DNA from: Fluviicola sp. | GTDB taxonomy: Bacteria > Bacteroidota > Bacteroidia > Flavobacteriales_D > Crocinitomicaceae | Assembly: GCA_017983675.1 (NCBI GenBank) | Contig: JAGOAZ010000003.1 | Location: 160,719 to 224,718 of the forward strand | Reading direction: 5' to 3' | Length of the DNA stretch: 64,000 nucleotides | Part shown: piece by piece, positions 1-64,000 of the stretch | How the letters are laid out: each line of letters begins with the position of its first letter | Numbering within the stretch: position 1 is the first letter of the stretch | The notes under the pieces: model-generated | Databases searched by the model: none | Seen by the model: only the letters and a program-made list of their open reading frames with translations | Told to the model about the DNA's origin: nothing | Made by a program: the position numbers and the translations under genes

Positions 1-531
1 GCATCATTTGTGTCAATTGGCGATGGACGTTATCAAGTTAGTAATTACCTTGGTGTAGTTGGTAGAAATTACACGATTTCTGTTCAAGTTGATGGTGAAA
101 TTTTTACAGCAAGTTGTGCGATGCCATCTACTGTTGTAATTGATTCCCTTTTCCAACAAAACTATTTGTTTGGTTCTGACACGATGTACGGCGTAATTCC
201 TGCACATTTTGATCCCGCAAACGAAAGCAATTATTACCAATTCAGAGTGGACATCAACAATAAACCATTTGAGCAAACCTTATTGTCTACCGATCAATAT
301 ACAAACGGAAACTTGGATGTTCAACCTTTGTTTTTACCAGTAAAACCTGGAGATGTTGTGCGTGTTGAAATGTTATCGATTACCAAACCTATTTGGTCGT
401 ATTTGAATCAACTTGCTTTAAATAATTCACAACAAACGACACCTGCTAATCCAATTTCTAATTTTAGTGGAGGTTGTTTGGGATATTTTAGCGCGCAAGG
501 TAGAGACATAAAGGCGTTTACAATCCAATAA
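1..531 (+). CDS. DUF4249 family lipoprotein, C-terminal part (5' end outside window)
   Basis: The frame is open from the first base, so the gene begins upstream. The 176 visible residues end with the pattern usual for DUF4249: an extracellular beta-rich domain with a YxLxVxxxGxxYTI strand, then AxCxMPxxVxID, a central NYYQFRVDIN segment and a terminal GCLGYFSAQG strand. In Bacteroidota these lipoproteins normally sit directly after a TonB-dependent receptor gene and are thought to act at the outer membrane with it. That neighbour would be to the left and is not visible. No substrate can be inferred. Confidence 0.75.
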   Translation, partial: ASFVSIGDGRYQVSNYLGVVGRNYTISVQVDGEIFTASCAMPSTVVIDSLFQQNYLFGSDTMYGVIPAHFDPANESNYYQFRVDINNKPFEQTLLSTDQYTNGNLDVQPLFLPVKPGDVVRVEMLSITKPIWSYLNQLALNNSQQTTPANPISNFSGGCLGYFSAQGRDIKAFTIQ

Positions 532-568
532 TCGCTTGTTATTTTGTCGCTATTTAAGTAGAAGTATG

Positions 569-576
569 TAACTTTA
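569..576 (+). promoter_or_regulatory. possible -7 element upstream of pyrF
   Basis: TAACTTTA matches the Bacteroidota -7 consensus TAnnTTTG at 7 of 8 positions. A TTG lies 22 nt upstream, slightly farther than usual. The start of pyrF is 18 nt downstream. This is a weak call. Confidence 0.3.
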
Positions 577-594
577 CCAACTTAAACAGTACCG

Positions 595-1419
595 ATGACA
601 AAACAGGAGTTAATTCAACAAATTCGAAATAAGCAATCATTTCTTTGCGTGGGTTTAGATACTGACTTGGATAAAATACCAGCCCATTTCTTGACCTTAG
701 AAGATCCTATTTTTGAATTCAATAAAGCAATTATTGATGCAACTGCTCCTTATTGCGTCGCGTACAAACCCAACATCGCTTTTTACGAGTGTTATGGTTC
801 GAAGGGATGGGAATCGTTGCGTAAAACTATTGAGTACATTCCGAAAGATTGTTTCATTATCGCAGATGCGAAACGAGGTGATATAGGAAACACGTCGACT
901 TATTACGCAAAAACTTTTTTTGAATACTTGAATTGTGATGCAGTAACAGTAGCGCCTTACATGGGTGAAGATTCGGTTACGCCTTTCCAAACATTCCCAA
1001 ACAATTGGGTGGTGTTATTAGCATTGACATCAAACAAAGGAGCACTTGATTTTCAATTAACCAAAGGTGAGAATGGTGACGAATTATACAAAACAGTATT
1101 GAAAAAGTCTTCTCAATGGGGAAGTGATGAAAACCTCATGTATGTGGTTGGTGCAACCCGCGCCGAAGGAATTGGCGAAGTACGAAAAATTGTTCCGAAC
1201 CACTTCTTTTTAGTTCCTGGAGTTGGAGCTCAAGGTGGAAGCTTGGAAGATGTTGTACACTATGGTTGGAACAATGATTGTGGCTTATTAGTCAATGCTT
1301 CTCGCTCAATTTTATATGCTTCAAACGGATCTGATTTTGCTGAAAAAGCAACTGAAGAGGCGAAAAGTTTGCAACAACAAATGGCCGAATTGTTACATCA
1401 AAAAGGCTTTGTTAAATGA
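595..1419 (+). CDS. pyrF: orotidine-5'-phosphate decarboxylase, type 2
   Basis: This enzyme decarboxylates OMP to UMP, the last step of de novo pyrimidine synthesis, in the cytoplasm. The 274-aa length and N-terminal [13 protein letters not shown] are those of the type 2 (PyrF-II) subfamily, longer than the about 230-aa type 1 enzymes. The catalytic [11 protein letters not shown] motif is at residues 91-101, with the Asp-Lys-Asp array at D91, K93 and D96. A phosphate-binding PGVGAQGG loop follows near residue 210. The stop overlaps the mtnB start by 4 bp (ATGA), so translation is probably coupled to the methionine-salvage genes, an uncommon partner for pyrF. Confidence 0.95.
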
Positions 1420-2027
1420 ACAGTCCAGCTCAAATGAAAGCTGAATTAGCTGCCGTTATTCGCGCGTATCATGCGAAAGGTTGGTCGCCAGCAACGTCTA
1501 CCAACTACTCGTTTCGATTAGCGAATGATCCGACAACCATTTACGTTTCACGTTCTGGCATCGATAAATCCCAGTTTTCGGAAAGCGATTTCATGGAAGT
1601 AGATCTACAAGGTCTTCCAAAATCAGGCTTTGAAAACATAAAACCATCTGCTGAAACATTGATACACTGTGCACTTTATACACTTTACCCTGCAATGAAT
1701 TGTATACTTCACAGTCATTCTGTTTATGCAGTTTTACATTCAGCTATTCAGCCAACACAGGTGTCGTTGGAAGGATACGAAGTATTGAAAGGCTACGAAG
1801 GAATTAAATCACATGATGTGAGAGTTGAGTTACCGATTTTCGATAATTCACAAGACATGAATGCCTTTTGTGAAGCGTTAATAGCGCATAAAGACCGCTT
1901 AACTGTTCCAGCTTTTATCATGCGTAAACATGGAACGTATGCGTGGGGTGAAAACTTATTCGCAGCAAAACGTCACCTTGAAACAACAGAATATTTATTG
2001 GAAGTTGAGTGGTTATTAAAAAAATAA
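1416..2027 (+). CDS. mtnB: methylthioribulose-1-phosphate dehydratase
   Basis: MtnB dehydrates methylthioribulose-1-phosphate to the diketo-methylthiopentyl phosphate in the methionine salvage pathway. It belongs to the class II aldolase/adducin fold. The zinc ligands are visible as the HSH motif in [13 protein letters not shown] (about residue 100) and the distal His of [10 protein letters not shown] (about residue 172). The 203-aa length is normal. The start overlaps the pyrF stop, and mtnD, mtnC and mtnA follow with short gaps, which supports MtnB rather than another class II aldolase such as fuculose-phosphate aldolase. Confidence 0.9.
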
Positions 2028-2055
2028 CGCTTGTTCATTCATAAGAGAAAAAATC

Positions 2056-2592
2056 ATGGCTATTTTATCCATTCCCGATCAACAGTTTACAGAAAAAGAT
2101 CCTGCAAAAATCAAAGCGTTTTTTAATGAAAGAGATTTGTTTTTTGATCAATGGGAGGCGGATGTTCATTTTTCAGATTCAGCAACTCCTGATGAAATTT
2201 TAGCAGCGTATAAAAAAGACCTTGATCCTTTTATGCAAGCAGGAGGTTATCAAACCGCTGATGTCATAACCATTAATCACTTGACTGAAAATTACGAAGC
2301 AATTCGCGCAAAATTTTTAGCGGAACACACACATTCAGAAGATGAAATTCGCTTTTTTGTTGATGGAAAAGGTTTGTTTTGGTTTCACATGGAAGGACAG
2401 CCCATCTTCAATTTATTGTGTGAAAAAGGCGATTTAATTTCAGTGCCAGCTGGAACAAAACATTGGTTTGATGCAGGAGAATTCAATCCTTTCGTCAAAG
2501 CAATTCGTATTTTTATTGACATGAGTGGTTGGGTTCCGGAGTATACCAATGCAGGAACCGAGAAAAACTATATCGATTTTAAACCTGAATAG
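2056..2592 (+). CDS. mtnD: acireductone dioxygenase
   Basis: This cupin metalloenzyme oxidises acireductone. The Fe form gives the 2-keto acid precursor of methionine plus formate; the Ni form is off-pathway and releases CO. The metal ligands are H91, H93 and E97 in the HTHSEDE motif, plus H136 in PAGTKHWFD, exactly the family set. The 178 aa are full length. The sequence does not show which metal is used in vivo. It is the second salvage gene of the operon, 28 nt after mtnB and 8 nt before mtnC. Confidence 0.95.
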   Translation: MAILSIPDQQFTEKDPAKIKAFFNERDLFFDQWEADVHFSDSATPDEILAAYKKDLDPFMQAGGYQTADVITINHLTENYEAIRAKFLAEHTHSEDEIRFFVDGKGLFWFHMEGQPIFNLLCEKGDLISVPAGTKHWFDAGEFNPFVKAIRIFIDMSGWVPEYTNAGTEKNYIDFKPE

Positions 2593-2600
2593 TTCAACAG

Positions 2601-3296
2601 ATGAAGCTAAAAAAACCACAAGTTATTTTAACGGATATTGAAGGAACAACAACTGCAATCACTTTTGTTGCGGACGAATTATTCCCATATTTCAGAGCAA
2701 ATATCAACGATTTATTGGACTTAAAAAGTAATCCAATAGTCAAAGAAGCGTTTGAATCAACAGTTGAATTAGCATTATCAGAAGACAATCAAACGATTCA
2801 ATCGGACGAAGAAATCTGTGCGACTTTGCACCGATGGAGTGTGGAAGATAGAAAAATTACACCGTTAAAAACGGTTCAAGGTGTTTTGTGGGAAAAAGGG
2901 TACAAAGATGGAGTGTTGAAAGGACACGTCTACCAAGATGTTGCCCCAACGCTCACCAACTGGAAAAATAATGACATCACTTTGGCTGTGTTTTCATCTG
3001 GTTCAATTGCTGCTCAAAAATTGTTATTCGGTTATAGTACTGAGGGAGATTTAACGCCACTTTTTTCTGCTTATTTTGATACTACTACGGGTGGTAAAAA
3101 AGAGACATCGACCTATAGTAAAATCGCCCAACAACTCGCAATAGAACCCCAAGATATTTTGTTCTTGTCAGATATTCCAGCTGAATTAATTGCTGCAAAA
3201 GATGCAGGTTTTCAAACGATTCAATTGGTGCGACCAGGAACAATTAAAGCTTGGGAAAATGCAGTAGCAACATTTGATCAAATTCAATTTATATAA
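2601..3296 (+). CDS. mtnC: enolase-phosphatase E1
   Basis: MtnC is a HAD-superfamily enzyme that enolises and dephosphorylates the diketo-methylthiopentyl phosphate to acireductone, the MtnD substrate. HAD motif I is VILTDIEGTT with D12 and E14. The DxE form, in place of DxD, is the mark of enolase-phosphatases. Motif II is in VFSSGS (about residue 133) and motif III/IV in LFLSDIPAEL (about 193-202). The 231-aa length fits. It starts 8 nt after mtnD and ends 9 nt before mtnA. Confidence 0.93.
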   Translation: MKLKKPQVILTDIEGTTTAITFVADELFPYFRANINDLLDLKSNPIVKEAFESTVELALSEDNQTIQSDEEICATLHRWSVEDRKITPLKTVQGVLWEKGYKDGVLKGHVYQDVAPTLTNWKNNDITLAVFSSGSIAAQKLLFGYSTEGDLTPLFSAYFDTTTGGKKETSTYSKIAQQLAIEPQDILFLSDIPAELIAAKDAGFQTIQLVRPGTIKAWENAVATFDQIQFI

Positions 3297-3305
3297 TTCA
3301 ATTTC

Positions 3306-4394
3306 ATGAGCGCTTTTAGAACTATTTGGACAACATCAGATAATTATGTGGAAGTAATTGACCAACGCTTTTTACCACATGAATGGGTTGTCGTAAAATT
3401 GACAACTTATCAAGAAGCTGAAAAAGCAATCAAAGAAATGATTGTGCGTGGTGCACCGCTAATTGGCGCAACAGCAGCGTATGGTATTTATTTGGCGGCT
3501 CGTGAACAACAAGAAAAAGCATTGCCGTTTTCAGAAATGGAAGCTGCATTTAAAGCGTTACGTGCTTCACGACCAACTGCTGTCAATTTGTTTTGGGCAT
3601 TGGATCGCATGGAGAAAGCTTTAGCAAACGCGACTGATGTGGTTGCTACTGCTTGGGAAGAAGCGGGACGAATTGTCGAAGATGACGTGGAAACTTGCCG
3701 CATGATTGGCGTTCATGGTTTACCAATCATTGAAGCGCTTGCTGCTAAGAAAAACGGAGAACCAGTAAATATTTTAACACATTGCAATGCCGGAATGTTG
3801 GGTTGTATTGAATGGGGAACAATTTCTTCACCCATATATCAAGCTGTTCAAAAAGGAATTCCGGTTCATGTTTGGGTAGATGAAACACGACCTCGTAACC
3901 AAGGAGCAAACCTTACAGCATACGAATTAACACGCCACAATGTACCACATACCTTGATTGTGGATAATACAGGTGGTCACTTAATGCAACACGGAATGGT
4001 TGACATGTGTATTGTTGGAACAGACAGAACAACGCGTCAAGGTGATGTAGCAAATAAAATCGGAACGTATTTGAAAGCATTGGCTGCAAATGACAATCAC
4101 ATTCCTTTTTATGTTGCTTTGCCTTCCACAACATTGGATTGGACCATTAATGATGGCTTGAAAGAAATCCCCATAGAAGAGCGCAATCAAAACGAAGTGC
4201 GGTATGTAGTTGGAAAAAGTAAAGCTTCTGGAAAAATGGATGAAGTATTGATTTGTCCAGAAACAACCAGAGCGGCAAATTATGGTTTTGATGTCACTCC
4301 AGCTCGTTTGGTAACAGCTTTGATTACTGAAAGAGGTGTTTGTGCTGCATCGGAAGAAGGGTTGTTACAACTATTTCCAGAACAAAAACAATAA
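3306..4394 (+). CDS. mtnA: S-methyl-5-thioribose-1-phosphate isomerase
   Basis: MtnA isomerises methylthioribose-1-phosphate to methylthioribulose-1-phosphate, feeding MtnB. It belongs to the eIF2B-related family. The RGAPLIGATAAYG motif is at 49-60, the catalytic Cys is C160 in THCNAGMLGC, and the catalytic Asp is D240 in GTDRTT, the same numbers as in the Bacillus subtilis enzyme. Length is 362 aa. It closes the salvage set. Neither a methylthioribose kinase (mtnK) nor a methylthioadenosine phosphorylase (mtnP) is in the window, so the substrate must come from an enzyme encoded elsewhere. Confidence 0.95.
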   Translation: MSAFRTIWTTSDNYVEVIDQRFLPHEWVVVKLTTYQEAEKAIKEMIVRGAPLIGATAAYGIYLAAREQQEKALPFSEMEAAFKALRASRPTAVNLFWALDRMEKALANATDVVATAWEEAGRIVEDDVETCRMIGVHGLPIIEALAAKKNGEPVNILTHCNAGMLGCIEWGTISSPIYQAVQKGIPVHVWVDETRPRNQGANLTAYELTRHNVPHTLIVDNTGGHLMQHGMVDMCIVGTDRTTRQGDVANKIGTYLKALAANDNHIPFYVALPSTTLDWTINDGLKEIPIEERNQNEVRYVVGKSKASGKMDEVLICPETTRAANYGFDVTPARLVTALITERGVCAASEEGLLQLFPEQKQ

Positions 4395-4403
4395 TCCTAC
4401 ATC

Positions 4404-5414
4404 ATGAGAAAAAAGGTCAATTTACTCATTCTATGCTGTATAGCAATTGGCTTTTTTTATTTATTTTTTTCAAGTAAAAAGCAACACGAGGATACAACTT
4501 CTGATCAGCCTCAAACGTCGTCAATTCCTGTTCTTGAAAAACCGACTGTAGCTGAAACAAAAAAAGATACAATTATCATTTCTGAGGAAGTCAGCACGGA
4601 TGGATTGGAGATTCCTGCTCATGCTGGTCAACGATTGACGCGTCATTTTGCTTATACCTTGTTATATAATGAAAAGCACGAACAAGCAGCCTGGGTTGCT
4701 TATCAATTAACTAAAAAGGAGACAATCCGCGTTTACGAACGGTCGAATGATTTCAACGAAGATCCACTCATTGCATCAGGCAGCGCAACAGATTTTGATT
4801 ACAAACGCTCTGGATATGACCGCGGACATCTAGCGCCAGCAGCCGATATGGGCTGGTCGGCAACAGCCATGAGAGAATCGTTTTTTTATAGCAATATGAG
4901 TCCCCAAGATCCAGGGTTCAATCGTGGTATTTGGAAACGTTTGGAAGAACAAGTGCGCGATTGGGCATGGGAAAATGAGGTTATTTATGTCGTAACTGGT
5001 CCAGTACTCACTTCCAATTTACCTAATATAGGAAGTAATGGTGTTTCTATTCCTTCGTATTATTACAAAGTAATTTTAGATTATTCGCAACCTTCTGTGA
5101 AAGCGATTGCTTTTCTCCTACCAAATCAATCATCAACAGCTGGAATTCAAACGTATGTTGTTTCGATTAATGAAATAGAAAAACTGACTGGAATAGATTT
5201 CTTCCCAACATTGCCTGACCTGCAAGAAGAGCAATTAGAAAATCAGCAATGTGAAGCTTGTTGGACGTGGAATGTATACAAAACACGAACGAAAAGAAGT
5301 GCTTCACATGCATCAACAAGTGCAGCAGTTCAATGTTCCGGAATGACGAAAAAAGGAAACCGTTGTAAACGAAAAACAACTGATCCAAGTGGTCGTTGTT
5401 ACCAACATCAATGA
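4404..5414 (+). CDS. membrane-anchored DNA/RNA non-specific endonuclease with C-terminal Cys/His tail
   Basis: A hydrophobic segment at residues 5-24 is a signal anchor. Residues 75-275 form a beta-beta-alpha-metal nuclease of the NucA/Serratia type. The catalytic motif DRGHLAPAADM is at 139-149 (general base H142), followed by NMSPQDPGFNRGIWKRLEE, where N173 and E181 are the expected Mg-site residues. The last about 30 residues carry a short cysteine/histidine module (CSGMTKKGNRCKR...CYQH), probably a zinc-binding tail, seen on other Bacteroidota secreted nucleases. It probably acts outside the cytoplasmic membrane, in nucleic-acid scavenging or defence, but no immunity gene is adjacent. It starts 9 nt after mtnA. 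Confidence 0.88.
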   Translation: MRKKVNLLILCCIAIGFFYLFFSSKKQHEDTTSDQPQTSSIPVLEKPTVAETKKDTIIISEEVSTDGLEIPAHAGQRLTRHFAYTLLYNEKHEQAAWVAYQLTKKETIRVYERSNDFNEDPLIASGSATDFDYKRSGYDRGHLAPAADMGWSATAMRESFFYSNMSPQDPGFNRGIWKRLEEQVRDWAWENEVIYVVTGPVLTSNLPNIGSNGVSIPSYYYKVILDYSQPSVKAIAFLLPNQSSTAGIQTYVVSINEIEKLTGIDFFPTLPDLQEEQLENQQCEACWTWNVYKTRTKRSASHASTSAAVQCSGMTKKGNRCKRKTTDPSGRCYQHQ

Positions 5415-5415
5415 G

Positions 5416-5793
5416 ATGAAAAACGAGATCGACAATTACATTGAAGCTTGTCCATTGATTGCACAAGATCATTTAGTGACCATTCGCAAAGTCATCGCTT
5501 CAGTTGTTCCGGAAGCACAAGAATGTATTAGTTATAAAATGCCAGCGTTTAAACAAAATGGAATTCTTGTTTATTTTGCAGCAAATAAAAATCATTTGGG
5601 ATTTTACCCAACAGGAGCAGGGGTTGCCGCATTTGAAAAACAATTGACTGGATTCTCTTTTTCAAAAGGAGCAATTCAATTTCCATACGATAAACCTCTT
5701 CCTATCGAATTAATTCGTGAAATTGTTGCATACAGACAACAAGTTGATGCAGCAAAAAATAAAGGAAAAAAGTCAACTAAAAAGGAACAGTAG
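5416..5793 (+). CDS. DUF1801 (YdhG-like) family protein
   Basis: The 125-aa product has the DUF1801 pattern: IRKVIASVVPEAQECISYKMPAF, then a YFAANKNHLGFYP strand and FSKGAIQFPYDKPLP near the end. The family includes YdhG/Fra, a frataxin-like iron protein of Bacillus, but most members are uncharacterised and no metal role can be claimed here. I chose the ATG one base after the nuclease stop; a GTG 27 bp upstream is in frame but inside the nuclease gene. The lysine-rich tail is low complexity. Confidence 0.75.
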   Translation: MKNEIDNYIEACPLIAQDHLVTIRKVIASVVPEAQECISYKMPAFKQNGILVYFAANKNHLGFYPTGAGVAAFEKQLTGFSFSKGAIQFPYDKPLPIELIREIVAYRQQVDAAKNKGKKSTKKEQ

Positions 5794-5794
5794 T

Positions 5795-6244
5795 TTAGTC
5801 TATTGTATCGCTTTTTATCACATTTCTGTAAATGTGACTGCTGAAAATATGACGACGAGCATAACGTTCTTGAGAAGGAGCTTGCGTCAATTTTTTGTAG
5901 TGGTTATTTGATACACCAAAAAATTCATACACAGATCCATTTTGAAAAGTAACTTTCAAGGTCAAACCTTTGTAATGAAAGTCAGCAATCATGGAAGAAG
6001 TGATTGTCTCCGTGAAAATTGGCAACTCTTGTTCTTTTGTCTCAGGAGCGATGCTCACTAGAAAATGATATGCATCGATAATTTCTGTACTTTTCATTTC
6101 AGCTTCTTCTTTCAATGGATCACCGTCTTGAAACTTATCAGGATGCCATTCTTTTACCAATTTACGGTATGTTTTCTTTAAATCGGATAGGGTGATTGCT
6201 TCTTCTACTTGAAACAATTTTTTGTATTGTGCTACTCTTTTCAT
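5795..6244 (-). CDS. DnaJ-domain protein with C-terminal KTSC domain
   Basis: Residues 5-65 are a J domain containing the HPD signature in KEWHPDKF. Such domains stimulate Hsp70 ATPases. Residues 78-148 match the KTSC domain: a TSSMIADFHYKG start, TLKVTFQNGSVYEFFGV, and then Y..L..APS with a terminal YRNV. KTSC is named after the C-terminus of lysyl-tRNA synthetases and has no settled role. The glycine/phenylalanine and substrate-binding regions of full DnaJ are absent, so this is a specialised co-chaperone at most. It lies 15 nt downstream of the helicase on the same strand and is probably co-transcribed. Confidence 0.75.
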   Translation of the reverse strand: MKRVAQYKKLFQVEEAITLSDLKKTYRKLVKEWHPDKFQDGDPLKEEAEMKSTEIIDAYHFLVSIAPETKEQELPIFTETITSSMIADFHYKGLTLKVTFQNGSVYEFFGVSNNHYKKLTQAPSQERYARRHIFSSHIYRNVIKSDTID

Positions 6245-6259
6245 GCTAATTTATTGGGA

Positions 6260-7402
6260 TTAATAACCAGTCAGTTGCAAATCGTCTGCATCTGTTATGG
6301 GCACTTGTTTTCCCATTTTTTTTTGAATTATTTTAAAATGATGTTCATCTTCTGGTTGAACAAAAGTGATGGCTTCACCTGTTGCATCAGCTCTTCCTGT
6401 TCGTCCAATTCGGTGAACGTAATCTTTTGGTGAACGAGGCAATTCATAATTGATAACAAACGGCAAAAATTCGATGTCAATACCACGAGAAATCAAATCG
6501 GTTGCCACTAAAACAGGTGTGCGTCCAAGTTTAAAGTTTTCTAATGACTTGGTTCGAGCGTCTTGGCTTTTCTTACTATGTATAGCAACGGCATTGATTT
6601 TATTCTTTCTCAATTTCTCGACAACAGCATCCGCTCGAAATGTGGAACTAACGAAAATCAAAACTTGCTTCATCTCTTTCGTTTTGATCAAGTAGCGCAA
6701 CAGCGGACCTTTTTTCACTTCGCTTACAGCATATGCTGATTGAATGATTTGATCGATTCCTGATTCTTCTTTTTCAACTTTTACAACTATTGGATCATGT
6801 AATAAAAGCATTGTTACATCAGAAACCTGTTCGTTTAGCGTTGCTGAAAACAATAAGTTTTGTCTCTTTTTAGGGAGCAAGTCAACAATTTTCTGCATTT
6901 CCTCTTGGAAACCAAGGTTCAATAATTTGTCAGCTTCATCGAGCACCAATGTTTTCGTTTCCGATAAATTGACGGCATTTGACGCTACTAACTCAATCAA
7001 TCTTCCAGGAGTTGCAACCAAGATAGAGGTACCCATCAACGCTTTCATTTGCGGATTAATTGAAACACCACCGTAAACAGCAAGCACTTTTGGTTGAGTA
7101 GGTATCGCGCGCGAAAATTGTTTGAAAACATCGCTTACTTGCACCGCTAATTCACGAGTCGGAACAAGAACTAAGACCTGAACATGTCTATTTTTTCCAG
7201 TTTTATTTGCTGCAAGTTGCGATAAAATCGGCAATACATAGCTTGCTGTTTTACCAGAACCAGTAGGTGCTATCCCTAACACATCTTTTTTAGTGAGTAT
7301 AGCTGGAATAGCTTGTTCCTGAATAGGAGTAGGCGATTCGTACTTCAAATCGGTTAAAACTGGAAGTAACGAAGAAAGTAAACCGAACGAAGAAAACGAC
7401 AT
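6260..7402 (-). CDS. DEAD-box ATP-dependent RNA helicase
   Basis: The 380-aa protein has all helicase motifs in order: Q motif PTPIQEQAIP (25-34), motif I APTGSGKT (45-52), PTRELA (81-86), TPGRL (131-135), DEAD (155-158), SAT (186-188), ATDLISRGID and HRIGRTGR. It unwinds short RNA duplexes; the RhlE-like small core suggests ribosome assembly or RNA decay. I chose the ATG at 7402 because the Q-motif region follows at the usual distance and a -7 box lies 20 nt upstream. An in-frame ATG at 7585 would add 61 unrelated residues and cross the promoter. Confidence 0.92.
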   Translation of the reverse strand: MSFSSFGLLSSLLPVLTDLKYESPTPIQEQAIPAILTKKDVLGIAPTGSGKTASYVLPILSQLAANKTGKNRHVQVLVLVPTRELAVQVSDVFKQFSRAIPTQPKVLAVYGGVSINPQMKALMGTSILVATPGRLIELVASNAVNLSETKTLVLDEADKLLNLGFQEEMQKIVDLLPKKRQNLLFSATLNEQVSDVTMLLLHDPIVVKVEKEESGIDQIIQSAYAVSEVKKGPLLRYLIKTKEMKQVLIFVSSTFRADAVVEKLRKNKINAVAIHSKKSQDARTKSLENFKLGRTPVLVATDLISRGIDIEFLPFVINYELPRSPKDYVHRIGRTGRADATGEAITFVQPEDEHHFKIIQKKMGKQVPITDADDLQLTGY

Positions 7403-7421
7403 ATTTGTTGGAATCAAGGTG

Positions 7422-7429
7422 CAAAAGTA
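7422..7429 (-). promoter_or_regulatory. -7 element of the helicase/DnaJ-KTSC operon
   Basis: On the minus strand TACTTTTG matches the consensus TAnnTTTG fully and lies 20 nt before the helicase ATG. No convincing -33 TTG is present at the normal distance. Confidence 0.5.
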
Positions 7430-7518
7430 CGGATAAAATAAAGAAGGTGTATTTAGGAGCATTTTTGAAGTAATTCTTTTTGAGATTTTCTTCATTTTTT
7501 TGACAATCCATTTTGACA

Positions 7519-7545
7519 ATCTCAACTTTTCACGTAACTTAAAGT
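7519..7545. repeat. 27-bp direct repeat, left copy
   Basis: The stretch beginning ATCTCAACTTTTCACGTA and ending CTTAAAGT recurs in the same orientation at 8408-8434 with one mismatch (A to T). The two copies bracket the RAYT gene, 889 bp apart start to start. They could be a duplicated target, an ancestral promoter-proximal sequence copied by the insertion, or element ends. Confidence 0.85.
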
Positions 7546-7590
7546 AAAAAAGATGCTTCAAACAAGAAACTTTAAGTCGCAACAAGCTAC

Positions 7591-7615
7591 TTTGACAAAG
7601 TTAAACTTTGTCAAA
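7591..7615. repeat. 25-bp palindrome upstream of the RAYT
   Basis: TTTGACAAAGTT and AACTTTGTCAAA are exact reverse complements separated by one A, so the DNA is a 12-bp inverted repeat able to form a hairpin. It lies 87 bp before the transposase start. RAYT enzymes recognise imperfect palindromic REP hairpins, so this is a candidate substrate. A dimeric regulator site is the alternative. Confidence 0.75.
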
Positions 7616-7701
7616 ATTCCAAAGTTCCAGTCCAGTAAGTTGTTTGATGCTTTTTTACTTCGTGCATCTGAAAGTAAATTACTACGTAAATTAAAATAAC
7701 C

Positions 7702-8289
7702 ATGGATATCAGAAATGAACTACTAGAACCAAACTGTTTTTACCACATTTTTAATAGGGGAATAAACGGTATGCGAATTTTCGATAGTGAAGAAAATTAC
7801 CACTTTTTTTTACGTAAATTCGATCAATACTTAGCTGAAGTATGCGAAATTTACGCGTATTGCCTCATGCCAAATCATTTTCATTTTTTAATCAAAGTCA
7901 AGTCAGATGATGTGATTAATAATTTTTTATTGAAACAAAACAACTTGAAGACTATTAAGTCAGGTTTACATGCGCCTACTAATATTGTCAGTAAGCAATT
8001 AGGGAAATTCATTAGTAGTTACAGTCAGGCTTACAACAAAGTGAAAAAAAGACATGGACCATTGTTAGAATCACCTTTCAAACGAATCAAAGTTTCGACA
8101 GGTCAATATTTAATCAATCTTATCAGGTACATTCACTTAAACCCATTGGAGTTGAATCAGAAAATTGACCAATATAAATTCTCTTCCTATCGTGCAATTC
8201 TCATCGAAAAAAACAGCTACGTTGACCGCGAGAAAGTACTTGATGTCTTTGATGGTGAAGAAAACTTCATTTTTTGTCACAAGAGTTAG
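7702..8289 (+). CDS. REP-associated tyrosine transposase (RAYT, Y1_Tnp family)
   Basis: The 195-aa protein is a single-domain HUH endonuclease of the TnpA-REP type. The FYHIFNRG motif is near the N-terminus, the metal-binding HUH pair is H59-F60-H61 in MPNHFHFLIK, and the nucleophilic tyrosine is expected in SYSQAYNK (Y107 or Y111), followed by GPLLESPFKRIKV and the RYIHLNPLE helix. RAYTs cut and join single-stranded DNA at REP palindromes and are usually single-copy domesticated genes rather than selfish elements. A palindrome and 27-bp direct repeats surround the gene. The reading frame is intact. Confidence 0.88.
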   Translation: MDIRNELLEPNCFYHIFNRGINGMRIFDSEENYHFFLRKFDQYLAEVCEIYAYCLMPNHFHFLIKVKSDDVINNFLLKQNNLKTIKSGLHAPTNIVSKQLGKFISSYSQAYNKVKKRHGPLLESPFKRIKVSTGQYLINLIRYIHLNPLELNQKIDQYKFSSYRAILIEKNSYVDREKVLDVFDGEENFIFCHKS

Positions 8290-8407
8290 GATAGTATGAA
8301 GTTGTAATTAAAAGTAAAAATGGAATATAGAGTGAAAGCTTTTCAATTTGAATTAAAAAAATATGTCGAAACTTTCAGAACAAGAAAAAACAGGAATCGC
8401 TTTTTTT

Positions 8408-8434
8408 ATCTCAACTTTTCACGTATCTTAAAGT
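8408..8434. repeat. 27-bp direct repeat, right copy
   Basis: This copy matches 7519-7545 at 26 of 27 positions. It ends 15 nt before the ATG of the DUF2851 gene, so it may also contribute to that gene's upstream region. Confidence 0.85.
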
Positions 8435-8449
8435 GTAAATTCATCCATT

Positions 8450-9730
8450 ATGACGGAAAAATATTTACATTTCATTTGGAAAAACAAGCGTTTACCTTTT
8501 CATCTATTGAAAACAACTGAGGGTAAAACCATTCGGATAGTTAACGTTGGAACCTACAATACTGCTTCTGGCCCCGATTTTTTCAATGGCCAAATTGAGT
8601 TAGATAATGTCGTTTACAATGGAAATATTGAGTTACACATAAAATCCTCTGATTGGATAGCCCACAAACACCAATTCGATGCGGCTTATGATAATGTCAT
8701 TCTCCATGTGGTGTATGAACACGATCAGTTGATTTTTATCGAAGGAATTCCCTTACCGACATTGGAGTTGAAACCGTATATCGATTGGAAACATTTTCAT
8801 CAACTCAATGAGTTTACCGTTGCAAAAAACACCTTGCCTTGTGCTGCTCAATTGGAAATTTGTCCCGAACCAATCAAATGGAATCAAGTAGAAAACGCAT
8901 TATTTGAACGATTAAATCGAAAAGCTAAAGAGCTCACTGCCGGTTTGCCACTTCATTCTGTTAATCCAAAGACTTGTTTGTTTCAAGCACTTGCAGCGGC
9001 TTTTGGCATGAAAACAAATGCGCTACCTTTTCGCGAATTAGCTAATCGATTACCGATGGAACGATTTATTGCTGCCTCTTCCTATCAAAAAATGGCACTC
9101 GTTTTTGGAGCAAGTGGCCTGCTGAATCCTACACCAAGCGATATTTACGAAGCACAACTTCTCCGCGAATGGGAATTTCAACGGGCGAAACTTCACGTTT
9201 CTTCTTTGCAAAAAGCTAGTTGGCAATTCAAAGGTTGTCGCCCAAGTGGCTTTCCAACTTTGCGTTTGGCGCAATTCGCTCAATTCATCGATAAAATGGA
9301 TTGGTCGTCCGCATTTTGGGAATTACCCATCTCTGAAATTAAAAATCAGTTAGTTCATCAGTTGTGCGCGCCAATAAGCGATGAATATTGGAAGAAACAC
9401 TATCATTTCGGAAAAGAAAAACAGCGTGCTAACTCAGGCGTCATGTCTCCTGAAACAGCAACAGTCATCATCATTAATAGCATTGTGCCGTACTTGTGGT
9501 GGTTGAGTGATTTTACAAGTAATTCCGTTTATCGTGAACAATCACTGTCGTTACTCGAATCTTTGCCACCTGAGAAAAATCAATACATTTCCGATTGGAA
9601 AGAACATGGGTTCATACCGAAATCAGCAGCTGATTCACAAGGATTACTCGAATTAACACATCAATGGTGTGCCAAAAAAAACTGTTTAAAATGTCGCATT
9701 GGGCAATACATTCTCAATCAAAAAGTGTAA
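8450..9730 (+). CDS. DUF2851 family protein
   Basis: The 426-aa product matches DUF2851: LHFIWKNKRLPF at the start, then GTYNTASGPDFFNGQIELD, GNIELHIKSSDW and NVILHVVYEHD within the first 100 residues, and KNCLKCRIGQYILNQ at the C-terminus. This Bacteroidota family has no assigned biochemical function. No signal peptide or membrane segment is visible, so it is probably cytoplasmic. It starts 15 nt after the right-hand RAYT-flanking repeat and is followed 9 nt later by a PspC-like gene. Confidence 0.85.
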   Translation: MTEKYLHFIWKNKRLPFHLLKTTEGKTIRIVNVGTYNTASGPDFFNGQIELDNVVYNGNIELHIKSSDWIAHKHQFDAAYDNVILHVVYEHDQLIFIEGIPLPTLELKPYIDWKHFHQLNEFTVAKNTLPCAAQLEICPEPIKWNQVENALFERLNRKAKELTAGLPLHSVNPKTCLFQALAAAFGMKTNALPFRELANRLPMERFIAASSYQKMALVFGASGLLNPTPSDIYEAQLLREWEFQRAKLHVSSLQKASWQFKGCRPSGFPTLRLAQFAQFIDKMDWSSAFWELPISEIKNQLVHQLCAPISDEYWKKHYHFGKEKQRANSGVMSPETATVIIINSIVPYLWWLSDFTSNSVYREQSLSLLESLPPEKNQYISDWKEHGFIPKSAADSQGLLELTHQWCAKKNCLKCRIGQYILNQKV

Positions 9731-9739
9731 TTTTGATGG

Positions 9740-9979
9740 GTGAAACGATTCTTACAGAAAATAGCTTTTTTCTTTGAAATGCGCTCATTCGGCGTTTGTT
9801 CTTGGTTAGCCATTAAATTGGGTATTCAAACAAACAAAGTGCGTTTGGGCTTCATTTATGCAACGTGTATTGGTTTGGGTTCTCCCTTGATTCCTTATTT
9901 AATCATGGCTTGGATATTAGAGCACAGACATTATTTTCAATTCAAACGAAAAAAACGCGCTTCCATTTGGGAGATTTAA
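9740..9979 (+). CDS. PspC-domain small membrane protein
   Basis: The 79-aa protein has the PspC layout: an amphipathic start, a GVCSWLAIKLGI turn, then a hydrophobic segment GFIYATCIGLGSPLIPYLIMAW and a basic tail. PspC proteins act in phage-shock envelope-stress responses in other phyla; here only the fold is indicated. The start is a GTG, because the upstream codon in this frame is a stop. It lies between DUF2851 and the RmlD-like gene with gaps of 9 and 8 nt, so all three probably form one operon. Confidence 0.75.
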   Translation: MKRFLQKIAFFFEMRSFGVCSWLAIKLGIQTNKVRLGFIYATCIGLGSPLIPYLIMAWILEHRHYFQFKRKKRASIWEI

Positions 9980-9987
9980 CCAAAGAT

Positions 9988-10899
9988 ATGCTGATTCTCA
10001 TTACAGGTTCTAACGGGTTATTAGGACAAAAGATTGTGAAAAGATGTGTGAAACACAACATACCTTTTATTGCAACTTCCAAAGGCGAAAACAGAAATCC
10101 TGATTGTCCCGAAGAACATTATGTTTCTTTAGACATTTGCGATGAAGTAGCGATTTCAGCATGTTTTGAAAAATTCCAACCGACTGCGATTATCCACACT
10201 GCAGCTTTAACGAATGTCGATTATTGTGAAACAAACCCCGAAGACTGCCAATTTGTAAACGTTACAGCAACGTCCTATTTATGGGAGGCAGCAAAAAGTG
10301 TTTGTGCACATTTTCAATTACTTTCGACAGATTTTGTTTTTGATGGTGAAAATGGTCCCTATTCCGAAACGGATACTGTAAATCCGCTGAGTGTTTATGC
10401 ACGTTCAAAAGTTGCAGCTGAAAATTTATTACTGAATGATGAGGTGACCAATTGGTCTATCACGCGCACAATTATTGTTTATGGGATTGCTCATCAATTG
10501 TCGCGTTCAAACATGATATTGTGGGCTTTGGAAGCTTTGCCGAAAGCACAAAAAATGTCGTTAGTGAACGATCAATTCAGAGCGCCAACCTGGGCTGATG
10601 ATTTGGCATACGGTTGTGTAGAAATTGTCCTTCGGCAACAACAAGGATTGTTTCATTTGTCCGGTCCAGAAACGATAGCAGTTGATGACATTGTTAAAAG
10701 AATTGCTCTATTATTAAAGTGTGATATAAGTGCGATTACATCGATTTCTTCTCAGACATTAAGTCAAGCAGCACATCGTCCAGCAAAAACAGGTTTCGAT
10801 TTAACCAAAGCAAAAGAGTTGTTAGATTATGATCCAATGTCAATTGAAGCAACAATTCCGATATTACTTTCAGAAATAGCGCAATTTAACGAAGCGTAG
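9988..10899 (+). CDS. RmlD-like NAD(P)-dependent sugar reductase (SDR family)
   Basis: This extended short-chain dehydrogenase (303 aa) has the nucleotide motif GSNGLLG at 7-13, IIHTAALTNVDYCE at 68-81, STDFVFDG at 113-120 and the catalytic Y137-x3-K141 in YARSK. These resemble dTDP-4-dehydrorhamnose reductase (RmlD), which makes dTDP-L-rhamnose. No other rhamnose-pathway gene (rmlA, rmlB, rmlC) is near, so the substrate is uncertain. The ATG at 9988 places the Rossmann motif at the very N-terminus; an in-frame ATG farther upstream lies inside the PspC gene. Confidence 0.8.
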   Translation: MLILITGSNGLLGQKIVKRCVKHNIPFIATSKGENRNPDCPEEHYVSLDICDEVAISACFEKFQPTAIIHTAALTNVDYCETNPEDCQFVNVTATSYLWEAAKSVCAHFQLLSTDFVFDGENGPYSETDTVNPLSVYARSKVAAENLLLNDEVTNWSITRTIIVYGIAHQLSRSNMILWALEALPKAQKMSLVNDQFRAPTWADDLAYGCVEIVLRQQQGLFHLSGPETIAVDDIVKRIALLLKCDISAITSISSQTLSQAAHRPAKTGFDLTKAKELLDYDPMSIEATIPILLSEIAQFNEA

Positions 10900-10914
10900 T
10901 TTTATTTTTTTTAT

Positions 10915-10922
10915 TATCTTTC
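10915..10922 (+). promoter_or_regulatory. possible -7 element before the helix-hairpin-helix gene
   Basis: TATCTTTC matches TAnnTTTG at 7 of 8 positions, 20 nt before the start. No clear -33 element is seen. Confidence 0.25.
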
Positions 10923-10942
10923 CATTACTACATTTTATAGCA

Positions 10943-11815
10943 ATGGAAAATGAAACCTTTTCAAAAAGTACATTTCGTGGCGTGCTTTTTTTTGCAGTTG
11001 TCCTGATTGTCTTGTTTTTACTACCTGATATTATCCGTTATTACACAGTAAAAGAACAATACAGTATTTCGTATTTTTCTACAGATAACCAGAAGAGAAT
11101 CGAGCAATTACAACGTAATAAACGGCCAAGTTTTCAACGAAATCATTTCGAGAAAAAATCGAAATTCAAAGCGCCGCCAGCAAAATTTGACCCCAATAAT
11201 TATTCGTTGGAAGAATGGATGCGCTTGGGCTTGAGTGAAAAACAAGCGGCAATTGTGATCAAGTTCACGAAATACCCACTGCGCTCGAACGATGATTTAA
11301 AACGCATTTTTGTCATTAATGATGAATTGTATCGTTTGATAAAAGATTCAACAGTTTACGCTGATAAACCTGCTAATAATTGGTCAAAAGAACCCGATCA
11401 AAATGAAAAAAAATCATTTGTTTTAGTTGAATTAAATTCCGCAACAATTGAAGATTTGCAACAAATCAAAGGAATCGGAGCGTTTTTCGCAAAGCAAATA
11501 ATTAAAAAGCGTGATGAATTAGGAGGGTTTTATGCGGTTGAACAATTGTTGGAAGTCTGGAAAGTAGACGAAGAAAAATTAGCTCAGTGGTTACCATCTT
11601 TGACAGTGAACGCAGCAAAAATTCAATTATTACACCTGAATACTGCAAATGCCTCCGACTTGCAAGTTCATCCATATATTTCTTGGAATTTGGCAAATTC
11701 TATCGTAAAATTGCGCCTTCAAAATGGACCGTTCAAAAAAATCGAAGATATCAAACAGTCAGCATTGATGACAAATGAACTTTTTGAGCAATTAAAACGG
11801 TACTTAACGTTGTAA
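10943..11815 (+). CDS. membrane-anchored helix-hairpin-helix protein (ComEA-related)
   Basis: A single transmembrane segment lies at about residues 12-30 (VLFFAVVLIVLFLLPDII). Three helix-hairpin-helix units follow. The clearest is VELNSATIEDLQQIKGIG, with the GIG turn; LHLNTANASDLQVHP starts the last one, and a degenerate one is near residues 90-120. Such units bind DNA backbone without sequence preference, as in ComEA, the DNA receptor for competence. The protein is about three times the size of a typical ComEA. It is a common architecture in Bacteroidota whose role is not established. It is directly followed by apt (2 nt gap). Confidence 0.75.
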   Translation: MENETFSKSTFRGVLFFAVVLIVLFLLPDIIRYYTVKEQYSISYFSTDNQKRIEQLQRNKRPSFQRNHFEKKSKFKAPPAKFDPNNYSLEEWMRLGLSEKQAAIVIKFTKYPLRSNDDLKRIFVINDELYRLIKDSTVYADKPANNWSKEPDQNEKKSFVLVELNSATIEDLQQIKGIGAFFAKQIIKKRDELGGFYAVEQLLEVWKVDEEKLAQWLPSLTVNAAKIQLLHLNTANASDLQVHPYISWNLANSIVKLRLQNGPFKKIEDIKQSALMTNELFEQLKRYLTL

Positions 11816-11817
11816 AA

Positions 11818-12345
11818 ATGATAGATGAACGATTGAAATCGGCAATTAGAGATGTGCCAGATTTCCCAAAACCAGGTATTATGTTCAAGGATATAACGCC
11901 AATTATGTTAGATGCAACGCTTTCAAAAGAGTTAGTAGCACACCTTGCCGATTTATACAAAGACAAAGGAATCGATAAAATTGCAGGAATTGAAAGTCGC
12001 GGCTTTTTATTAGGTTATCCGTTAGCCATGGCATTAAACATTCCTTTTGTATTGATCCGTAAAGCAGGAAAATTACCTTATCACAAGTTAAGTCACTCGT
12101 ATGATTTGGAATACGGTTCAGCGACAATTGAAATTCATGTAGACGCAATAAAAGCTGGAGAACGTGTCTTAATTCACGATGATTTATTAGCAACAGGAGG
12201 CTCAGCTGGAGCTGCTGCAGAACTTATTCAAAAATGCGGTGGTGAAGTGGCTGGATTTAATTTCTTAGTTGCGTTAAATTTCCTTAATGGAGCTGAAAAA
12301 CTAAACAAATACAGTGATAATATACTTAATTTAGCGACGTATTAA
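11818..12345 (+). CDS. apt: adenine phosphoribosyltransferase
   Basis: Apt converts adenine and PRPP to AMP, salvaging adenine that is also released from methylthioadenosine in the salvage pathway encoded at the start of the window. The N-terminal DFPKPGIMFKDITP motif is typical, as are AGIESRGFLLG and the PRPP-binding loop VLIHDDLLATGGSAGAA at about residues 119-135. Length (175 aa) is standard. It begins 2 nt after the helix-hairpin-helix gene and is probably expressed from the same transcript. Confidence 0.95.
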   Translation: MIDERLKSAIRDVPDFPKPGIMFKDITPIMLDATLSKELVAHLADLYKDKGIDKIAGIESRGFLLGYPLAMALNIPFVLIRKAGKLPYHKLSHSYDLEYGSATIEIHVDAIKAGERVLIHDDLLATGGSAGAAAELIQKCGGEVAGFNFLVALNFLNGAEKLNKYSDNILNLATY

Positions 12346-12390
12346 AAAATCGAAAGAATAAGTTAACAAAACACCCCAATATTGTTACAC

Positions 12391-13530
12391 ATGAACTTTG
12401 AGAAAAACGAAAATCAATTAATGATTACGCAAATGGTGCGTGATTTCGCAGAAAAAGAAATCAAACCATACATGAATCAATGGGATGCTGATGAGCATTT
12501 TCCAGTTGATGTCATGAAAAAATTAGGCGAATTAGGATTGTTAGGAATCTATATTCCAGAATCATATGGAGGAAGCGGATTTACTTATTTTGAATACGCA
12601 ACAGCTTTAATGGAACTTGGTAAAGTTTGTGGTGGAATTGGTTTGAGTGTTGCGGCACATAATTCCTTGTGTACAGGACATATTTACTACCACGGAAACG
12701 AGGAGCAAAAGCAAAAATATTTACCAAAATTAGCCTCAGGTGAATTTATCGGAGCATGGGGATTAACTGAGCCTAATACAGGATCTGATGCAATGCGTAT
12801 GAAATGTACGGCTGTAAAAGATGGCGATCATTGGGTAATTAACGGAACAAAAAACTGGATTACTCACGGTTTATCAGGCGATGTAGCAGTTGTTCTTATA
12901 CGTACTGGTGAATTACTTGATTCCAATGGCATCACTGCGTTCATTATTGAGAAAGGTACGCCAGGATTTTCAGCAGTTAAAATCAAAGATAAATTAGGAG
13001 TAAGAGCATCTGAAACGGCTGAATTGATTTTTGAAAATGTACGCGTACATGAATCGCAAGTGATTGGTGAAGTTGGACAAGGATTCAAACAAGCGATGCA
13101 TATTCTAGATGGTGGTCGTATTTCAATCGCTGCACTTTCTTGTGGAATTGCCCGTGGAGCATACGAAGCGTCTGTAAAATACGCCAAAGAGCGCGAGCAG
13201 TTCGGTCAACCAATTGCAAAATTCCAAGCGATTAGTTTCAAATTAGCTGACATGGCTACAGAAGTAGAAGCAGCTGAATTGTTAACTTTTCAAGCAGCAT
13301 ATTTGAAAAATAACGGCAAAAAATTAACGTCAGAAGGTGCTTTTGCAAAATATTTCGCATCAGAAGTAGCGGTAAAATGCGGAAATGAAGCTGTTCAAAT
13401 CATGGGTGGTTATGGGTATACAAAAGAGTATCCAGCCGAGAAATACCTTAGAGATGCGAAGTTAATGACCATCGGAGAAGGAACCTCGGAAATACAAAAA
13501 TTAGTAATTTCTCGAGAAATTTTGAAATAA
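12391..13530 (+). CDS. acyl-CoA dehydrogenase
   Basis: This FAD flavoenzyme introduces a trans-2,3 double bond into acyl-CoA in beta-oxidation or branched amino-acid breakdown. The signatures GAWGLTEPNTGSDA (substrate/FAD contact), INGTKNWITHG, REQFGQPIAKFQ and QIMGGYGYTKEYPAEKYLRDAK are all present. The catalytic Glu is in the terminal GEGTSEIQKL motif, the position used by short- and medium-chain enzymes. The protein has 379 aa from the ATG at 12391; a TTG nine bases upstream is less likely. No ETF or other beta-oxidation gene adjoins it, so the chain-length class is open. Confidence 0.92.
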   Translation: MNFEKNENQLMITQMVRDFAEKEIKPYMNQWDADEHFPVDVMKKLGELGLLGIYIPESYGGSGFTYFEYATALMELGKVCGGIGLSVAAHNSLCTGHIYYHGNEEQKQKYLPKLASGEFIGAWGLTEPNTGSDAMRMKCTAVKDGDHWVINGTKNWITHGLSGDVAVVLIRTGELLDSNGITAFIIEKGTPGFSAVKIKDKLGVRASETAELIFENVRVHESQVIGEVGQGFKQAMHILDGGRISIAALSCGIARGAYEASVKYAKEREQFGQPIAKFQAISFKLADMATEVEAAELLTFQAAYLKNNGKKLTSEGAFAKYFASEVAVKCGNEAVQIMGGYGYTKEYPAEKYLRDAKLMTIGEGTSEIQKLVISREILK

Positions 13531-13533
13531 ACA

Positions 13534-13562
13534 TTGTGGAAAAAAAAAGATTTGTATCTTTG
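13534..13562 (+). promoter_or_regulatory. promoter of rpsU
   Basis: A -33 TTG (13534-13536) and a perfect -7 element TATCTTTG (13555-13562) are separated by 18 nt. This is the canonical Bacteroidota primary-sigma arrangement, 34 nt before the rpsU start. Confidence 0.7.
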
Positions 13563-13596
13563 CAACCCATTATTAAGCATCAAATAGAATTTAGAT

Positions 13597-13788
13597 ATGT
13601 TAATTATTCCAGTAAAAGAAGGCGAAAACATCGAGAGAGCGCTAAAAAAGTACAAGAAAAAGTTCGATAAAACGAACGTAATGAAAGAATTACGCAGACG
13701 TAAAGAGTTTGTGAAGCCTTCTGTTACACAACGTCAAAGTCAAATTCGTGCTGCTTATGCACAACGTATGAAGTCATTAGAAATTTAA
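13597..13788 (+). CDS. rpsU: 30S ribosomal protein S21
   Basis: The 63-aa basic protein starts MLIIPVKEGENIERALKKYK and has the RRRKEFVKPSVTQRQ segment of bS21, a late-assembling small-subunit protein at the mRNA exit near the anti-Shine-Dalgarno region. In Bacteroidota bS21 helps hide the anti-SD, in line with the weak Shine-Dalgarno usage seen in this window. It has its own strong promoter and a terminator hairpin, so it is probably mainly monocistronic. Confidence 0.95.
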   Translation: MLIIPVKEGENIERALKKYKKKFDKTNVMKELRRRKEFVKPSVTQRQSQIRAAYAQRMKSLEI

Positions 13789-13808
13789 TATTTCTATCAA
13801 CTATATTG

Positions 13809-13838
13809 AAAGGAGTCTAGTAATAGGCTCCTTTTTTT
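13809..13838 (+). terminator. intrinsic terminator of rpsU
   Basis: AAAGGAGTCTA pairs with TAGGCTCCTTT (11 bp with one T-G wobble) around a GTAA loop and runs into a T tract. It lies 20 nt after the rpsU stop. Confidence 0.85.
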
Positions 13839-13880
13839 GTTGGATAAAAAAGTGTATTTTTCAGTTTTGAAAGACATTAC

Positions 13881-14762
13881 ATGAGTTTAAAAGATCAATT
13901 TCTTAACTATATTCAAGTAGAAAAAAGATTTTCTAACCATACACTATTGGCATACGAACAAGATTTAAATCAGTTCGTGACTTTTGCAATGATTAAATCT
14001 GCTGCAGATTGGAATGAAGTAAACCACCAACTTATTCGCGCATGGATGGTTGAGTTACTTGAAGCAGGGCAATCGAACAGAACTGTGAATCGAAAGCTGT
14101 CTTGTTTGCGCTCTTTTTTTAAATGGGGAAAAAATAACGAGTTAATAGCGATTGACCCAATGGTCAAGGTGCGCGGACCAAAGACCGAAAAACGCTTACC
14201 GCAATTTGTCAAACAAACAGAGTTGACAGATGAACGAATAGCAAACTTGTTTTCAGATAATTTTGAAGGTTTGCGCGATCGGTTAATGATAGAGTTGTTT
14301 TATCAAACAGGTATTCGTTTAAGCGAATTATTAACCTTAAAAGAATCGGCAATTTCTGCTACGGCAATTAAAGTGTTGGGTAAACTAAACAAAGAACGCA
14401 TCATTCCTATAGGTCCACAATTATATCAACGCATTCAAGCTTATCGCTTATTGAAGCCAGCTGGAGTGGATTCACAAAATATGTTATTTGTCAAAAAAGA
14501 TGGTGTAAAATTGTCTTCAAAATTTGTTTACCGTAAAATAAATTTATACCTTGGTAGTGTAACAACTGCTCAGAAGAAGAGTCCCCATGTTTTGAGACAT
14601 ACGTTCGCGACGCATTTATTGAACAATGGAGCTGGACTTGAAACGTTGAAAGAGTTATTAGGGCATGCCAATCTTTCAGCGACTCAAGTTTACACACACA
14701 ATTCTTTTGCGCAGATTAACTCAATTTATTCACAAGCTCACCCGCGTGGGCACAAAAAGTAA
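13881..14762 (+). CDS. XerC/XerD-type tyrosine recombinase
   Basis: The 293-aa protein has the SAM-like N-terminal domain (1-100) and a catalytic domain with the full active site: R146 in TGIRLSELL, K168, H236 and R239 in HVLRHTFATHLL, H262 in LLGHANL, and the nucleophile Y271 in VYTH. Length and architecture fit the XerC/XerD proteins that resolve chromosome dimers at dif. Its place between rpsU and hpf is typical of the Bacteroidota core, so a phage or transposon origin is unlikely. XerC and XerD cannot be told apart here. Confidence 0.9.
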   Translation: MSLKDQFLNYIQVEKRFSNHTLLAYEQDLNQFVTFAMIKSAADWNEVNHQLIRAWMVELLEAGQSNRTVNRKLSCLRSFFKWGKNNELIAIDPMVKVRGPKTEKRLPQFVKQTELTDERIANLFSDNFEGLRDRLMIELFYQTGIRLSELLTLKESAISATAIKVLGKLNKERIIPIGPQLYQRIQAYRLLKPAGVDSQNMLFVKKDGVKLSSKFVYRKINLYLGSVTTAQKKSPHVLRHTFATHLLNNGAGLETLKELLGHANLSATQVYTHNSFAQINSIYSQAHPRGHKK

Positions 14763-14766
14763 TTGT

Positions 14767-15063
14767 ATGGATATCAAGGTGCATTCTATTCATTTCAAGG
14801 CAGATCAGAAATTACTTGATTTTGTTCAAGAAAAATTAACGAAACTTCAATTATTTTTTGATCATATTATAGTTGGTGAAGTTTTTTTACGATTAGATAA
14901 AAATTCGGATAAAGAAAATAAGGTGGCAGAGATAAAGATTTTACTTCCAGGCAAAGAGTTGTTTGCAAAGAAACAATGCAAATCATTTGAGGAAGCATCC
15001 GATTCTGTAATTGATGCCCTAATTACACAAGTAAAAAAACACAAATCAAAATTAGCAAGTTAA
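14767..15063 (+). CDS. hpf: short ribosome hibernation promoting factor
   Basis: The 99-aa protein has the HPF/YfiA fold pattern: VHSIHFKADQKLLDFVQEKL, a central VFLRLD...NKVAEIKILLPG strand pair and a final KSFEEASDSVIDAL helix followed by a basic tail. It binds the 30S decoding site of idle ribosomes. It is the short form, without the C-terminal dimerisation domain of long HPF. I chose the ATG at 14767, 4 nt after the recombinase stop; an upstream in-frame ATG lies inside the recombinase gene. A terminator follows. Confidence 0.88.
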   Translation: MDIKVHSIHFKADQKLLDFVQEKLTKLQLFFDHIIVGEVFLRLDKNSDKENKVAEIKILLPGKELFAKKQCKSFEEASDSVIDALITQVKKHKSKLAS

Positions 15064-15083
15064 CAATTGATTATTAATAACTT

Positions 15084-15118
15084 AAATGACACGTTACGAT
15101 TAGCGTGTCATTTTTTTT
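15084..15118 (+). terminator. intrinsic terminator after hpf
   Basis: AAATGACACG and CGTGTCATTT form a perfect 10-bp stem around a 10-nt loop, followed by eight T residues. It separates the rpsU-recombinase-hpf region from the tRNA/tuf transcript. Confidence 0.9.
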
Positions 15119-15149
15119 GTCTTTTTTTTTATTTTTTTTCGTTTTCCTC

Positions 15150-15179
15150 TTGCAATTATACAATTCTTTCGTAAATTTG
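15150..15179 (+). promoter_or_regulatory. promoter of the tRNA-tuf transcript
   Basis: A -33 TTG (15150-15152) and a perfect -7 TAAATTTG (15172-15179) are 19 nt apart. The first tRNA begins 58 nt downstream. No later strong promoter is seen before tuf, so tRNAs and EF-Tu may share one transcript. Confidence 0.75.
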
Positions 15180-15237
15180 CACACCCAAACGGGAAAAACA
15201 CAGAATAAAACGTTCTTTTAAATCATATTTTTTCAAT

Positions 15238-15311
15238 GCCGGTGTAGCTCAGTTGGCTAGAGCAGCTGATTTGTAATCAGCAGGTCGGGGGTTCGAGTCC
15301 CTCCACCGGCT
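15238..15311 (+). tRNA. tRNA-Thr (anticodon TGT)
   Basis: Acceptor strands GCCGGTG and CACCGGC pair fully and the discriminator is T. The anticodon arm GCTGA-TTTGTAA-TCAGC gives anticodon TGT, and the T arm is GGGGG TTCGAGT CCCTC. CCA is not encoded. It is the first of four tRNAs before tuf. Confidence 0.95.
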
Positions 15312-15318
15312 CAACATT

Positions 15319-15400
15319 GGGAGTGTCGCATAGTGGCTATTGCAGCAGACTGTAAATCTGTCACCTCACGGTATCGTTGGTTCGAGTCCATCCACTCCCA
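15319..15400 (+). tRNA. tRNA-Tyr (anticodon GTA)
   Basis: Acceptor strands GGGAGTG and CACTCCC pair fully and the discriminator is A. The anticodon loop CTGTAAA gives GTA. The 82-nt length reflects a long variable arm (class II tRNA), as expected for bacterial tRNA-Tyr. It lies 7 nt after tRNA-Thr. Confidence 0.95.
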
Positions 15401-15421
15401 CACATTGAAAAAAAATTAAAA

Positions 15422-15494
15422 GCGGGAGTAGCTCAGTTGGTAGAGCGTCAGCCTTCCAAGCTGAGGGTCGCGAGTTCGAGTCTCGTCTCCCGCT
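15422..15494 (+). tRNA. tRNA-Gly (anticodon TCC)
   Basis: Acceptor strands GCGGGAG and CTCCCGC pair fully and the discriminator is T. The anticodon loop CTTCCAA gives TCC. It is the third tRNA of the cluster. Confidence 0.95.
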
Positions 15495-15514
15495 CTTATT
15501 TGATTTAACTGAAT

Positions 15515-15586
15515 GCCGGTGTAGCTCAGGGGTAGAGTACTTCCTTGGTAAGGAAGGGGTCACGAGTTCAAATCTCGTCATTGGCT
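15515..15586 (+). tRNA. tRNA-Thr (anticodon GGT)
   Basis: Acceptor strands GCCGGTG and CATTGGC pair with two G-T wobbles and the discriminator is T. The anticodon loop TTGGTAA gives GGT. It is the last tRNA before tuf. Confidence 0.93.
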
Positions 15587-15602
15587 CGAAAAAAAAAAGA
15601 CA

Positions 15603-15625
15603 TTCACTCATGCTAAATGGGTGAA
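15603..15625 (+). promoter_or_regulatory. hairpin between the tRNA cluster and tuf
   Basis: TTCACTCAT pairs with ATGGGTGAA (9 bp, one wobble) around the loop GCTAA and is followed by ATTTTG. It could be a weak terminator or attenuator that sets the ratio of tRNA to tuf mRNA, or a processing signal. Confidence 0.45.
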
Positions 15626-15677
15626 ATTTTGTATTAGTAAGAAAAAGGTTTATTAACTACGTAACAAATAAAAACAA

Positions 15678-16865
15678 ATGGCTAAGGAAAATTTTAATCG
15701 TTCTAAACCACACGTTAACATTGGAACAATTGGTCACGTTGACCACGGTAAAACTACATTGACAGCTGCTATCTCTAGTGTATTGGCTTCAAAAGGTTTG
15801 GCTGCTGTTCGCGATTTCTCGTCTATTGACAACGCTCCAGAGGAAAAAGAGCGTGGTATCACAATTAATACTTCGCACATTGAGTACGAAACTACTAACC
15901 GTCACTACGCACACGTTGACTGTCCAGGTCACGCGGATTACGTAAAGAACATGGTTACGGGTGCTGCTCAAATGGACGGAGCTATCTTAGTTGTTGCTGC
16001 AACAGATGGTCCAATGCCACAAACGCGTGAGCACATCTTATTAGGTCGCCAAGTAGGTGTTCCTCGTATGGTTGTTTTCATGAACAAAGTAGACATGGTT
16101 GACGACGCTGAGTTGTTAGAGCTTGTTGAAATGGAAATTCGTGAATTATTATCGTTCTACGACTATGATGGTGACAATGCACCAGTTATTCAAGGTTCAG
16201 CATTAGGTGCTTTGAACGGAGAAGCTGAGTGGGTTGCTAAAATCGATGAGTTGATGGATGCAGTTGATACTTACATTGAATTACCTCCACGTGATGTTGA
16301 TAAAAACTTCTTGATGCCAGTAGAGGATGTATTTACGATTACAGGTCGTGGTACAGTTGCTACAGGTCGTATTGAGACAGGAGTAATCAACTCAGGTGAG
16401 CCAGTTGAGATCTTAGGAATGGGTGAAGAGAAATTAACTTCAACTGTTACAGGAGTAGAGATGTTCCGTAAAATCTTAGATCGTGGTGAAGCAGGAGATA
16501 ACGTAGGTTTATTATTACGTGGTATTGAGAAAACTCAAATCAAACGTGGTATGGTTATCTGTAAACCAGGTTCAGCGAAACCTCATGCAGATTTCAAAGC
16601 TGAGATCTATGTATTGAAAAAAGAAGAAGGTGGACGTCACACTCCATTCCATAACAAATACCGTCCTCAATTTTACTTCCGTACAACGGATGTAACTGGT
16701 GAGATTTTCTTAACAGACGGACGTGAAATGGTAATGCCAGGTGATAACGTTACAATTACTGTAAAATTAATCGTTCCTGTAGTAATGGACAAAGGTTTAC
16801 GTTTCGCTATCCGCGAAGGTGGACGTACTGTTGGTGCTGGTCAGGTTACTGAATTAATCGGTTAA
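15678..16865 (+). CDS. tuf: translation elongation factor Tu
   Basis: This GTPase delivers aminoacyl-tRNA to the ribosome. The P-loop GHVDHGKT is at residues 19-26, the switch I RGITIN near 58, DCPGHADYV near 80 and NKVD near 135; domains 2 and 3 are complete, ending [15 protein letters not shown]. The 395-aa length is standard. It follows four tRNA genes in the order Thr-Tyr-Gly-Thr, the same order as before tufB in Escherichia coli, and precedes tRNA-Trp and secE. Gene dosage cannot be judged from this window. Confidence 0.98.
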
Positions 16866-16884
16866 TCCCGAAAACATACAAATT

Positions 16885-16910
16885 AAAAGGGGAGTTTTGC
16901 TCCCCTTTTT
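16885..16910 (+). terminator. intrinsic terminator of tuf
   Basis: AAAAGGGGAG and CTCCCCTTTT form a perfect 10-bp stem around the loop TTTTG, ending in a T run. It lies only 4 nt before the next tRNA, so part of the transcription may read through. Confidence 0.88.
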
Positions 16911-16914
16911 ACAC

Positions 16915-16987
16915 ACGGGTGTAGCTCAGCTGGTAGAGTAGTGGTTTCCAAAACCATTGGTCGTGGGTTCGATCCCTACCGCCCGTG
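16915..16987 (+). tRNA. tRNA-Trp (anticodon CCA)
   Basis: Acceptor strands ACGGGTG and CGCCCGT pair (one T-G wobble) and the discriminator is G, usual for Trp. The anticodon loop TTCCAAA gives CCA. The tRNA-Trp then secE order is common in bacteria. Confidence 0.95.
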
Positions 16988-17005
16988 CAAAAAATAAGAA
17001 GTGCT

Positions 17006-17227
17006 GTGTCAAAGTTTAAAAATTACATCAATGAAACTGTAACTGAGATGACTCAGAATGTTTCATGGCCAACTTGGAAAGAATTGCAAAGTAACGCGCT
17101 AATTGTAGTAGTAGCGTCTTTGATTTTTGCATTATTGGTGTTCGCGATGGATTCTGCTTTTGGAATTACTCCAAGCAAAGACGCATCGTGGAAAGGTATT
17201 GTTGGTTTTATCTACTCTTTCTTATAA
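17006..17227 (+). CDS. secE: preprotein translocase subunit SecE
   Basis: The 73-aa protein has the SecE core: an amphipathic stretch with VTEMTQNVSWPTWKELQ and one transmembrane helix ALIVVVASLIFALLVFAMD. It stabilises SecY in the inner-membrane translocon. The start is taken as the GTG at 17006, whose product begins SKFKNYINE; an earlier GTG at 16985 overlaps the tRNA-Trp 3' end and is not credible. The gene starts only 18 nt after the tRNA, so its mRNA 5' end may be made by tRNA 3' processing. Confidence 0.88.
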   Translation: MSKFKNYINETVTEMTQNVSWPTWKELQSNALIVVVASLIFALLVFAMDSAFGITPSKDASWKGIVGFIYSFL

Positions 17228-17237
17228 TTAAGGTATA

Positions 17238-17789
17238 ATGGGTGATATTAAAAAACGTTGGTACGTCGTTCGTGCTGTGAGCGGGAAAGAAAAAAAGGTC
17301 AAAGAATATCTTGATCTAGAAATTTCTCGTTTAAAATTGGACGATTTTGTAGCGCAAGTTCTAATTCCAACTGAGAAAGTTTTCCAAATCAGAAATGGAA
17401 AAAAAATCTCAAAAGAAAAAGCATATTTACCAGGTTACGTTTTAATAGAAGCGGCTCTTTTAGGAGAAGTTCCTCACGTAATTAAAGGTATCCCAAATGT
17501 AATTGGATTCTTAGGCGCTGAAAAAGGCGGTGAACCGCTTCCAATGCGTTTGTCTGAAGTAAACCGTATTTTAGGTAAAGTTGATGAACTTTCTGAATCA
17601 GAAGAGGAAATGAAAATTCCGTTTGTGGTTGGAGAGTCTGTTAAAGTTATCGACGGTCCATTTAACAATTTCTCTGGTGTTATTGATGAAATCAATGAAG
17701 ACAAGAAGAAATTGAAAGTAATGGTTAAAATCTTCGGACGTAAAAACCTTCTCGAACTTAGCTACATGCAAGTCGAAAAAGAAGGATAA
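17238..17789 (+). CDS. nusG: transcription termination/antitermination factor NusG
   Basis: NusG binds the RNA polymerase clamp to suppress pausing and links transcription to Rho or ribosomes. The NGN domain begins KKRWYVVRAVSGKEKKV and contains YLPGYVLIEA. The KOW motif PFVVGESVKVIDGPFNNFSG is at about residues 128-147. The length is 183 aa. It sits between secE and rplK as in most bacteria. Confidence 0.96.
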   Translation: MGDIKKRWYVVRAVSGKEKKVKEYLDLEISRLKLDDFVAQVLIPTEKVFQIRNGKKISKEKAYLPGYVLIEAALLGEVPHVIKGIPNVIGFLGAEKGGEPLPMRLSEVNRILGKVDELSESEEEMKIPFVVGESVKVIDGPFNNFSGVIDEINEDKKKLKVMVKIFGRKNLLELSYMQVEKEG

Positions 17790-17801
17790 TTTGTATTAAC
17801 C

Positions 17802-17854
17802 GCAGAAGTGAGCGCAATGATTAAAGCTTCCCATTCATGCTCACGTTTGACTGC
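17802..17854 (+). promoter_or_regulatory. structured leader before rplK-rplA
   Basis: In the 80-nt gap after nusG, GTGAGC (17808-17813) pairs with GCTCAC (17839-17844). An inner ATGA/TCAT pair is separated by a GCA bulge, and outer GCAG/CTGC strands flank the structure. Ribosomal protein L1 represses its own L11-L1 operon through a leader structure in other bacteria, so this may be an L1 target. It ends 15 nt before the rplK start. Confidence 0.45.
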
Positions 17855-17869
17855 ATAATTTAAATAACA

Positions 17870-18316
17870 ATGGCTAAAGAAGTAGCAGCATTGATCAAAT
17901 TACAGATCAAAGGTGGTCAAGCCAATCCAGCTCCTCCAGTTGGTCCTGCACTAGGTGCAAAAGGGGTCAACATTATGGAATTCTGCAAGCAGTATAATGC
18001 TCGTACGCAGGACAAGCCAGGAAAGGTATTACCATGTGTGATTACTGTTTACAGTGACAAGTCGTTTGACTTCGTTATCAAAACTCCTCCAGCAGCAGTG
18101 CAAATTATCGACAGTGTGAAGTTGAAAAAAGGATCATCTGAACCCAACAAAAGTAAAGTTGGATCAATGTCTTGGGATCAAATTCGTGTTATCGCTGAAG
18201 ACAAAATGCCTGACATGAACTGTTTTACAGTTGATGCAGCAATGACTATGATTGCAGGAACAGCTCGTAGTATGGGTGTAACCGTAAAAGGTGGTGATGC
18301 ACCAGTAATTAAATAA
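17870..18316 (+). CDS. rplK: 50S ribosomal protein L11
   Basis: The 148-aa protein carries the uL11 N-terminal domain with the proline-rich [20 protein letters not shown] motif and the RNA-binding C-terminal domain ending [11 protein letters not shown]. It is part of the GTPase-associated centre and is needed for stringent-response sensing by RelA. It is followed 11 nt later by rplA. Confidence 0.97.
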
Positions 18317-18327
18317 CCGTATACGTC

Positions 18328-19023
18328 ATGGGAAGAATTTCTAAAAAAAGAAAAGAGGTATTAGCTAAGTTCGATCTTACTAAACCTTACACCTTGGTTG
18401 AAGCGTGTGACTTAGTTAAAAATATTACGACAACGAAATTTGATGCCTCAGTTGACATCAGCGTTCGTTTAGGAGTTGATCCACGTAAAGCGAATCAAAT
18501 GGTTCGTGGTACCGTTGCATTACCTCATGGTACTGGAAAGGATGTACGCGTATTAGTATTGTGTACACCGGACAAAGAAGCAGAGGCAAAAGCAGCAGGT
18601 GCTGATTTCGTAGGATTGGACGAATTCATCGACAAAATCAAAAGTGGTTGGACAGACATCGACGTAATTATTACAATGCCTTCAGTTATGGGTAAAGTAG
18701 GAGCCTTAGGACGTATTTTAGGTCCAAGAGGGTTAATGCCAAATCCAAAAACAGGTACAGTAACAATGGAAGTTGGTAAAGCTGTTGAAGAAGTTAAAGC
18801 TGGTAAAATTGACTTTAAAGTTGATAAGTACGGTAACATTCACTCTTCAATCGGTAAATCTAGTTTCGAAGGAACTAAAATCCGTGAGAATGCATTTGAA
18901 TTGATCCAACAATTAATCAAATTAAAGCCATCAGCTGCAAAAGGTACTTACATTAAAAGTATCTTCATCAGTTCTACAATGTCTCCAAGCATCCAAATTG
19001 ATGCTAAGTCTGTTGTAGCTTAA
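18328..19023 (+). CDS. rplA: 50S ribosomal protein L1
   Basis: The 231-aa protein shows the uL1 signature region [20 protein letters not shown] followed by [13 protein letters not shown] at about residues 112-145. It forms the L1 stalk at the ribosomal E site and is a classic autorepressor of the L11 operon. The gap to rplJ is only 12 nt, so L10 has no room for a separate leader there. Confidence 0.97.
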
Positions 19024-19035
19024 TAATCTTGAAAT

Positions 19036-19557
19036 ATGAATAAAGATAATAAAGCACAGTACATTGAAGATCTTGCATCTGAGTTAACTCAGGCAAATAT
19101 CTTCTATCTTGCAGATACAGCTGACTTATCAGTAGAAACAATCAACCAATTACGTCGTCGTTGTTTTCAACAAGGTATTACACTACGTGTAGTGAAAAAT
19201 ACATTGTTAGCAAAAGCGATGGATCGTGTTGAAGGTAGAAATTACGACAACTTAGCATCCGTGTTAAGTGGTCCGACAGCTATCATTTTCTCTGAAGTAG
19301 GAAATGCTCCTGCAAAATTAATTAAGGAATTTCGTAAGAAAAATGCTAAGCCAGTTCTTAAAGGAGCTTACATTGAAGAAGCAATCTTTATTGGTGATAA
19401 CCAATTAGATGCGCTAGAAGCAATCAAGTCTCGTGAAGAGTTAATTGGTGACATCATTGGATTGTTACAAAGCCCAGCTAAAAATGTTATTTCTGGCCTT
19501 ACAAGTGGCGGATCTAAAATTGCTGGAATCCTTAAAACGCTCGAAGAACGAGCATAA
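19036..19557 (+). CDS. rplJ: 50S ribosomal protein L10
   Basis: The 173-aa uL10 protein forms the base of the ribosomal stalk that carries L7/L12 dimers. Recognisable parts are FYLADTADLSVETINQLRRRC, VVKNTLLAKAM and GPTAIIFSEVGNAPAKLIKEF. The C-terminal helix, which binds L7/L12, ends IAGILKTLEERA. Confidence 0.96.
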   Translation: MNKDNKAQYIEDLASELTQANIFYLADTADLSVETINQLRRRCFQQGITLRVVKNTLLAKAMDRVEGRNYDNLASVLSGPTAIIFSEVGNAPAKLIKEFRKKNAKPVLKGAYIEEAIFIGDNQLDALEAIKSREELIGDIIGLLQSPAKNVISGLTSGGSKIAGILKTLEERA

Positions 19558-19596
19558 TAAACAAATTATTTAAGAACCTTTTTAAATTTAATAAAA

Positions 19597-19971
19597 ATGG
19601 CTGATTTAAAACAAATCGCAGAAACGCTAGTAAACCTTACAGTAAAAGAAGTTAACGAACTAGCTACAATCTTGAAAGACGAGTACGGTATTGAGCCTGC
19701 TGCTGCTGCTCCAGTTATGATGGCTGGTGGTGCTGCTGCTGGTGAAGCTGCTGCTGAAAAAACTGAATTTGACGTTATCTTGAAAGCAGGTGGTGCTAAC
19801 AAGTTAGCTGTAGTTAAATTAGTGAAAGAATTAACTGGAAACGGTTTGAAAGAATCTAAAGACATCGTTGACGGTGCACCTGCTACATTGAAAGAAGGTG
19901 TTTCTAAAGACGAAGCTGAAGGTCTTAAAAAATCTCTAGAAGAAGCTGGTGCTGAAGTAGAGATCAAGTAA
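19597..19971 (+). CDS. rplL: 50S ribosomal protein L7/L12
   Basis: The 124-aa acidic protein has an N-terminal dimerisation helix, an alanine-rich hinge ([20 protein letters not shown]) and the conserved C-terminal domain [37 protein letters not shown], reported here in pieces. It recruits translational GTPases. A strong RNA hairpin follows before rpoB. Confidence 0.97.
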
Positions 19972-19987
19972 TTTATTACTTATTTAC

Positions 19988-20028
19988 ACAGGAAAGGTGT
20001 CCGTCAATAGACGGATGCCTTAACCTGT
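19988..20028 (+). promoter_or_regulatory. long hairpin between rplL and rpoB
   Basis: ACAGG, AAGG and TGTCCGTC pair in order with GACGGATG, CCTT and CCTGT. The stem is nearly continuous (about 17 bp with two wobbles and one mismatch) around the loop AATA. It has no T tract, so it is not a simple terminator. In E. coli the same spacer holds an attenuator and an RNase III site that lower rpoBC relative to ribosomal protein mRNA. Confidence 0.7.
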
Positions 20029-20078
20029 TTTGAGCATTTAGCTAAAAAAGTCCTTTTCTCAATTAAATTTATTTAGCC

Positions 20079-23000
20079 TTGGCAACAACAAGCAATACAT
20101 CAACGAGAATTAATTTTGCATCAAGCAAAAATCAGTTCGCATATCCAGATTTTTTGGATATTCAGCTTAAATCCTTCCAGGAGTTTTTCCAATTGGAAAC
20201 TACCCCTGAAAATCGTGAAAGCGAAGGATTGTACAAGGTATTTGCGGAGAATTTCCCAATTACTGACACACGAAATCAATTCGTGTTGGAGTTCCTCGAT
20301 TATTTTATCGACCCTCCACGTTACACTATCGAAGAGTGTATCGAACGTGGCTTGACTTATAGCGTTCCGCTTAAAGCCAAATTAAAATTGTACTGTACAG
20401 ACCCAGAGCACGAAGATTTTGAAACAATCGTGCAAGACGTGTATTTAGGAACAATTCCTTACATGACACCAAAAGGTTCATTCGTAATCAATGGTGCTGA
20501 GCGAGTTATTGTATCTCAATTACACCGTTCACCTGGAGTTTTCTTCGGTCAAAGTAGACATGCAAACGGTACGAAATTGTACTCTGCACGTGTCATTCCT
20601 TTCAAAGGATCTTGGATCGAATTTGCAACGGACATCAACAGCGTAATGTATGCTTACATCGATCGTAAGAAAAAATTGCCTGTTACTACATTGTTCCGTG
20701 CAATTGGTTATGAAACTGACAAAGATATTTTAGAAATATTCGGTCTTGCTGATGAAGTAAAGGCTAACAAGGCAAACTTGAAAAAATGTGTAGGTAGAAG
20801 ACTAGCTGCTCGTGTATTGAAGTCTTGGATTGAGGACTTTGGAGACGAAGATACAGGAGAAGTTGTTTCTATTGAACGTAATGAAGTGATCTTGGATCGT
20901 GAAACAATTTTGGAAGATTTCCATATTGATTTAATCATTGATGCAGGTGTGAAAACAATCATCTTCCACAAAGAAGATGCTAATACTGCAGATTACACGA
21001 TCATTTACAATACCTTACAAAAAGATACATCAAACTCTGAAAAAGAGGCTGTTGAACATATCTATCGCCAATTACGTAATGCAGAACCACCTGATTATGA
21101 GACTGCAAAAAGTGTATTTGAGAAATTATTCTTCTCAGATGCTCGTTACGATTTAGGTGAAGTAGGTCGTTACAGAATGAATAAAAAATTGAATATCGAT
21201 AGTTCGGAAGCATCAAGAGTGCTTACAAAACACGATATTTTATCGATTATTAAATATTTAATTGAATTGATCAACTCCAAAGCGGATGTTGATGATATCG
21301 ATCACTTGTCTAATCGTCGTGTTAGAACAGTTGGAGAACAATTGTACTCTCAATTTGGAGTTGGTTTAGCTCGTATGGCTAGAACAATTCGTGAGCGTAT
21401 GAATGTTCGTGATAATGAAGTCTTTACTCCTATTGACTTGATTAATGCGAAAACGTTATCATCAGTTATCAATTCGTTCTTTGGAACAAATCAGTTGTCA
21501 CAATTTATGGATCAGACAAATCCGCTTTCTGAGGTAACTCACAAGCGTCGTTTGTCTGCACTTGGACCAGGTGGACTTTCTCGTGAAAGAGCAGGGTTCG
21601 AGGTTCGTGACGTTCACTACACGCACTACGGTCGTTTGTGTACAATTGAAACACCAGAGGGACCAAACATTGGTTTGATTTCTTCATTGTGTGTATTCGC
21701 GAAAGTAAATAAATTAGGATTTATCGAAACTCCTTATAGAGCAGTTGATAATGGTAAAGTAGCAATTCAATCTGAACCAGTTTATTTAACGGCAGAGGAA
21801 GAAGATGCTAAAATGATTGCACAAGCAAATGCGATTATTGATGACAAAGGTAATTTCTTATCGGATGTAGTAAAAGCTCGTTACGAAGGTGATTTCCCAG
21901 TTGTTAAACCAAATGATTTGCATTTAATGGACGTTGGAGCGAATCAAATTGCTTCAATTGCAGCATCTTCTATTCCATTCTTGGAGCATGATGATGCCAA
22001 CCGTGCATTGATGGGATCGAACATGCAGCGTCAAGCTGTTCCTTTATTGAAACCACAATCTCCAATTGTTGGTACAGGTATCGAGCGTTTGGTTGCTCGT
22101 GACTCTCGTGTATTGATTAATGCAGAAGGTCCAGGTGTTGTTGAATACGTTGATGCAAACGAAATTGTAATTCGTTACGATTGGTCATCAGAAGATAAAT
22201 TGGTAAGTTTTGATAGTGAAGTAACACGTTACGGATTAACAAAATTCCAAAAAACAAATCAAAGTACTACAATTAACTTGAAACCAATCGTTCGCAAAGG
22301 TGATCGTATTGATAAAGGTCAAGTTCTTTGTGAAGGTTATGCTACACAAGGAGGTGAACTAGCTTTAGGTCAAAACTTAAAAGTTGCGTTCATGCCTTGG
22401 AAAGGATATAACTTCGAGGATGCGATTGTGATTTCTGAGCGTGTTGTACGTGATGATATCTTCACATCTATTCACATTGATGAGTACGCATTAGAAGTTC
22501 GTGATACGAAACGTGGAATGGAAGAATTAACTTCTGATATTCCAAATGTATCAGAAGAAGCGACGAAGGACTTAGATGAAAATGGATTAATTCGTATTGG
22601 AGCTGAAATCAAAGAAGGTGATATCTTAATTGGTAAAATCACTCCAAAAGGTGAAACTGATCCATCTCCAGAAGAGAAATTATTACGTGCAATCTTTGGT
22701 GATAAAGCAGGTGATGTGAAAGATGCATCATTGAAAGCTGGTCCATCATTGAGAGGTGTTGTAATTGAGAAAAAATTATTCTCTCGTGCAATCAAGGATC
22801 GTAAATCAAAAGCACAAGACAAACCAGTATTGGAAGTGTTGGATGCTGAATACGAAAAAGATTACGCTGAGTTGAAAGAAAAATTAGCAGATAAGTTGTT
22901 AGCGGTATTAGGCGAACATAAATCGGCTGGAGTTTTCAATAATTTCAAAGAAGAAATCATTAAAAAAGGTACGAAATTCGCTCATAAGAATTTGTTAGCT

Positions 23001-23891
23001 ATTGATTATACAATTGCAAATCCAATGAATTGGACTGCAGATGAGCATATCAATGCATTAGTTAGTCGTGTGTTGCATAACTTCACGATCAAAGCAAATG
23101 ACTTATTAGGAATTTATAAACGTAAAAAATTCCATATTTCAGTAGGAGACGAATTGCCAGCAGGTATCGTTAAAATGGCTAAAGTTTATGTCGCTAAGAA
23201 ACGTAAGTTGAAAGTAGGTGATAAAATGGCTGGACGTCACGGTAACAAAGGTATCGTTGCAAACATTGTTCGTGCTGAAGACATGCCATTCTTGGAAGAC
23301 GGAACACCAGTTGATATCGTATTGAATCCACTAGGGGTACCATCTCGTATGAACTTGGGTCAGATTTATGAAACAGTTCTTGGTTGGGCTGGTGATAAAT
23401 TAGGAGTTAAGTTTGCTACACCAATTTTTGACGGTGCTAAACCATCAGAAATTAATGATTGGACGGACAAAGCAGGTGTTCCACGTTCAGGTAAAACTTA
23501 CTTGTACGATGGTGGAACAGGAGATCGTTTTGATCAACCAGCTACTGTAGGTATCATTTACATGTTGAAATTATCTCACATGGTTGATGATAAAATGCAT
23601 GCTCGTTCTATCGGACCATACTCGTTAATTACGCAACAGCCATTAGGTGGTAAAGCGCAATTTGGAGGTCAACGTTTCGGTGAGATGGAGGTTTGGGCAT
23701 TAGAAGCATTTGGTGCAGCTAATATCCTACAAGAAATCTTAACTGTTAAATCGGATGATGTAATGGGTCGTGCGAAAGCATACGAAGCAATCGTTAAAGG
23801 AGATAACATTCCAGAACCAGGAATTCCTGAATCATTCAATGTATTGTTACATGAATTGAGAGGTCTTGGATTAAATGTTTCCATGGATTAA
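20079..23891 (+). CDS. rpoB: DNA-directed RNA polymerase subunit beta
   Basis: The 1270-aa beta subunit forms half of the RNA polymerase active cleft. The rifampicin-pocket region is intact ([20 protein letters not shown] then [10 protein letters not shown]), with the residues linked to sensitivity (equivalents of E. coli Q513, D516, H526, S531) unchanged. The C-terminal [18 protein letters not shown] module is complete. The start appears to be TTG at 20079 ([13 protein letters not shown]...), since no ATG or GTG fits before the conserved start; this is rare for a core gene and may limit translation. Confidence 0.97.
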
Positions 23892-23944
23892 TACTGACTT
23901 GGTCAGGAATTGAATTGTCGAATTGAATAAAAGAAAGTTATAAA

Positions 23945-26900
23945 ATGGCTTACAGAAAAGAAACACCGAAAAAACAAAGTAGCTTCAACAAGATTACGAT
24001 CTCGTTGGCTTCTCCTGAGGTGATACTCGAGCAATCAAGTGGTGAAGTGCTCAAGCCTGAAACAATCAACTATCGTACGTACAAACCGGAACGTGATGGA
24101 CTCTTTTGTGAGCGTATCTTCGGGCCAGTTAAGGACTACGAATGTCATTGTGGTAAATACAAACGTATCCGATACAAAGGAATCGTTTGTGACCGTTGTG
24201 GTGTTGAAGTAACAGAGAAGAAAGTTCGCCGTGAGCGAATGGGACACATTTCATTAGTTGTTCCTGTAGCTCATATTTGGTATTTCCGTTCGTTACCAAA
24301 CAAAATTGGTTACTTATTAGGATTACCTACTAAGAAGTTAGATCAAATTATCTATTACGAAAGATATGTTGTTATCCAAACGGGTATCGCAACGCATCTT
24401 GATGGTTCTTCGTTAACTGAAAAAGAATTCTTAACAGAAGAAGAATACCTAGATATTTTGGATACGCTTCCAAGAGAAAATCAATATTTAGAGGATACAG
24501 ATCCAAATAAATTCATCGCGAAAATGGGTGCGGAAGCACTTTACGATTTGTTGCGTAAAATGAATTTAGAGGAAATGTCGTATGCATTACGTCATCAAGC
24601 AAATACAGAAACTTCTGTTCAACGTAAACACGAAGCGTTAAAAAGATTACAAGTTGTTGAGGCAATGCGTGAATCTCAAACACGTATCGATAATCGTCCA
24701 GAATGGATGATCGTGAAAGTTGTTCCTGTTATTCCGCCTGAATTACGTCCACTAGTTCCATTAGATGGAGGTCGTTTTGCAACGTCAGATTTAAATGACT
24801 TATACCGTCGTGTAATCATCCGTAATAATCGTTTGAAACGTTTGATCGAAATCAAAGCGCCAGAAGTGATTTTGCGTAATGAGAAACGTATGTTACAAGA
24901 GTCTGTAGATTCATTGTTCGATAATTCACGTAAAGCATCAGCTGTTAAAACGGAATCAAATCGTCCATTGAAATCATTATCTGATTCATTGAAAGGTAAA
25001 CAAGGTCGTTTCCGTCAAAACTTATTAGGAAAACGTGTCGATTATTCAGCACGTTCAGTAATTGTTGTTGGACCAGATTTGAAATTACACGAATGTGGTT
25101 TACCAAAAGACATGGCTGCTGAGTTGTACAAACCGTTCATTATTCGTAAGATGATTGAGCGTGGAATTGTAAAAACAGTGAAGTCGGCTAAGAAAATTGT
25201 TGATCGCAAAGAACCAGTTGTTTGGGATATTCTTGAAAACGTATTAAAAGGTCACCCAGTTTTATTAAACCGTGCCCCTACGTTACACCGTTTAGGAATT
25301 CAAGCATTCCAACCAAAATTAATTGAAGGAAAAGCAATTCGTTTGCACCCGTTGGTAACAACAGCCTTCAATGCCGATTTTGATGGTGACCAGATGGCTG
25401 TTCACTTACCTTTAGGTAACGCAGCAATTTTGGAAGCTCAATTATTGATGTTGGCTTCTCATAATATCTTGAATCCAGCAAATGGAGCTCCGATTGCCGT
25501 TCCTTCACAGGATATGGTCTTGGGTCTTTATTACATCACAAAATCACGTACAAGTACACCAGAACATACAGTAAAAGGTGAGAACGGTATTTTCTATTCT
25601 CCAGAAGAAGTTATTATTGCTAATAACGAAGGGAAATTAGATTTACACGCACCGATTAAAGTAAAATCGTATGATTTGAACTTCGATGGAGTTCCTGAAT
25701 TACGTATGATTGATACGACTTGTGGTCGTGTATTATTCAATGAAGTTGTTCCAAGAGAAGTAGGTTTTATAAACGACGTCTTAACGAAAAAAGCATTGCG
25801 TGATATTATTGGACACGTTTTGAAAACTTGTGGAACTGCAAAAACTGCAAAATTCTTAGATGATATCAAAGAATTGGGTTACACAATGGCCTTCAAAGGT
25901 GGTTTGTCATTCAACTTGGATCACATTATTATTCCGAAAGAAAAAGAAATTTTAGTTGCTAAAGCTGAAACGGAAGTGAAAGAAGTAATGGCAAATTACA
26001 ACATGGGTCTTATCACGAATAATGAGCGTTACAACCAAATTATTGATATCTGGACGCATACAAACTCACGTTTGACAAATACGTTGATGGATCAATTGAA
26101 AAACGATAACCAAGGGTTCAACTCCATCTATATGATGTTTGACTCTGGAGCTCGTGGATCGAAAGAACAAATCCGTCAGTTATCTGGTATGCGTGGATTG
26201 ATGGCGAAACCACAAAAATCTGGAGCTTCAGCACAAGAAATTATTGAAAATCCAATTCTTTCTAACTTTAAAGAAGGACTTTCGATTCTTGAGTACTTTA
26301 TCTCTACTCACGGTGCGCGTAAAGGTTTGGCCGATACAGCATTGAAAACTGCCGATGCGGGTTACTTGACTCGTCGTTTGGTGGATGTTGCACAAGATGT
26401 TGTTATTAACGTAGACGATTGTGGAACATTAAGAGGTTTAGTTGCTACTTCATTGAAGAAAAATGATGATGTTGTAGAACCATTGAATGATCGTATTGTT
26501 GGTCGTACATCGGTTCACGATATTTACCACCCAGAAACGGAGGCATTAATTGTTGAAGCTGGTGAGTTGATTACAGATGCTGTAGCTGATGAAATCGATA
26601 ACGCAGGAATTGAGGAAGTTGAAATCCGTTCGGTATTAACGTGTGAAATGCGCCGAGGTGTTTGTTCTAAATGTTACGGAAGAAACTTAGCGACACACAG
26701 ACCAGCTCAAAATGGTGATGCTGTTGGAGTTGTTGCTGCTCAATCAATTGGTGAGCCAGGTACACAGTTGACATTACGTACATTCCACGTTGGGGGTACT
26801 GCATCGAACATTGCTGATGAGTCTGATATGAAAGCGAAAGCTTCTGGTTCATTAGAAATTGATGAGTTACGTACGATTCAACGTAAAGCAGCTGATGGAA

Positions 26901-28231
26901 CAATTAAAACAATTGTTGTTGGACGTTCTGCTGAATTGAAAATTACAGATCCTAAAACAGGTGTTACGTTGATGACTTCAAACGTACCTTACGGTGCTGA
27001 GATGATTATTGATGAAACAACGAAAACAATTAAAAAAGGTGACATCATTTGTAAATGGGACCCGTATAATGCGGTAATCATTTCTGAGGTTTCTGGTAAA
27101 GTTGTTTTTGAAAATATTATTGACGGTGTAACATACCGTGAAGAAGTCGATGAGCAAACAGGATTTACTGAAAAAGTAATCATCGAATCAAGAGACAAAA
27201 AGAAAAACCCTGCAATTCACATCATTGATGCGAAAACAAAAGAGGTATTACGCGAGTACAACATCCCAGTTGATTCACACATTTCAGTAGGAGAAGGTGA
27301 TAAAGTGGAAGAAGGTGTTATCTTAGTTAAAATACCACGTGTTGCAGGTAAAACTGGGGATATCACAGGAGGTTTACCTCGTGTAACGGAATTATTCGAA
27401 GCACGTAATCCTTCAAACCCTGCAGTTGTTTCTGAAATCGATGGTATCGTAGAATTCGGTAAAATCAAACGTGGAAATCGTGAGATTCAAGTAACTTCTA
27501 AAACAGGTGATGTTCGCAAATATTTAGTACCACTTTCGAAACACATTTTGGTACAAGAAAACGATTTCGTTCGTGCTGGTCAACCATTATCTGATGGGGC
27601 AACTACGCCAAACGATATCCTAAATATCCAAGGACCGACGAAAGTTCAAGAGTACATCGTAAATGAAATTCAAGAGGTTTACCGTTTACAAGGGGTAAAA
27701 ATTAATGACAAACACTTCGAGGTAATCGTTCGTCAAATGATGTTGAAAGTGGAGATTATTGATGCTGGAGATACGCGTTTCTTAGAAGGACAATCTGTAC
27801 ACAAAGCAGATTTCATGGAAGAAAACGATGCGATATACGGTATGAAAGTAGTAGTAGATGCTGGAGACTCAACAGAAATCAAAGCTGGTCAAATTTTATC
27901 TGCGCGTAAATTACGTGATGAAAATTCACAATTGAAACGTGCTGACAAGAAATTGATCGAATCGCGTGATGCTGTTCCTGCAACATCAACTCCATTATTA
28001 CAAGGAATTACACGTGCTTCATTGCAAACACAATCGTTTATTTCTGCTGCTTCCTTCCAGGAAACAACGAAAGTATTAAACGAAGCTGCAATCTCAGGAA
28101 AAGAAGATCACTTATTAGGTTTGAAAGAAAACGTAATTGTAGGTCACTTAATTCCTGCAGGTACAGGTGTTCGTAAATTCCAAGAAGTAATTGTTGCGAA
28201 TAAAGAAGAATTAGAAGCGATTTCTGAATAA
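23945..28231 (+). CDS. rpoC: DNA-directed RNA polymerase subunit beta'
   Basis: The 1428-aa beta' subunit carries the catalytic Mg motif [15 protein letters not shown], the N-terminal zinc site [20 protein letters not shown] and the second zinc site with [15 protein letters not shown]. The bridge-helix/trigger-loop region includes [19 protein letters not shown]. It follows rpoB after a 53-nt spacer containing a small CTGAC-TTG-GTCAG hairpin and ends before a strong terminator. Confidence 0.98.
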
Positions 28232-28252
28232 GAATTGCGACTGAATAAATTT

Positions 28253-28285
28253 AAATCCCTGCTTCATTGAGGCAGGGATTTTTTT
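28253..28285 (+). terminator. intrinsic terminator of rpoBC
   Basis: AAATCCCTGC and GCAGGGATTT form a perfect 10-bp stem around a 9-nt loop and run into T residues. The convergent transporter gene ends 4 nt beyond it and may use the hairpin from the other side. Confidence 0.9.
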
Positions 28286-28288
28286 GTG

Positions 28289-29161
28289 CTATTTTTTGTT
28301 CAGCATCCAAACAGCTCCGATGCCAAATATTCCGCCAATAATAGTGTGGATTTGTAGCGCTTCTCCTTGAATAAAGAATGCTGAAATTGCAGCTGTAAAA
28401 GGAACAATGAAAATAAAACTACTTGCCTTTTCAGCACCTATTTTTGATGTCGCGTAAAAATACATGGTCGTAGCAAAAGTTGTACTGATGATACTTCCAA
28501 ACAATAAATTCCCCCAAAAACGTGATTCTGTTGTGCCAATCAGTGTTGTAATTGCTTGGACATTCATAAATGGAATCAAACAGCCAATTGTCACGACGTA
28601 CATCCACCATGTAAATGCAAACGGATTCCCATAATTTTTTGCACGTGATGTAAACTTGCTCATGATTGCCCAGATAAAGGCACTCAATAAGAAATAGGTA
28701 TTTCCCCCTTCGGTAAAAACAGATCCGTTTGACCATATTTTCAACATGATCAAACCTGCAATGACACCCAAAACCAACCCAATTGTTTCGTTTTTTGACG
28801 GTTTTTTCAATGAAAGTAAAATCCCAATTCCATATGCTACAATCGGATTCAATGTGGTAACTAAAATCCCACCTGCTCCAGCAGTTCCTTCGCGTAATCC
28901 TTGTAGAAAAGTAAAGTTATAAACGGCCATCAGTACACCCGAAATAACCAAAGTAGGGATGCCTTTTCGTGCAATTAAAAAGGGTGTTTTAATAACAATC
29001 AGAACAATGAATAAACTAATAATTACAAGAAAATAACGCATTACTCCCAAATCTATAGGCGTTCCAAATTGCGTTAACACATGATTAGAAGGCCAACTGA
29101 TTCCCCAAATAACCATGCTTAGAAGCATTGCAATCAATAAATTATTCGATTTTTTCTCCAT
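28289..29161 (-). CDS. EamA/DMT family transporter
   Basis: The 290-aa protein has ten predicted membrane helices in two five-helix halves, typical of the drug/metabolite exporter (EamA) family. LLIAMLLSMVIWGISWPSNHVL is the first EamA helix, and a second repeat begins near residue 155. Substrates of such proteins are amino acids, nucleobases or metabolites and cannot be told from sequence. The start is taken at the ATG at 29161; an upstream TTG lies inside a promoter -7 box. It is convergent with rpoC. Confidence 0.85.
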   Translation of the reverse strand: MEKKSNNLLIAMLLSMVIWGISWPSNHVLTQFGTPIDLGVMRYFLVIISLFIVLIVIKTPFLIARKGIPTLVISGVLMAVYNFTFLQGLREGTAGAGGILVTTLNPIVAYGIGILLSLKKPSKNETIGLVLGVIAGLIMLKIWSNGSVFTEGGNTYFLLSAFIWAIMSKFTSRAKNYGNPFAFTWWMYVVTIGCLIPFMNVQAITTLIGTTESRFWGNLLFGSIISTTFATTMYFYATSKIGAEKASSFIFIVPFTAAISAFFIQGEALQIHTIIGGIFGIGAVWMLNKK

Positions 29162-29173
29162 CTCGTTTTTTGT

Positions 29174-29202
29174 CAAAAGTACTTTTTTTATTGTGTTGAC
29201 AA
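29174..29202 (-). promoter_or_regulatory. promoter of the EamA transporter
   Basis: On the minus strand a -33 TTG (29200-29202) is 18 nt from a perfect -7 TACTTTTG (29174-29181), which ends 12 nt before the ATG. Confidence 0.7.
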
Positions 29203-29257
29203 TTACATAATTTTCGTTAAATCAAGTTCCATCAAGGTACAATTAAAAAAAGAATCG

Positions 29258-29265
29258 TAAATTTG
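29258..29265 (+). promoter_or_regulatory. -7 element directly before the DUF3467 gene
   Basis: TAAATTTG is a perfect -7 match placed 3 nt before the ATG. Transcription starting 4 nt after the box would begin at the A of the start codon. No good -33 TTG is present. Confidence 0.4.
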
Positions 29266-29268
29266 ACT

Positions 29269-29577
29269 ATGGAAAATAACGAAAATCAAATCAACATTGA
29301 GTTGACGGAAGATATTGCAGGTGGTGTATACTCTAACTTAGCAATCATTACGCATTCACAAGCTGAGTTTGTAACAGATTTCGTTCAAATGATGCCGGGT
29401 ATGCCGAAAGCAAAAGTTCGGTCACGTGTTATTATGACGCCTCAAAATGCGAAGCGCTTGATGAAAGCATTAGCAGAGAATATTCAAAAATTTGAACAAC
29501 ACCACGGAGTCATTGTTGACAACGAAACGGTACCTTTTCCACCAATGAATTTTGGCGGACCCGCAACACAAGCATAA
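29269..29577 (+). CDS. DUF3467 family protein
   Basis: The 102-aa protein has the DUF3467 pattern: INIELTEDIAGGVYSNLAIITHS, EFVTDFVQMMPGMPKAKVRSRVI and TPQNAKRLMKALAENI. The family is small, cytoplasmic and uncharacterised. It is often next to rpoC in Bacteroidota, which hints at a link to transcription or translation, but this is only context. The stop is immediately followed by the ATG of the next gene, so it may be co-transcribed with the efflux genes. Confidence 0.85.
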   Translation: MENNENQINIELTEDIAGGVYSNLAIITHSQAEFVTDFVQMMPGMPKAKVRSRVIMTPQNAKRLMKALAENIQKFEQHHGVIVDNETVPFPPMNFGGPATQA

Positions 29578-29967
29578 ATGAAGAATTGGATAGTTTATAT
29601 TGCTGTTTTTGTTGTTTCAGTGTCATCTTTGGCACCGAACATGCAAGGCATGCAGTTAGTAAAACTACCAAACTTATTGTCACATGTTGAAGATCATTTT
29701 GGAACAGACTGGTCATTTTCTGAATTAAAATCTTTTGTTATTGAACATTATCAAACAACTGATTTACCTGATGAAAAAGAGCATAAAACGCTGCCTTTTA
29801 AATCTGTTTCATCAAGTTCTGTCACATTAGCAATTCAATTGCCAAGTACTGTATTTATTGATTTTTCTACGTGTTTTGACGAGAAAAATTCAATTTCTTT
29901 TTTCAATTTAACCAATCCAACTAGAGAATGTTCCAAAGCAATTTGGACACCTCCTCAACTGAGTTAG
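29578..29967 (+). CDS. small secreted protein upstream of a metal-efflux pump
   Basis: The 129-aa product has a signal peptide (MKNWIVYIAVFVVSVSSLAP) and no recognised domain. A HVEDHFGTDWSFSELKSFVIEHY segment and a KTLPFKS motif resemble small proteins found before CzcA/CusA-type genes in other Bacteroidota; I know of no function. Several His and Asp/Glu residues (HVEDHF, DEKEHK) could bind metal, but this is a guess. It starts directly at the DUF3467 stop and is separated from the pump gene by a nested hairpin. Confidence 0.6.
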   Translation: MKNWIVYIAVFVVSVSSLAPNMQGMQLVKLPNLLSHVEDHFGTDWSFSELKSFVIEHYQTTDLPDEKEHKTLPFKSVSSSSVTLAIQLPSTVFIDFSTCFDEKNSISFFNLTNPTRECSKAIWTPPQLS

Positions 29968-30013
29968 CAACTATTTTCGGAATGTCAATTCCATAGTGTT
30001 TCATTGCTAACTC
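29961..30013 (+). promoter_or_regulatory. nested inverted repeat just before the efflux-pump gene
   Basis: GAGTTAGCAA and TTGCTAACTC are exact 10-bp reverse complements enclosing a second hairpin, GGAAT-GTCA-ATTCC. The outer left arm overlaps the stop codon of the small gene, and the right arm ends 6 nt before the pump ATG and is followed by ATTTTTA. It could act as a terminator/attenuator, shield the pump start, or be a regulator site. Confidence 0.6.
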
Positions 30014-30019
30014 ATTTTT

Positions 30020-33000
30020 ATGTTAAATAAAATCATTCAATTTTCGATTGCTAATAAATTAGTAATTGGAATTTTTACAATTGGACTTATCATTTGGGGG
30101 ATTTTTTCTCTTCAACAACTTCCCATTGATGCTGTCCCAGATATTACTAACAATCAAGTTCAAATTGTTACTTCAGCCCCGTCTTCTGGTGCTGAAGATA
30201 TCGAACGTTATGTAACGTTTCCCATTGAACAAACAATGGCAACTATTCCTGAAATTGAGGAAATACGTTCCTTTTCACGTTTTGGTTTAAGTGTTGTAAC
30301 CATCGTTTTTAACGAAAATACCGATATATATTGGGCGAGAGAACAAGTTGCACAACGCCTTCAAGAAGCTAAAAATGCTATTCCAGCTGGATTAGGAGAG
30401 CCAGGAATGGCTCCAATTTCGACAGGATTAGGGGAGATTTTTCAATATATCGTCAAACCAAAAGCTGGTTTCGAATCCCAGTATACACCAACAGAATTGC
30501 GCACCATTCAAGATTGGGTTATTCGCAGACAATTGTTGGGAACACCAGGAATTGCTGATGTTTCAGGATTTGGTGGATATTTGAAACAATACGAAGTAGC
30601 TGTTCAACCGCAATTATTACGCAGTTTTGGTATCAGCATGTCGGAATTGTTTCAAGCACTTGAAACCAACAATCAAAATACGGGCGGAGCATACATTACA
30701 AAATCGTCAGCAACCTACTATATTCGAAGCGAGGGATTAACTAAAAACCTGGATGACATTCGAAATGTACTGGTGAAAAATGTTGATGGTCGTCCAATTT
30801 TGGTGAAAGATTTAGCAACGGTTAATTATGGATCCGCTATTCGATACGGCGCATTGACAAATGCAGATAAGGGTGAAGCAGTTGGAGGAATTGTGTTGAT
30901 GCTGAAAGATGCAAATGCATCTCAAGTTATCAAAGATGTAAAACAACGCATGGAACAAATAGAAAAAACATTACCTGAAGGGGTTGCCGTTGAAGTCTAT
31001 TTAGATCGAACAAAATTGGTCGATAAAGCCATTCATACTGTCGCAAAAAACTTAATTGAAGGAGCGTTAATCGTCATTTTTATTCTCGTTTTATTACTGG
31101 GTAATTTAAGAGCCGGTTTAATTGTAGCATCAGTCATTCCATTGGCCATGCTCTTTGCTGTTTCAATGATGAATGTGTTTGGTGTCTCTGGAAACTTAAT
31201 GTCACTTGGAGCAATCGATTTCGGGCTTATTGTCGATGGAGCGGTAATTATTGTAGAAGCCACACTTCACCATTTGGTTCTTAGAAAAACGAAACACATT
31301 TTATCGCAAAAAGAATTGGATCACGAAGTACAGTCTTCTGCCATGAAGATTATGAAAAGTGCAGCTTTTGGAGAAATAATCATCCTTATTGTTTACTTAC
31401 CGTTGTTAACATTGGTTGGCATTGAAGGTAAAATGTTTGCACCAATGGCTCAAACAGTGATTTTCGCCATAATCGGGGCGTTTATTTTGTCGTTGACTTA
31501 TGTTCCGATGATTTCAGCATTGGCGTTGAGTAAAAAACCACTTCCCAAAAAGACCTTGTCTGATAAATTAATGAATTGGATACAAGCGCGCTATGAACCA
31601 ACGCTAAATAAAGTTATCCGCTATCAAAAAAGCGCAATTATAGGTGTTGCAATTTTATTTGTGTTATCCATTATCATTTTTAAAAGTTTAGGTGCGGAAT
31701 TTATTCCAACGTTAGATGAAGGAGATTTTGCCGTGGAATTGCGAACTATCAAAGGAAGTAGCTTGGAACATACAGTTAAGGTATCCAATCAAGCTGCAAA
31801 AATTTTGAAAACGAATTTCCCTAATGAAGTTAAAACGTGTGTTGGGAAAATTGGTACTGCAGAGATTCCAACAGACCCAATGCCAATGGAAGCATGTGAT
31901 TTAATGGTCATTTTAGCTGATAAAGAAGAATGGACAAAGGCACATTCACGCGAAGAACTTGCCAATAAAATGCAAGCAAAGCTCGAAAATGAATTACCTG
32001 GTGTTTCGTTTGGATTTTTACAACCGATACAAATGCGTTTCAATGAACTTATGTCGGGTGCGAGACAAGATGTTGTTGTTAAAATATATGGAGAAGAACT
32101 CGATAAATTAGCACATTATGCAAATCAAGTTGGTTCATTGGCGCGAAAAATTAATGGAGCAACTGATATTTATGTTGAAGAAGTTACAGGACTTCCACAA
32201 GTATTGGTTAAATTCAATCGTAGTGCAATGGCGTATTATGGAATTACAGTCGCTGAAATTAACCGCGTTATCAACATGGGGTTTGCAGGTCAAGTTACAG
32301 GTCAAGTATTTGAAGGAGAAAAACGTTTTGATTTAGTTGTTCGTTTGGCTGGAAAAAATAGATCAACGATAAGTGATTTGCAAAACTTAACCGTTGTGGG
32401 CGCAAAAGGAATGAGTATTCCTATTCAGCAATTGGCAGCAGTAACCGTTGAGGAAGGTCCAAACCAAATTCAACGTGATGATGCAAAGCGCCGAATTATT
32501 GTTGGTTTTAACGTAAGAGGAAGGGATGTTGAAAGTATCGTAAACGAATTGAAAACGAAAATTGATCAACAAGTTCCATTCGAATCAGGATATTACCCAA
32601 CTTTTGGAGGAACCTATAAAAATTTAGAAAAAGCGAGTGCACGTTTGGGAATTGCTGTCCCGATTGCTCTTTTCTTGATCTTATTTTTATTATACGCAAC
32701 GTTTCAATCGGTGAAACAAGCATTCCTAATATTTTCGGCAATTCCGTTAGCTGCTATCGGAGGTATTTTTGCACTTTGGTTGCGCGACATGCCTTTTTCA
32801 ATTTCAGCTGGAGTTGGTTTTATTGCCTTATTTGGAGTAGCCGTTTTGAATGGTATTGTTCTTGTTGCCGAATTTAATCACCTCAAAAAAGAAAAGACTG
32901 CCAATGGTTTGCGCATCATTTTATCAGGAACGCGCGTACGTTTACGCCCTGTGTTAATGACCGCAATGGTTGCTTCCTTAGGTTTTTTACCGATGGCGAT

Positions 33001-34384
33001 TTCATCTGGAAGTGGTGCAGAAGTTCAAAAGCCATTAGCAACGGTTGTCATAGGAGGGTTAATTACGGCAACTTTTTTAACACTCTTTTTATTACCTGTT
33101 ATGTATCACTTAATTGATAGCAAGTCGTTTAAAAAACCAAAAAAACACCGCATGAATAAGCAATTAACTACTCTTTTATTTTTGTTGAGTTTGGGTTGTA
33201 TCCATCAAGGTTTTTCACAAACTTCTTGGACGTTGGATCAATGTATTCATCAAGCCAAAACAGCTAATTTAACTTTGAATTCAGCTCAGTATGCAATCGA
33301 TCAAGCAAAGCTCGACAGAAAAGCATTGGTGCCAATTCCTAAAACTGCTTTTTCCTTTTTAGTTGGTCAATACAATTCAGTGAACAAGAGCGATAATAAC
33401 ATTACAATAAGTCAGTCAATTCCTTTTCCAACAGCGTTTTCAAAAGCAACCGATGTGAGTGATAAGCACCAACAAGTATTGGAAATAGAAAAAGCGCTTG
33501 TTGTTTGGAATTTGGAACAAAGTGTCCGTTCAAATTTTGAAGAGTTAATGTATGTCAATGCGCAGTTGAATTATAATCGGCATGCAGATTCATTGTATGC
33601 TACATTAGAAAATGCTTATAACGAGAAGATAAATTTGGGAGATGCACCTTTTATTGATTTGCAATTAGTGAAAGTACAACGATTAAAACAACAACAACTG
33701 ATTGAAACATTGACAATTGAATGTTTACGTATTCAAACCGCTTTGCAAACATTATTGCATACAAGTGAGTTAATAATACCAGCTATAAAAGAGTATCAAT
33801 TAGTAGCAGTAATTCCTTCGTTGGATGTGAATGGGTTGCCACAAATCCAACAGTGGAAAGCGCAACAATCTTATATTCAAGCGCAAATTGCATTGCAAAA
33901 AGCTCAGAATCTTCCTGATTTCTCACTCGGTTATTTCAATCAAACATTGATTGGGACACAAAGTGTAAATGGTCAAGACGTTTATTTTAATGCTGGCCAT
34001 CGCTTTCAAGGTGTAACAATTGGAACATCCATACCGGTATTTAATCGTACTACAAAAGCTCAAATCAAACAACAAGAAATAGGAGTAAAAATAGCGCAAA
34101 ATCAAACAGAAGTAACAATAGAAGGTCTGACTAATTGGTACAAGGGATTGGTTACTAATTGGCAACAATCGGTTCAACAATTAAACGAATGGGAATTAAA
34201 AATCAAGCCTGTTTTATTCCAATTACACGAACGGTCGATCATTGCTTTTCAAGCAGGAGAAATTGGCGTACAGGAATTGGTTTTCAATCAACAAGAAATC
34301 AACAACCAACAATTGGAGCGATTAAAACGCATTTATAACACTAATTTATTAGGTCATCAATTGATCGGATTTACAACTAATTAA
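30020..34384 (+). CDS. heavy-metal efflux RND pump (CzcA/CusA family) fused to a TolC-like outer-membrane factor
   Basis: Residues 1-1044 are a complete HME-type RND pump (about 12 membrane helices and two large periplasmic loops) that exports metal ions with proton influx. The proton-relay motif in helix IV is DFGLIVDGAVIIVEA with D400, D406 and E413. Those positions match the D402/D408/E415 set of CzcA (Co, Zn, Cd) better than the DFG-less motif of Cu/Ag pumps. From residue 1045 a second protein follows: a signal-like segment MNKQLTTLLFLLSLGC then an outer-membrane efflux (OEP/TolC) domain. This fusion is known in Bacteroidota. Substrate assignment is by motif only. Confidence 0.9.
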   Translation: MLNKIIQFSIANKLVIGIFTIGLIIWGIFSLQQLPIDAVPDITNNQVQIVTSAPSSGAEDIERYVTFPIEQTMATIPEIEEIRSFSRFGLSVVTIVFNENTDIYWAREQVAQRLQEAKNAIPAGLGEPGMAPISTGLGEIFQYIVKPKAGFESQYTPTELRTIQDWVIRRQLLGTPGIADVSGFGGYLKQYEVAVQPQLLRSFGISMSELFQALETNNQNTGGAYITKSSATYYIRSEGLTKNLDDIRNVLVKNVDGRPILVKDLATVNYGSAIRYGALTNADKGEAVGGIVLMLKDANASQVIKDVKQRMEQIEKTLPEGVAVEVYLDRTKLVDKAIHTVAKNLIEGALIVIFILVLLLGNLRAGLIVASVIPLAMLFAVSMMNVFGVSGNLMSLGAIDFGLIVDGAVIIVEATLHHLVLRKTKHILSQKELDHEVQSSAMKIMKSAAFGEIIILIVYLPLLTLVGIEGKMFAPMAQTVIFAIIGAFILSLTYVPMISALALSKKPLPKKTLSDKLMNWIQARYEPTLNKVIRYQKSAIIGVAILFVLSIIIFKSLGAEFIPTLDEGDFAVELRTIKGSSLEHTVKVSNQAAKILKTNFPNEVKTCVGKIGTAEIPTDPMPMEACDLMVILADKEEWTKAHSREELANKMQAKLENELPGVSFGFLQPIQMRFNELMSGARQDVVVKIYGEELDKLAHYANQVGSLARKINGATDIYVEEVTGLPQVLVKFNRSAMAYYGITVAEINRVINMGFAGQVTGQVFEGEKRFDLVVRLAGKNRSTISDLQNLTVVGAKGMSIPIQQLAAVTVEEGPNQIQRDDAKRRIIVGFNVRGRDVESIVNELKTKIDQQVPFESGYYPTFGGTYKNLEKASARLGIAVPIALFLILFLLYATFQSVKQAFLIFSAIPLAAIGGIFALWLRDMPFSISAGVGFIALFGVAVLNGIVLVAEFNHLKKEKTANGLRIILSGTRVRLRPVLMTAMVASLGFLPMAISSGSGAEVQKPLATVVIGGLITATFLTLFLLPVMYHLIDSKSFKKPKKHRMNKQLTTLLFLLSLGCIHQGFSQTSWTLDQCIHQAKTANLTLNSAQYAIDQAKLDRKALVPIPKTAFSFLVGQYNSVNKSDNNITISQSIPFPTAFSKATDVSDKHQQVLEIEKALVVWNLEQSVRSNFEELMYVNAQLNYNRHADSLYATLENAYNEKINLGDAPFIDLQLVKVQRLKQQQLIETLTIECLRIQTALQTLLHTSELIIPAIKEYQLVAVIPSLDVNGLPQIQQWKAQQSYIQAQIALQKAQNLPDFSLGYFNQTLIGTQSVNGQDVYFNAGHRFQGVTIGTSIPVFNRTTKAQIKQQEIGVKIAQNQTEVTIEGLTNWYKGLVTNWQQSVQQLNEWELKIKPVLFQLHERSIIAFQAGEIGVQELVFNQQEINNQQLERLKRIYNTNLLGHQLIGFTTN

Positions 34385-34401
34385 TTCAAAAGAAAATTAA
34401 C

Positions 34402-35556
34402 ATGAAACAACTAATATTATTGAGCTATGTGATGCTATTTTTCATCAGTTGCTCGTCAAAAGCTGAAAAAACTTCTGAAGCGGTAAGCAAAAAAAAGCAA
34501 GTTACGAACGTAACATTAAACGCTTCTCAAATGAAAAATGCTGGAATCATTATGGGTGAATTAAGTGAAGAAGTAATGGGAGCAACGATTGCTGTTACCG
34601 GTTCAGTTGAAATACCACCTCAAAATAAAACAGCAATTACATTTCCTTTTGGTGGATTTGTAAAAAGTGTAGCGGTTTTAGATGGAATGACAGTCAAAAA
34701 AGGACAAGCGTTGTTATCGTTAGAAGATCCAGCATTGATTCAATTACAGCAAGATTACTTAGCTGAATTGAGCCAATTGGAATTTTACAAACAAGATTAT
34801 GACCGTCAAAAAAGTCTCGGTGAAAAGCAAGTAAACAGTGGTAAAACAGTGCAACAAGCGAAAGCAAGTTACATGCATTCGTTGGCAGTTACCAAAGGGT
34901 TAAAATTGAAATTGGAAATGGCGAGTATTTCTCCTACAAAGGTTGAAAATGGTGATTTACAACGATTAGTAACAATTCGTGCGCCTTTTGACGGAATTAT
35001 AACAAAAATGAATGCTGCAAATGGTCAGTATGCAGCTGCCCAAGACATTTTACTGGAAATCATTGATTTAAAACATTGTCATATTGAATTGTTTGTTTTT
35101 GAAAAAGACATTCCTTCTTTGGTCATTGGACAAAAAGTAACATTCCAATTAAATAATCAACCAGAAGAGAAAACAGCAACTATTTATTTAATAGGACGAG
35201 AAATTGGTGCGGATAGAATGGTAAAAGTTCACTGCCATTTAGACAACGAAGATGATAAATTATTACCAGGTACGTTTATCAACGCAACTATAGAGTTGTC
35301 GCAACAGAAACAATTAACTGTTCCGAATGATGCTGTGGTGAAATTAAACGAAAAAGATATTGTTTTCACAGCTAGGAGTAACGATAAAACAAAAAATACA
35401 TTTGATATTCACCCAATTGAAGTACTTGGAAACGCGCATGGTCGGACAGCTTTTCGTTTTGTGGATCGAGGTCAATCAACTTCAAAACAATTTGTTTTAA
35501 AAGGTGCGTATTCAATTTTATCATCACTTTTAATGGAAATGGAAGCCGAAGAATAA
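34402..35556 (+). CDS. efflux RND periplasmic adaptor (membrane fusion) lipoprotein
   Basis: A lipoprotein signal peptide ends at FFISC (C17). The body has the adaptor layout: a lipoyl/barrel-sandwich half VKSVAVLDGMTVKKGQALLSLEDP, a coiled-coil hairpin (about 120-170), the second lipoyl half IRAPFDGIITKMNAANGQYA and a beta-barrel with LLPGTFINATIEL. It joins the inner-membrane RND pump to the outer-membrane factor. It starts 17 nt after the fused pump gene. The length is 384 aa. No N-terminal Met-rich CusB-type metal site is evident. Confidence 0.9.
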   Translation: MKQLILLSYVMLFFISCSSKAEKTSEAVSKKKQVTNVTLNASQMKNAGIIMGELSEEVMGATIAVTGSVEIPPQNKTAITFPFGGFVKSVAVLDGMTVKKGQALLSLEDPALIQLQQDYLAELSQLEFYKQDYDRQKSLGEKQVNSGKTVQQAKASYMHSLAVTKGLKLKLEMASISPTKVENGDLQRLVTIRAPFDGIITKMNAANGQYAAAQDILLEIIDLKHCHIELFVFEKDIPSLVIGQKVTFQLNNQPEEKTATIYLIGREIGADRMVKVHCHLDNEDDKLLPGTFINATIELSQQKQLTVPNDAVVKLNEKDIVFTARSNDKTKNTFDIHPIEVLGNAHGRTAFRFVDRGQSTSKQFVLKGAYSILSSLLMEMEAEE

Positions 35557-35566
35557 AAAAAAAGTG

Positions 35567-35574
35567 TAAGTTTA
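35567..35574 (+). promoter_or_regulatory. possible -7 element before the lipocalin-like gene
   Basis: TAAGTTTA matches TAnnTTTG at 7 of 8 positions, 20 nt before the ATG. No -33 element is evident. Confidence 0.3.
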
Positions 35575-35594
35575 AACTCCAAAAAATGACTTAG

Positions 35595-36011
35595 ATGAAA
35601 AAATGGATGTTTGCAGCGTTTGCGCTGTTAGTTTTTACCACATTTACTGCTTGCAGCAAATATACTACTCCAAAAAAAGTATCCCGAAAAGTAGTAGGGG
35701 ATGCATGGGTTATTAAATCTTTATCATTAGCAAATGACACTTTAACAAGTGTGGATTTTGTTGGGTTTGAATTCTCTTTTGAGGAAGATAATGATTTTAA
35801 AGTGACCTATTTAACATTGCCTTTGGCAGAAGGAAAATGGAGTACAGCTTTGGATAAAGATCCAGCTATCTTGTATTTGAACTTGCCAATTGAACCAACA
35901 GTGGACTTTTTGTCTGACGATTGGAAAGTGATGCAAATTAAAAAAGATTTCATGCGTTTGGAAAGAAATGACAACGCAGAAGTAAAAGATATTATTGAGT
36001 TTACTAGGTAA
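35595..36011 (+). CDS. lipocalin-like lipoprotein
   Basis: The signal peptide MKKWMFAAFALLVFTTFTAC has a lipobox ending at C20. The remaining about 118 residues are beta-rich: VVGDAWVIKSLSL, FEFSFEEDNDFKV, LAEGKWSTALDKDPAIL and MRLERND. They resemble lipocalin-like (DUF4923/DUF5004-type) lipoproteins of Bacteroidota, which often open with a W-xxx-S strand. Family assignment is tentative and no ligand is known. It may be a separate unit from the efflux genes, given a possible promoter. Confidence 0.6.
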   Translation: MKKWMFAAFALLVFTTFTACSKYTTPKKVSRKVVGDAWVIKSLSLANDTLTSVDFVGFEFSFEEDNDFKVTYLTLPLAEGKWSTALDKDPAILYLNLPIEPTVDFLSDDWKVMQIKKDFMRLERNDNAEVKDIIEFTR

Positions 36012-36058
36012 AAATCAAGCTATTGAAAAATAACTGTTCACAACTTATCTGAAAAATG

Positions 36059-36088
36059 TTGTAGAATTGGTTTTACCTATTAATTTTG
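36059..36088 (+). promoter_or_regulatory. promoter of the coiled-coil/zapA genes
   Basis: A -33 TTG (36059-36061) and a perfect -7 TAATTTTG (36081-36088) are 19 nt apart, the same geometry as the tRNA-tuf promoter. The first ATG is 16 nt downstream. Confidence 0.7.
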
Positions 36089-36104
36089 TAAAAATGCTTA
36101 TCGG

Positions 36105-36416
36105 ATGACGTCTGAAATTAAACTGTATTTAGAGCAAATAAAAGCGAAAACAACTTCTCTTCACCAGTCGTTGGTGACAGAACGCGAACGCAATGCATCT
36201 ATTTCAGCTGAAAATCAACGTTTAGAAAGTTTATTCAGTGAACAAGAAGCGGAATTGAATGCGTTAAAAGCAGCACATGCCGCAGCTATTCAAGAACTTT
36301 CTGAAAAGCGTGAACAAGCACAAATGCAGCCTATTACAAGAAATGATCTTGAAATAGATGGATTGGTGAAAGAAATTGATTTCTGCATTCAACAATTAAA
36401 AATAGCGAATGAGTAA
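36105..36416 (+). CDS. small coiled-coil protein encoded upstream of zapA
   Basis: The 103-aa protein is almost entirely a heptad-rich coiled coil (LEQIKAKTTSLHQSL, AENQRLESLFSEQEAEL), with a C-terminal DGLVKEIDFCIQQLK helix. It resembles proteins encoded directly before zapA in other Bacteroidota and is similar in size and shape to ZapB, though I cannot show homology. It overlaps zapA by 8 bp, so the two are translationally coupled and may act together at the division ring. Confidence 0.65.
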   Translation: MTSEIKLYLEQIKAKTTSLHQSLVTERERNASISAENQRLESLFSEQEAELNALKAAHAAAIQELSEKREQAQMQPITRNDLEIDGLVKEIDFCIQQLKIANE

Positions 36417-36702
36417 GGTGTCTTTAAAAGTTGTGGTTGCTGGTCGTACATATCCCTTGACTGTTCAAGAGTCTGAGGTTGAAAAAGTACAACGTGCTGC
36501 CGATGATATAAATAAAGCTATCAAGCAATTACAAGATAATTTTGCTGTTCGTGATATGCAAGACTTATTGGCGATGACTGCTCTTCAGTTATCGACAAAA
36601 GGTGGTGCTAAAGCAACAACTTCTGTTCCAAGTCAAGTTGACTTTTCTGAAACAGTTGCTGCTTTAAGTGATCTTGCTACAGAATTAGATGCGTTGAAGT
36701 AA
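36409..36702 (+). CDS. zapA: cell division protein ZapA
   Basis: ZapA bundles FtsZ filaments at midcell. The 97-aa product has the family start VSLKVVVAGRTYPLTVQESEVEKVQRAADDIN (given in parts), then KQLQDNFAVRDMQDLLAMTALQ. The C-terminal coiled coil is short. It is coupled to the upstream coiled-coil gene by an ATGAGTAA overlap and is followed by a hairpin before rny. Confidence 0.85.
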   Translation: MSKVSLKVVVAGRTYPLTVQESEVEKVQRAADDINKAIKQLQDNFAVRDMQDLLAMTALQLSTKGGAKATTSVPSQVDFSETVAALSDLATELDALK

Positions 36703-36722
36703 TTAAGTGCAAATCAAGTTTT

Positions 36723-36763
36723 TTCCCGCTTGTTTACGATGAATCATTCGTAAGCAGTGGGAA
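36723..36763 (+). terminator. hairpin/terminator between zapA and rny
   Basis: TTCCC and GGGAA close a stem that also contains TTACGA/TCGTAA around the loop TGAATCAT. It is flanked by T-rich DNA on the right and T residues on the left, so it may terminate in the zapA direction. It is the only feature in the 78-bp gap before rny. Confidence 0.55.
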
Positions 36764-36780
36764 TTTTATTTTTATAAATT

Positions 36781-38316
36781 ATGGTACAAGTAATTATAGG
36801 TGCGTTGGTCGGATTAATTGGTGGTGGAATTGTTACCGCTGTTATTCAGGCAACAGTGCTTAAAAATCGAAAAAATCAAACATTGCGTGAAGCGGAATTA
36901 GAAGCGGAAGCAATGAAAAAAGAACGCATTCTTCAAGCGAAAGAAAAGTTTTTGAAATTAAAGGAAGAACACGAAGAAGCAGTGAAAGACCGTGAGCGTC
37001 GTGTACAATCGTTAGAGGATAAAGCAAAAAGTCGTGAAAAAACACTCACGCAAAAAATGGAGGAAGTATCTCGAAAAGAGAAAGATTCTGAAAAATTGCA
37101 AGGAGAGTTAGCTGCGAAAATCGAATTGAACGAAACGCGTTTTCAAGAATTGGACAAAATGCACCAAAAACGTGTTGCTGAATTGACGAAAATCACAGGA
37201 ATGTCTGTGGAAGATGCGAAGAATTTGTTAATGGAATCATTGAAAGATGAAGCGCGAACTTCAGCAATGGTTCACATCAAAGAAATTACTGAGGAAGCAA
37301 AATTAAATGCCAATCGCGAAGCGAAGCGTATTGTGATTCAAACGATTCAACGTGTAGCTTCTGAGCAAGCAGTTGAAAATGCAGTTTCTGTATTCAACAT
37401 CGATTCAGACGAAGTAAAAGGAAGAATCATTGGTCGTGAAGGACGAAACATTCGTGCATTAGAAGCTGCAACAGGAGTCGAAATCATTGTTGATGATACA
37501 CCGGAAGCAATTATATTATCTTGTTTTGATCCAGTTCGTAGAGAGATCGCACGTTTGGCATTACACCAATTAGTATCGGATGGGCGTATTCACCCAGCTC
37601 GTATCGAAGAGGTTGTTGCGAAAACAAAGCGTTCGTTGGAAGAAGAAATTGCTGAAACTGGTCGTAGAACGTGTATTGATTTAGGTATTCATGGCTTACA
37701 TCCGGAACTAATTCGTATGGTTGGACGAATGAAATACCGTTCTTCTTACGGTCAAAACTTACTACAACACAGTCGCGAAGTAGCCAACTTATGTGCCATC
37801 ATGGCAGCTGAGTTAGGCTTAAATGTGAAAGTTGCAAAACGAGCAGGTTTATTACACGATATTGGTAAAGTTCCAGATGAAGAACCAGAATTACCACATG
37901 CTATCCTAGGGATGAAAATTGCTGAGAAATTTGGTGAAAAACCAGATGTTATCAATGCAATTGGTGCCCACCACGACGAGATTGAAATGACGTCATTGAT
38001 TTCACCAATTATCCAAATTTGTGACTCCATTTCTGGAGCACGTCCTGGAGCACGTCGTGAAGTCGTTGAATCGTACATCAAACGTATCAAAGATTTAGAA
38101 AATTTAGCATTGTCTTATGAAGGTGTAAATAGCGCTTACGCTATCCAAGCTGGTCGCGAGTTACGTGTTTTAGTTGAAAGTGATAAAGTAACAGACTTGC
38201 GTGCAGACGAATTGTCTTTTGCTATTTCACAAAAAATTCAAACTGAAATGACATATCCAGGACAGGTGAAAGTAACAGTTATTCGTGAAAGAAGATCGGT
38301 TAATTACGCAAAATAA
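36781..38316 (+). CDS. rny: ribonuclease Y
   Basis: RNase Y is a membrane-anchored endoribonuclease that starts mRNA decay. Residues 1-25 are the transmembrane anchor, about 30-190 a long coiled coil, about 205-270 a KH domain ([19 protein letters not shown]), and about 330-430 an HD domain with LLHDIGK holding the metal-binding HD pair. Length 511 aa is normal. The downstream epimerase starts 2 nt after the stop, so the polysaccharide locus may be co-transcribed with rny. Confidence 0.95.
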
Positions 38317-38318
38317 TC

Positions 38319-39314
38319 ATGAAATCATACCCTGAAATCGTTCACTCCCTCAAGGATAAACACATTCTTGTAACAGGTGGAGCAGGTTTTATAGGTTCAA
38401 CTATTACGGAGGCATTACTCAATTTGGGTGCCTCCGTTACTGTTTTAGATAACTTATCTACGGGATTGCAATCAAATGTAGATCGCTTATCTCACCATGA
38501 AAAATACCGCTTTGTAAAAGGCGACATTTGTCAACCTGAAGATTACCGAAATTTATTGAAAGACATTGATGCTGTTTCTCACCAAGCAGCGTTGGGATCT
38601 GTCCCTCGATCAATTGAATTTCCATTAAACACACATCATGTAAATGCAACTGGTTTTCTGACCTTTCTTCACGAAGTGAAAGAAGCGGGAATAAAACGAT
38701 TTGTTTATGCAAGTTCGTCCTCTGTTTATGGAGATTCTTCTGAGGCAATAAAAAAAGAAGGAGAAGAAGGGGAAGCATTATCCCCATATGCTGTTACCAA
38801 ACAACTCAATGAACAGTATGCGGGAGTTTATGCAAAATTGCATGCAATTGAAACGATTGGTTTGCGCTATTTCAATGTTTTTGGACCTTACCAAAATCCA
38901 GAAGGCGTTTACGCTGCTGCAATCCCAAAATTTTTATCAGCAGTTTTAACTGGTGGAAAAATAATAGTCAATGGTGATGGGGAGCAAACAAGAGATTTTA
39001 CCTATGTTCAAAATGCTGTTTTGGCCAATTTATTAGGCTTAACAACAACGAATCAATCAGCATTTGGTAGCGTGTTTAATGTTGCTTGCGGAAAACGTTT
39101 AACATTAAACGAAGTCATTTCAGGAATTGTAGCAGGTGTTCAGTCACACAATTATAAACCAACTCACACACTTGAATTTGGACCAAAGCGAATGGGAGAC
39201 ATTCCACATTCTTTGGCATCAATCACTCACATTCAAAAAGAATTAAACTATTTTGTTTTCTATACATTTGAAGAAGGATTGGCGACGTATTTAGCTCATA
39301 GTCTTCATGATTAA
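38319..39314 (+). CDS. NAD-dependent UDP-N-acetylhexosamine 4-epimerase (WbpP/TviC-like)
   Basis: This extended SDR (331 aa) has the NAD motif GGAGFIG at 20-26, ALGSVPRSIEFPLNT at 91-105, which is the WbpP/TviC-type substrate loop, and the catalytic Y157-x3-K161 in YAVTK. Such enzymes interconvert UDP-GlcNAc/UDP-GalNAc or their uronic acids. The exact substrate is open. It is the first gene of the surface-polysaccharide locus and overlaps the flippase gene by 8 bp. Confidence 0.85.
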   Translation: MKSYPEIVHSLKDKHILVTGGAGFIGSTITEALLNLGASVTVLDNLSTGLQSNVDRLSHHEKYRFVKGDICQPEDYRNLLKDIDAVSHQAALGSVPRSIEFPLNTHHVNATGFLTFLHEVKEAGIKRFVYASSSSVYGDSSEAIKKEGEEGEALSPYAVTKQLNEQYAGVYAKLHAIETIGLRYFNVFGPYQNPEGVYAAAIPKFLSAVLTGGKIIVNGDGEQTRDFTYVQNAVLANLLGLTTTNQSAFGSVFNVACGKRLTLNEVISGIVAGVQSHNYKPTHTLEFGPKRMGDIPHSLASITHIQKELNYFVFYTFEEGLATYLAHSLHD

Positions 39315-40581
39315 GCGTTTAAAACAATCGGAATTTATTGGTTCTGTTGCAACACTAGCATCAGGAACTGTAATCGGACATTTAGTAGCGATTCTTTTTT
39401 CACCTATTATCACACGCTTGTACACCGCGGAAGAAATGAGTTATCAATCTGTTTTCACAAGAATTGTTTTATTTCTATCTGTTATAGCTACTGCACGTTT
39501 TGAGTTTGCTTTTGCATTACCGAAACGAATGGAACATGCTTATTCATTGTTTCGTGTTTCCATAAAATCCTTGTTATTTGTCCTAGCGATAACTGTTTTG
39601 GTTGTTTTACTCTTGCAATTTTATCCGTTTGAAGATAAGCAAATCAATCAATTATTGTTACTTGTTCCACTAGGTGTTTTAGTTGCTTCTTTTTATAGTC
39701 AATTATCCAATTGGGCATTGCGTTTAAAAGATTTCAAGCACATAGGCCGATCTAAAATAATGATGTCAATTGCCTTTGGATTAGTTGCGATATTTTTATA
39801 TCCATTGGGTTATTTTGGAATTATCACCGCATACATTTGTTCGTTTCTTGCAGCGTCATTGCTTTTAGTAAGAAATTTTAAAACAGTCAAAAGCAGTATG
39901 AAAGCATATCAACTGAAAGGTCGAGATTATGCAATTGCGAAAAATTACCTCGATTTTCCAAGGATCAACTTACCTCATGCATTGATTGACTTATCAAAAG
40001 AATTATTTATTGCTTTTTATATGATCATGACTTTTGAAAAAGGGGTATTGGGCTTGTATGATTTATCATTTCGCATGTTACGAGTTCCAATAGCAGTAAT
40101 TGGGTCGTCAATAGGTCAAGTTTTTTTAAAAAAAGCAGTTGATTTACGGAACGAAGGCAAAGCAATTTTCCCCTTATTAAAGAAAACGATGTTGCTATTG
40201 TTTTTGGTTTCGATCGTTCCTTTTTCAATAATCATGTTTTTCGGAACCGATATTTTTTCACTAGTATTTGGCAAAGAATGGAGTGAAGCCGGTTATTATA
40301 CGCAAATAATGACACCTTGGGTAATGGTTAACTTCTTAATTTCTCCCGTTTCACAAGTTCCTATAATCTTAAACAAGCAACGCGGTTTTTTTATGCTAGG
40401 AATAGCAAGTACCGTACTAATGGTTTTGACATTGACAATTGGTGATATTTTTCCAGATTGGCATTTGCGATTTGACCAAGTTCTAAAAGTTGTCAGTTTT
40501 ACTCAATTTCTTTTCTTAACTTTCGTCATTATTTGGTTACTTAGGTTGGCAAAAAAACAGGATAAATGCGTCGTATATTAG
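39307..40581 (+). CDS. oligosaccharide flippase (Wzx-like)
   Basis: The 424-aa protein has about 12 hydrophobic segments and the N-terminal pattern of the polysaccharide-biosynthesis flippase family (GSVATLASGTVIGHLVAILF, SPIITRLYT). Wzx proteins move undecaprenyl-linked repeat units across the inner membrane. The context between nucleotide-sugar enzymes and a polymerase-like gene supports this. It overlaps both neighbours (8 and 16 bp). Confidence 0.82.
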   Translation: MIKRLKQSEFIGSVATLASGTVIGHLVAILFSPIITRLYTAEEMSYQSVFTRIVLFLSVIATARFEFAFALPKRMEHAYSLFRVSIKSLLFVLAITVLVVLLLQFYPFEDKQINQLLLLVPLGVLVASFYSQLSNWALRLKDFKHIGRSKIMMSIAFGLVAIFLYPLGYFGIITAYICSFLAASLLLVRNFKTVKSSMKAYQLKGRDYAIAKNYLDFPRINLPHALIDLSKELFIAFYMIMTFEKGVLGLYDLSFRMLRVPIAVIGSSIGQVFLKKAVDLRNEGKAIFPLLKKTMLLLFLVSIVPFSIIMFFGTDIFSLVFGKEWSEAGYYTQIMTPWVMVNFLISPVSQVPIILNKQRGFFMLGIASTVLMVLTLTIGDIFPDWHLRFDQVLKVVSFTQFLFLTFVIIWLLRLAKKQDKCVVY

Positions 40582-41147
40582 TTGCTTTTTGGTATAGTAT
40601 AATAAGAGTTTGGGTGAAATTATTTAAACCAAGAATGTTGTATTTCTACAGGCATCAAGGAAACGTTATTCCTACAACAAGAGTTAGTAATTCGACTGTA
40701 ATAACTGATGCAAAAAACCTGAATTTGGGGAATGCTGTCTTTATAGGACATTATAATTTTATTGAATCATCCAATGGAATAACAATCGAAGAAGGTGTCC
40801 AATTAACCAATTATATTTCTGTTTTGACCCATAGTAGTCACCAATCAATTCGACTGTATGGATATGAATATTTGAATCATTCAGATTTGATTGGCTATCG
40901 CAAAGGCAGTGTTTCAATCGGTATGTTCTCATTCATTGGTCCACATGTTACCATTCTACCAGGAACTAAAATAGGAAAGGGATCAATTGTTTCTGCCTAT
41001 TCAATGGTTAGTGGTGCGTTTCCTGAATTTGCAATTATTGCAGGTAATCCAGCAGTAGTTATTGGTGATACACGTGAAAAAGACAACGAACTATTAGCAA
41101 AACATCCTGAATTGATGGAGTTTTACAAATGTTGGGCAGAAAATTAA
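40566..41147 (+). CDS. hexapeptide-repeat acyltransferase
   Basis: The 193-aa protein has a left-handed beta-helix made of hexapeptide repeats (AVFIGHYNFIESSNGITIEEG, IGMFSFIGPHVTILPGTKIGKGSIV) and the GNPAVVIG end of the WbbJ/NodL family. These transfer acetyl or similar groups to sugars. In this locus it probably O-acetylates a glycan. The first about 30 residues are an unusual hydrophobic/basic lead. Confidence 0.8.
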   Translation: MRRILVAFWYSIIRVWVKLFKPRMLYFYRHQGNVIPTTRVSNSTVITDAKNLNLGNAVFIGHYNFIESSNGITIEEGVQLTNYISVLTHSSHQSIRLYGYEYLNHSDLIGYRKGSVSIGMFSFIGPHVTILPGTKIGKGSIVSAYSMVSGAFPEFAIIAGNPAVVIGDTREKDNELLAKHPELMEFYKCWAEN

Positions 41148-41154
41148 AAACACG

Positions 41155-42186
41155 ATGAAAATTCTACAAGTTGGTCCAAATTCAGTGCATGTTACACGAT
41201 TTATTAATGCTTTTGACTCGAATGAATCAATAAGTAATTTTTTATTATCCGATTCTCCCAATTTAGAAGCGAAAGTAACACAACAATTTGTAGTCAATGC
41301 TCATACGTTTAATCCGATTAAAATAATTGGGATACTAAAAATAATTCAAACAATTGTACAACAAGTAAAACCAACTGTTATTCATATTCATCAAGTTAAT
41401 CGCTTAGCTTTTTTTACCGCTCTAGTTGCAAAATGGCGAAAAATACCTGTTGTGACTACTGCTTGGGGAAGTGATGTGTTAATCATGCCGTCGAAGAATA
41501 AATTATATCATTATTTGGTTAAAAAAACCTTACAAAGATCAGCAGTTATTTCTGCAGATGCACAAGAAATGATTCGTGCAATGCAATTGCTTGTACCAAC
41601 GGGACAATTCGTTTGTATTCAGTATGGTATCACTCCCGTTGAATCAACGAATAAGAAAGAAATAATATATTCGAATCGCTTGCACAAACCACTATATAAT
41701 ATTGATAAAATTATTTCGCTGTTTGCAGATTTTCATACGCAGCATCCTTCGTGGCACTTGATTATTGGTGGTTCGGGTAGTGAAACTGAAAAATTAAAGA
41801 ATCAAACCAAACAATTAGGTTTGACTGAAAATGTTCAATTCATTGGTTGGTTGAATGAGGATGATAATCGCGCACAATATGCAAAAGCAACTATTTATGT
41901 TAGTATTCCTTCGAGTGATGGAACTTCTGTTAGTTTATTAGAAGCAATGTCTGCAAATTGCATTCCTGTTGTTTCGGATTTGCCTTCAAACAAAGAATGG
42001 ATTTCTGATAACACAAATGGAATTATCTTCCAAGAAGAAGGTGAGAATCCATTCAAACAGGCTTTGTTATTAAATCAACAAATAGCTTTCGCTACAAATC
42101 AACAGTTAATCAATCAAAAAGCGACTAGAAATGCTTCTATCGCTCAATTTTTATCCATTTATAAAACACTTGTCAATGGAGAATAG
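41155..42186 (+). CDS. glycosyltransferase, GT4 family
   Basis: The 343-aa protein is a GT-B-fold retaining glycosyltransferase. The N-terminal half has VIHIHQVNRLAFFTAL and VTTAWGSDVL. The C-terminal half has LIIGGSGSETEKL, VQFIGWL and the donor-binding SDGTSVSLLEAMSAN, with the EX7E-like acidic residue. The sugar donor is not predictable. It overlaps the next gene by 11 bp. Confidence 0.85.
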   Translation: MKILQVGPNSVHVTRFINAFDSNESISNFLLSDSPNLEAKVTQQFVVNAHTFNPIKIIGILKIIQTIVQQVKPTVIHIHQVNRLAFFTALVAKWRKIPVVTTAWGSDVLIMPSKNKLYHYLVKKTLQRSAVISADAQEMIRAMQLLVPTGQFVCIQYGITPVESTNKKEIIYSNRLHKPLYNIDKIISLFADFHTQHPSWHLIIGGSGSETEKLKNQTKQLGLTENVQFIGWLNEDDNRAQYAKATIYVSIPSSDGTSVSLLEAMSANCIPVVSDLPSNKEWISDNTNGIIFQEEGENPFKQALLLNQQIAFATNQQLINQKATRNASIAQFLSIYKTLVNGE

Positions 42187-43429
42187 TCAGTCTTTTCAAA
42201 AGTGGTACAATGGATACATTGCGTTACTTTTATTTATCTTTTTATTAGTTCCAAAATTAACTGCTTTGGCAATTATCTTGTTTGTACCAATAGCAATAAT
42301 AGGTGTCAAGAAACAGTTTTTTCAATTTAAAATCAACCGAATCGCCATTTTGTTTTTTAGTGCTTATGGATTTTATTTGTTGTATTGTTTATTTACACGA
42401 CATGCCGATATAGCCGCTAAGTACCTAGAATACAAACTATCTTTTTTACTTATTCCTTTGCTTTTTTCCTTTGTGCCAAAAGAAAAAATGAATGTGAAGT
42501 TACCTATTATTGGATTTTTATTAGGTTCAGTAGCATTATTTATAAATGGATTAATTCATTCCTTTACTTGTTACACATCAACGCGTTCTTTTTTTACTTG
42601 CTTTACCTCGTCACAATTTTCACCGATTCATCACCCAAGTTATGCGACAGTTTTTTATACAGTAGCATTGTTCTTGGTTTGGTATGCTTTTACCAAGCGC
42701 TTTTTCTGGATGAAACTTTGGTTTGCAATGTTATTATCAATCGTTTACTTATTAGCAATAGTATTCTGCTTTAGTTTAGCTGGCTTATTGTTCTTTTCAA
42801 TGGTTGTTACGATTGCTTTTATAGTGATGGTCAATAGAAAATGGGGTAAAACGGTCACACTTTTTATGGGCGTAATTGTAATTGCTTCGATCCTTGTTTT
42901 GTTTCAAACAGTTTCAGTTTTAAAAAATGAATTCAATGGTGCAAAACGCTATTTTGTAGAATACGTTGAAAATCCGAAAGCATTTGTTCAACATAAAAAG
43001 TATCCGATGTCAGGATCAGAAGTCCGTTTGGTTATGTGGACTGCTTCTTATCAAGCATTTTCCAGCTATCCGCTAGGAGTAGGAACCGGAAATGTAGATG
43101 AGGTTTTGACAACTCAATTATCACAGATGAATCAACGGGAATTGGCAAAGCAACTGTACAATCCACATAATCAATATTTGCAAACAGGATTAGAAATCGG
43201 AATCTTGGGACTAATTGTAGTTTTAGCTCCTTTTTTAGCTGCTTTAAGCTATTTCAAGCAATCAAAAAATTGGTTGTTGTTACTAATTGTTGGCGCTTTG
43301 TTGTTTAATATGTTGTTCGAATCCATGTTACAACGTCAAAGTGGCATTGTATTTTTCACATTAGCCATTTGTTATTTGGTTCTTTTTACAGAAAACAAGC
43401 GTCAATATAACAATGAGCTTTTAGACTAA
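42176..43429 (+). CDS. O-antigen ligase/polymerase family membrane protein
   Basis: The 417-aa product has about 10-12 membrane helices and the Wzy_C/WaaL signature in the large periplasmic loop and after it: a HHPSYATVF segment and NPHNQYLQTGLEIGILGL near residue 325. In this locus it is likely the repeat-unit polymerase (Wzy) rather than the LPS ligase. Start: the ATG at 42176 is favoured because it begins before the first membrane helix and overlaps the GT4 stop by only 11 bp. Confidence 0.8.
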   Translation: MENSQSFQKWYNGYIALLLFIFLLVPKLTALAIILFVPIAIIGVKKQFFQFKINRIAILFFSAYGFYLLYCLFTRHADIAAKYLEYKLSFLLIPLLFSFVPKEKMNVKLPIIGFLLGSVALFINGLIHSFTCYTSTRSFFTCFTSSQFSPIHHPSYATVFYTVALFLVWYAFTKRFFWMKLWFAMLLSIVYLLAIVFCFSLAGLLFFSMVVTIAFIVMVNRKWGKTVTLFMGVIVIASILVLFQTVSVLKNEFNGAKRYFVEYVENPKAFVQHKKYPMSGSEVRLVMWTASYQAFSSYPLGVGTGNVDEVLTTQLSQMNQRELAKQLYNPHNQYLQTGLEIGILGLIVVLAPFLAALSYFKQSKNWLLLLIVGALLFNMLFESMLQRQSGIVFFTLAICYLVLFTENKRQYNNELLD

Positions 43430-43441
43430 AATGTTTTTAAA

Positions 43442-44500
43442 ATGAAAATTGTAACCATTTTAGGTGCTCGTCCTCAATTTATTAAAGCAGCAGCTGTTTC
43501 AACTACTTTAAGGAGAACAATCGATGAGGTTATCATTCATACTGGTCAACATTATGACACTGCTATGTCTGATGTCTTTTTTGACGAATTAGGCATTCCA
43601 AAACCGGACTATTTTTTACAGGTAGGATCCGGTAATCATGGTGAACAAACAGGTAAAATGTTAACTGAAATAGAAAAGATTTTAGTCGCAGAAAAACCTG
43701 ATTTTGTGCTTGTTTATGGTGATACCAATTCAACTTTAGCAGGTGCATTAGCAGCATCAAAATTATTGATACCTGTTATACATGTTGAAGCGGGATTGCG
43801 CAGTTTTAACAAAGCAATGCCAGAAGAACAAAACCGTATTTTAACAGATCATATTTCAACATTATTACTTGTTCCAACTCAAACAGCAATTGATAATTTA
43901 CAAAAAGAAGGGATTCAAAAAGGGGTACATTTTATAGGGGATGTCATGTACGATGGCATTCTTTATTTTTCCGAAAAAGCAAAAAAATCAAGTACTATTT
44001 TAGCTGATTTAGGCTTGGCTGAGAATGAATTCATTTTGTGTACAATTCACCGAGCAGAAAACACGAATGATCCGAATCGCCTGAAGCAAATTTGTTCAGC
44101 TTTAGCGGAATCAAAACAACCGATAGTACTTCCACTTCATCCACGAACTCAGAAGTATATTGCCGACTATGGAATTACTATTGGTGAAAATGTTCGAATA
44201 TTTGAGCCGGTGGGTTATTTGGATATGGTTCAGTTAGAGGCAACTGCTCGAAAAATTGTTACGGATAGTGGGGGTGTTCAAAAAGAAGCATTTTTCTTAG
44301 GGAAACCATGCATCACTTTACGCGATGAAACGGAATGGGTGGAGACCGTTCAAAATGGTTGGAATTGTCTTGTTGGAGCAGACAAAAAGGCTATTTGCGA
44401 TGCGATACAACATTTTCAACCAACATCTGAAAGAAAGTCTTATTTTGGTGAAGGAAATGCAACAAAATTATTAGTGGAATTAATACATAAAAATAGATGA
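43442..44500 (+). CDS. wecB: UDP-N-acetylglucosamine 2-epimerase (non-hydrolysing)
   Basis: WecB converts UDP-GlcNAc to UDP-ManNAc. The 352-aa sequence starts MKIVTILGARPQFIKAAAVS and contains IIHTGQHYDTAMSDVFF, VLVYGDTNSTLAGALAA, HVEAGLRSFNKAMPEEQNR, HRAENT and TDSGGVQKEAFFLGKPC, all family motifs. No UDP-ManNAc dehydrogenase (wecC) is in the locus, so UDP-ManNAc itself may be the donor. It overlaps the next gene by 4 bp. Confidence 0.92.
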   Translation: MKIVTILGARPQFIKAAAVSTTLRRTIDEVIIHTGQHYDTAMSDVFFDELGIPKPDYFLQVGSGNHGEQTGKMLTEIEKILVAEKPDFVLVYGDTNSTLAGALAASKLLIPVIHVEAGLRSFNKAMPEEQNRILTDHISTLLLVPTQTAIDNLQKEGIQKGVHFIGDVMYDGILYFSEKAKKSSTILADLGLAENEFILCTIHRAENTNDPNRLKQICSALAESKQPIVLPLHPRTQKYIADYGITIGENVRIFEPVGYLDMVQLEATARKIVTDSGGVQKEAFFLGKPCITLRDETEWVETVQNGWNCLVGADKKAICDAIQHFQPTSERKSYFGEGNATKLLVELIHKNR

Positions 44501-45516
44501 AACAATTAGTTTGTGTAATTCCATGCCGCAACGAAAAAAACTATATTGAAGAATGCGTACGTGCAATTTTTTCGTGCAATTTACCTGCGAATTTTGAAAT
44601 TAACATAATAGTTGTTGATGGAATGTCAAATGATGGGACAAGAGAAGTTATTAAAAAGTTGCAAATTGAATTTCTGCATTTATTTCTAGTTGACAATCTT
44701 CAACAATTAACACCTTTTGCTTTTAACTTAGGAATAAAAGCTTTACCACATGCTGATTTTATTCAAATTGTTGGAGCGCGACATATATTAAGTGTAGATT
44801 ATTTACAACAAAGTTTAGCTATTTTAGAAGATGATAAGGAAGTTTGGTGTGTAGGTGGTAAAATAGTTAATAATTACACCAACGAAACAAGTGAGCTTAT
44901 CTCTAAAGCCATGTCAACAAGTTTTGGAATGGGTTTAGGTAACTTTAGAACTTTAGATAAATCTGGATATACTGATACGGTTACAAGTCCAATGTATCCT
45001 AAGTGGGTATTTGAAAAAATCGGTTATTTTGATGAAGAATTAATACGCAATCAAGATGACGATTTTAATTTCAGGTTAATTAAAGCAGGTGGAAAAATAT
45101 ATTATTGCAATGAAATTAGCTTGAAGTATTATGTGAGAGGTAATTTTCAGCAATTGTGGAAACAATTTTTTCAATATGGCTATTGGAAAGTTTACGTCAA
45201 TTTAAAACACAAAACCGTAACGACATTGAGACAACTAGTACCACCTATGTTTGTGCTTTTTATTTGCTTAACGATTGTTTTAGGATTATTAATAAATACT
45301 ATATTATTGTTCGCTTCTCTTGTTTATGTATTATATTTCATTTTAGCAGTTTATTCTGTTATTCAATTAACTAAAAAAGCTAAGCAACTTTTTATCATCC
45401 CATTTATTTATCCGATAATTCATATCAGTTATGGATTAGGTTATTTAATTGGTATTTTTCATTTTATTTTTCTAAAAAGAAAACCATCTGAAAAACAAAA
45501 AATCATGAGTAGATAA
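44497..45516 (+). CDS. glycosyltransferase, GT2 family, membrane-associated
   Basis: The 339-aa protein has a GT-A fold: VIPCRNEKNYIEECVRAI at the start, INIIVVDGMSNDGTREV, the DxD-like region and NQDDDFNFRLIKAGGKIYY, where the acceptor-site acidic residues lie. Two or three hydrophobic segments at about 245-325 anchor it to the inner membrane. It is similar in layout to succinoglycan-type (ExoA) transferases. Donor and linkage are unknown. Confidence 0.85.
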   Translation: MKQLVCVIPCRNEKNYIEECVRAIFSCNLPANFEINIIVVDGMSNDGTREVIKKLQIEFLHLFLVDNLQQLTPFAFNLGIKALPHADFIQIVGARHILSVDYLQQSLAILEDDKEVWCVGGKIVNNYTNETSELISKAMSTSFGMGLGNFRTLDKSGYTDTVTSPMYPKWVFEKIGYFDEELIRNQDDDFNFRLIKAGGKIYYCNEISLKYYVRGNFQQLWKQFFQYGYWKVYVNLKHKTVTTLRQLVPPMFVLFICLTIVLGLLINTILLFASLVYVLYFILAVYSVIQLTKKAKQLFIIPFIYPIIHISYGLGYLIGIFHFIFLKRKPSEKQKIMSR

Positions 45517-45551
45517 TTATTAGTTCACAACTAATTTTGAGGCTACTTTTC

Positions 45552-45559
45552 TATATTTA
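45552..45559 (+). promoter_or_regulatory. possible -7 element before the DegT aminotransferase
   Basis: TATATTTA matches TAnnTTTG at 7 of 8 positions, 15 nt before the ATG in the only longer gap (58 bp) of the polysaccharide locus. No -33 TTG is at the right distance. Confidence 0.25.
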
Positions 45560-45574
45560 CAAAAAAAAACAAAT

Positions 45575-46786
45575 ATGATTCCATTTTCTCCGCCACGTAT
45601 TGATCAACGTGTTATTGATGAAGTAACAGCCGCATTAACATCTGGTTGGATAACTACTGGTCCGCGCACCAAATTATTCGAACAACAATTAACTGAATAT
45701 TGTGGTAACAAATGTACAGTTGCTGTTAGTTCGTGGACTGCTGGAATGGAATTGTTGTTGCGTTGGTGGGGTATTGGTGAAGGAGATGAAGTGATTGTTC
45801 CTGCAATCACATATTGTGCATCTGCAAATGTGATTGTTCATACTGGAGCAAAACCTGTGATGGTTGATTTAAATGCAGATGACTTCAATCTTTCAATAGC
45901 AGCGATAAAGAAAGCCATCACTCCAAGAACAAAAGCAATTATGCCGGTAGATTTAGCGGGCTTTCCATGTGATTATGATGCGATTTATGCACTTGTGAAT
46001 GATCCAGCAATCAAAAAAATATTTCAAGCTAATTCGCCCAATCAAGAAAAGTTGGGGAGAATTTTAATTGCAGCTGATGCCGCACATTCTTTTGGAGCAA
46101 CATACAAAGGTAAAAAGTCAGGTAGTTTGGCAGATGTCACTTGTTTTTCTTTTCATGCAGTAAAAAATTTAACGACTGCCGAAGGCGGAACGATGTCAAT
46201 AAATTTACCAGAACAATTTGATCACGAAGAGATTTATAAAGTATTGTGCATGAAAATGCTCCACGGACAAAGTAAAGATGCGTTGGCAAAAACACAAAAA
46301 GGAAATTGGCGTTACGATGTAATGGAACCAGGGTATAAATGTAATATGACAGATATTCAAGCTGCAATTGGATTAGTAGAACTTGCCCGTTTTCAAGAAA
46401 ATATTGATCGAAGAAAAACAATTTGTTTGGCTTATAATGAAGGGTTATCTTCAGAAAAATGGGCGCTTCTTCCAGTTTTAAAAGACGAAAAAAGAGAAAC
46501 GTGCTATCATTTGTACCAATTGCGAATAGCAGGGGCAAGCGAGCCGCAACGCGATGCAATCATGCAAGCGATTTTTGATCAAGATGTTTCTGTAAATGTT
46601 CACTTTCAACCGTTGCCTTTGTTAACAGCGTATAAAAATCTAGGCTATAAAATGGAAGACTATCCAGAAGCTTGGAACAAGTATGCCAATGAAATCACAT
46701 TACCTGTTTATTTCGATTTGACTGATGAGCAAGTACAAATTGTTATCACTGCTGTAAAAAATGCGGTAAAACAGGTTCTTGGATGA
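45575..46786 (+). CDS. DegT/DnrJ/EryC1/StrS sugar aminotransferase
   Basis: This PLP enzyme (403 aa) aminates a nucleotide-linked keto-sugar. It starts IPFSPPRIDQRVIDEV and has SGWITTGPRTKLFE, the D168 ring contact in AADAAHSFG and the Schiff-base lysine K197 in FSFHAVKNLTTAEGG. It is the usual partner of a 4,6-dehydratase, but none is encoded in the window, so its keto-sugar must come from another locus. It overlaps the sugar transferase start by 4 bp. Confidence 0.9.
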   Translation: MIPFSPPRIDQRVIDEVTAALTSGWITTGPRTKLFEQQLTEYCGNKCTVAVSSWTAGMELLLRWWGIGEGDEVIVPAITYCASANVIVHTGAKPVMVDLNADDFNLSIAAIKKAITPRTKAIMPVDLAGFPCDYDAIYALVNDPAIKKIFQANSPNQEKLGRILIAADAAHSFGATYKGKKSGSLADVTCFSFHAVKNLTTAEGGTMSINLPEQFDHEEIYKVLCMKMLHGQSKDALAKTQKGNWRYDVMEPGYKCNMTDIQAAIGLVELARFQENIDRRKTICLAYNEGLSSEKWALLPVLKDEKRETCYHLYQLRIAGASEPQRDAIMQAIFDQDVSVNVHFQPLPLLTAYKNLGYKMEDYPEAWNKYANEITLPVYFDLTDEQVQIVITAVKNAVKQVLG

Positions 46787-47376
46787 AACGTTTGTTTGAC
46801 ATCCTTGTTTCGTGTATCATCTTACTGTTGTTTTTACCAATTGCAGTGATAATTGCTTTCGTTATTTCGTTAGAAAGCAAAGGAGGTGTTTTCTATTTTC
46901 AAGAAAGAATTGGTAAGAATGGTGTTCCATTTCAATTGTGGAAATTTCGCACCATGCAGAAAAATGCTGATCAATATGGGAAGTTAACAGTAGGAATGAA
47001 TGATGCACGAATTACAAAAGCTGGATTGTTTTTACGGAAATACAAACTAGACGAATTCCCTCAATTTGTTAATGTTTTATTAGGTCAAATGAGCATAGTT
47101 GGACCTCGACCTGAAGTGCAAGAATATGTTTCATTGTATACAGAAGAACAGCGAAAAGTATTAGACGTGAAGCCAGGAATTACTGATTATGCTTCGTTGG
47201 AATATTTCAACGAAAATGAATTGCTTGGAAAATCAACTGATCCTAAAAAAACATACATCGAAGAAGTGATGCCAGCTAAACTAGCCATTAATCGAAAGTA
47301 TGTGCAGCATTCAGGATTTTTTCAAGATATTAAAATCATGTGGTTGACATTTATGAAAATTCTTAGTCGTAAATGA
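46783..47376 (+). CDS. initiating sugar-phosphate transferase (PglC/WcaJ-type)
   Basis: The 197-aa small monotopic phosphoglycosyltransferase transfers a sugar phosphate to undecaprenyl phosphate, the first step of repeat-unit assembly. The re-entrant helix is at about 8-30, followed by GVFYFQERIGKNG, WKFRTM and the catalytic Asp-Glu pair D90-E91 in KLDEFPQ, then MSIVGPRPE. It has only the PglC-like catalytic part and no large N-terminal domain as in WbaP. It ends the locus. Confidence 0.9.
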   Translation: MKRLFDILVSCIILLLFLPIAVIIAFVISLESKGGVFYFQERIGKNGVPFQLWKFRTMQKNADQYGKLTVGMNDARITKAGLFLRKYKLDEFPQFVNVLLGQMSIVGPRPEVQEYVSLYTEEQRKVLDVKPGITDYASLEYFNENELLGKSTDPKKTYIEEVMPAKLAINRKYVQHSGFFQDIKIMWLTFMKILSRK

Positions 47377-47388
47377 GATTCATAACAT

Positions 47389-47700
47389 TCACTGCTTAAA
47401 AACATTCTTTTTCACCACACGCCCATCTTCACTTTCGATGTAAACGAAAAACCATCCGTTGGGTAAATCAGCCAATGAAAAACAGTTGTTTGGAAGCGGA
47501 TGCGCTTTGACAACCTGCCCATTCAAATCAATCAGTTGAATTGTTTTTATTGCAACAGAAGTTTGAACAATTAATAAATCACTCGTTGGATTTGGATAAC
47601 AACGCACTTCGAAGTTTCCAGAAGTTTCATTGGTGATTACTTCTTGGGCTTTGCCTTGAAAAACAAGAAAGAACAAACTAAAAATGAGTAAACGTTTCAT
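47389..47700 (-). CDS. small secreted protein consisting mainly of a T9SS type A sorting domain
   Basis: A signal peptide (MKRLLIFSLFFLVFQGKAQ) is followed almost at once by a Por secretion tail: CYPNPTSDLLIVQ, then IQLIDLNGQVV, LADLPNGWFFVYIE and a VVKKNVFKQ end. In Bacteroidota this about 75-residue domain directs cargo through the type IX system to the cell surface. Only about 10 residues lie between signal and tail, so there is no passenger domain. It may be a remnant of a larger protein or a genuine miniprotein. It is convergent with the sugar transferase and divergent from the ATL gene. Confidence 0.8.
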   Translation of the reverse strand: MKRLLIFSLFFLVFQGKAQEVITNETSGNFEVRCYPNPTSDLLIVQTSVAIKTIQLIDLNGQVVKAHPLPNNCFSLADLPNGWFFVYIESEDGRVVKKNVFKQ

Positions 47701-47745
47701 GATGATCGATTTATTCTATAATTTAACGAAGAAAAAGGGTTACAG

Positions 47746-48093
47746 ATGATTACTAAAATTTCAGACGAAAACAACGATTTTTTTGACCGTGTTTATCAAG
47801 TTGTGGGTTTAATTCCAACCGGAAGGGCAACGAGTTATGGTGCAATTGCAAATTATTTAGGTGCGAAAAAGTCAAGTAGAATGGTTGGTTGGGCGATGAA
47901 TGCAGCACATAAAAATCCTGAAATACAAGCACACAAAGTTGTAAATAGAAATGGATTACTTACAGGAAAACATCATTTCCCAACAGCAGAAACAATGGAG
48001 CAACGCTTAGCCGCTGATGGCATCCAAGTTGTTAATGATGAAATAGTAAATTGGAGTTCGGTTTTTTGGGATCCAAGCAAAGAATTGCTATAA
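47746..48093 (+). CDS. alkyltransferase-like (ATL) MGMT-family protein
   Basis: The 115-aa protein has the DNA-binding fold of O6-alkylguanine-DNA alkyltransferases: VGLIPTGRATSYGAIANYLG, with the nucleotide-flipping Tyr Y31 and an Arg finger R45 in SSRMVG. The PCHRV active-site motif is replaced by QAHKV with Ala at position 62 in place of the reactive Cys, so it cannot accept an alkyl group. ATL proteins bind alkylated guanine and hand it to nucleotide excision repair. NGLLTGKHHF continues the family pattern. Confidence 0.88.
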   Translation: MITKISDENNDFFDRVYQVVGLIPTGRATSYGAIANYLGAKKSSRMVGWAMNAAHKNPEIQAHKVVNRNGLLTGKHHFPTAETMEQRLAADGIQVVNDEIVNWSSVFWDPSKELL

Positions 48094-48099
48094 GTATTT

Positions 48100-48381
48100 T
48101 TACTTAATTGAAGTCAGTAATTCTTTTGAATGATTTCCAGTGACAAGAGTCTTTGTATATTCCTTTAATTCAAGCTTTAACAATCGTTCATTACCAGATA
48201 AATGTGCATGAAAATCTATTTCTTTAGCCACTTTTTTTAAAGAATGTACCTGTTTGTTGTTTGTTGAATGTATTGTAACAGCATCATTTACAATAGTTTT
48301 ACACTGGTTTAATTGTCTTTCGTATTCCGACTGACAAGAAAATGTAATAAAACCTAAGCTAAAGATCAGTAGTATTTTCAT
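48100..48381 (-). CDS. small putative lipoprotein, unknown function
   Basis: The 93-aa product has a lipoprotein signal (MKILLIFSLGFITFSC) with the lipid-modified residue at C16. The rest is helical and charged (YERQLNQCKTIVNDAV, LKLELKEYTKTLV) with no recognised domain. It is convergent with the ATL gene and has a perfect -7 box 4 nt before its ATG. Confidence 0.55.
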   Translation of the reverse strand: MKILLIFSLGFITFSCQSEYERQLNQCKTIVNDAVTIHSTNNKQVHSLKKVAKEIDFHAHLSGNERLLKLELKEYTKTLVTGNHSKELLTSIK

Positions 48382-48385
48382 GTTG

Positions 48386-48393
48386 CAAATTTA
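48386..48393 (-). promoter_or_regulatory. -7 element directly before the small lipoprotein gene
   Basis: On the minus strand TAAATTTG matches the consensus fully and is followed by CAAC and the ATG. Transcription from it would give an mRNA with little or no leader. No -33 TTG is obvious. Confidence 0.4.
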
Positions 48394-48514
48394 ATGAACC
48401 TTATGATATGTTTTTTCCAGAATCTGCACTTTTAGTATACATAAACATGTGTAATCAAATGAAATGTTTGTGTGATTCATTGTGATAAATGACTAAAAAT
48501 TGTCTAATTCATTG

Positions 48515-48522
48515 TACTTTTA
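48515..48522 (+). promoter_or_regulatory. possible -7 element before the SDR epimerase gene
   Basis: TACTTTTA matches TAnnTTTG at 7 of 8 positions and is again only 4 nt before the ATG at 48527. The last base differs and no -33 is seen, so this is weak. Confidence 0.25.
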
Positions 48523-48526
48523 TAAC

Positions 48527-49540
48527 ATGATATTAGTCACGGGAGCTACAGGTTTATTGGGTGCACACGTTGTTGTAAATTTGATTTCAAACGGTCATAA
48601 AGTGAGAGCAATGTACCGGAATGCTTCAAAAAAGCATGTGATCGAACAATTACTTCTTCATTATAACTGTGCTAATAAATCCGAATTACTTGCATTAATT
48701 GAATGGTTCCAAGGAGATATTCTAGATGTGCAATCGGTTGAAAATGCAGTAAAAGAATGCTCAACGATTATTCATTGTGCTGGAATGGTTTCATTTGCAA
48801 CGCGCGATTTTACTGAACTTTTTGAAGTTAACAGAACAGGTACGGCTAATTTGGTTAATGAGGCGCTTGCTGCTAAAACAAGCTATTTTATACATGTTTC
48901 TTCAACCTCAGCAATTGGTAGTGATACCTTAATGAATGATGGTGTAAAGCGCGAATCAAATCACTGGAATGCCAATGAAAAAACAAGTGGATACGGTGTT
49001 TCAAAATACAGCGCTGAAAAAGAAGTTTGGCGTGGTGTTGAAGAGGGGCTTTCTGCTGTAATTGTTAATCCGAGTGTGTTTTTTGGTCCTGGAAATTGGT
49101 CCGAAAGTTCGCTTAGTTTATTCCAAACTATTCAAAATGGATTGTTGTTCTATACAAAAGGTGGCAATGCATTTGTCGATGTCCGTGATGTTAGTGAAAT
49201 AATTGGCAGATTATTAGAGAAAAAGGTGGCGAATGAACGCTTTCTGATTGCTGGACATAACCTTTTATTCAACGATTTATTCAGTCAAATTGCAGAGGAA
49301 TTGAAGGTAAAGCCACCACGTATTTTAGCCCGTAAATTCTTAACTGAAATAGCTTGGAGAGTTGTAGGTGTTGTCGCATTTATATTGGGTAAAAAACCTG
49401 CGATAACGAAAGATGCTGTCCGAGGTTCTCATTCCATAACGCAATTTTCGTCTGAAAAAATTAAATCGTTGTTTCCTGATTTTGAATTTACACCAATTAA
49501 GGAAACAATAAAGAACACGATTAACGGTAAAATGGATTAA
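48527..49540 (+). CDS. NAD-dependent epimerase/dehydratase family protein (DFR-like)
   Basis: The 337-aa extended SDR starts with the nucleotide motif ILVTGATGLLGAH and has GDILDVQSVENA, TIIHCAGMVSF, SSTSAIG and the catalytic Tyr-Lys pair in YGVSKYSAEKE. It most resembles dihydroflavonol-4-reductase-like proteins, a catch-all group acting on hydroxy/keto compounds or sterol- and sugar-like substrates. No pathway neighbour helps. The ATG at 48527 puts the Rossmann motif at the N-terminus; a TTG at 48500 is less likely. Confidence 0.8.
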   Translation: MILVTGATGLLGAHVVVNLISNGHKVRAMYRNASKKHVIEQLLLHYNCANKSELLALIEWFQGDILDVQSVENAVKECSTIIHCAGMVSFATRDFTELFEVNRTGTANLVNEALAAKTSYFIHVSSTSAIGSDTLMNDGVKRESNHWNANEKTSGYGVSKYSAEKEVWRGVEEGLSAVIVNPSVFFGPGNWSESSLSLFQTIQNGLLFYTKGGNAFVDVRDVSEIIGRLLEKKVANERFLIAGHNLLFNDLFSQIAEELKVKPPRILARKFLTEIAWRVVGVVAFILGKKPAITKDAVRGSHSITQFSSEKIKSLFPDFEFTPIKETIKNTINGKMD

Positions 49541-49545
49541 CCAAA

Positions 49546-50160
49546 TTATTTAGTCGTTTTCAAGTTTAATTCTGTATTGATAAAATCAATGTAATTCAAC
49601 AATTTTTCGCGGCCAAATTTTGATTCAGCTGAAGTAGTGAACACAGGAGGTAATTCTTCCCAATATTTCAACATTTCTTTTTTGTAAGCAGCAAGATTTT
49701 TTTGAAGCGCTGAACTTGATAATTTGTCGATTTTAGTGAAAACCATTGAAAACGGCAATTGTTTTTCTGCACACCAGGTCATAAACTCTAAATCAATTTT
49801 CTGCACCTCTAAACGCGAATCGATTAAGACAAAAATATTGATCAATGTTTCACGTTTCATCAAATATTCTGAAATGAACTTTTCCCATTGATTTCTGCTC
49901 GTTTTAGAAGCTTTCGCATAACCGTATCCAGGTAAATCAACCAAATACCAATCGCCATTAATTAAAAAGTGATTGATTAATTGTGTTTTTCCAGGTCGGC
50001 CAGATGTTTTAGCTAAATCTTTTTTCTCCGTAATCATGTTAATCAAAGAAGATTTACCAACGTTTGAGCGACCAATGAATGCGTATTCAGGTTTGCCGTC
50101 TGTCGGACATAATTTAATATCCGTGTTGCTTATAATAAATTTTGCTTCTTTGATATCCAT
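49546..50160 (-). CDS. engB: ribosome biogenesis GTP-binding protein EngB (YsxC/YihA)
   Basis: EngB is an essential GTPase acting in 50S assembly. The 204-aa protein shows the P-loop [12 protein letters not shown] at 31-42, switch residues GKTQLINHF, the DLPGYGYA motif and the guanine-specificity TKIDKL. It has its own -7 element and is convergent with the SDR gene (5-nt gap) and divergent from the pseudouridine synthase. Confidence 0.93.
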
Positions 50161-50178
50161 GAGGAATTGTATTTTTTA

Positions 50179-50186
50179 CAAAGGTA
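50179..50186 (-). promoter_or_regulatory. -7 element of engB
   Basis: On the minus strand TACCTTTG matches the consensus and lies 18 nt before the engB ATG. A -33 TTG at standard spacing is lacking. Confidence 0.45.
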
Positions 50187-50235
50187 GCACTTTATAAGTA
50201 AAAGTCCCCACAATGAATTTGCAACACAGAACACG

Positions 50236-50243
50236 TATCTTTG
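50236..50243 (+). promoter_or_regulatory. -7 element directly before the pseudouridine synthase gene
   Basis: TATCTTTG is a perfect match and is followed by CAAC and the ATG, so any transcript from it would be nearly leaderless. A TTG occurs 14 nt upstream, closer than usual. Confidence 0.45.
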
Positions 50244-50247
50244 CAAC

Positions 50248-50922
50248 ATGGCAAAATTGGTGGTATACGAAGATGATTTTTGTTTTGTTGTCAACAAACC
50301 AAACAATGTTGTCGTTCATCATTCCAAATACGCGGGTCAGTTAGACGAATTGTCTTTGGTTGAATTGTTGCGTTTGGAAGGATATGAGACACCTATTCCC
50401 GTTCATCGTTTGGATCGAAAAACTTCAGGGCTTATTCTTTTTGTGAAAGATGCTACGGATGCTCGTAAATTCCAGCAATTATTCGATGATCAACTGATTC
50501 AGAAAGAATACCGAGCGCTATTACGCGGACATTTACCTGTAGTTGGAATAATTGATACACCGGTTAAAAACGAGCGCGGAAATCACAAAGAAGCCTTGAC
50601 TGAGTTTCGCTGTCTCGAGCATTTTATCCGCGATTACAGTATTCCGCCCTACGAACAACAGCGGTATAGCATGGTTGCATTTGTTCCAAAGACAGGGCGT
50701 ATGCATCAATTGCGTATTCATGCAAACAAAATAGCTCATCCTATTATAAATGATCCAAAATATGGTAATCGCCACCACAACCATTATTTTCAAGAAGTGT
50801 TGGGTATTCCTTTTTTGTTTCTACATGCGCAAAAGCTCACGTTCAAACATCCGTTTACAGGTGAGTTTCTAGCAGTAGAAGCGCCCTTACCTGATTTCTG
50901 GCAGGACTTTCTGAATAAATAA
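50248..50922 (+). CDS. RluA-family pseudouridine synthase
   Basis: The 224-aa protein isomerises a uridine in rRNA or tRNA to pseudouridine. The catalytic Asp is D56 in PVHRLDRKTSGL. Further motifs are VNKPNNVVVH, KEYRALLRGH, TGRMHQLRIH and NDPKYGNR. It lacks an S4 domain and its size suggests TruC (tRNA U65) or a similar small RluA member; the target base cannot be fixed from sequence. Confidence 0.88.
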   Translation: MAKLVVYEDDFCFVVNKPNNVVVHHSKYAGQLDELSLVELLRLEGYETPIPVHRLDRKTSGLILFVKDATDARKFQQLFDDQLIQKEYRALLRGHLPVVGIIDTPVKNERGNHKEALTEFRCLEHFIRDYSIPPYEQQRYSMVAFVPKTGRMHQLRIHANKIAHPIINDPKYGNRHHNHYFQEVLGIPFLFLHAQKLTFKHPFTGEFLAVEAPLPDFWQDFLNK

Positions 50923-50985
50923 ACTGCTTTTTTATCAATATAGTCATCAGTTGTAACAACAGGTGAACAATTGTTCGTATCTGCT

Positions 50986-51025
50986 ATTTTTCCACATTTT
51001 TACATTTGTTACCACTTTTTACCAC
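50986..51025 (-). promoter_or_regulatory. array of four 10-bp phased repeats, minus orientation (possible MraZ operator)
   Basis: Read on the minus strand the DNA is four consecutive decamers: GTGGTAAAAA, GTGGTAACAA, ATGTAAAAAT and GTGGAAAAAT. A GTG or ATG starts every 10 bp. Known MraZ operators are tandem decamers with GTG[T/G] or TGGG cores. The array mirrors a second one at 51121-51150. Confidence 0.55.
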
Positions 51026-51071
51026 TCAGTTTATTTTTAGCTATTTTCAATAAAATCAATGGTTTTCAAAA

Positions 51072-51079
51072 TATTTTTG
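51072..51079 (+). promoter_or_regulatory. possible -7 element of the mraZ/dcw transcript
   Basis: TATTTTTG matches TAnnTTTG and lies between the two decamer arrays, 100 nt before mraZ. No -33 TTG is visible, so the start site is uncertain. Confidence 0.3.
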
Positions 51080-51120
51080 TAACCTTTGTGGTGTTAATAG
51101 CGTATGAAGTTATTAACAAA

Positions 51121-51150
51121 GTGTAAAACGGTGGTAAAAAGTGGGTTATT
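51121..51150 (+). promoter_or_regulatory. array of three 10-bp phased repeats before mraZ (possible MraZ operator)
   Basis: Three consecutive decamers, GTGTAAAACG, GTGGTAAAAA and GTGGGTTATT, end 29 nt before the mraZ ATG. With the preceding AAA the first and third read AAAGTG(T/G), as in described MraZ boxes. A 14-bp block here (51131-51144) is the exact reverse complement of 51012-51025. Confidence 0.65.
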
Positions 51151-51179
51151 TCCCCTAATTTTACCCATTATAAATAGCT

Positions 51180-51641
51180 ATGGCTGGACTTGTAGGAGAA
51201 TTTGAGGTAAGACTGGACGGAAAAGGAAGATTCCTTTTTCCTGCTAGCTTGCGCAAGCAACTTTCTCCAGAAGCTCAGGAGCAATTCATGTTAAATAAAG
51301 GTTTTGAAGAGTGTTTGACCTTATACCCAATGAATGAATGGGATAAGTTAGCAGCAACCTTGTCAAAATTGAATTTATTTAAACCAAAAAACAGAATGTT
51401 CTACCGTTTGTTCCATCAAGGTGCAAAACAGGTTGCGTTAGACAATGCAGGTAGAGTATTGATTCCTGTCATGCACATGGAACGTGTTGGTTTAGACAAA
51501 GAAGTGATGTTAATCGCTTACAACGACAGAATTGAGATCTGGGACAAGTCCAAGTATTTCCAACTTATTGATGGGAACATGGCTGATTTCGCTGATTTGG
51601 CGGATGAAGTAATGGGTGACTTGGGGAATGACGACGAATAA
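51180..51641 (+). CDS. mraZ: transcriptional regulator MraZ
   Basis: The 153-aa protein carries two SpoVT/AbrB-like MraZ domains. The first starts GEFEVRLDGKGRFLFPASLRKQL (in parts) and the second HQGAKQVALDNAGRVLIPVMHM. MraZ forms a ring and represses its own dcw operon by binding tandem repeats upstream of mraZ; phased repeats are indeed present. It is the first gene of the division/cell-wall cluster and overlaps rsmH by 14 bp. Confidence 0.95.
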   Translation: MAGLVGEFEVRLDGKGRFLFPASLRKQLSPEAQEQFMLNKGFEECLTLYPMNEWDKLAATLSKLNLFKPKNRMFYRLFHQGAKQVALDNAGRVLIPVMHMERVGLDKEVMLIAYNDRIEIWDKSKYFQLIDGNMADFADLADEVMGDLGNDDE

Positions 51642-52557
51642 CGATTTTACATATCATGTGCCTGTCATGTTGCAGGAGTGTATCGATGGATTAGTGATTA
51701 ATCCAGATGGTATTTATGTTGATGTCACTTTTGGTGGTGGCGGACATTCCAAAGCTATATTTGAGCAACTTTCTCCGAAAGGTCAATTAATTGTTTTTGA
51801 TCAAGATCCAGATGCACGCAATAATGCATGGGACGCTCCAAATTTCCATTTTGTCGCTGCAAACTTCGCATTTTTAAAAAATCATTTACGTGTATTAGGT
51901 TTTCCTTTAGTGGATGGAATTTTAGCAGACTTAGGTGTTTCGTCTCATCAGTTTGATGATGCGAAAAGAGGTTTTTCGATTCGTGCAAATGAACAATTAG
52001 ACATGCGCATGAATCAATCAGGTGATGTTACAGCTCAAAATATTGTCGCTACTTATAACGAAGAAGAATTAGCCCGCATTTTTAGAGCATATGGTGAGTT
52101 AGATCATCCGTATAAAACAGCTGTTGAATTAGTAAAAGCACGTAATAAGTCTAAAATTAAAACAACAGGTGATTTAATGGAAGCGTTAGCTGCCGTTGCG
52201 CCTAAATTCAAAGATCATAAGTTTTTCGCTCAAGTTTTTCAGGCTTTACGTATTGAAGTAAATCAAGAAATGCAGGTATTGGAAAAATTCTTAAATCAAA
52301 CAGCTGAGGTGATGAAACCAGATGCGCGTTTGGTGGTGATGTCGTATCATTCATTGGAAGATCGTTTGGTGAAAAACATGATGAAACGTGGCAATTTGGA
52401 CGGAACCATTGAAAAAGATTTTTTTGGAAATGTATTGAAGCCATTTGAAGAAGTATATAGAAAGCCAATCGCTCCGTCTGAAGCGGAAATTCAAATAAAT
52501 ACGCGCGCTAGAAGTGCTAAACTTAGAATTGCGAAAAGAGTTGCAGATGCAAAATGA
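51628..52557 (+). CDS. rsmH: 16S rRNA (cytosine-1402-N4)-methyltransferase RsmH
   Basis: RsmH (MraW) methylates C1402 in the ribosomal P site. The SAM-binding motif VDVTFGGGGHSKAI is near residue 32, followed by DLGVSSHQFDDAKRGFS, the insertion domain, and the C-terminal SYHSLEDRLVK. I chose the ATG at 51628 (309 aa); a GTG 12 bp upstream is possible. It overlaps mraZ by 14 bp and ftsL by 11 bp, implying coupled translation. Confidence 0.94.
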   Translation: MTTNNDFTYHVPVMLQECIDGLVINPDGIYVDVTFGGGGHSKAIFEQLSPKGQLIVFDQDPDARNNAWDAPNFHFVAANFAFLKNHLRVLGFPLVDGILADLGVSSHQFDDAKRGFSIRANEQLDMRMNQSGDVTAQNIVATYNEEELARIFRAYGELDHPYKTAVELVKARNKSKIKTTGDLMEALAAVAPKFKDHKFFAQVFQALRIEVNQEMQVLEKFLNQTAEVMKPDARLVVMSYHSLEDRLVKNMMKRGNLDGTIEKDFFGNVLKPFEEVYRKPIAPSEAEIQINTRARSAKLRIAKRVADAK

Positions 52558-53002
52558 GTTGATTGATAGAGAGGGAATGGGCAATCCGATGGATGCTGTG
52601 AGAGGTGGGAAGGTCACGAAAACGACAACTGCTTCAAAACCGCGTGCACCAAAATCGACTACGTTGAAAAAAGGAAAACGTCAAAGTTTGTTTGTGCAAA
52701 TACTCAATGGAGACATATTAAAACGCGACTTTGTCCTCAATAATTTGACCTTTATTTTTTTCTTGTTGCTTTTATTGATGTTAATGGTTGCCAAAGGATA
52801 CTATGGTAAACAATTGCAAAAAGACATCAATGATATGCAAACTGAAGTGGATGCAGAAACGGCGGAATATGTTGAGAAAAAAGCACAATTAGAAGAAGCA
52901 ACTGCACGCTATAGATTGGTGAAGAAATTAGAAAAACACGGATTAAAAGAAACGGTTAATCCAGCAATAGTCATTCGTATTAAAAAAGAGAAAGATGAGT
53001 AA
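52547..53002 (+). CDS. ftsL: FtsL-like cell division protein
   Basis: The 151-aa bitopic protein has a basic cytoplasmic region of about 60 residues, one membrane helix (FVLNNLTFIFFLLLLLMLMV) and a periplasmic coiled coil with QLQKDINDMQTEVDAETAEYV. Sequence identity to classical FtsL is minimal. The call rests on topology, size and position between rsmH and ftsI, as in the FtsL-like family of Bacteroidota. In the divisome FtsL activates FtsWI. The start is taken at 52547; an in-frame ATG 27 bp on is an alternative. Confidence 0.8.
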   Translation: MQNELIDREGMGNPMDAVRGGKVTKTTTASKPRAPKSTTLKKGKRQSLFVQILNGDILKRDFVLNNLTFIFFLLLLLMLMVAKGYYGKQLQKDINDMQTEVDAETAEYVEKKAQLEEATARYRLVKKLEKHGLKETVNPAIVIRIKKEKDE

Positions 53003-55097
53003 CGATAAGAAAGCACTTATTTGGAGAGCTACTTTGGTTTACGTAGCTTTCTTTATTGCATTGTTCAGTGTGATTGTAAAAACGTTCATGATTCAAAACG
53101 AAGGGAATGCTGCATTTTTCTCCGAAACGAAAGAGAAAATCCCTACACGAGCGGTTGAACATTTTCCAAGAAGAGGTGAAATTTTGGATCGCAATTTCAC
53201 GCCCTTATTGATTTCGGTTTCCTTGTATGATTTACACATGGATCCAACGGTTATTGATCAAGAGGTGTTTGACAAAGAAATTAGTGATTTGTGTGCGGGT
53301 TTAAGTCAATTGTTTCCTGAAACAACAGCACGTGAATTTGAAAATTACATTAGAAAAGGCCGCGCACGCGGAAAGCGCTATTTGACAATTAAAAATCGTG
53401 CGACAAATGAGCAACGAAGAAGAGTGAATGAATTACCAATTTTCAAATTGGGTAGAAATAAAGGAGGTTTAATCGAAACAAAAGAAACAACCTTACGCAA
53501 ACGTCCGCACGGCGACATGCTAAAACGGACGTTGGGTTATTACCGCATAGATGGGCCCAATACGATAAGCGTTGGATTAGAAGGTGCTTTTAACCAATAT
53601 TTAGCTGGCGAACCTGGTAAAGAAGTAGAGCAAAAAATTTCTTCGGGTTGGAAAAAAACTGGCCAAGTTTTACGTCAACCTATCGAAGGAGCAAACTTGA
53701 TTACTTCATTGGACATGAATATTCAAGAAGTTGCTCATTCTGAGTTATTACGTCAATTGAAAAATCAAGGTGCTAAGAATGGCAGTGTGATTGTAATGGA
53801 TGTGAAAACTGGATTTATTCGCGCTATTGCAAGTTTGCAAGTTGATGAAAAAGGAGAGTACAGCGAAATGTTTAATCATGCGATTGGAACAAAAGAAGTT
53901 CCCGGGTCGACGTTTAAATTGGCTTCCATTATGGCTGCTTTAGAAGATGGGAAAATCAATTTAACCGACACGGTAAATGCAACAGGTGTTTACCAGTTTA
54001 GAGGAGGTAAATTGACAGACTCTAACAAATATGGATACGGAAAAATCACGATCCAAAAAGCTTTTGAAAAATCTTCCAATGTTATTTCAAAAATCATCAA
54101 CGCAGCCTACAGAGATGAGCCTGAGTTGTTTTTAAAGCGGTTAAAAGAGTTTGGATTGACAGAAGCATTAGGCATTGACATCAAAGGAGAAGTAGCGCCA
54201 GTTGTTCATTATCCAGGCTCTAAAGGTTGGTCAGGTTTAACTTTGCCTTGGATGGCGATTGGATACGAATTTCAACAAACGCCATTGCAAACATTAGCGT
54301 TTTACAATGCGGTTGCTAATAATGGTGTTTTTGTAAAACCACAATTTGTAGAGCAGATTAGAAGAGGTGCTCAAGTCATCAAAACATATAAACCAATTGT
54401 GCTTCGTAAAAAAATCTGTTCCGATAACACCTTGAAATTAATGCAAGAATGTTTGGTTGGTGTAGTAAAAAGAGGAACTGGAAGCGATTTACAATCGTCA
54501 CTTTTTGATATAGCAGGAAAAACAGGAACTGCTGTTGTTTTGAATGACAACGGAAAATTTGGAACAGGAGGTGACAAGAAATACCAAGCGTCTTTTTGTG
54601 GTTATTTCCCTGCGAAAGATCCAATTTATTCGTGTATTGTAGTCGTTTCTGCTCCGTCAAAAGACATTTATGGCGCAACTGTATCTGGAACTGTCTTTAC
54701 AGCAATTGCCAACAAAGTATATTCCAACACATTGAAATACCACAAAGCAATTAACGAGGCGAAAAAAAGATCTTTAGAGCCACCAGTATCAATAGATGGT
54801 AATAATAATGACTTAGTTACTATTCTTAAAAAGTTAAAAGTACCCTATCATCAAACAAGTTATTCGGAATGGAGCTCAACAGCTGCTAAACACAATAAAG
54901 TTGTTATATCTCCAATGAAATTCAATAAAAAAGTTGTTCCAAATGTGATTGGTTTGGCTGCACGTGATGCTGTTTACTTGATAGAACGTTTAGGCATGCA
55001 TACCTCTTTACGTGGAAGAGGTAAAGTTGTAACCCAATCAATAAAAGCAGGAACTGTAGCATACAGAGGTGGATTAGTAGAAATTGTTTTGGAATGA
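52995..55097 (+). CDS. ftsI: penicillin-binding protein FtsI (PBP3) with C-terminal PASTA domain
   Basis: The septal transpeptidase has one N-terminal membrane helix (about 12-30), a PBP dimerisation domain with RRGEILDRNFTPL near 60 and a transpeptidase domain with S305-x2-K308 in PGSTFK, the SSN motif at 360-362 and KTGT at 509-512. A PASTA domain at about 643-700 begins VVPNVIGLAARDAVYLIE; it is typical of Bacteroidota and Firmicutes FtsI but absent in E. coli. The 700 aa are longer than E. coli PBP3. The start overlaps ftsL by 8 bp. Confidence 0.95.
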   Translation: MSNDKKALIWRATLVYVAFFIALFSVIVKTFMIQNEGNAAFFSETKEKIPTRAVEHFPRRGEILDRNFTPLLISVSLYDLHMDPTVIDQEVFDKEISDLCAGLSQLFPETTAREFENYIRKGRARGKRYLTIKNRATNEQRRRVNELPIFKLGRNKGGLIETKETTLRKRPHGDMLKRTLGYYRIDGPNTISVGLEGAFNQYLAGEPGKEVEQKISSGWKKTGQVLRQPIEGANLITSLDMNIQEVAHSELLRQLKNQGAKNGSVIVMDVKTGFIRAIASLQVDEKGEYSEMFNHAIGTKEVPGSTFKLASIMAALEDGKINLTDTVNATGVYQFRGGKLTDSNKYGYGKITIQKAFEKSSNVISKIINAAYRDEPELFLKRLKEFGLTEALGIDIKGEVAPVVHYPGSKGWSGLTLPWMAIGYEFQQTPLQTLAFYNAVANNGVFVKPQFVEQIRRGAQVIKTYKPIVLRKKICSDNTLKLMQECLVGVVKRGTGSDLQSSLFDIAGKTGTAVVLNDNGKFGTGGDKKYQASFCGYFPAKDPIYSCIVVVSAPSKDIYGATVSGTVFTAIANKVYSNTLKYHKAINEAKKRSLEPPVSIDGNNNDLVTILKKLKVPYHQTSYSEWSSTAAKHNKVVISPMKFNKKVVPNVIGLAARDAVYLIERLGMHTSLRGRGKVVTQSIKAGTVAYRGGLVEIVLE

Positions 55098-56554
55098 AAT
55101 TAATTAAAGAAATAGCGATACATACTGAAGTGCTTGATTGGATTGGACCGAATGACTTATCTATTGATGCGCTTGTCTTCGATTCTCGAAAAGCTTCAAG
55201 AGCAAACGTATTTGTTGCAATTAAAGGCACAACAGTCGATGGACATCAATTTGTTCAACAAGTTATCGATCAAGGTTGTTTGTGTGTCGTTGTTGAACAA
55301 GTTCAAGAGTTACCTGCAACAGTGACTCAAATCGTTGTTCCTTCAACAGCGAAAGCATTGGGTGAAATGGCACACGCTTTTTATGACTTTCCTTCCAATG
55401 ATATCCAGTTAATTGGTGTTACTGGAACGAATGGCAAAACAACAACAACAACACTTTTACACCGATTATATACGAAACTTGGTTACAAAGTAGGATTGAT
55501 TTCTACGGTTGTCAATTTAATCGGCGAAGAAGAAATTCCTGCAACGCACACAACTCCTGATCCAGTTTCGTTGAATGCCTTGTTAGCTGATATGGTTGCT
55601 GAAGGTTGCGCTTATTGTTTTATGGAAGTTAGTTCCCATGCTGTCGCACAACACCGTATTGCTGGTTTAAACTTTAAAGTTGCTGCGTTTACCAATATCA
55701 CGCACGATCATTTGGATTATCACGGAACATTTAAAGAATACATAAAAGCAAAAAAAGGATTGTTCGACGGATTAGCGAAAGGTGCTCATGCCTTGGTGAA
55801 TGTGGACGATAAAAATGGACGGGTAATGGTGCAAAACACCGTTGCTACTGTTGCAACTTATGCGTTAAAATCGCATGCTGATTTCATGGTGAAAGTATTG
55901 GAAAACAGTTTCAATGGCTTGTTAATCACAATAAATGGAACGGAGTTATGGACGCGTTTAATCGGTGATTTTAATGCGTATAATTTGGCAACGGTTTTTG
56001 GAATAAGCCAATTATTAGGAACCGACAAAATAGAAGTGTTGACAGTTTTAAGTCAATTAGAATCTGTCGACGGTCGTTTTCAATTCATGAAAAGCACAAA
56101 AGGCACAATTGCCATTGTCGATTATGCGCACACACCTGATGCGTTATTGAATGTGTTAAAAACAATTGAGAACATTCGTACACGCAACGAACAAGTTATT
56201 ACTGTTGTAGGTTGCGGAGGTGACCGTGACGCATTAAAGCGACCTGAAATGGCAAAAATTGCTGCGGAAATGAGTAATCGCGTGATTTTGACATCTGATA
56301 ATCCCAGAACAGAGGATCCTCAATCGATTTTAAATCAAATGGAAGTTGGAGTTGAAGCACATCAACGCGCAAAAGTATTGTCGATTCTTGATCGCGACCA
56401 AGCAATTAAAACAGCAGTGACTTTAAGTCAACCAGATGATATTATTCTTATCGCTGGAAAAGGACACGAAAAATACCAAGACATCAATGGCGTGAAACAC
56501 CCTTTTGATGATTATGAAATAGTAAAAAATTACCTTAATAAACTAGATAAATAA
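55094..56554 (+). CDS. murE: UDP-N-acetylmuramoyl-tripeptide synthetase MurE (meso-DAP type)
   Basis: MurE adds the third amino acid of the peptidoglycan stem. The ATP-binding motif [16 protein letters not shown] is near residue 112 and [13 protein letters not shown] near 200. The DNPR motif in [12 protein letters not shown] marks specificity for meso-diaminopimelate. Length is 486 aa. It overlaps ftsI by 4 bp and mraY by 1 bp. Confidence 0.95.
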
Positions 56555-57807
56555 TGTTGACGTATCTCTTTGATTATTTGGAACAATTAGATTTCCCTGG
56601 AGCGGGACTTTTTCAGTTCATTTCGTTCAGAGCTTCAATGGCTTTAATAACATCACTCATCATTTCGATTGTTTTCGGTAAACGGTTGATTTTGTTATTG
56701 CGCAAACAACAAATTGGCGAAACCGTTCGTGATTTAGGGTTAACAGGACAAATTGAAAAACAAGGAACGCCGACAATGGGTGGGTTAATTATCCTTGCCG
56801 CAATACTAATTCCAACATTGTTGTTTGCAAAACTGCATAATGTATATGTGATAACGATGATTTTAGCAACTGTTTGGCTTGGTGCAATTGGATTTATCGA
56901 TGATTACATCAAGGTTTTCAAGAAAAACAAAGAAGGGTTAAAAGGTCGTTTTAAAGTTGTTGGTCAAATCGGTGTAGGAATTATTGTTGGCTCAATCATG
57001 TATTTCCATCCAGATGTTCAAGTGCACAAACGTGTTGCAGCTGATTATCAACTACAAGCAGGGGAAGCAATTGTCTCTCACCAACACGTGAATGCTTCAG
57101 ATGATAAAAACGATCACTCAAAATGGATTGTGACAAGAGATATGACGACAACAATTCCTTTCGTGAAAAATAACGAATTCAATTACAATTGGTTAATCGG
57201 TGATATCGATAAATCATATGGTTGGTTATTGTTTATTCCATTTGTCATTATCGTTGTAATTGCGGTTTCAAATGGCGCAAACATGACCGACGGACTCGAT
57301 GGTTTAGCAACTGGAACCAGTGCGATTGCAGGGATAGCATTAGCGATTTTAGCTTATGTAACTTCTAATATTCGCTTTGCGGATTACCTCGATGTGATGT
57401 ATATCCCATACGCAGAAGAATTGGTGATTTTCATTGCAGCATTTGTTGGAGCTTGTGTAGGATTCTTGTGGTACAATAGTTATCCAGCGCAAGTTTTCAT
57501 GGGCGACACAGGAAGTTTAGCATTGGGTGGAATCATTGCAGTTTTTGCCATCTCAATCCGTAAGGAGTTATTGATTCCAGTTTTGTGCGGGATCTTCTTA
57601 GTAGAAAATCTATCAGTGATTTTACAAGTTGGGTACTTCAAGTATACCAAGAAAAGATTCGGTGAAGGCAAGCGTATTTTCTTGATGGCTCCTTTGCATC
57701 ATCATTACCAGAAAAAAGGATTGCACGAAGCTAAAATAGTTGCGCGTTTTTGGATTGTAGCTGTTTTGTTAGCTGTTGTCACTATCGTAACATTGAAATT
57801 GCGTTAA
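56554..57807 (+). CDS. mraY: phospho-N-acetylmuramoyl-pentapeptide transferase MraY
   Basis: MraY makes lipid I on the cytoplasmic face of the inner membrane. The 417-aa protein has about ten helices. It contains [14 protein letters not shown], the [14 protein letters not shown] motif with the Asp pair, [13 protein letters not shown] with catalytic Asp, and [13 protein letters not shown] near the C-terminus. A long hydrophilic insertion (about residues 155-215) makes it larger than the about 360-aa E. coli enzyme, as usual in Bacteroidota. Start and stop each overlap the neighbours by one base (TAATG). Confidence 0.95.
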
Positions 57808-59150
57808 TGAATATTCAACATAAAATAGTGGTTATTCTGGGCGCTGGCGAAAGTGGCGTTGGTGCAGCAATTCTTGCTCAAAAAATGGGTGCAACTGTTT
57901 TTGTGTCTGATTTTGGTAAAATTAATGCTGAATACCAAGAAGAGTTAAATCGATTTGGCTTGACTTGGGAACAAGAACAGCACACGATGGATAAAATCCT
58001 TGCGGCAGATGTAGTCATTAAGTCGCCTGGTATTCCTGAAAAAGCACCTGTAATGAAAGCTGTTCGCGAAAAAGGTATCCGCGTCGTTTCCGAAATAGAA
58101 TTTGCGGGATATTTTACAACGGCTAAAAAAATATGTATTACAGGTAGTAATGGTAAAACAACTACTACGATGTTGATTCACCACATGCTTAAAAAAGCGG
58201 GATTAAATGTCGGATTAGCTGGGAATGTTGGGTATAGTTTAGCGAAGCAAGTTGCGGAAGAAAACCACGATTATTATGTAATTGAATTGAGTTCTTTTCA
58301 ATTGGATGACATGACAGATTTCAAAGCTGAAATAGCCATTTTAACAAACATTACACCCGATCATTTAGATCGCTACGACTATGTCATGCAGAACTATGTG
58401 AACTCAAAATTCAGAATACTCAACAACCAAACTGCTGCCGATTATTTTATATACAATGCAGACGATGCAACAATAGTTGCTGAAATAGAAAAAAGAACAC
58501 TTACAGCAAAAGCTTTGCCTTTCTCTATGGAAAAAGAAATAGCAGAAGGAGCGTATACAGCAAACAAACAACTCATTATAAATTTTAACAATCAATTCAG
58601 TATGTCAATTCACGATTTAGCATTAAAGGGTAGACACAACACCCAAAATTCCCTCGCTTCAGGTTTAGCAGGAAGAATATTAGATATTCGCAAAGAAGTT
58701 GTGCGCGAAAGCTTAATGGATTTTGTAAACGTAGAACACCGTTTAGAATTCGTTGCTAAAGTTTGTGGTATTGAATTCATCAATGATTCAAAAGCGACGA
58801 ACATCAATTCAACTTGGTTTGCTTTAGAAAGCATGGAGCAACCAACTGTATGGATCGTTGGTGGAGTTGATAAAGGAAACGATTATTCCGAATTGACTGC
58901 CTTGGTGAAAGAAAAAGTGTCAGCAATCATTTGCTTAGGGAAAGACAATCAAAAAATAATTGATGCTTTTTCTGATGTAGTTGAAACAATCGTTGAGGCA
59001 AATTCTGCAATGGAAGCTGTCGCATTTGGTTACCGTTTGGCGAAAAAAGATCAAACTGTTTTGTTGTCACCTGCATGTGCTAGTTTTGATTTGTTCGAAA
59101 ACTACGAAGACAGAGGAAATCAATTCAAACAAGCAGTTCGTTCATTATAA
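57807..59150 (+). CDS. murD: UDP-N-acetylmuramoylalanine-D-glutamate ligase MurD
   Basis: MurD adds D-Glu to UDP-MurNAc-L-Ala. The N-terminal Rossmann domain starts VVILGAGESGVGAA. The ATP motif ITGSNGKTTTTMLIH is near residue 111, ELSSFQLDD near 157, and the C-terminal domain has INDSKATN and LLSPACASFDLF. The ATG at 57807 (447 aa) overlaps the mraY stop by one base, in the same way as mraY overlaps murE. Confidence 0.95.
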   Translation: MNIQHKIVVILGAGESGVGAAILAQKMGATVFVSDFGKINAEYQEELNRFGLTWEQEQHTMDKILAADVVIKSPGIPEKAPVMKAVREKGIRVVSEIEFAGYFTTAKKICITGSNGKTTTTMLIHHMLKKAGLNVGLAGNVGYSLAKQVAEENHDYYVIELSSFQLDDMTDFKAEIAILTNITPDHLDRYDYVMQNYVNSKFRILNNQTAADYFIYNADDATIVAEIEKRTLTAKALPFSMEKEIAEGAYTANKQLIINFNNQFSMSIHDLALKGRHNTQNSLASGLAGRILDIRKEVVRESLMDFVNVEHRLEFVAKVCGIEFINDSKATNINSTWFALESMEQPTVWIVGGVDKGNDYSELTALVKEKVSAIICLGKDNQKIIDAFSDVVETIVEANSAMEAVAFGYRLAKKDQTVLLSPACASFDLFENYEDRGNQFKQAVRSL

Positions 59151-59158
59151 TTTCCAAC

Positions 59159-59632
59159 ATGGAATTAAAACGTAAAATAGCTGAAAATCCGTTATTGGAA
59201 GCGCGTGCCGAAGCATTGAAAAATGCCAAAAGTCAGTCGCTCCGTCCCTTGGGGAAACTTTGGGGGATGGATATTTTTACGTGGGTAAATCCATCAGTGT
59301 TTGAATTAGCTGCGACGATTCATTCATTTCCATTTCCGGTTTATTTATTTGCACCAGCACAATTAATTATTGAGTTTGCAATGGTAGATGATGAAACCTT
59401 GAAATTAGTGAGTTGGATCGGTCAATACGACAAAAATGTAACTGAAATTGACGCGTCAATTAGTTCTGAAGCAATTCAATTTTCCGCAACAAATTCAGTT
59501 TCAGAAACAAGTGATTTAATGCGCTTAAATAGGATGGATCGTCATATCGTTTTGTTTGTAGCAGCAGGAAATGAATGGAAGTCGAAAATAAATGAATTTG
59601 AAGAATTTGTGAAAACAGCTCAGCAATCATGA
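59159..59632 (+). CDS. unknown protein encoded between murD and ftsW
   Basis: I do not recognise this 157-aa protein. It has no clear signal peptide or strong membrane helix. A semi-hydrophobic centre (HSFPFPVYLFAPAQLIIEFAMV) precedes an acidic, Ser/Thr-rich part (EIDASISSEAIQFSATNSVS) and a C-terminal helix. The start is 8 nt after murD and its stop overlaps ftsW by 4 bp, so it is translated as part of the dcw operon. Its place suggests a role in or near the FtsW/divisome step, but this is context only. Confidence 0.7.
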   Translation: MELKRKIAENPLLEARAEALKNAKSQSLRPLGKLWGMDIFTWVNPSVFELAATIHSFPFPVYLFAPAQLIIEFAMVDDETLKLVSWIGQYDKNVTEIDASISSEAIQFSATNSVSETSDLMRLNRMDRHIVLFVAAGNEWKSKINEFEEFVKTAQQS

Positions 59633-60801
59633 TACAATTATTACGCAAATATTTCAAAGGGGACATGGTGATTTGGGTTATTACCCTTATCCTTCTTGGT
59701 TTTTCACTGGTTTCAGTGTATAGTTTTGTGCCTATCCTTGTTAAAATGGAAGGTGGGACACCCTTTAAATATTTGTTCAAGCATTTTGTATACATCGTTT
59801 TAGCGGTTTTGTCGATGTATTGGATACACAAAAAAGATCCCAAATACATTTCTCAATTATCAAAGATTATTTACTACGGATCTGTCGTTTTATTGGTGTT
59901 TACGATGTTCTTTGGAACAAAAGTAAACGAGGCGGGGCGCTGGGTGAAAATACCTTTTGTAGGGTTGACATTTCAATCCTCCGATTTTGCCAAATTAGCC
60001 CTCATCATCTACGTTTCACGCTTGTTGTACAAAAAACGTGAAAACTTGAATTCATGGAAAGAAGGATTCTTTCCAGTAATGTTGCCGATAATAGTTATTT
60101 GTGGGTTGATTGTTAAAGATAACTTTTCAACGGCAGCAATTTTATTCATGATTTCTTTTACATTACTTTTTGTTGGTCGCGTACCTATTATAAAACTAAC
60201 ATCAGTCATTGCTGGTGGAGTCTTATTGTTTATGATGATTGTAGGGGTGCATAAAGCACTTCCTGATTTAAATATATTACCACGGTATGAAACGTGGGTC
60301 AACCGCTTTAATAACAAATTAGAAGGTAATTCCGATATTGATGCGGCAGGGAATTTACAAGCTAACAATGCCGAACAAGCAATTTATTTAGGAGGTATTT
60401 TAGGTCAAGGTATTGGCAAGGGGAAAGTAAAAGAATTTATTCCTGAAGCCTATGCCGATTTTTTCTATGCCTCTTTTGTGGAAGAATTTGGTCTAATTGC
60501 AGCAATTATTTTGATATTGTTTTACCTGATATTATTTTATAGGATCATGCGCATAGCGCTGAAATCCGACAAACTGTTCGAAACATATCTCAGTATTGGG
60601 ATTGGAATTTTATTGTTGTCGCAAGCAACAGTTAATATGATGGTTTGTACTGGCATTTTCCCTGTTACAGGGCAAAATATGCCGTTTTTAGCAATGGGTG
60701 GATCAGCCATGATTATGGCTTGTATTTCAATTGGTATCGTGCAAAGTATCGCTTGTCGACAATTGCCAGATGATGATAAAATTAGTACTGAAAACGCATG
60801 A
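59629..60801 (+). CDS. ftsW: septal peptidoglycan polymerase FtsW
   Basis: FtsW is the SEDS-family glycosyltransferase that polymerises lipid II at the septum with FtsI. The 390-aa protein has ten membrane helices. SEDS features include VKIPFVGLTFQSSDFAKLALI near 105-125, LVGRVPIIKL, the periplasmic loop with GNSDIDAAGNLQANNAEQAI, and YADFFYASFVEEFGLIAAI. It overlaps the unknown gene and murG by 4 bp each. Confidence 0.93.
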   Translation: MIQLLRKYFKGDMVIWVITLILLGFSLVSVYSFVPILVKMEGGTPFKYLFKHFVYIVLAVLSMYWIHKKDPKYISQLSKIIYYGSVVLLVFTMFFGTKVNEAGRWVKIPFVGLTFQSSDFAKLALIIYVSRLLYKKRENLNSWKEGFFPVMLPIIVICGLIVKDNFSTAAILFMISFTLLFVGRVPIIKLTSVIAGGVLLFMMIVGVHKALPDLNILPRYETWVNRFNNKLEGNSDIDAAGNLQANNAEQAIYLGGILGQGIGKGKVKEFIPEAYADFFYASFVEEFGLIAAIILILFYLILFYRIMRIALKSDKLFETYLSIGIGILLLSQATVNMMVCTGIFPVTGQNMPFLAMGGSAMIMACISIGIVQSIACRQLPDDDKISTENA

Positions 60802-61907
60802 AAAAAATTGAACGAGTAATCATCTCTGGTGGTGGAACTGGAGGTCATATTTTTCCGGCGATAGCAATTGCCAATGAAATCAAAGCACAGAATCCCGATG
60901 TGGCAATAACTTTTGTTGGCGCGGAAGGAAAAATGGAAATGGAAAAAGTTCCTGCTGCGGGTTATTCAATTATTGGCTTACCAATAGTTGGTTTTCAACG
61001 GAAATTGACCCTTTCTAATTTTATTCTCCCATTTAAATTATTAAAAAGCTTGTGGAAAGCGCGTTCAATCATTAAACGTTTAAAACCTCAAGTGGTTATC
61101 GGAGTTGGTGGTTATGCAAGTGGCCCAACCTTAAAAATGGCCCAACAATTGGGTGTTTCAACCGTCATTCAAGAACAAAATTCTTTTCCTGGAAAAACAA
61201 ATCGCTTGTTGGCGAAAAAAGTAGTACGCGTTTGTACAGCATATCAAGGATTGGACAACGTTTTTCCTGCTGATAAAATAAGATTAACAGGAAATCCCGT
61301 TCGTTCAGAATTAGCATCAATATCAATCGATAAAGCAACTGCTTTTTCTTTTTTTGAAGGCTTAGATGCAAGTAAAAAAACAATTTTAGTCATTGGTGGA
61401 AGTTTGGGTGCTCGGACGTTGAATGAAGCTGTTCAATTTAGCTTACAAGCAATGACCGATGCTGGATATCAAATTATTTGGCAATGTGGAAAGTTTTATC
61501 ACAACCAAATGCGGGCATTTTTAGATGAAAAACCGTACGAAGGCGTTTATTTATGCGATTTTATTGCACGAATGGATGCAGCATATACAGCCGCAGACTG
61601 TATCGTCTCGCGCGCAGGCGCCTTATCCATATCTGAATTATGTTTGATTGGGAAGCCAACTGTCTTGGTGCCTTCTCCAAATGTTTCGGAAGATCATCAA
61701 ACCAAAAATGCAATGGCTTTGGTCGCTAACGATGCCGCACTTTTAGTGACTGATGCAGTTGCAAAAAACACCTTGTTTGATGAAGTAATGACCATGCTTA
61801 ATAATGAAGAACGTAGCAATCAATTAGCACAAAATTGTAAGAAAATGGGCTTGCCCAATGCGACAAAGGACATCGTTAAAATTATAACAGAAATAGTAAA
61901 CAAATGA
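60798..61907 (+). CDS. murG: UDP-N-acetylglucosamine transferase MurG
   Basis: MurG adds GlcNAc to lipid I to make lipid II. The first G-loop ISGGGTGGHIFPAIAIA is at about 8-24, VIGVGGYASGPTLKMA near 98, the EQNSFPGKTNR segment near 125, and the donor-site GGSLGARTLNEAV and CIVSRAGALSISELCLIGKP in the C-terminal half. It is 369 aa long. It overlaps ftsW and murC by 4 bp each. Confidence 0.95.
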   Translation: MKKIERVIISGGGTGGHIFPAIAIANEIKAQNPDVAITFVGAEGKMEMEKVPAAGYSIIGLPIVGFQRKLTLSNFILPFKLLKSLWKARSIIKRLKPQVVIGVGGYASGPTLKMAQQLGVSTVIQEQNSFPGKTNRLLAKKVVRVCTAYQGLDNVFPADKIRLTGNPVRSELASISIDKATAFSFFEGLDASKKTILVIGGSLGARTLNEAVQFSLQAMTDAGYQIIWQCGKFYHNQMRAFLDEKPYEGVYLCDFIARMDAAYTAADCIVSRAGALSISELCLIGKPTVLVPSPNVSEDHQTKNAMALVANDAALLVTDAVAKNTLFDEVMTMLNNEERSNQLAQNCKKMGLPNATKDIVKIITEIVNK

Positions 61908-63277
61908 ATCAGCTGGAAGGTGTAAAACGGTTTTATTTCATCGGTATTGGGGGCATTGGTATGTCCGCTTTAGCACGTTATTTTTTTTCGAAAGGATATG
62001 CTGTCGCTGGTTATGATAAAACACCTTCGCCCCTGACTGATCAATTGCAACAAGAAGGTATTTTAATTCATTTTACTGATTTAGGAAAAAATATTCCAGC
62101 ACCATATCATGAGGTGGAAGGGACGGTTGTTGTTTATACGCCTGCTATCCCTAAAAACATGCAGGAATTGTGTTTCGTACAACAACAGCATGTCGTTTAC
62201 AAACGCAGTGAAGTTTTAGGATTGATTACCAAAACGAGTAAAGGAATTGGCGTGGCTGGCACACATGGAAAAACAACAACTTCAACGATGTTAGCACATG
62301 TAATGCATCAATCACAAACAAAATGTGCTGCATTTTTAGGAGGAATTTCAACAAATCTACAATCAAATGTTCTGGTAGATAGTTCGGCTGAATATACCAT
62401 AGTTGAAGCAGATGAATTTGACCGTTCATTTTTACGCTTATCGCCCTTTGCAAGTATTATTACTGCAATGGATCCCGATCACCTAGATATTTATGGAACC
62501 GCATCAGCTTTCTACGATACTTTCCAACAATATGCTGATAAACACAGTGGGAAAACCTTGGTTTATAAACACGATTTACCACTAAAAAACACTGGGTTCA
62601 ACGCAATTTCTTATGGTTTAAATCAACCAGACGCTACTGTTTTTGGAACGAATTTAACTGCTGAAAACGGACGTTTTTTGATGGATATTTCAGGTCCTTT
62701 TGGAAAATGGGAGGCTGTTGAGCTTGGATTGCCGGGAATTCATAATGCAGAAAATGCCTTAGCGGTTGTAGCGATGTGCCATGATATCGGTTTGTCAGCT
62801 GATGAAATTCGAGCTGGGTTGCAAAGTTTTAGAGGTGTAAAAAGACGATTTGAATACCAAGTGCGTACGCCAGATTTTGTTTATATTGATGACTATGCGC
62901 ATCATCCAACAGAAATTGCTGCGCTCGTTTCTTCCGTTCGGATGATTTATCCAGATAAGAAAATAGCAGGAATTTTTCAACCGCATCTATTCTCTAGAAC
63001 ACAAGACTTTTTTGATGGATTTGTCAAAGAATTAAGTCAACTTGATGAAGTATTATTATTGCCAATATATCCAGCACGTGAAGAGCCTATTGAAGGGGTA
63101 AGAAGTGATGTGTTGGTCGCTCAAATTGGCAACAAAGCAACTTTAGTGTCAACGGAAGATGTATTGGATTGGTCTAAAAATACGGATGCTGCTGTTGTGC
63201 TTACAATAGGTGCGGGAGATATAGATCGTATTGTTCCGGAATTAACAACAATATTTGAACGCAATCATCATGAATAA
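61904..63277 (+). CDS. murC: UDP-N-acetylmuramate-L-alanine ligase MurC
   Basis: MurC adds L-Ala to UDP-MurNAc, the first stem-peptide step. The N-terminal motif FIGIGGIGMSALARYF, the ATP loop AGTHGKTTTSTMLAH near residue 118, EADEFDRSFL near 165 and YIDDYAHHPTEIAAL near 328 are all present. The length of 457 aa is standard. It overlaps the ftsQ start by 8 bp. Confidence 0.95.
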   Translation: MNQLEGVKRFYFIGIGGIGMSALARYFFSKGYAVAGYDKTPSPLTDQLQQEGILIHFTDLGKNIPAPYHEVEGTVVVYTPAIPKNMQELCFVQQQHVVYKRSEVLGLITKTSKGIGVAGTHGKTTTSTMLAHVMHQSQTKCAAFLGGISTNLQSNVLVDSSAEYTIVEADEFDRSFLRLSPFASIITAMDPDHLDIYGTASAFYDTFQQYADKHSGKTLVYKHDLPLKNTGFNAISYGLNQPDATVFGTNLTAENGRFLMDISGPFGKWEAVELGLPGIHNAENALAVVAMCHDIGLSADEIRAGLQSFRGVKRRFEYQVRTPDFVYIDDYAHHPTEIAALVSSVRMIYPDKKIAGIFQPHLFSRTQDFFDGFVKELSQLDEVLLLPIYPAREEPIEGVRSDVLVAQIGNKATLVSTEDVLDWSKNTDAAVVLTIGAGDIDRIVPELTTIFERNHHE

Positions 63278-64000
63278 AAAACTTAAAATAGCACTTTGGA
63301 CAACCGTAGTTGTTTTAGTTTTTGTTGTCTTGTACATTGCAAGGAAACAGCAAGAAGAGGCAGCTGCTCAAGCTCCAGTTATAGCTATTTCAGTAGTTGA
63401 TGAAAATGCGTTTTTAACAGAAAGTGAATTGTTAAAGCGTTTGACAACAGATCGCTTGGTATATCCCGGTCAAACAATGAAACAAGTGAATACGCATGCT
63501 ATTGAAAAATACATCCGTAAGATGCATGAAGTGGAATCAGTGGCTGTTTATAAAAAATTCGGTGGGATTTGGTGCGTCGATGTGAAGGTAAGGCAACCCT
63601 ATGCGCGCGTTTTCAATCGATTTGGTGAAAGTTTTTATATCGATTCGAAAGGAATAAAAATGAATACATCTCCTAATTTTACTGCTCGGGTATTGATTTT
63701 TTCAGGAAATATTATCGATAGATGTGATACAATAACAGTTGCTCAAATTGAACAGGACGAACAACTAAGAAACAATAAGAATAGCGATGAAATTTATCGT
63801 TTAGCGAAATTCTTAGCAAAAGACACCTTTTTGAAAGCACAGATTGCGCAAGTTCAACGCGATAAATGGGGCGATTTTATATTAATCCCTCAAGTAGGAA
63901 ATCATGAAATTGTTTTTGGAACAGCAAATTCTGACAAAGAAGTTGAAACTAAATTAAACAAGTTGAAAATATTTTACCAGGAAGGTTTGCCTTTTGAAGG
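63270..64000 (+). CDS. ftsQ: FtsQ-like cell division protein, N-terminal part (cut by window end)
   Basis: An open frame starts with ATG at 63270 and runs to the last base without a stop. The about 243 visible residues have a short basic cytoplasmic start, one membrane helix (IALWTTVVVLVFVVLYIA), then a periplasmic domain with ESELLKRLTTDRLVYPGQTM (POTRA-like) and a VESVAVYKKFGGIWCVDVKV segment and RQPYARVFN typical of FtsQ/DivIB. It overlaps murC by 8 bp. In Bacteroidota ftsA and ftsZ normally follow. Confidence 0.85.
   Translation, partial: MNKKLKIALWTTVVVLVFVVLYIARKQQEEAAAQAPVIAISVVDENAFLTESELLKRLTTDRLVYPGQTMKQVNTHAIEKYIRKMHEVESVAVYKKFGGIWCVDVKVRQPYARVFNRFGESFYIDSKGIKMNTSPNFTARVLIFSGNIIDRCDTITVAQIEQDEQLRNNKNSDEIYRLAKFLAKDTFLKAQIAQVQRDKWGDFILIPQVGNHEIVFGTANSDKEVETKLNKLKIFYQEGLPFE

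Follow-up and report, generated by a model that had tools for sequence, protein, structure and literature searches.

Two facing arrays of 10-bp boxes upstream of mraZ are probably the halves of a single split MraZ operator that closes into a DNA loop. The arrays lie in the window, a stretch of 64,000 nucleotides from a Fluviicola genome. The half-sites, their conservation in relatives, the register of the proximal half with a -7 box, the helical spacing between the halves and a trade-off in box number were all observed in the sequences compared. This arrangement suggests that one MraZ ring could hold both facing sets of boxes, looping the DNA to control division genes.

Facing boxes upstream of mraZ

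Read directly, the minus strand from 51025 to 50986 is GTGGTAAAAA GTGGTAACAA ATGTAAAAAT GTGGAAAAAT, and the plus strand from 51121 to 51150 is GTGTAAAACG GTGGTAAAAA GTGGGTTATT. The 14-mer GTGGTAAAAAGTGG is common to 51012-51025 on the minus strand and 51131-51144 on the plus strand, with 105 bp between two arms that are 100% complementary. Decamer arrays on both strands, including the shared 14-bp reverse-complement block, are thus present exactly as an earlier sequence-only reading had described them. On one strand and directly 5' of mraZ, boxes with a GTG core recur every 10 bp, two of the marks of an MraZ operator. That reading had inferred MraZ binding at the repeats and named the adjoining gene mraZ; the boxes match the site (AAAGTGKN3)3 as it is given in PMC5282649, with binding itself a prediction, and the gene scores well above the profile cut-off for MraZ (Table 1).

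Table 1. Features of the mraZ upstream region and adjoining genes, in window coordinates
Feature	Position	Strand	Evidence
RluA-type pseudouridine synthase gene, co-directional, 5' of the arrays	50248..50922	+	
Outer minus array, including ATGTAAAAAT and GTGGAAAAAT; mostly not conserved as MraZ boxes	50986..51011	-	
Second copy of TTWTNMACA (TTTTCCACA), overlapping the fourth decamer at the minus array's outer edge	50988..50996	+	
Predicted minus half-operator: core pair of MraZ boxes, GTGGTAAAAAGTGG, 105 bp from the plus pair that it faces	51012..51025	-	
Inter-array motif TGTAACC, at a fixed distance from the plus array	51078..51084	+	
TTWTNMACA element (TTATTAACA), abutting the plus array, DnaA-box-like	51110..51118	+	90/90 family records
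Plus array as first described; its first decamer, GTGTAAAACG, is a weak outer box	51121..51150	+	
Predicted plus half-operator, core MraZ box pair GTGGTAAAAAGTGG	51131..51144	+	GTGG in both registers, 90/90 family records
Predicted -7 box TAATTTTA, Bacteroidota TAnnTTTG type	51156..51163	+	
mraZ, first dcw-cluster gene	51180..51641	+	TIGR00242 124.5 bits, cut-off 98.35; PF02381 over cut-off
rsmH (mraW), next dcw gene	51616..52557	+	TIGR00006 313.9 bits, cut-off 154.3

The pattern GTGGn6GTGG occurs three times in the window, against 0.65 in shuffles, and 16 times in the whole genome, where the same pattern read backwards, as a control, occurs 31 times. Among the 16 genomic copies only the two upstream of mraZ carry TAAAAA between the boxes, and in this form the box pair is therefore specific to the mraZ promoter.

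Elsewhere in the cluster, the GTG start listed for rsmH may not be the true start, and no NCBIfam model matched the small gene at 52514-53002, which lies between rsmH and a penicillin-binding protein gene, in the position of FtsL. The MraZ protein of the window matches 9 of the 80 named loci listed at 93-95%, and eight of these are labelled Fluviicola or Flavobacteriales. A complete chromosome titled Glaciecola amylolytica (CP034120.1, our L010) has a Fluviicola-type mraZ region, with 93% protein identity; its title looks wrong, and the titles of several metagenome bins are similarly doubtful.

Two boxes per side are conserved

We oriented the upstream regions of mraZ genes and removed short and identical ones, leaving 266 records: 90 from the window's family (f1, Fluviicola/Crocinitomicaceae), 101 from other families of the order, 33 from the class and 42 from the phylum. 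The window's genus is represented in the comparison set by 14 genomes, its own included. Besides identical copies, the family loci left out were those with less than 250 bp upstream (L014, L048, L067 and L071); the plus pair is present in three of the four, and L071 is too short to show it. The class and phylum genomes are a selection, and the order genomes outside the family are all but 4 of the 105 that matched.

GTGG stands in both registers of both pairs in all 90 distinct family records. Of the remaining registers, the third on the minus side, an ATG decamer in the window, is GTG in 4 of 90 records, and the outermost, which overlaps a TTWTNMACA element, reads GTGG in 23 of 90. Each array has two strong boxes throughout the family, and a third, weak box, the outer plus decamer, reads GTGT in 25 of 90 records, the window included. 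The minus-side run consists of two boxes in 148 of 153 facing records. The conserved unit is two boxes per side. The four and three decamers of the sequence-only reading are present as repeats in the window, but across the family only the 2+2 structure is conserved, and 4+3 was rejected as the functional unit on that ground.

With one mismatch allowed, the plus pair was found in 191/191 order, 33/33 class and 39/42 phylum records. Facing pairs of the form CCACn6CCAC ... GTGGn6GTGG, sought without mismatch in the last 400 bp, were found in 90/90 records of f1, 35/37 of f3, 19/37 of f9 and 6/7 of f2, f6, f10 and f11 together. They were found in 0/20 records of f4, f5, f7, f8 and f13, in 1/33 of the class and in 3/42 of the phylum, and dinucleotide shuffles gave 0.0 in each group. 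With one plus-pair mismatch allowed the count for f2, f6, f10 and f11 became 7/7; f9 within 135 bp gave 18/37. A pattern scan limited to gaps of 75-105 bp matched 169 of 399 order genomes, and its backward control 8 genomes by row count. The sequence-only reading had named the absence of a conserved 10-bp period in relatives as grounds for giving up its proposal, and 10-bp box pairs are conserved there. It had also called the facing arrangement unusual, which holds against the published accounts of MraZ operators cited here but not within the window's family, in which it is the norm.

In f13 a single inverted CCACC lies 114-116 bp 5' of the plus pair in 6/6 records (L230-L233, L331 and L332). 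In f32, a distant lineage within the phylum, 10 of 18 records (L256, L262, L267, L271, L280, L345, L347, L350, L351 and L352) have inverted pairs of MraZ boxes 115-214 bp 5' of the plus array, perhaps of independent origin. One family genome (G495) carries two different facing-array loci, on contigs 1 and 65, and is either a mixed bin or has a second copy.

An arrangement limited to one order-level group plus a distant lineage is what might be expected if the minus array were a decoy, derived from a duplicated or inverted promoter and kept by descent only. The surrounding spacer has diverged, however, while both GTGG pairs were kept in 90/90 and 35/37 records, and of the explanations weighed here we give this one the least credence.

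The plus pair is in register with a predicted promoter box

Bacteroidota promoters are described in PMC7366714 as having a -7 box TAnnTTTG and a TTTG near -33, although in Flavobacterium johnsoniae the same account found no -33 part. A sigma-70 scan of the window was of little use for Bacteroidota. In 89/90 f1 records TAnnTTTR begins 25-26 bp past the opening G of the plus pair, and it follows the plus pair in 37/37 records of f3 (at 23-26), 26/37 of f9 and 6/6 of f13, against a background of 0.00-0.02 per scanned window (0.01-0.02 in f1 and f3). From the position of this box, transcription is predicted to start near 51168-51170, and the plus pair would overlay the -33 region of the mraZ/dcw promoter. 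The fixed register between plus pair and -7 box is consistent with an autoregulatory promoter operator. A candidate promoter in the center of the region, at TAACCTTTG (51080-51088), was rejected: although it is -7-like in the window, TGAAAC takes its place in many relatives, and we treat it simply as a motif.

Bidirectional control, in which the minus array would govern a divergent gene or a leftward transcript, had been raised by the sequence-only reading. The largest upstream frame lies on the minus strand in 55 of 73 named family loci, the window included (plus in 8, unclear in 10), which favors such control. In the window itself, however, there is no divergent gene at the minus array, the adjoining RluA-type gene being co-directional, and a -7 box occupies the mirror position of the minus pair in only 2/90 f1 and 1/35 f3 records. 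Nor are the neighbors related: 63 upstream frames fall into 31 groups, the largest of which has 21 members and looks like an EamA-type transporter, and the RluA-type gene of the window has no homologue among the other 62 frames compared. Because the array stays with mraZ while the neighboring gene changes, the minus array belongs to mraZ. We regard bidirectional control as very unlikely, and this part of the earlier proposal is not supported.

The inverted repeat might instead act as an RNA hairpin in a transcript arriving from upstream, as an attenuator or terminator. The RNA of the window folds better than shuffles (z -2.9), and in f9 the arm spacers are more alike within a genome (0.82) than when re-paired (0.64). 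Against this, the arms do not co-vary in f1 (0.822 versus 0.819, n=90) or f3 (0.648 versus 0.665, n=35), and GTGG is kept while the pairing spacers are not. Furthermore, both arms precede the conserved -7 box, and no terminator-like site and no Rfam match was found at the arrays. A hairpin is a highly improbable explanation of the repeat. Elsewhere in the window, Rfam models mark five plus-strand tRNA genes at 15238-16987, four of them clustered at 15238-15586.

A second element accompanies the plus pair

Relative to the plus pair, TTWTNMACA occurs at -20 to -22 (-31 to -32 in records with additional boxes) in 90/90 f1 and 37/37 f3 records. It also stands by the plus pair in 34/37 records of f9 (four at -11, one at -41), 6/6 of f13, 13/14 of f4, f5, f7 and f8 together and 13/14 of c17, against a background of about 0.00-0.02 per scanned window (0.006 in f1). 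Near the minus pair it is present in 61/90 family records. The sixth base is C in 37/37 f3 and 6/6 f13 records and A in 90/90 f1 records; in the window's family the fifth base varies, and there an inverted MraZ box was rejected as the identity of the element.

The consensus of the DnaA box is TTWTNCACA. A DnaA box looked an attractive identity for TTWTNMACA, but neither tandem searches nor the regions upstream of dnaA supported it or showed clustering at an origin or in the dnaA promoter. Same-strand tandem pairs of TTATNCACA, with A at place three only, numbered 0 in the window's own genome and 0 in 20 genomes of f3 and f13, and no consistent TTWTNMACA sites stood in the 25 regions 5' of dnaA that were readable, of which two were short (L424 was unreadable). 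In the open-licence literature searched we found no paper on a DnaA box with mraZ or in Bacteroidetes.

The only tandem of TTATNAACA in the window's genome (same strand, gap up to 25) lies before a HU gene, at 12818-12846 of contig 4 (L344:1501-1529). We collected 24 close HU genes from 28 order genomes; four genomes with only a distant HU match were left unread, and the best matches in L378 and L381 had no readable start and were omitted. Two TTWTNMACA elements exactly 20 bp apart precede the HU gene in 18 of the 22 readable upstream regions, from five families of the order; of the others, three have a single element on that strand and one has none.

Between the arrays, 86/90 family records have [TC]GNAAC[CTA]; in 80 it stands 51-53 bp 5' of the plus pair, regardless of how far apart the arrays lie. 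The motif has the form TG(T/A)AAC(C/A/T)TTT, and its distance to the minus pair varies.

Spacing between the halves is quantized

We measured the distance D between the inner end of the minus pair and the first base of the plus pair, or of the 3'-most one where there are several. D is 106 in the window and, in f1, 95-96 (8 records) or 103-111 (82 records). In f3 it takes the values 92-95 (19 records), 104-106 (8) and 115-116 (8) with nothing between, and in f9 the values 65, 83-84, 106-107, 117-119 and 127-128, with 152 and 159 beyond the limit; the small families f2, f10, f11 and f6 have 81, 94, 93 and 105, respectively. Overall, D clusters at 81-84, 92-96, 103-111, 115-119 and 127-128 (about 83, 94, 105, 115, 118 and 128). 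Even a single genus, g43, has both 94-95 (five records) and 104-105 (two); the alignment gaps that separate these records are equal in length though differently placed, and gap placement is uncertain in such A+T-rich DNA.

The best period is 10.9-11.4 bp (Rayleigh p about 1e-8), where the units of this phase test, as of the chance tests, are records or genera that share descent when related and are not independent events. For the 25 genera outside f1, R was 0.67 at 10.5 bp (p=3.6e-6) and 0.75 at 11 bp, peaking near 11.4, whereas the control distance between plus pair and ATG, taken in these genera, was not periodic (R=0.11, p=0.78). With one unit per family and spacing class (n=20), p was 4e-5 at 11 bp and 8e-4 at 10.5. 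The first periodicity test excluded the D values 152 (L225) and 159 (L214); once they were restored, R at 11 bp went from 0.72 to 0.70. The data include the value 65 (g42). Family f13, which lay outside the first test set, has its single inverted box at 114-116. In f32 the phase test varies with the period chosen (p=0.004 at 10.75, 0.07 at 11 and 0.32 at 10.5), with agreement only near 10.75. Within f1 the main cluster, 103-111, covers most of one turn, so that phase is not tight within the family.

A shift by one box does not explain this spacing because the steps are of about 11, not 10, bp. As D varies, TTWTNMACA and the TGNAAC motif keep their places relative to the plus pair, so the plus register is constant. 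The halves are thus spaced by whole turns, as the operators of a repression loop are, a likeness weakened by the 103-111 spread in the window's family; two predicted operators for one protein near one promoter, another mark of such a loop, are likewise present as far as sequence can tell.

Box number trades off with the facing pair

We counted in-register plus-strand box runs in order genera outside f1, without correction for kinship. At least three plus boxes were present in 21 of 22 genera lacking a facing pair and in 8 of 20 with one (Fisher 1.3e-4); counting full GTGG boxes only, the figures were 20 of 22 and 5 of 20 (2e-5). Families f4, f5 and f8 have four tandem boxes in 13/13 records and no facing pair within 135 bp, and three plus boxes stand in each of the two f3 records that lack a facing pair. 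Several outgroups from the phylum have two boxes and no facing pair. On the simplest reading of these counts, MraZ would want about four boxes, in tandem or split.

Quantized spacing and the box-number trade-off lend quantitative support to the suggestion of the sequence-only reading that the facing arrays allow loop formation, although the loop itself remains a prediction. The main alternative is that both arrays are MraZ operators acting separately and without a loop, the plus pair blocking the promoter and the minus pair raising the local MraZ concentration or blocking read-through. Boxes conserved on both sides would fit separate action; the 10-bp box period alone would hold registers in 10-bp steps, and 8 of the 20 facing genera keep at least three tandem boxes. 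Independent sites need no phase, however, yet the spacing is quantized by about 11 rather than 10 bp, with an aperiodic plus-to-ATG control, and box number trades off with the facing pair. We consider separate action unlikely.

A probable split operator among known MraZ systems

MraZ is one of the most widespread bacterial regulators, and its fold has been solved (structures 1n0e, 9qlr, 9qlg and 9sx6). The Mollicutes MraZ operator reportedly goes back to a 2016 study by Fisunov, and E. coli Pmra is said, in work by Eraso in 2014, to have repeated boxes and to mediate repression of its own operon. The lac, gal and ara systems of E. coli have paired operators about 9-12 turns apart and depend on helical phase.

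The Mollicutes operator is given as (AAAGTGKN3)3 (PMC5282649, PMC8475190), and MraZ is described as binding a related repeat as a single octamer (PMC5282649). The window's boxes AAAGTGT and AAAGTGG resemble its AAAGTGK unit, and both systems have 10-bp direct repeats with a GTG core beside mraZ at a single genomic locus. Mollicutes, however, have one tandem array of three boxes, whereas here two pairs, separated by about ten turns, occupy opposite strands. Boxes that recur with a 10-bp period before mraZ are also shared with E. coli Pmra and Burkholderia cenocepacia. The account of the latter in PMC7761207 places four repeats downstream of the -10 box and invokes a toroidal octamer; in contrast to those four direct repeats, the proximal pair here is upstream of the -7 box and the inverted pair far upstream. 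With the lac, gal and ara loops the facing arrays would share paired operators, a similar turn count and dependence on helical phase. Those loops are formed by dimeric or tetrameric regulators, whereas here the protein is ring-forming, the half-boxes are in tandem and the loop is a prediction. In the open-licence literature searched, outside which subscription journals largely lie, we found no description of facing MraZ arrays or of MraZ sites in Bacteroidota.

From this arrangement we infer that MraZ binds both halves and loops the DNA, that it does so as a single ring instead of two, and that the effect is repression, not activation. A ring on the two boxes of the plus half, over the -33 region, would compete there with RNA polymerase. 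The two boxes of the minus half, on the opposite strand about 105 bp upstream, would lie on the same face of the helix, and a ring that in relatives would sit on three or four tandem boxes would here take two from each half. Closing a loop of about ten helical turns would then shut off the dcw operon or sharply tune it. According to PMC8475190, the cluster that contains mraZ is repressed by MraZ in E. coli and in Mycoplasma genitalium. MraZ may nevertheless have an activating role here because the boxes lie upstream of the -7 box, not downstream of the -10 box as in Burkholderia.

More tentatively, and as something possible rather than probable, the parts may fit together further: one ring would need about four boxes, the operator would be split 2+2, and a second factor binding TTWTNMACA would stand in register with it, tying the division cluster to HU. 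If this is true, the second factor, stacked on the MraZ complex, would tie dcw expression to that of the main nucleoid protein.

In Mycoplasma genitalium, complementation is described as having succeeded in cis only (PMC8475190). For a ring-forming protein with no more than three or four boxes to sit on, a naturally split and phased operator would offer a direct test: if one ring holds two half-sites, MraZ would be a DNA-looping regulator. Bacteroidota would gain a defined dcw promoter, with a -7 box, operator halves and an extra element common to the HU gene.
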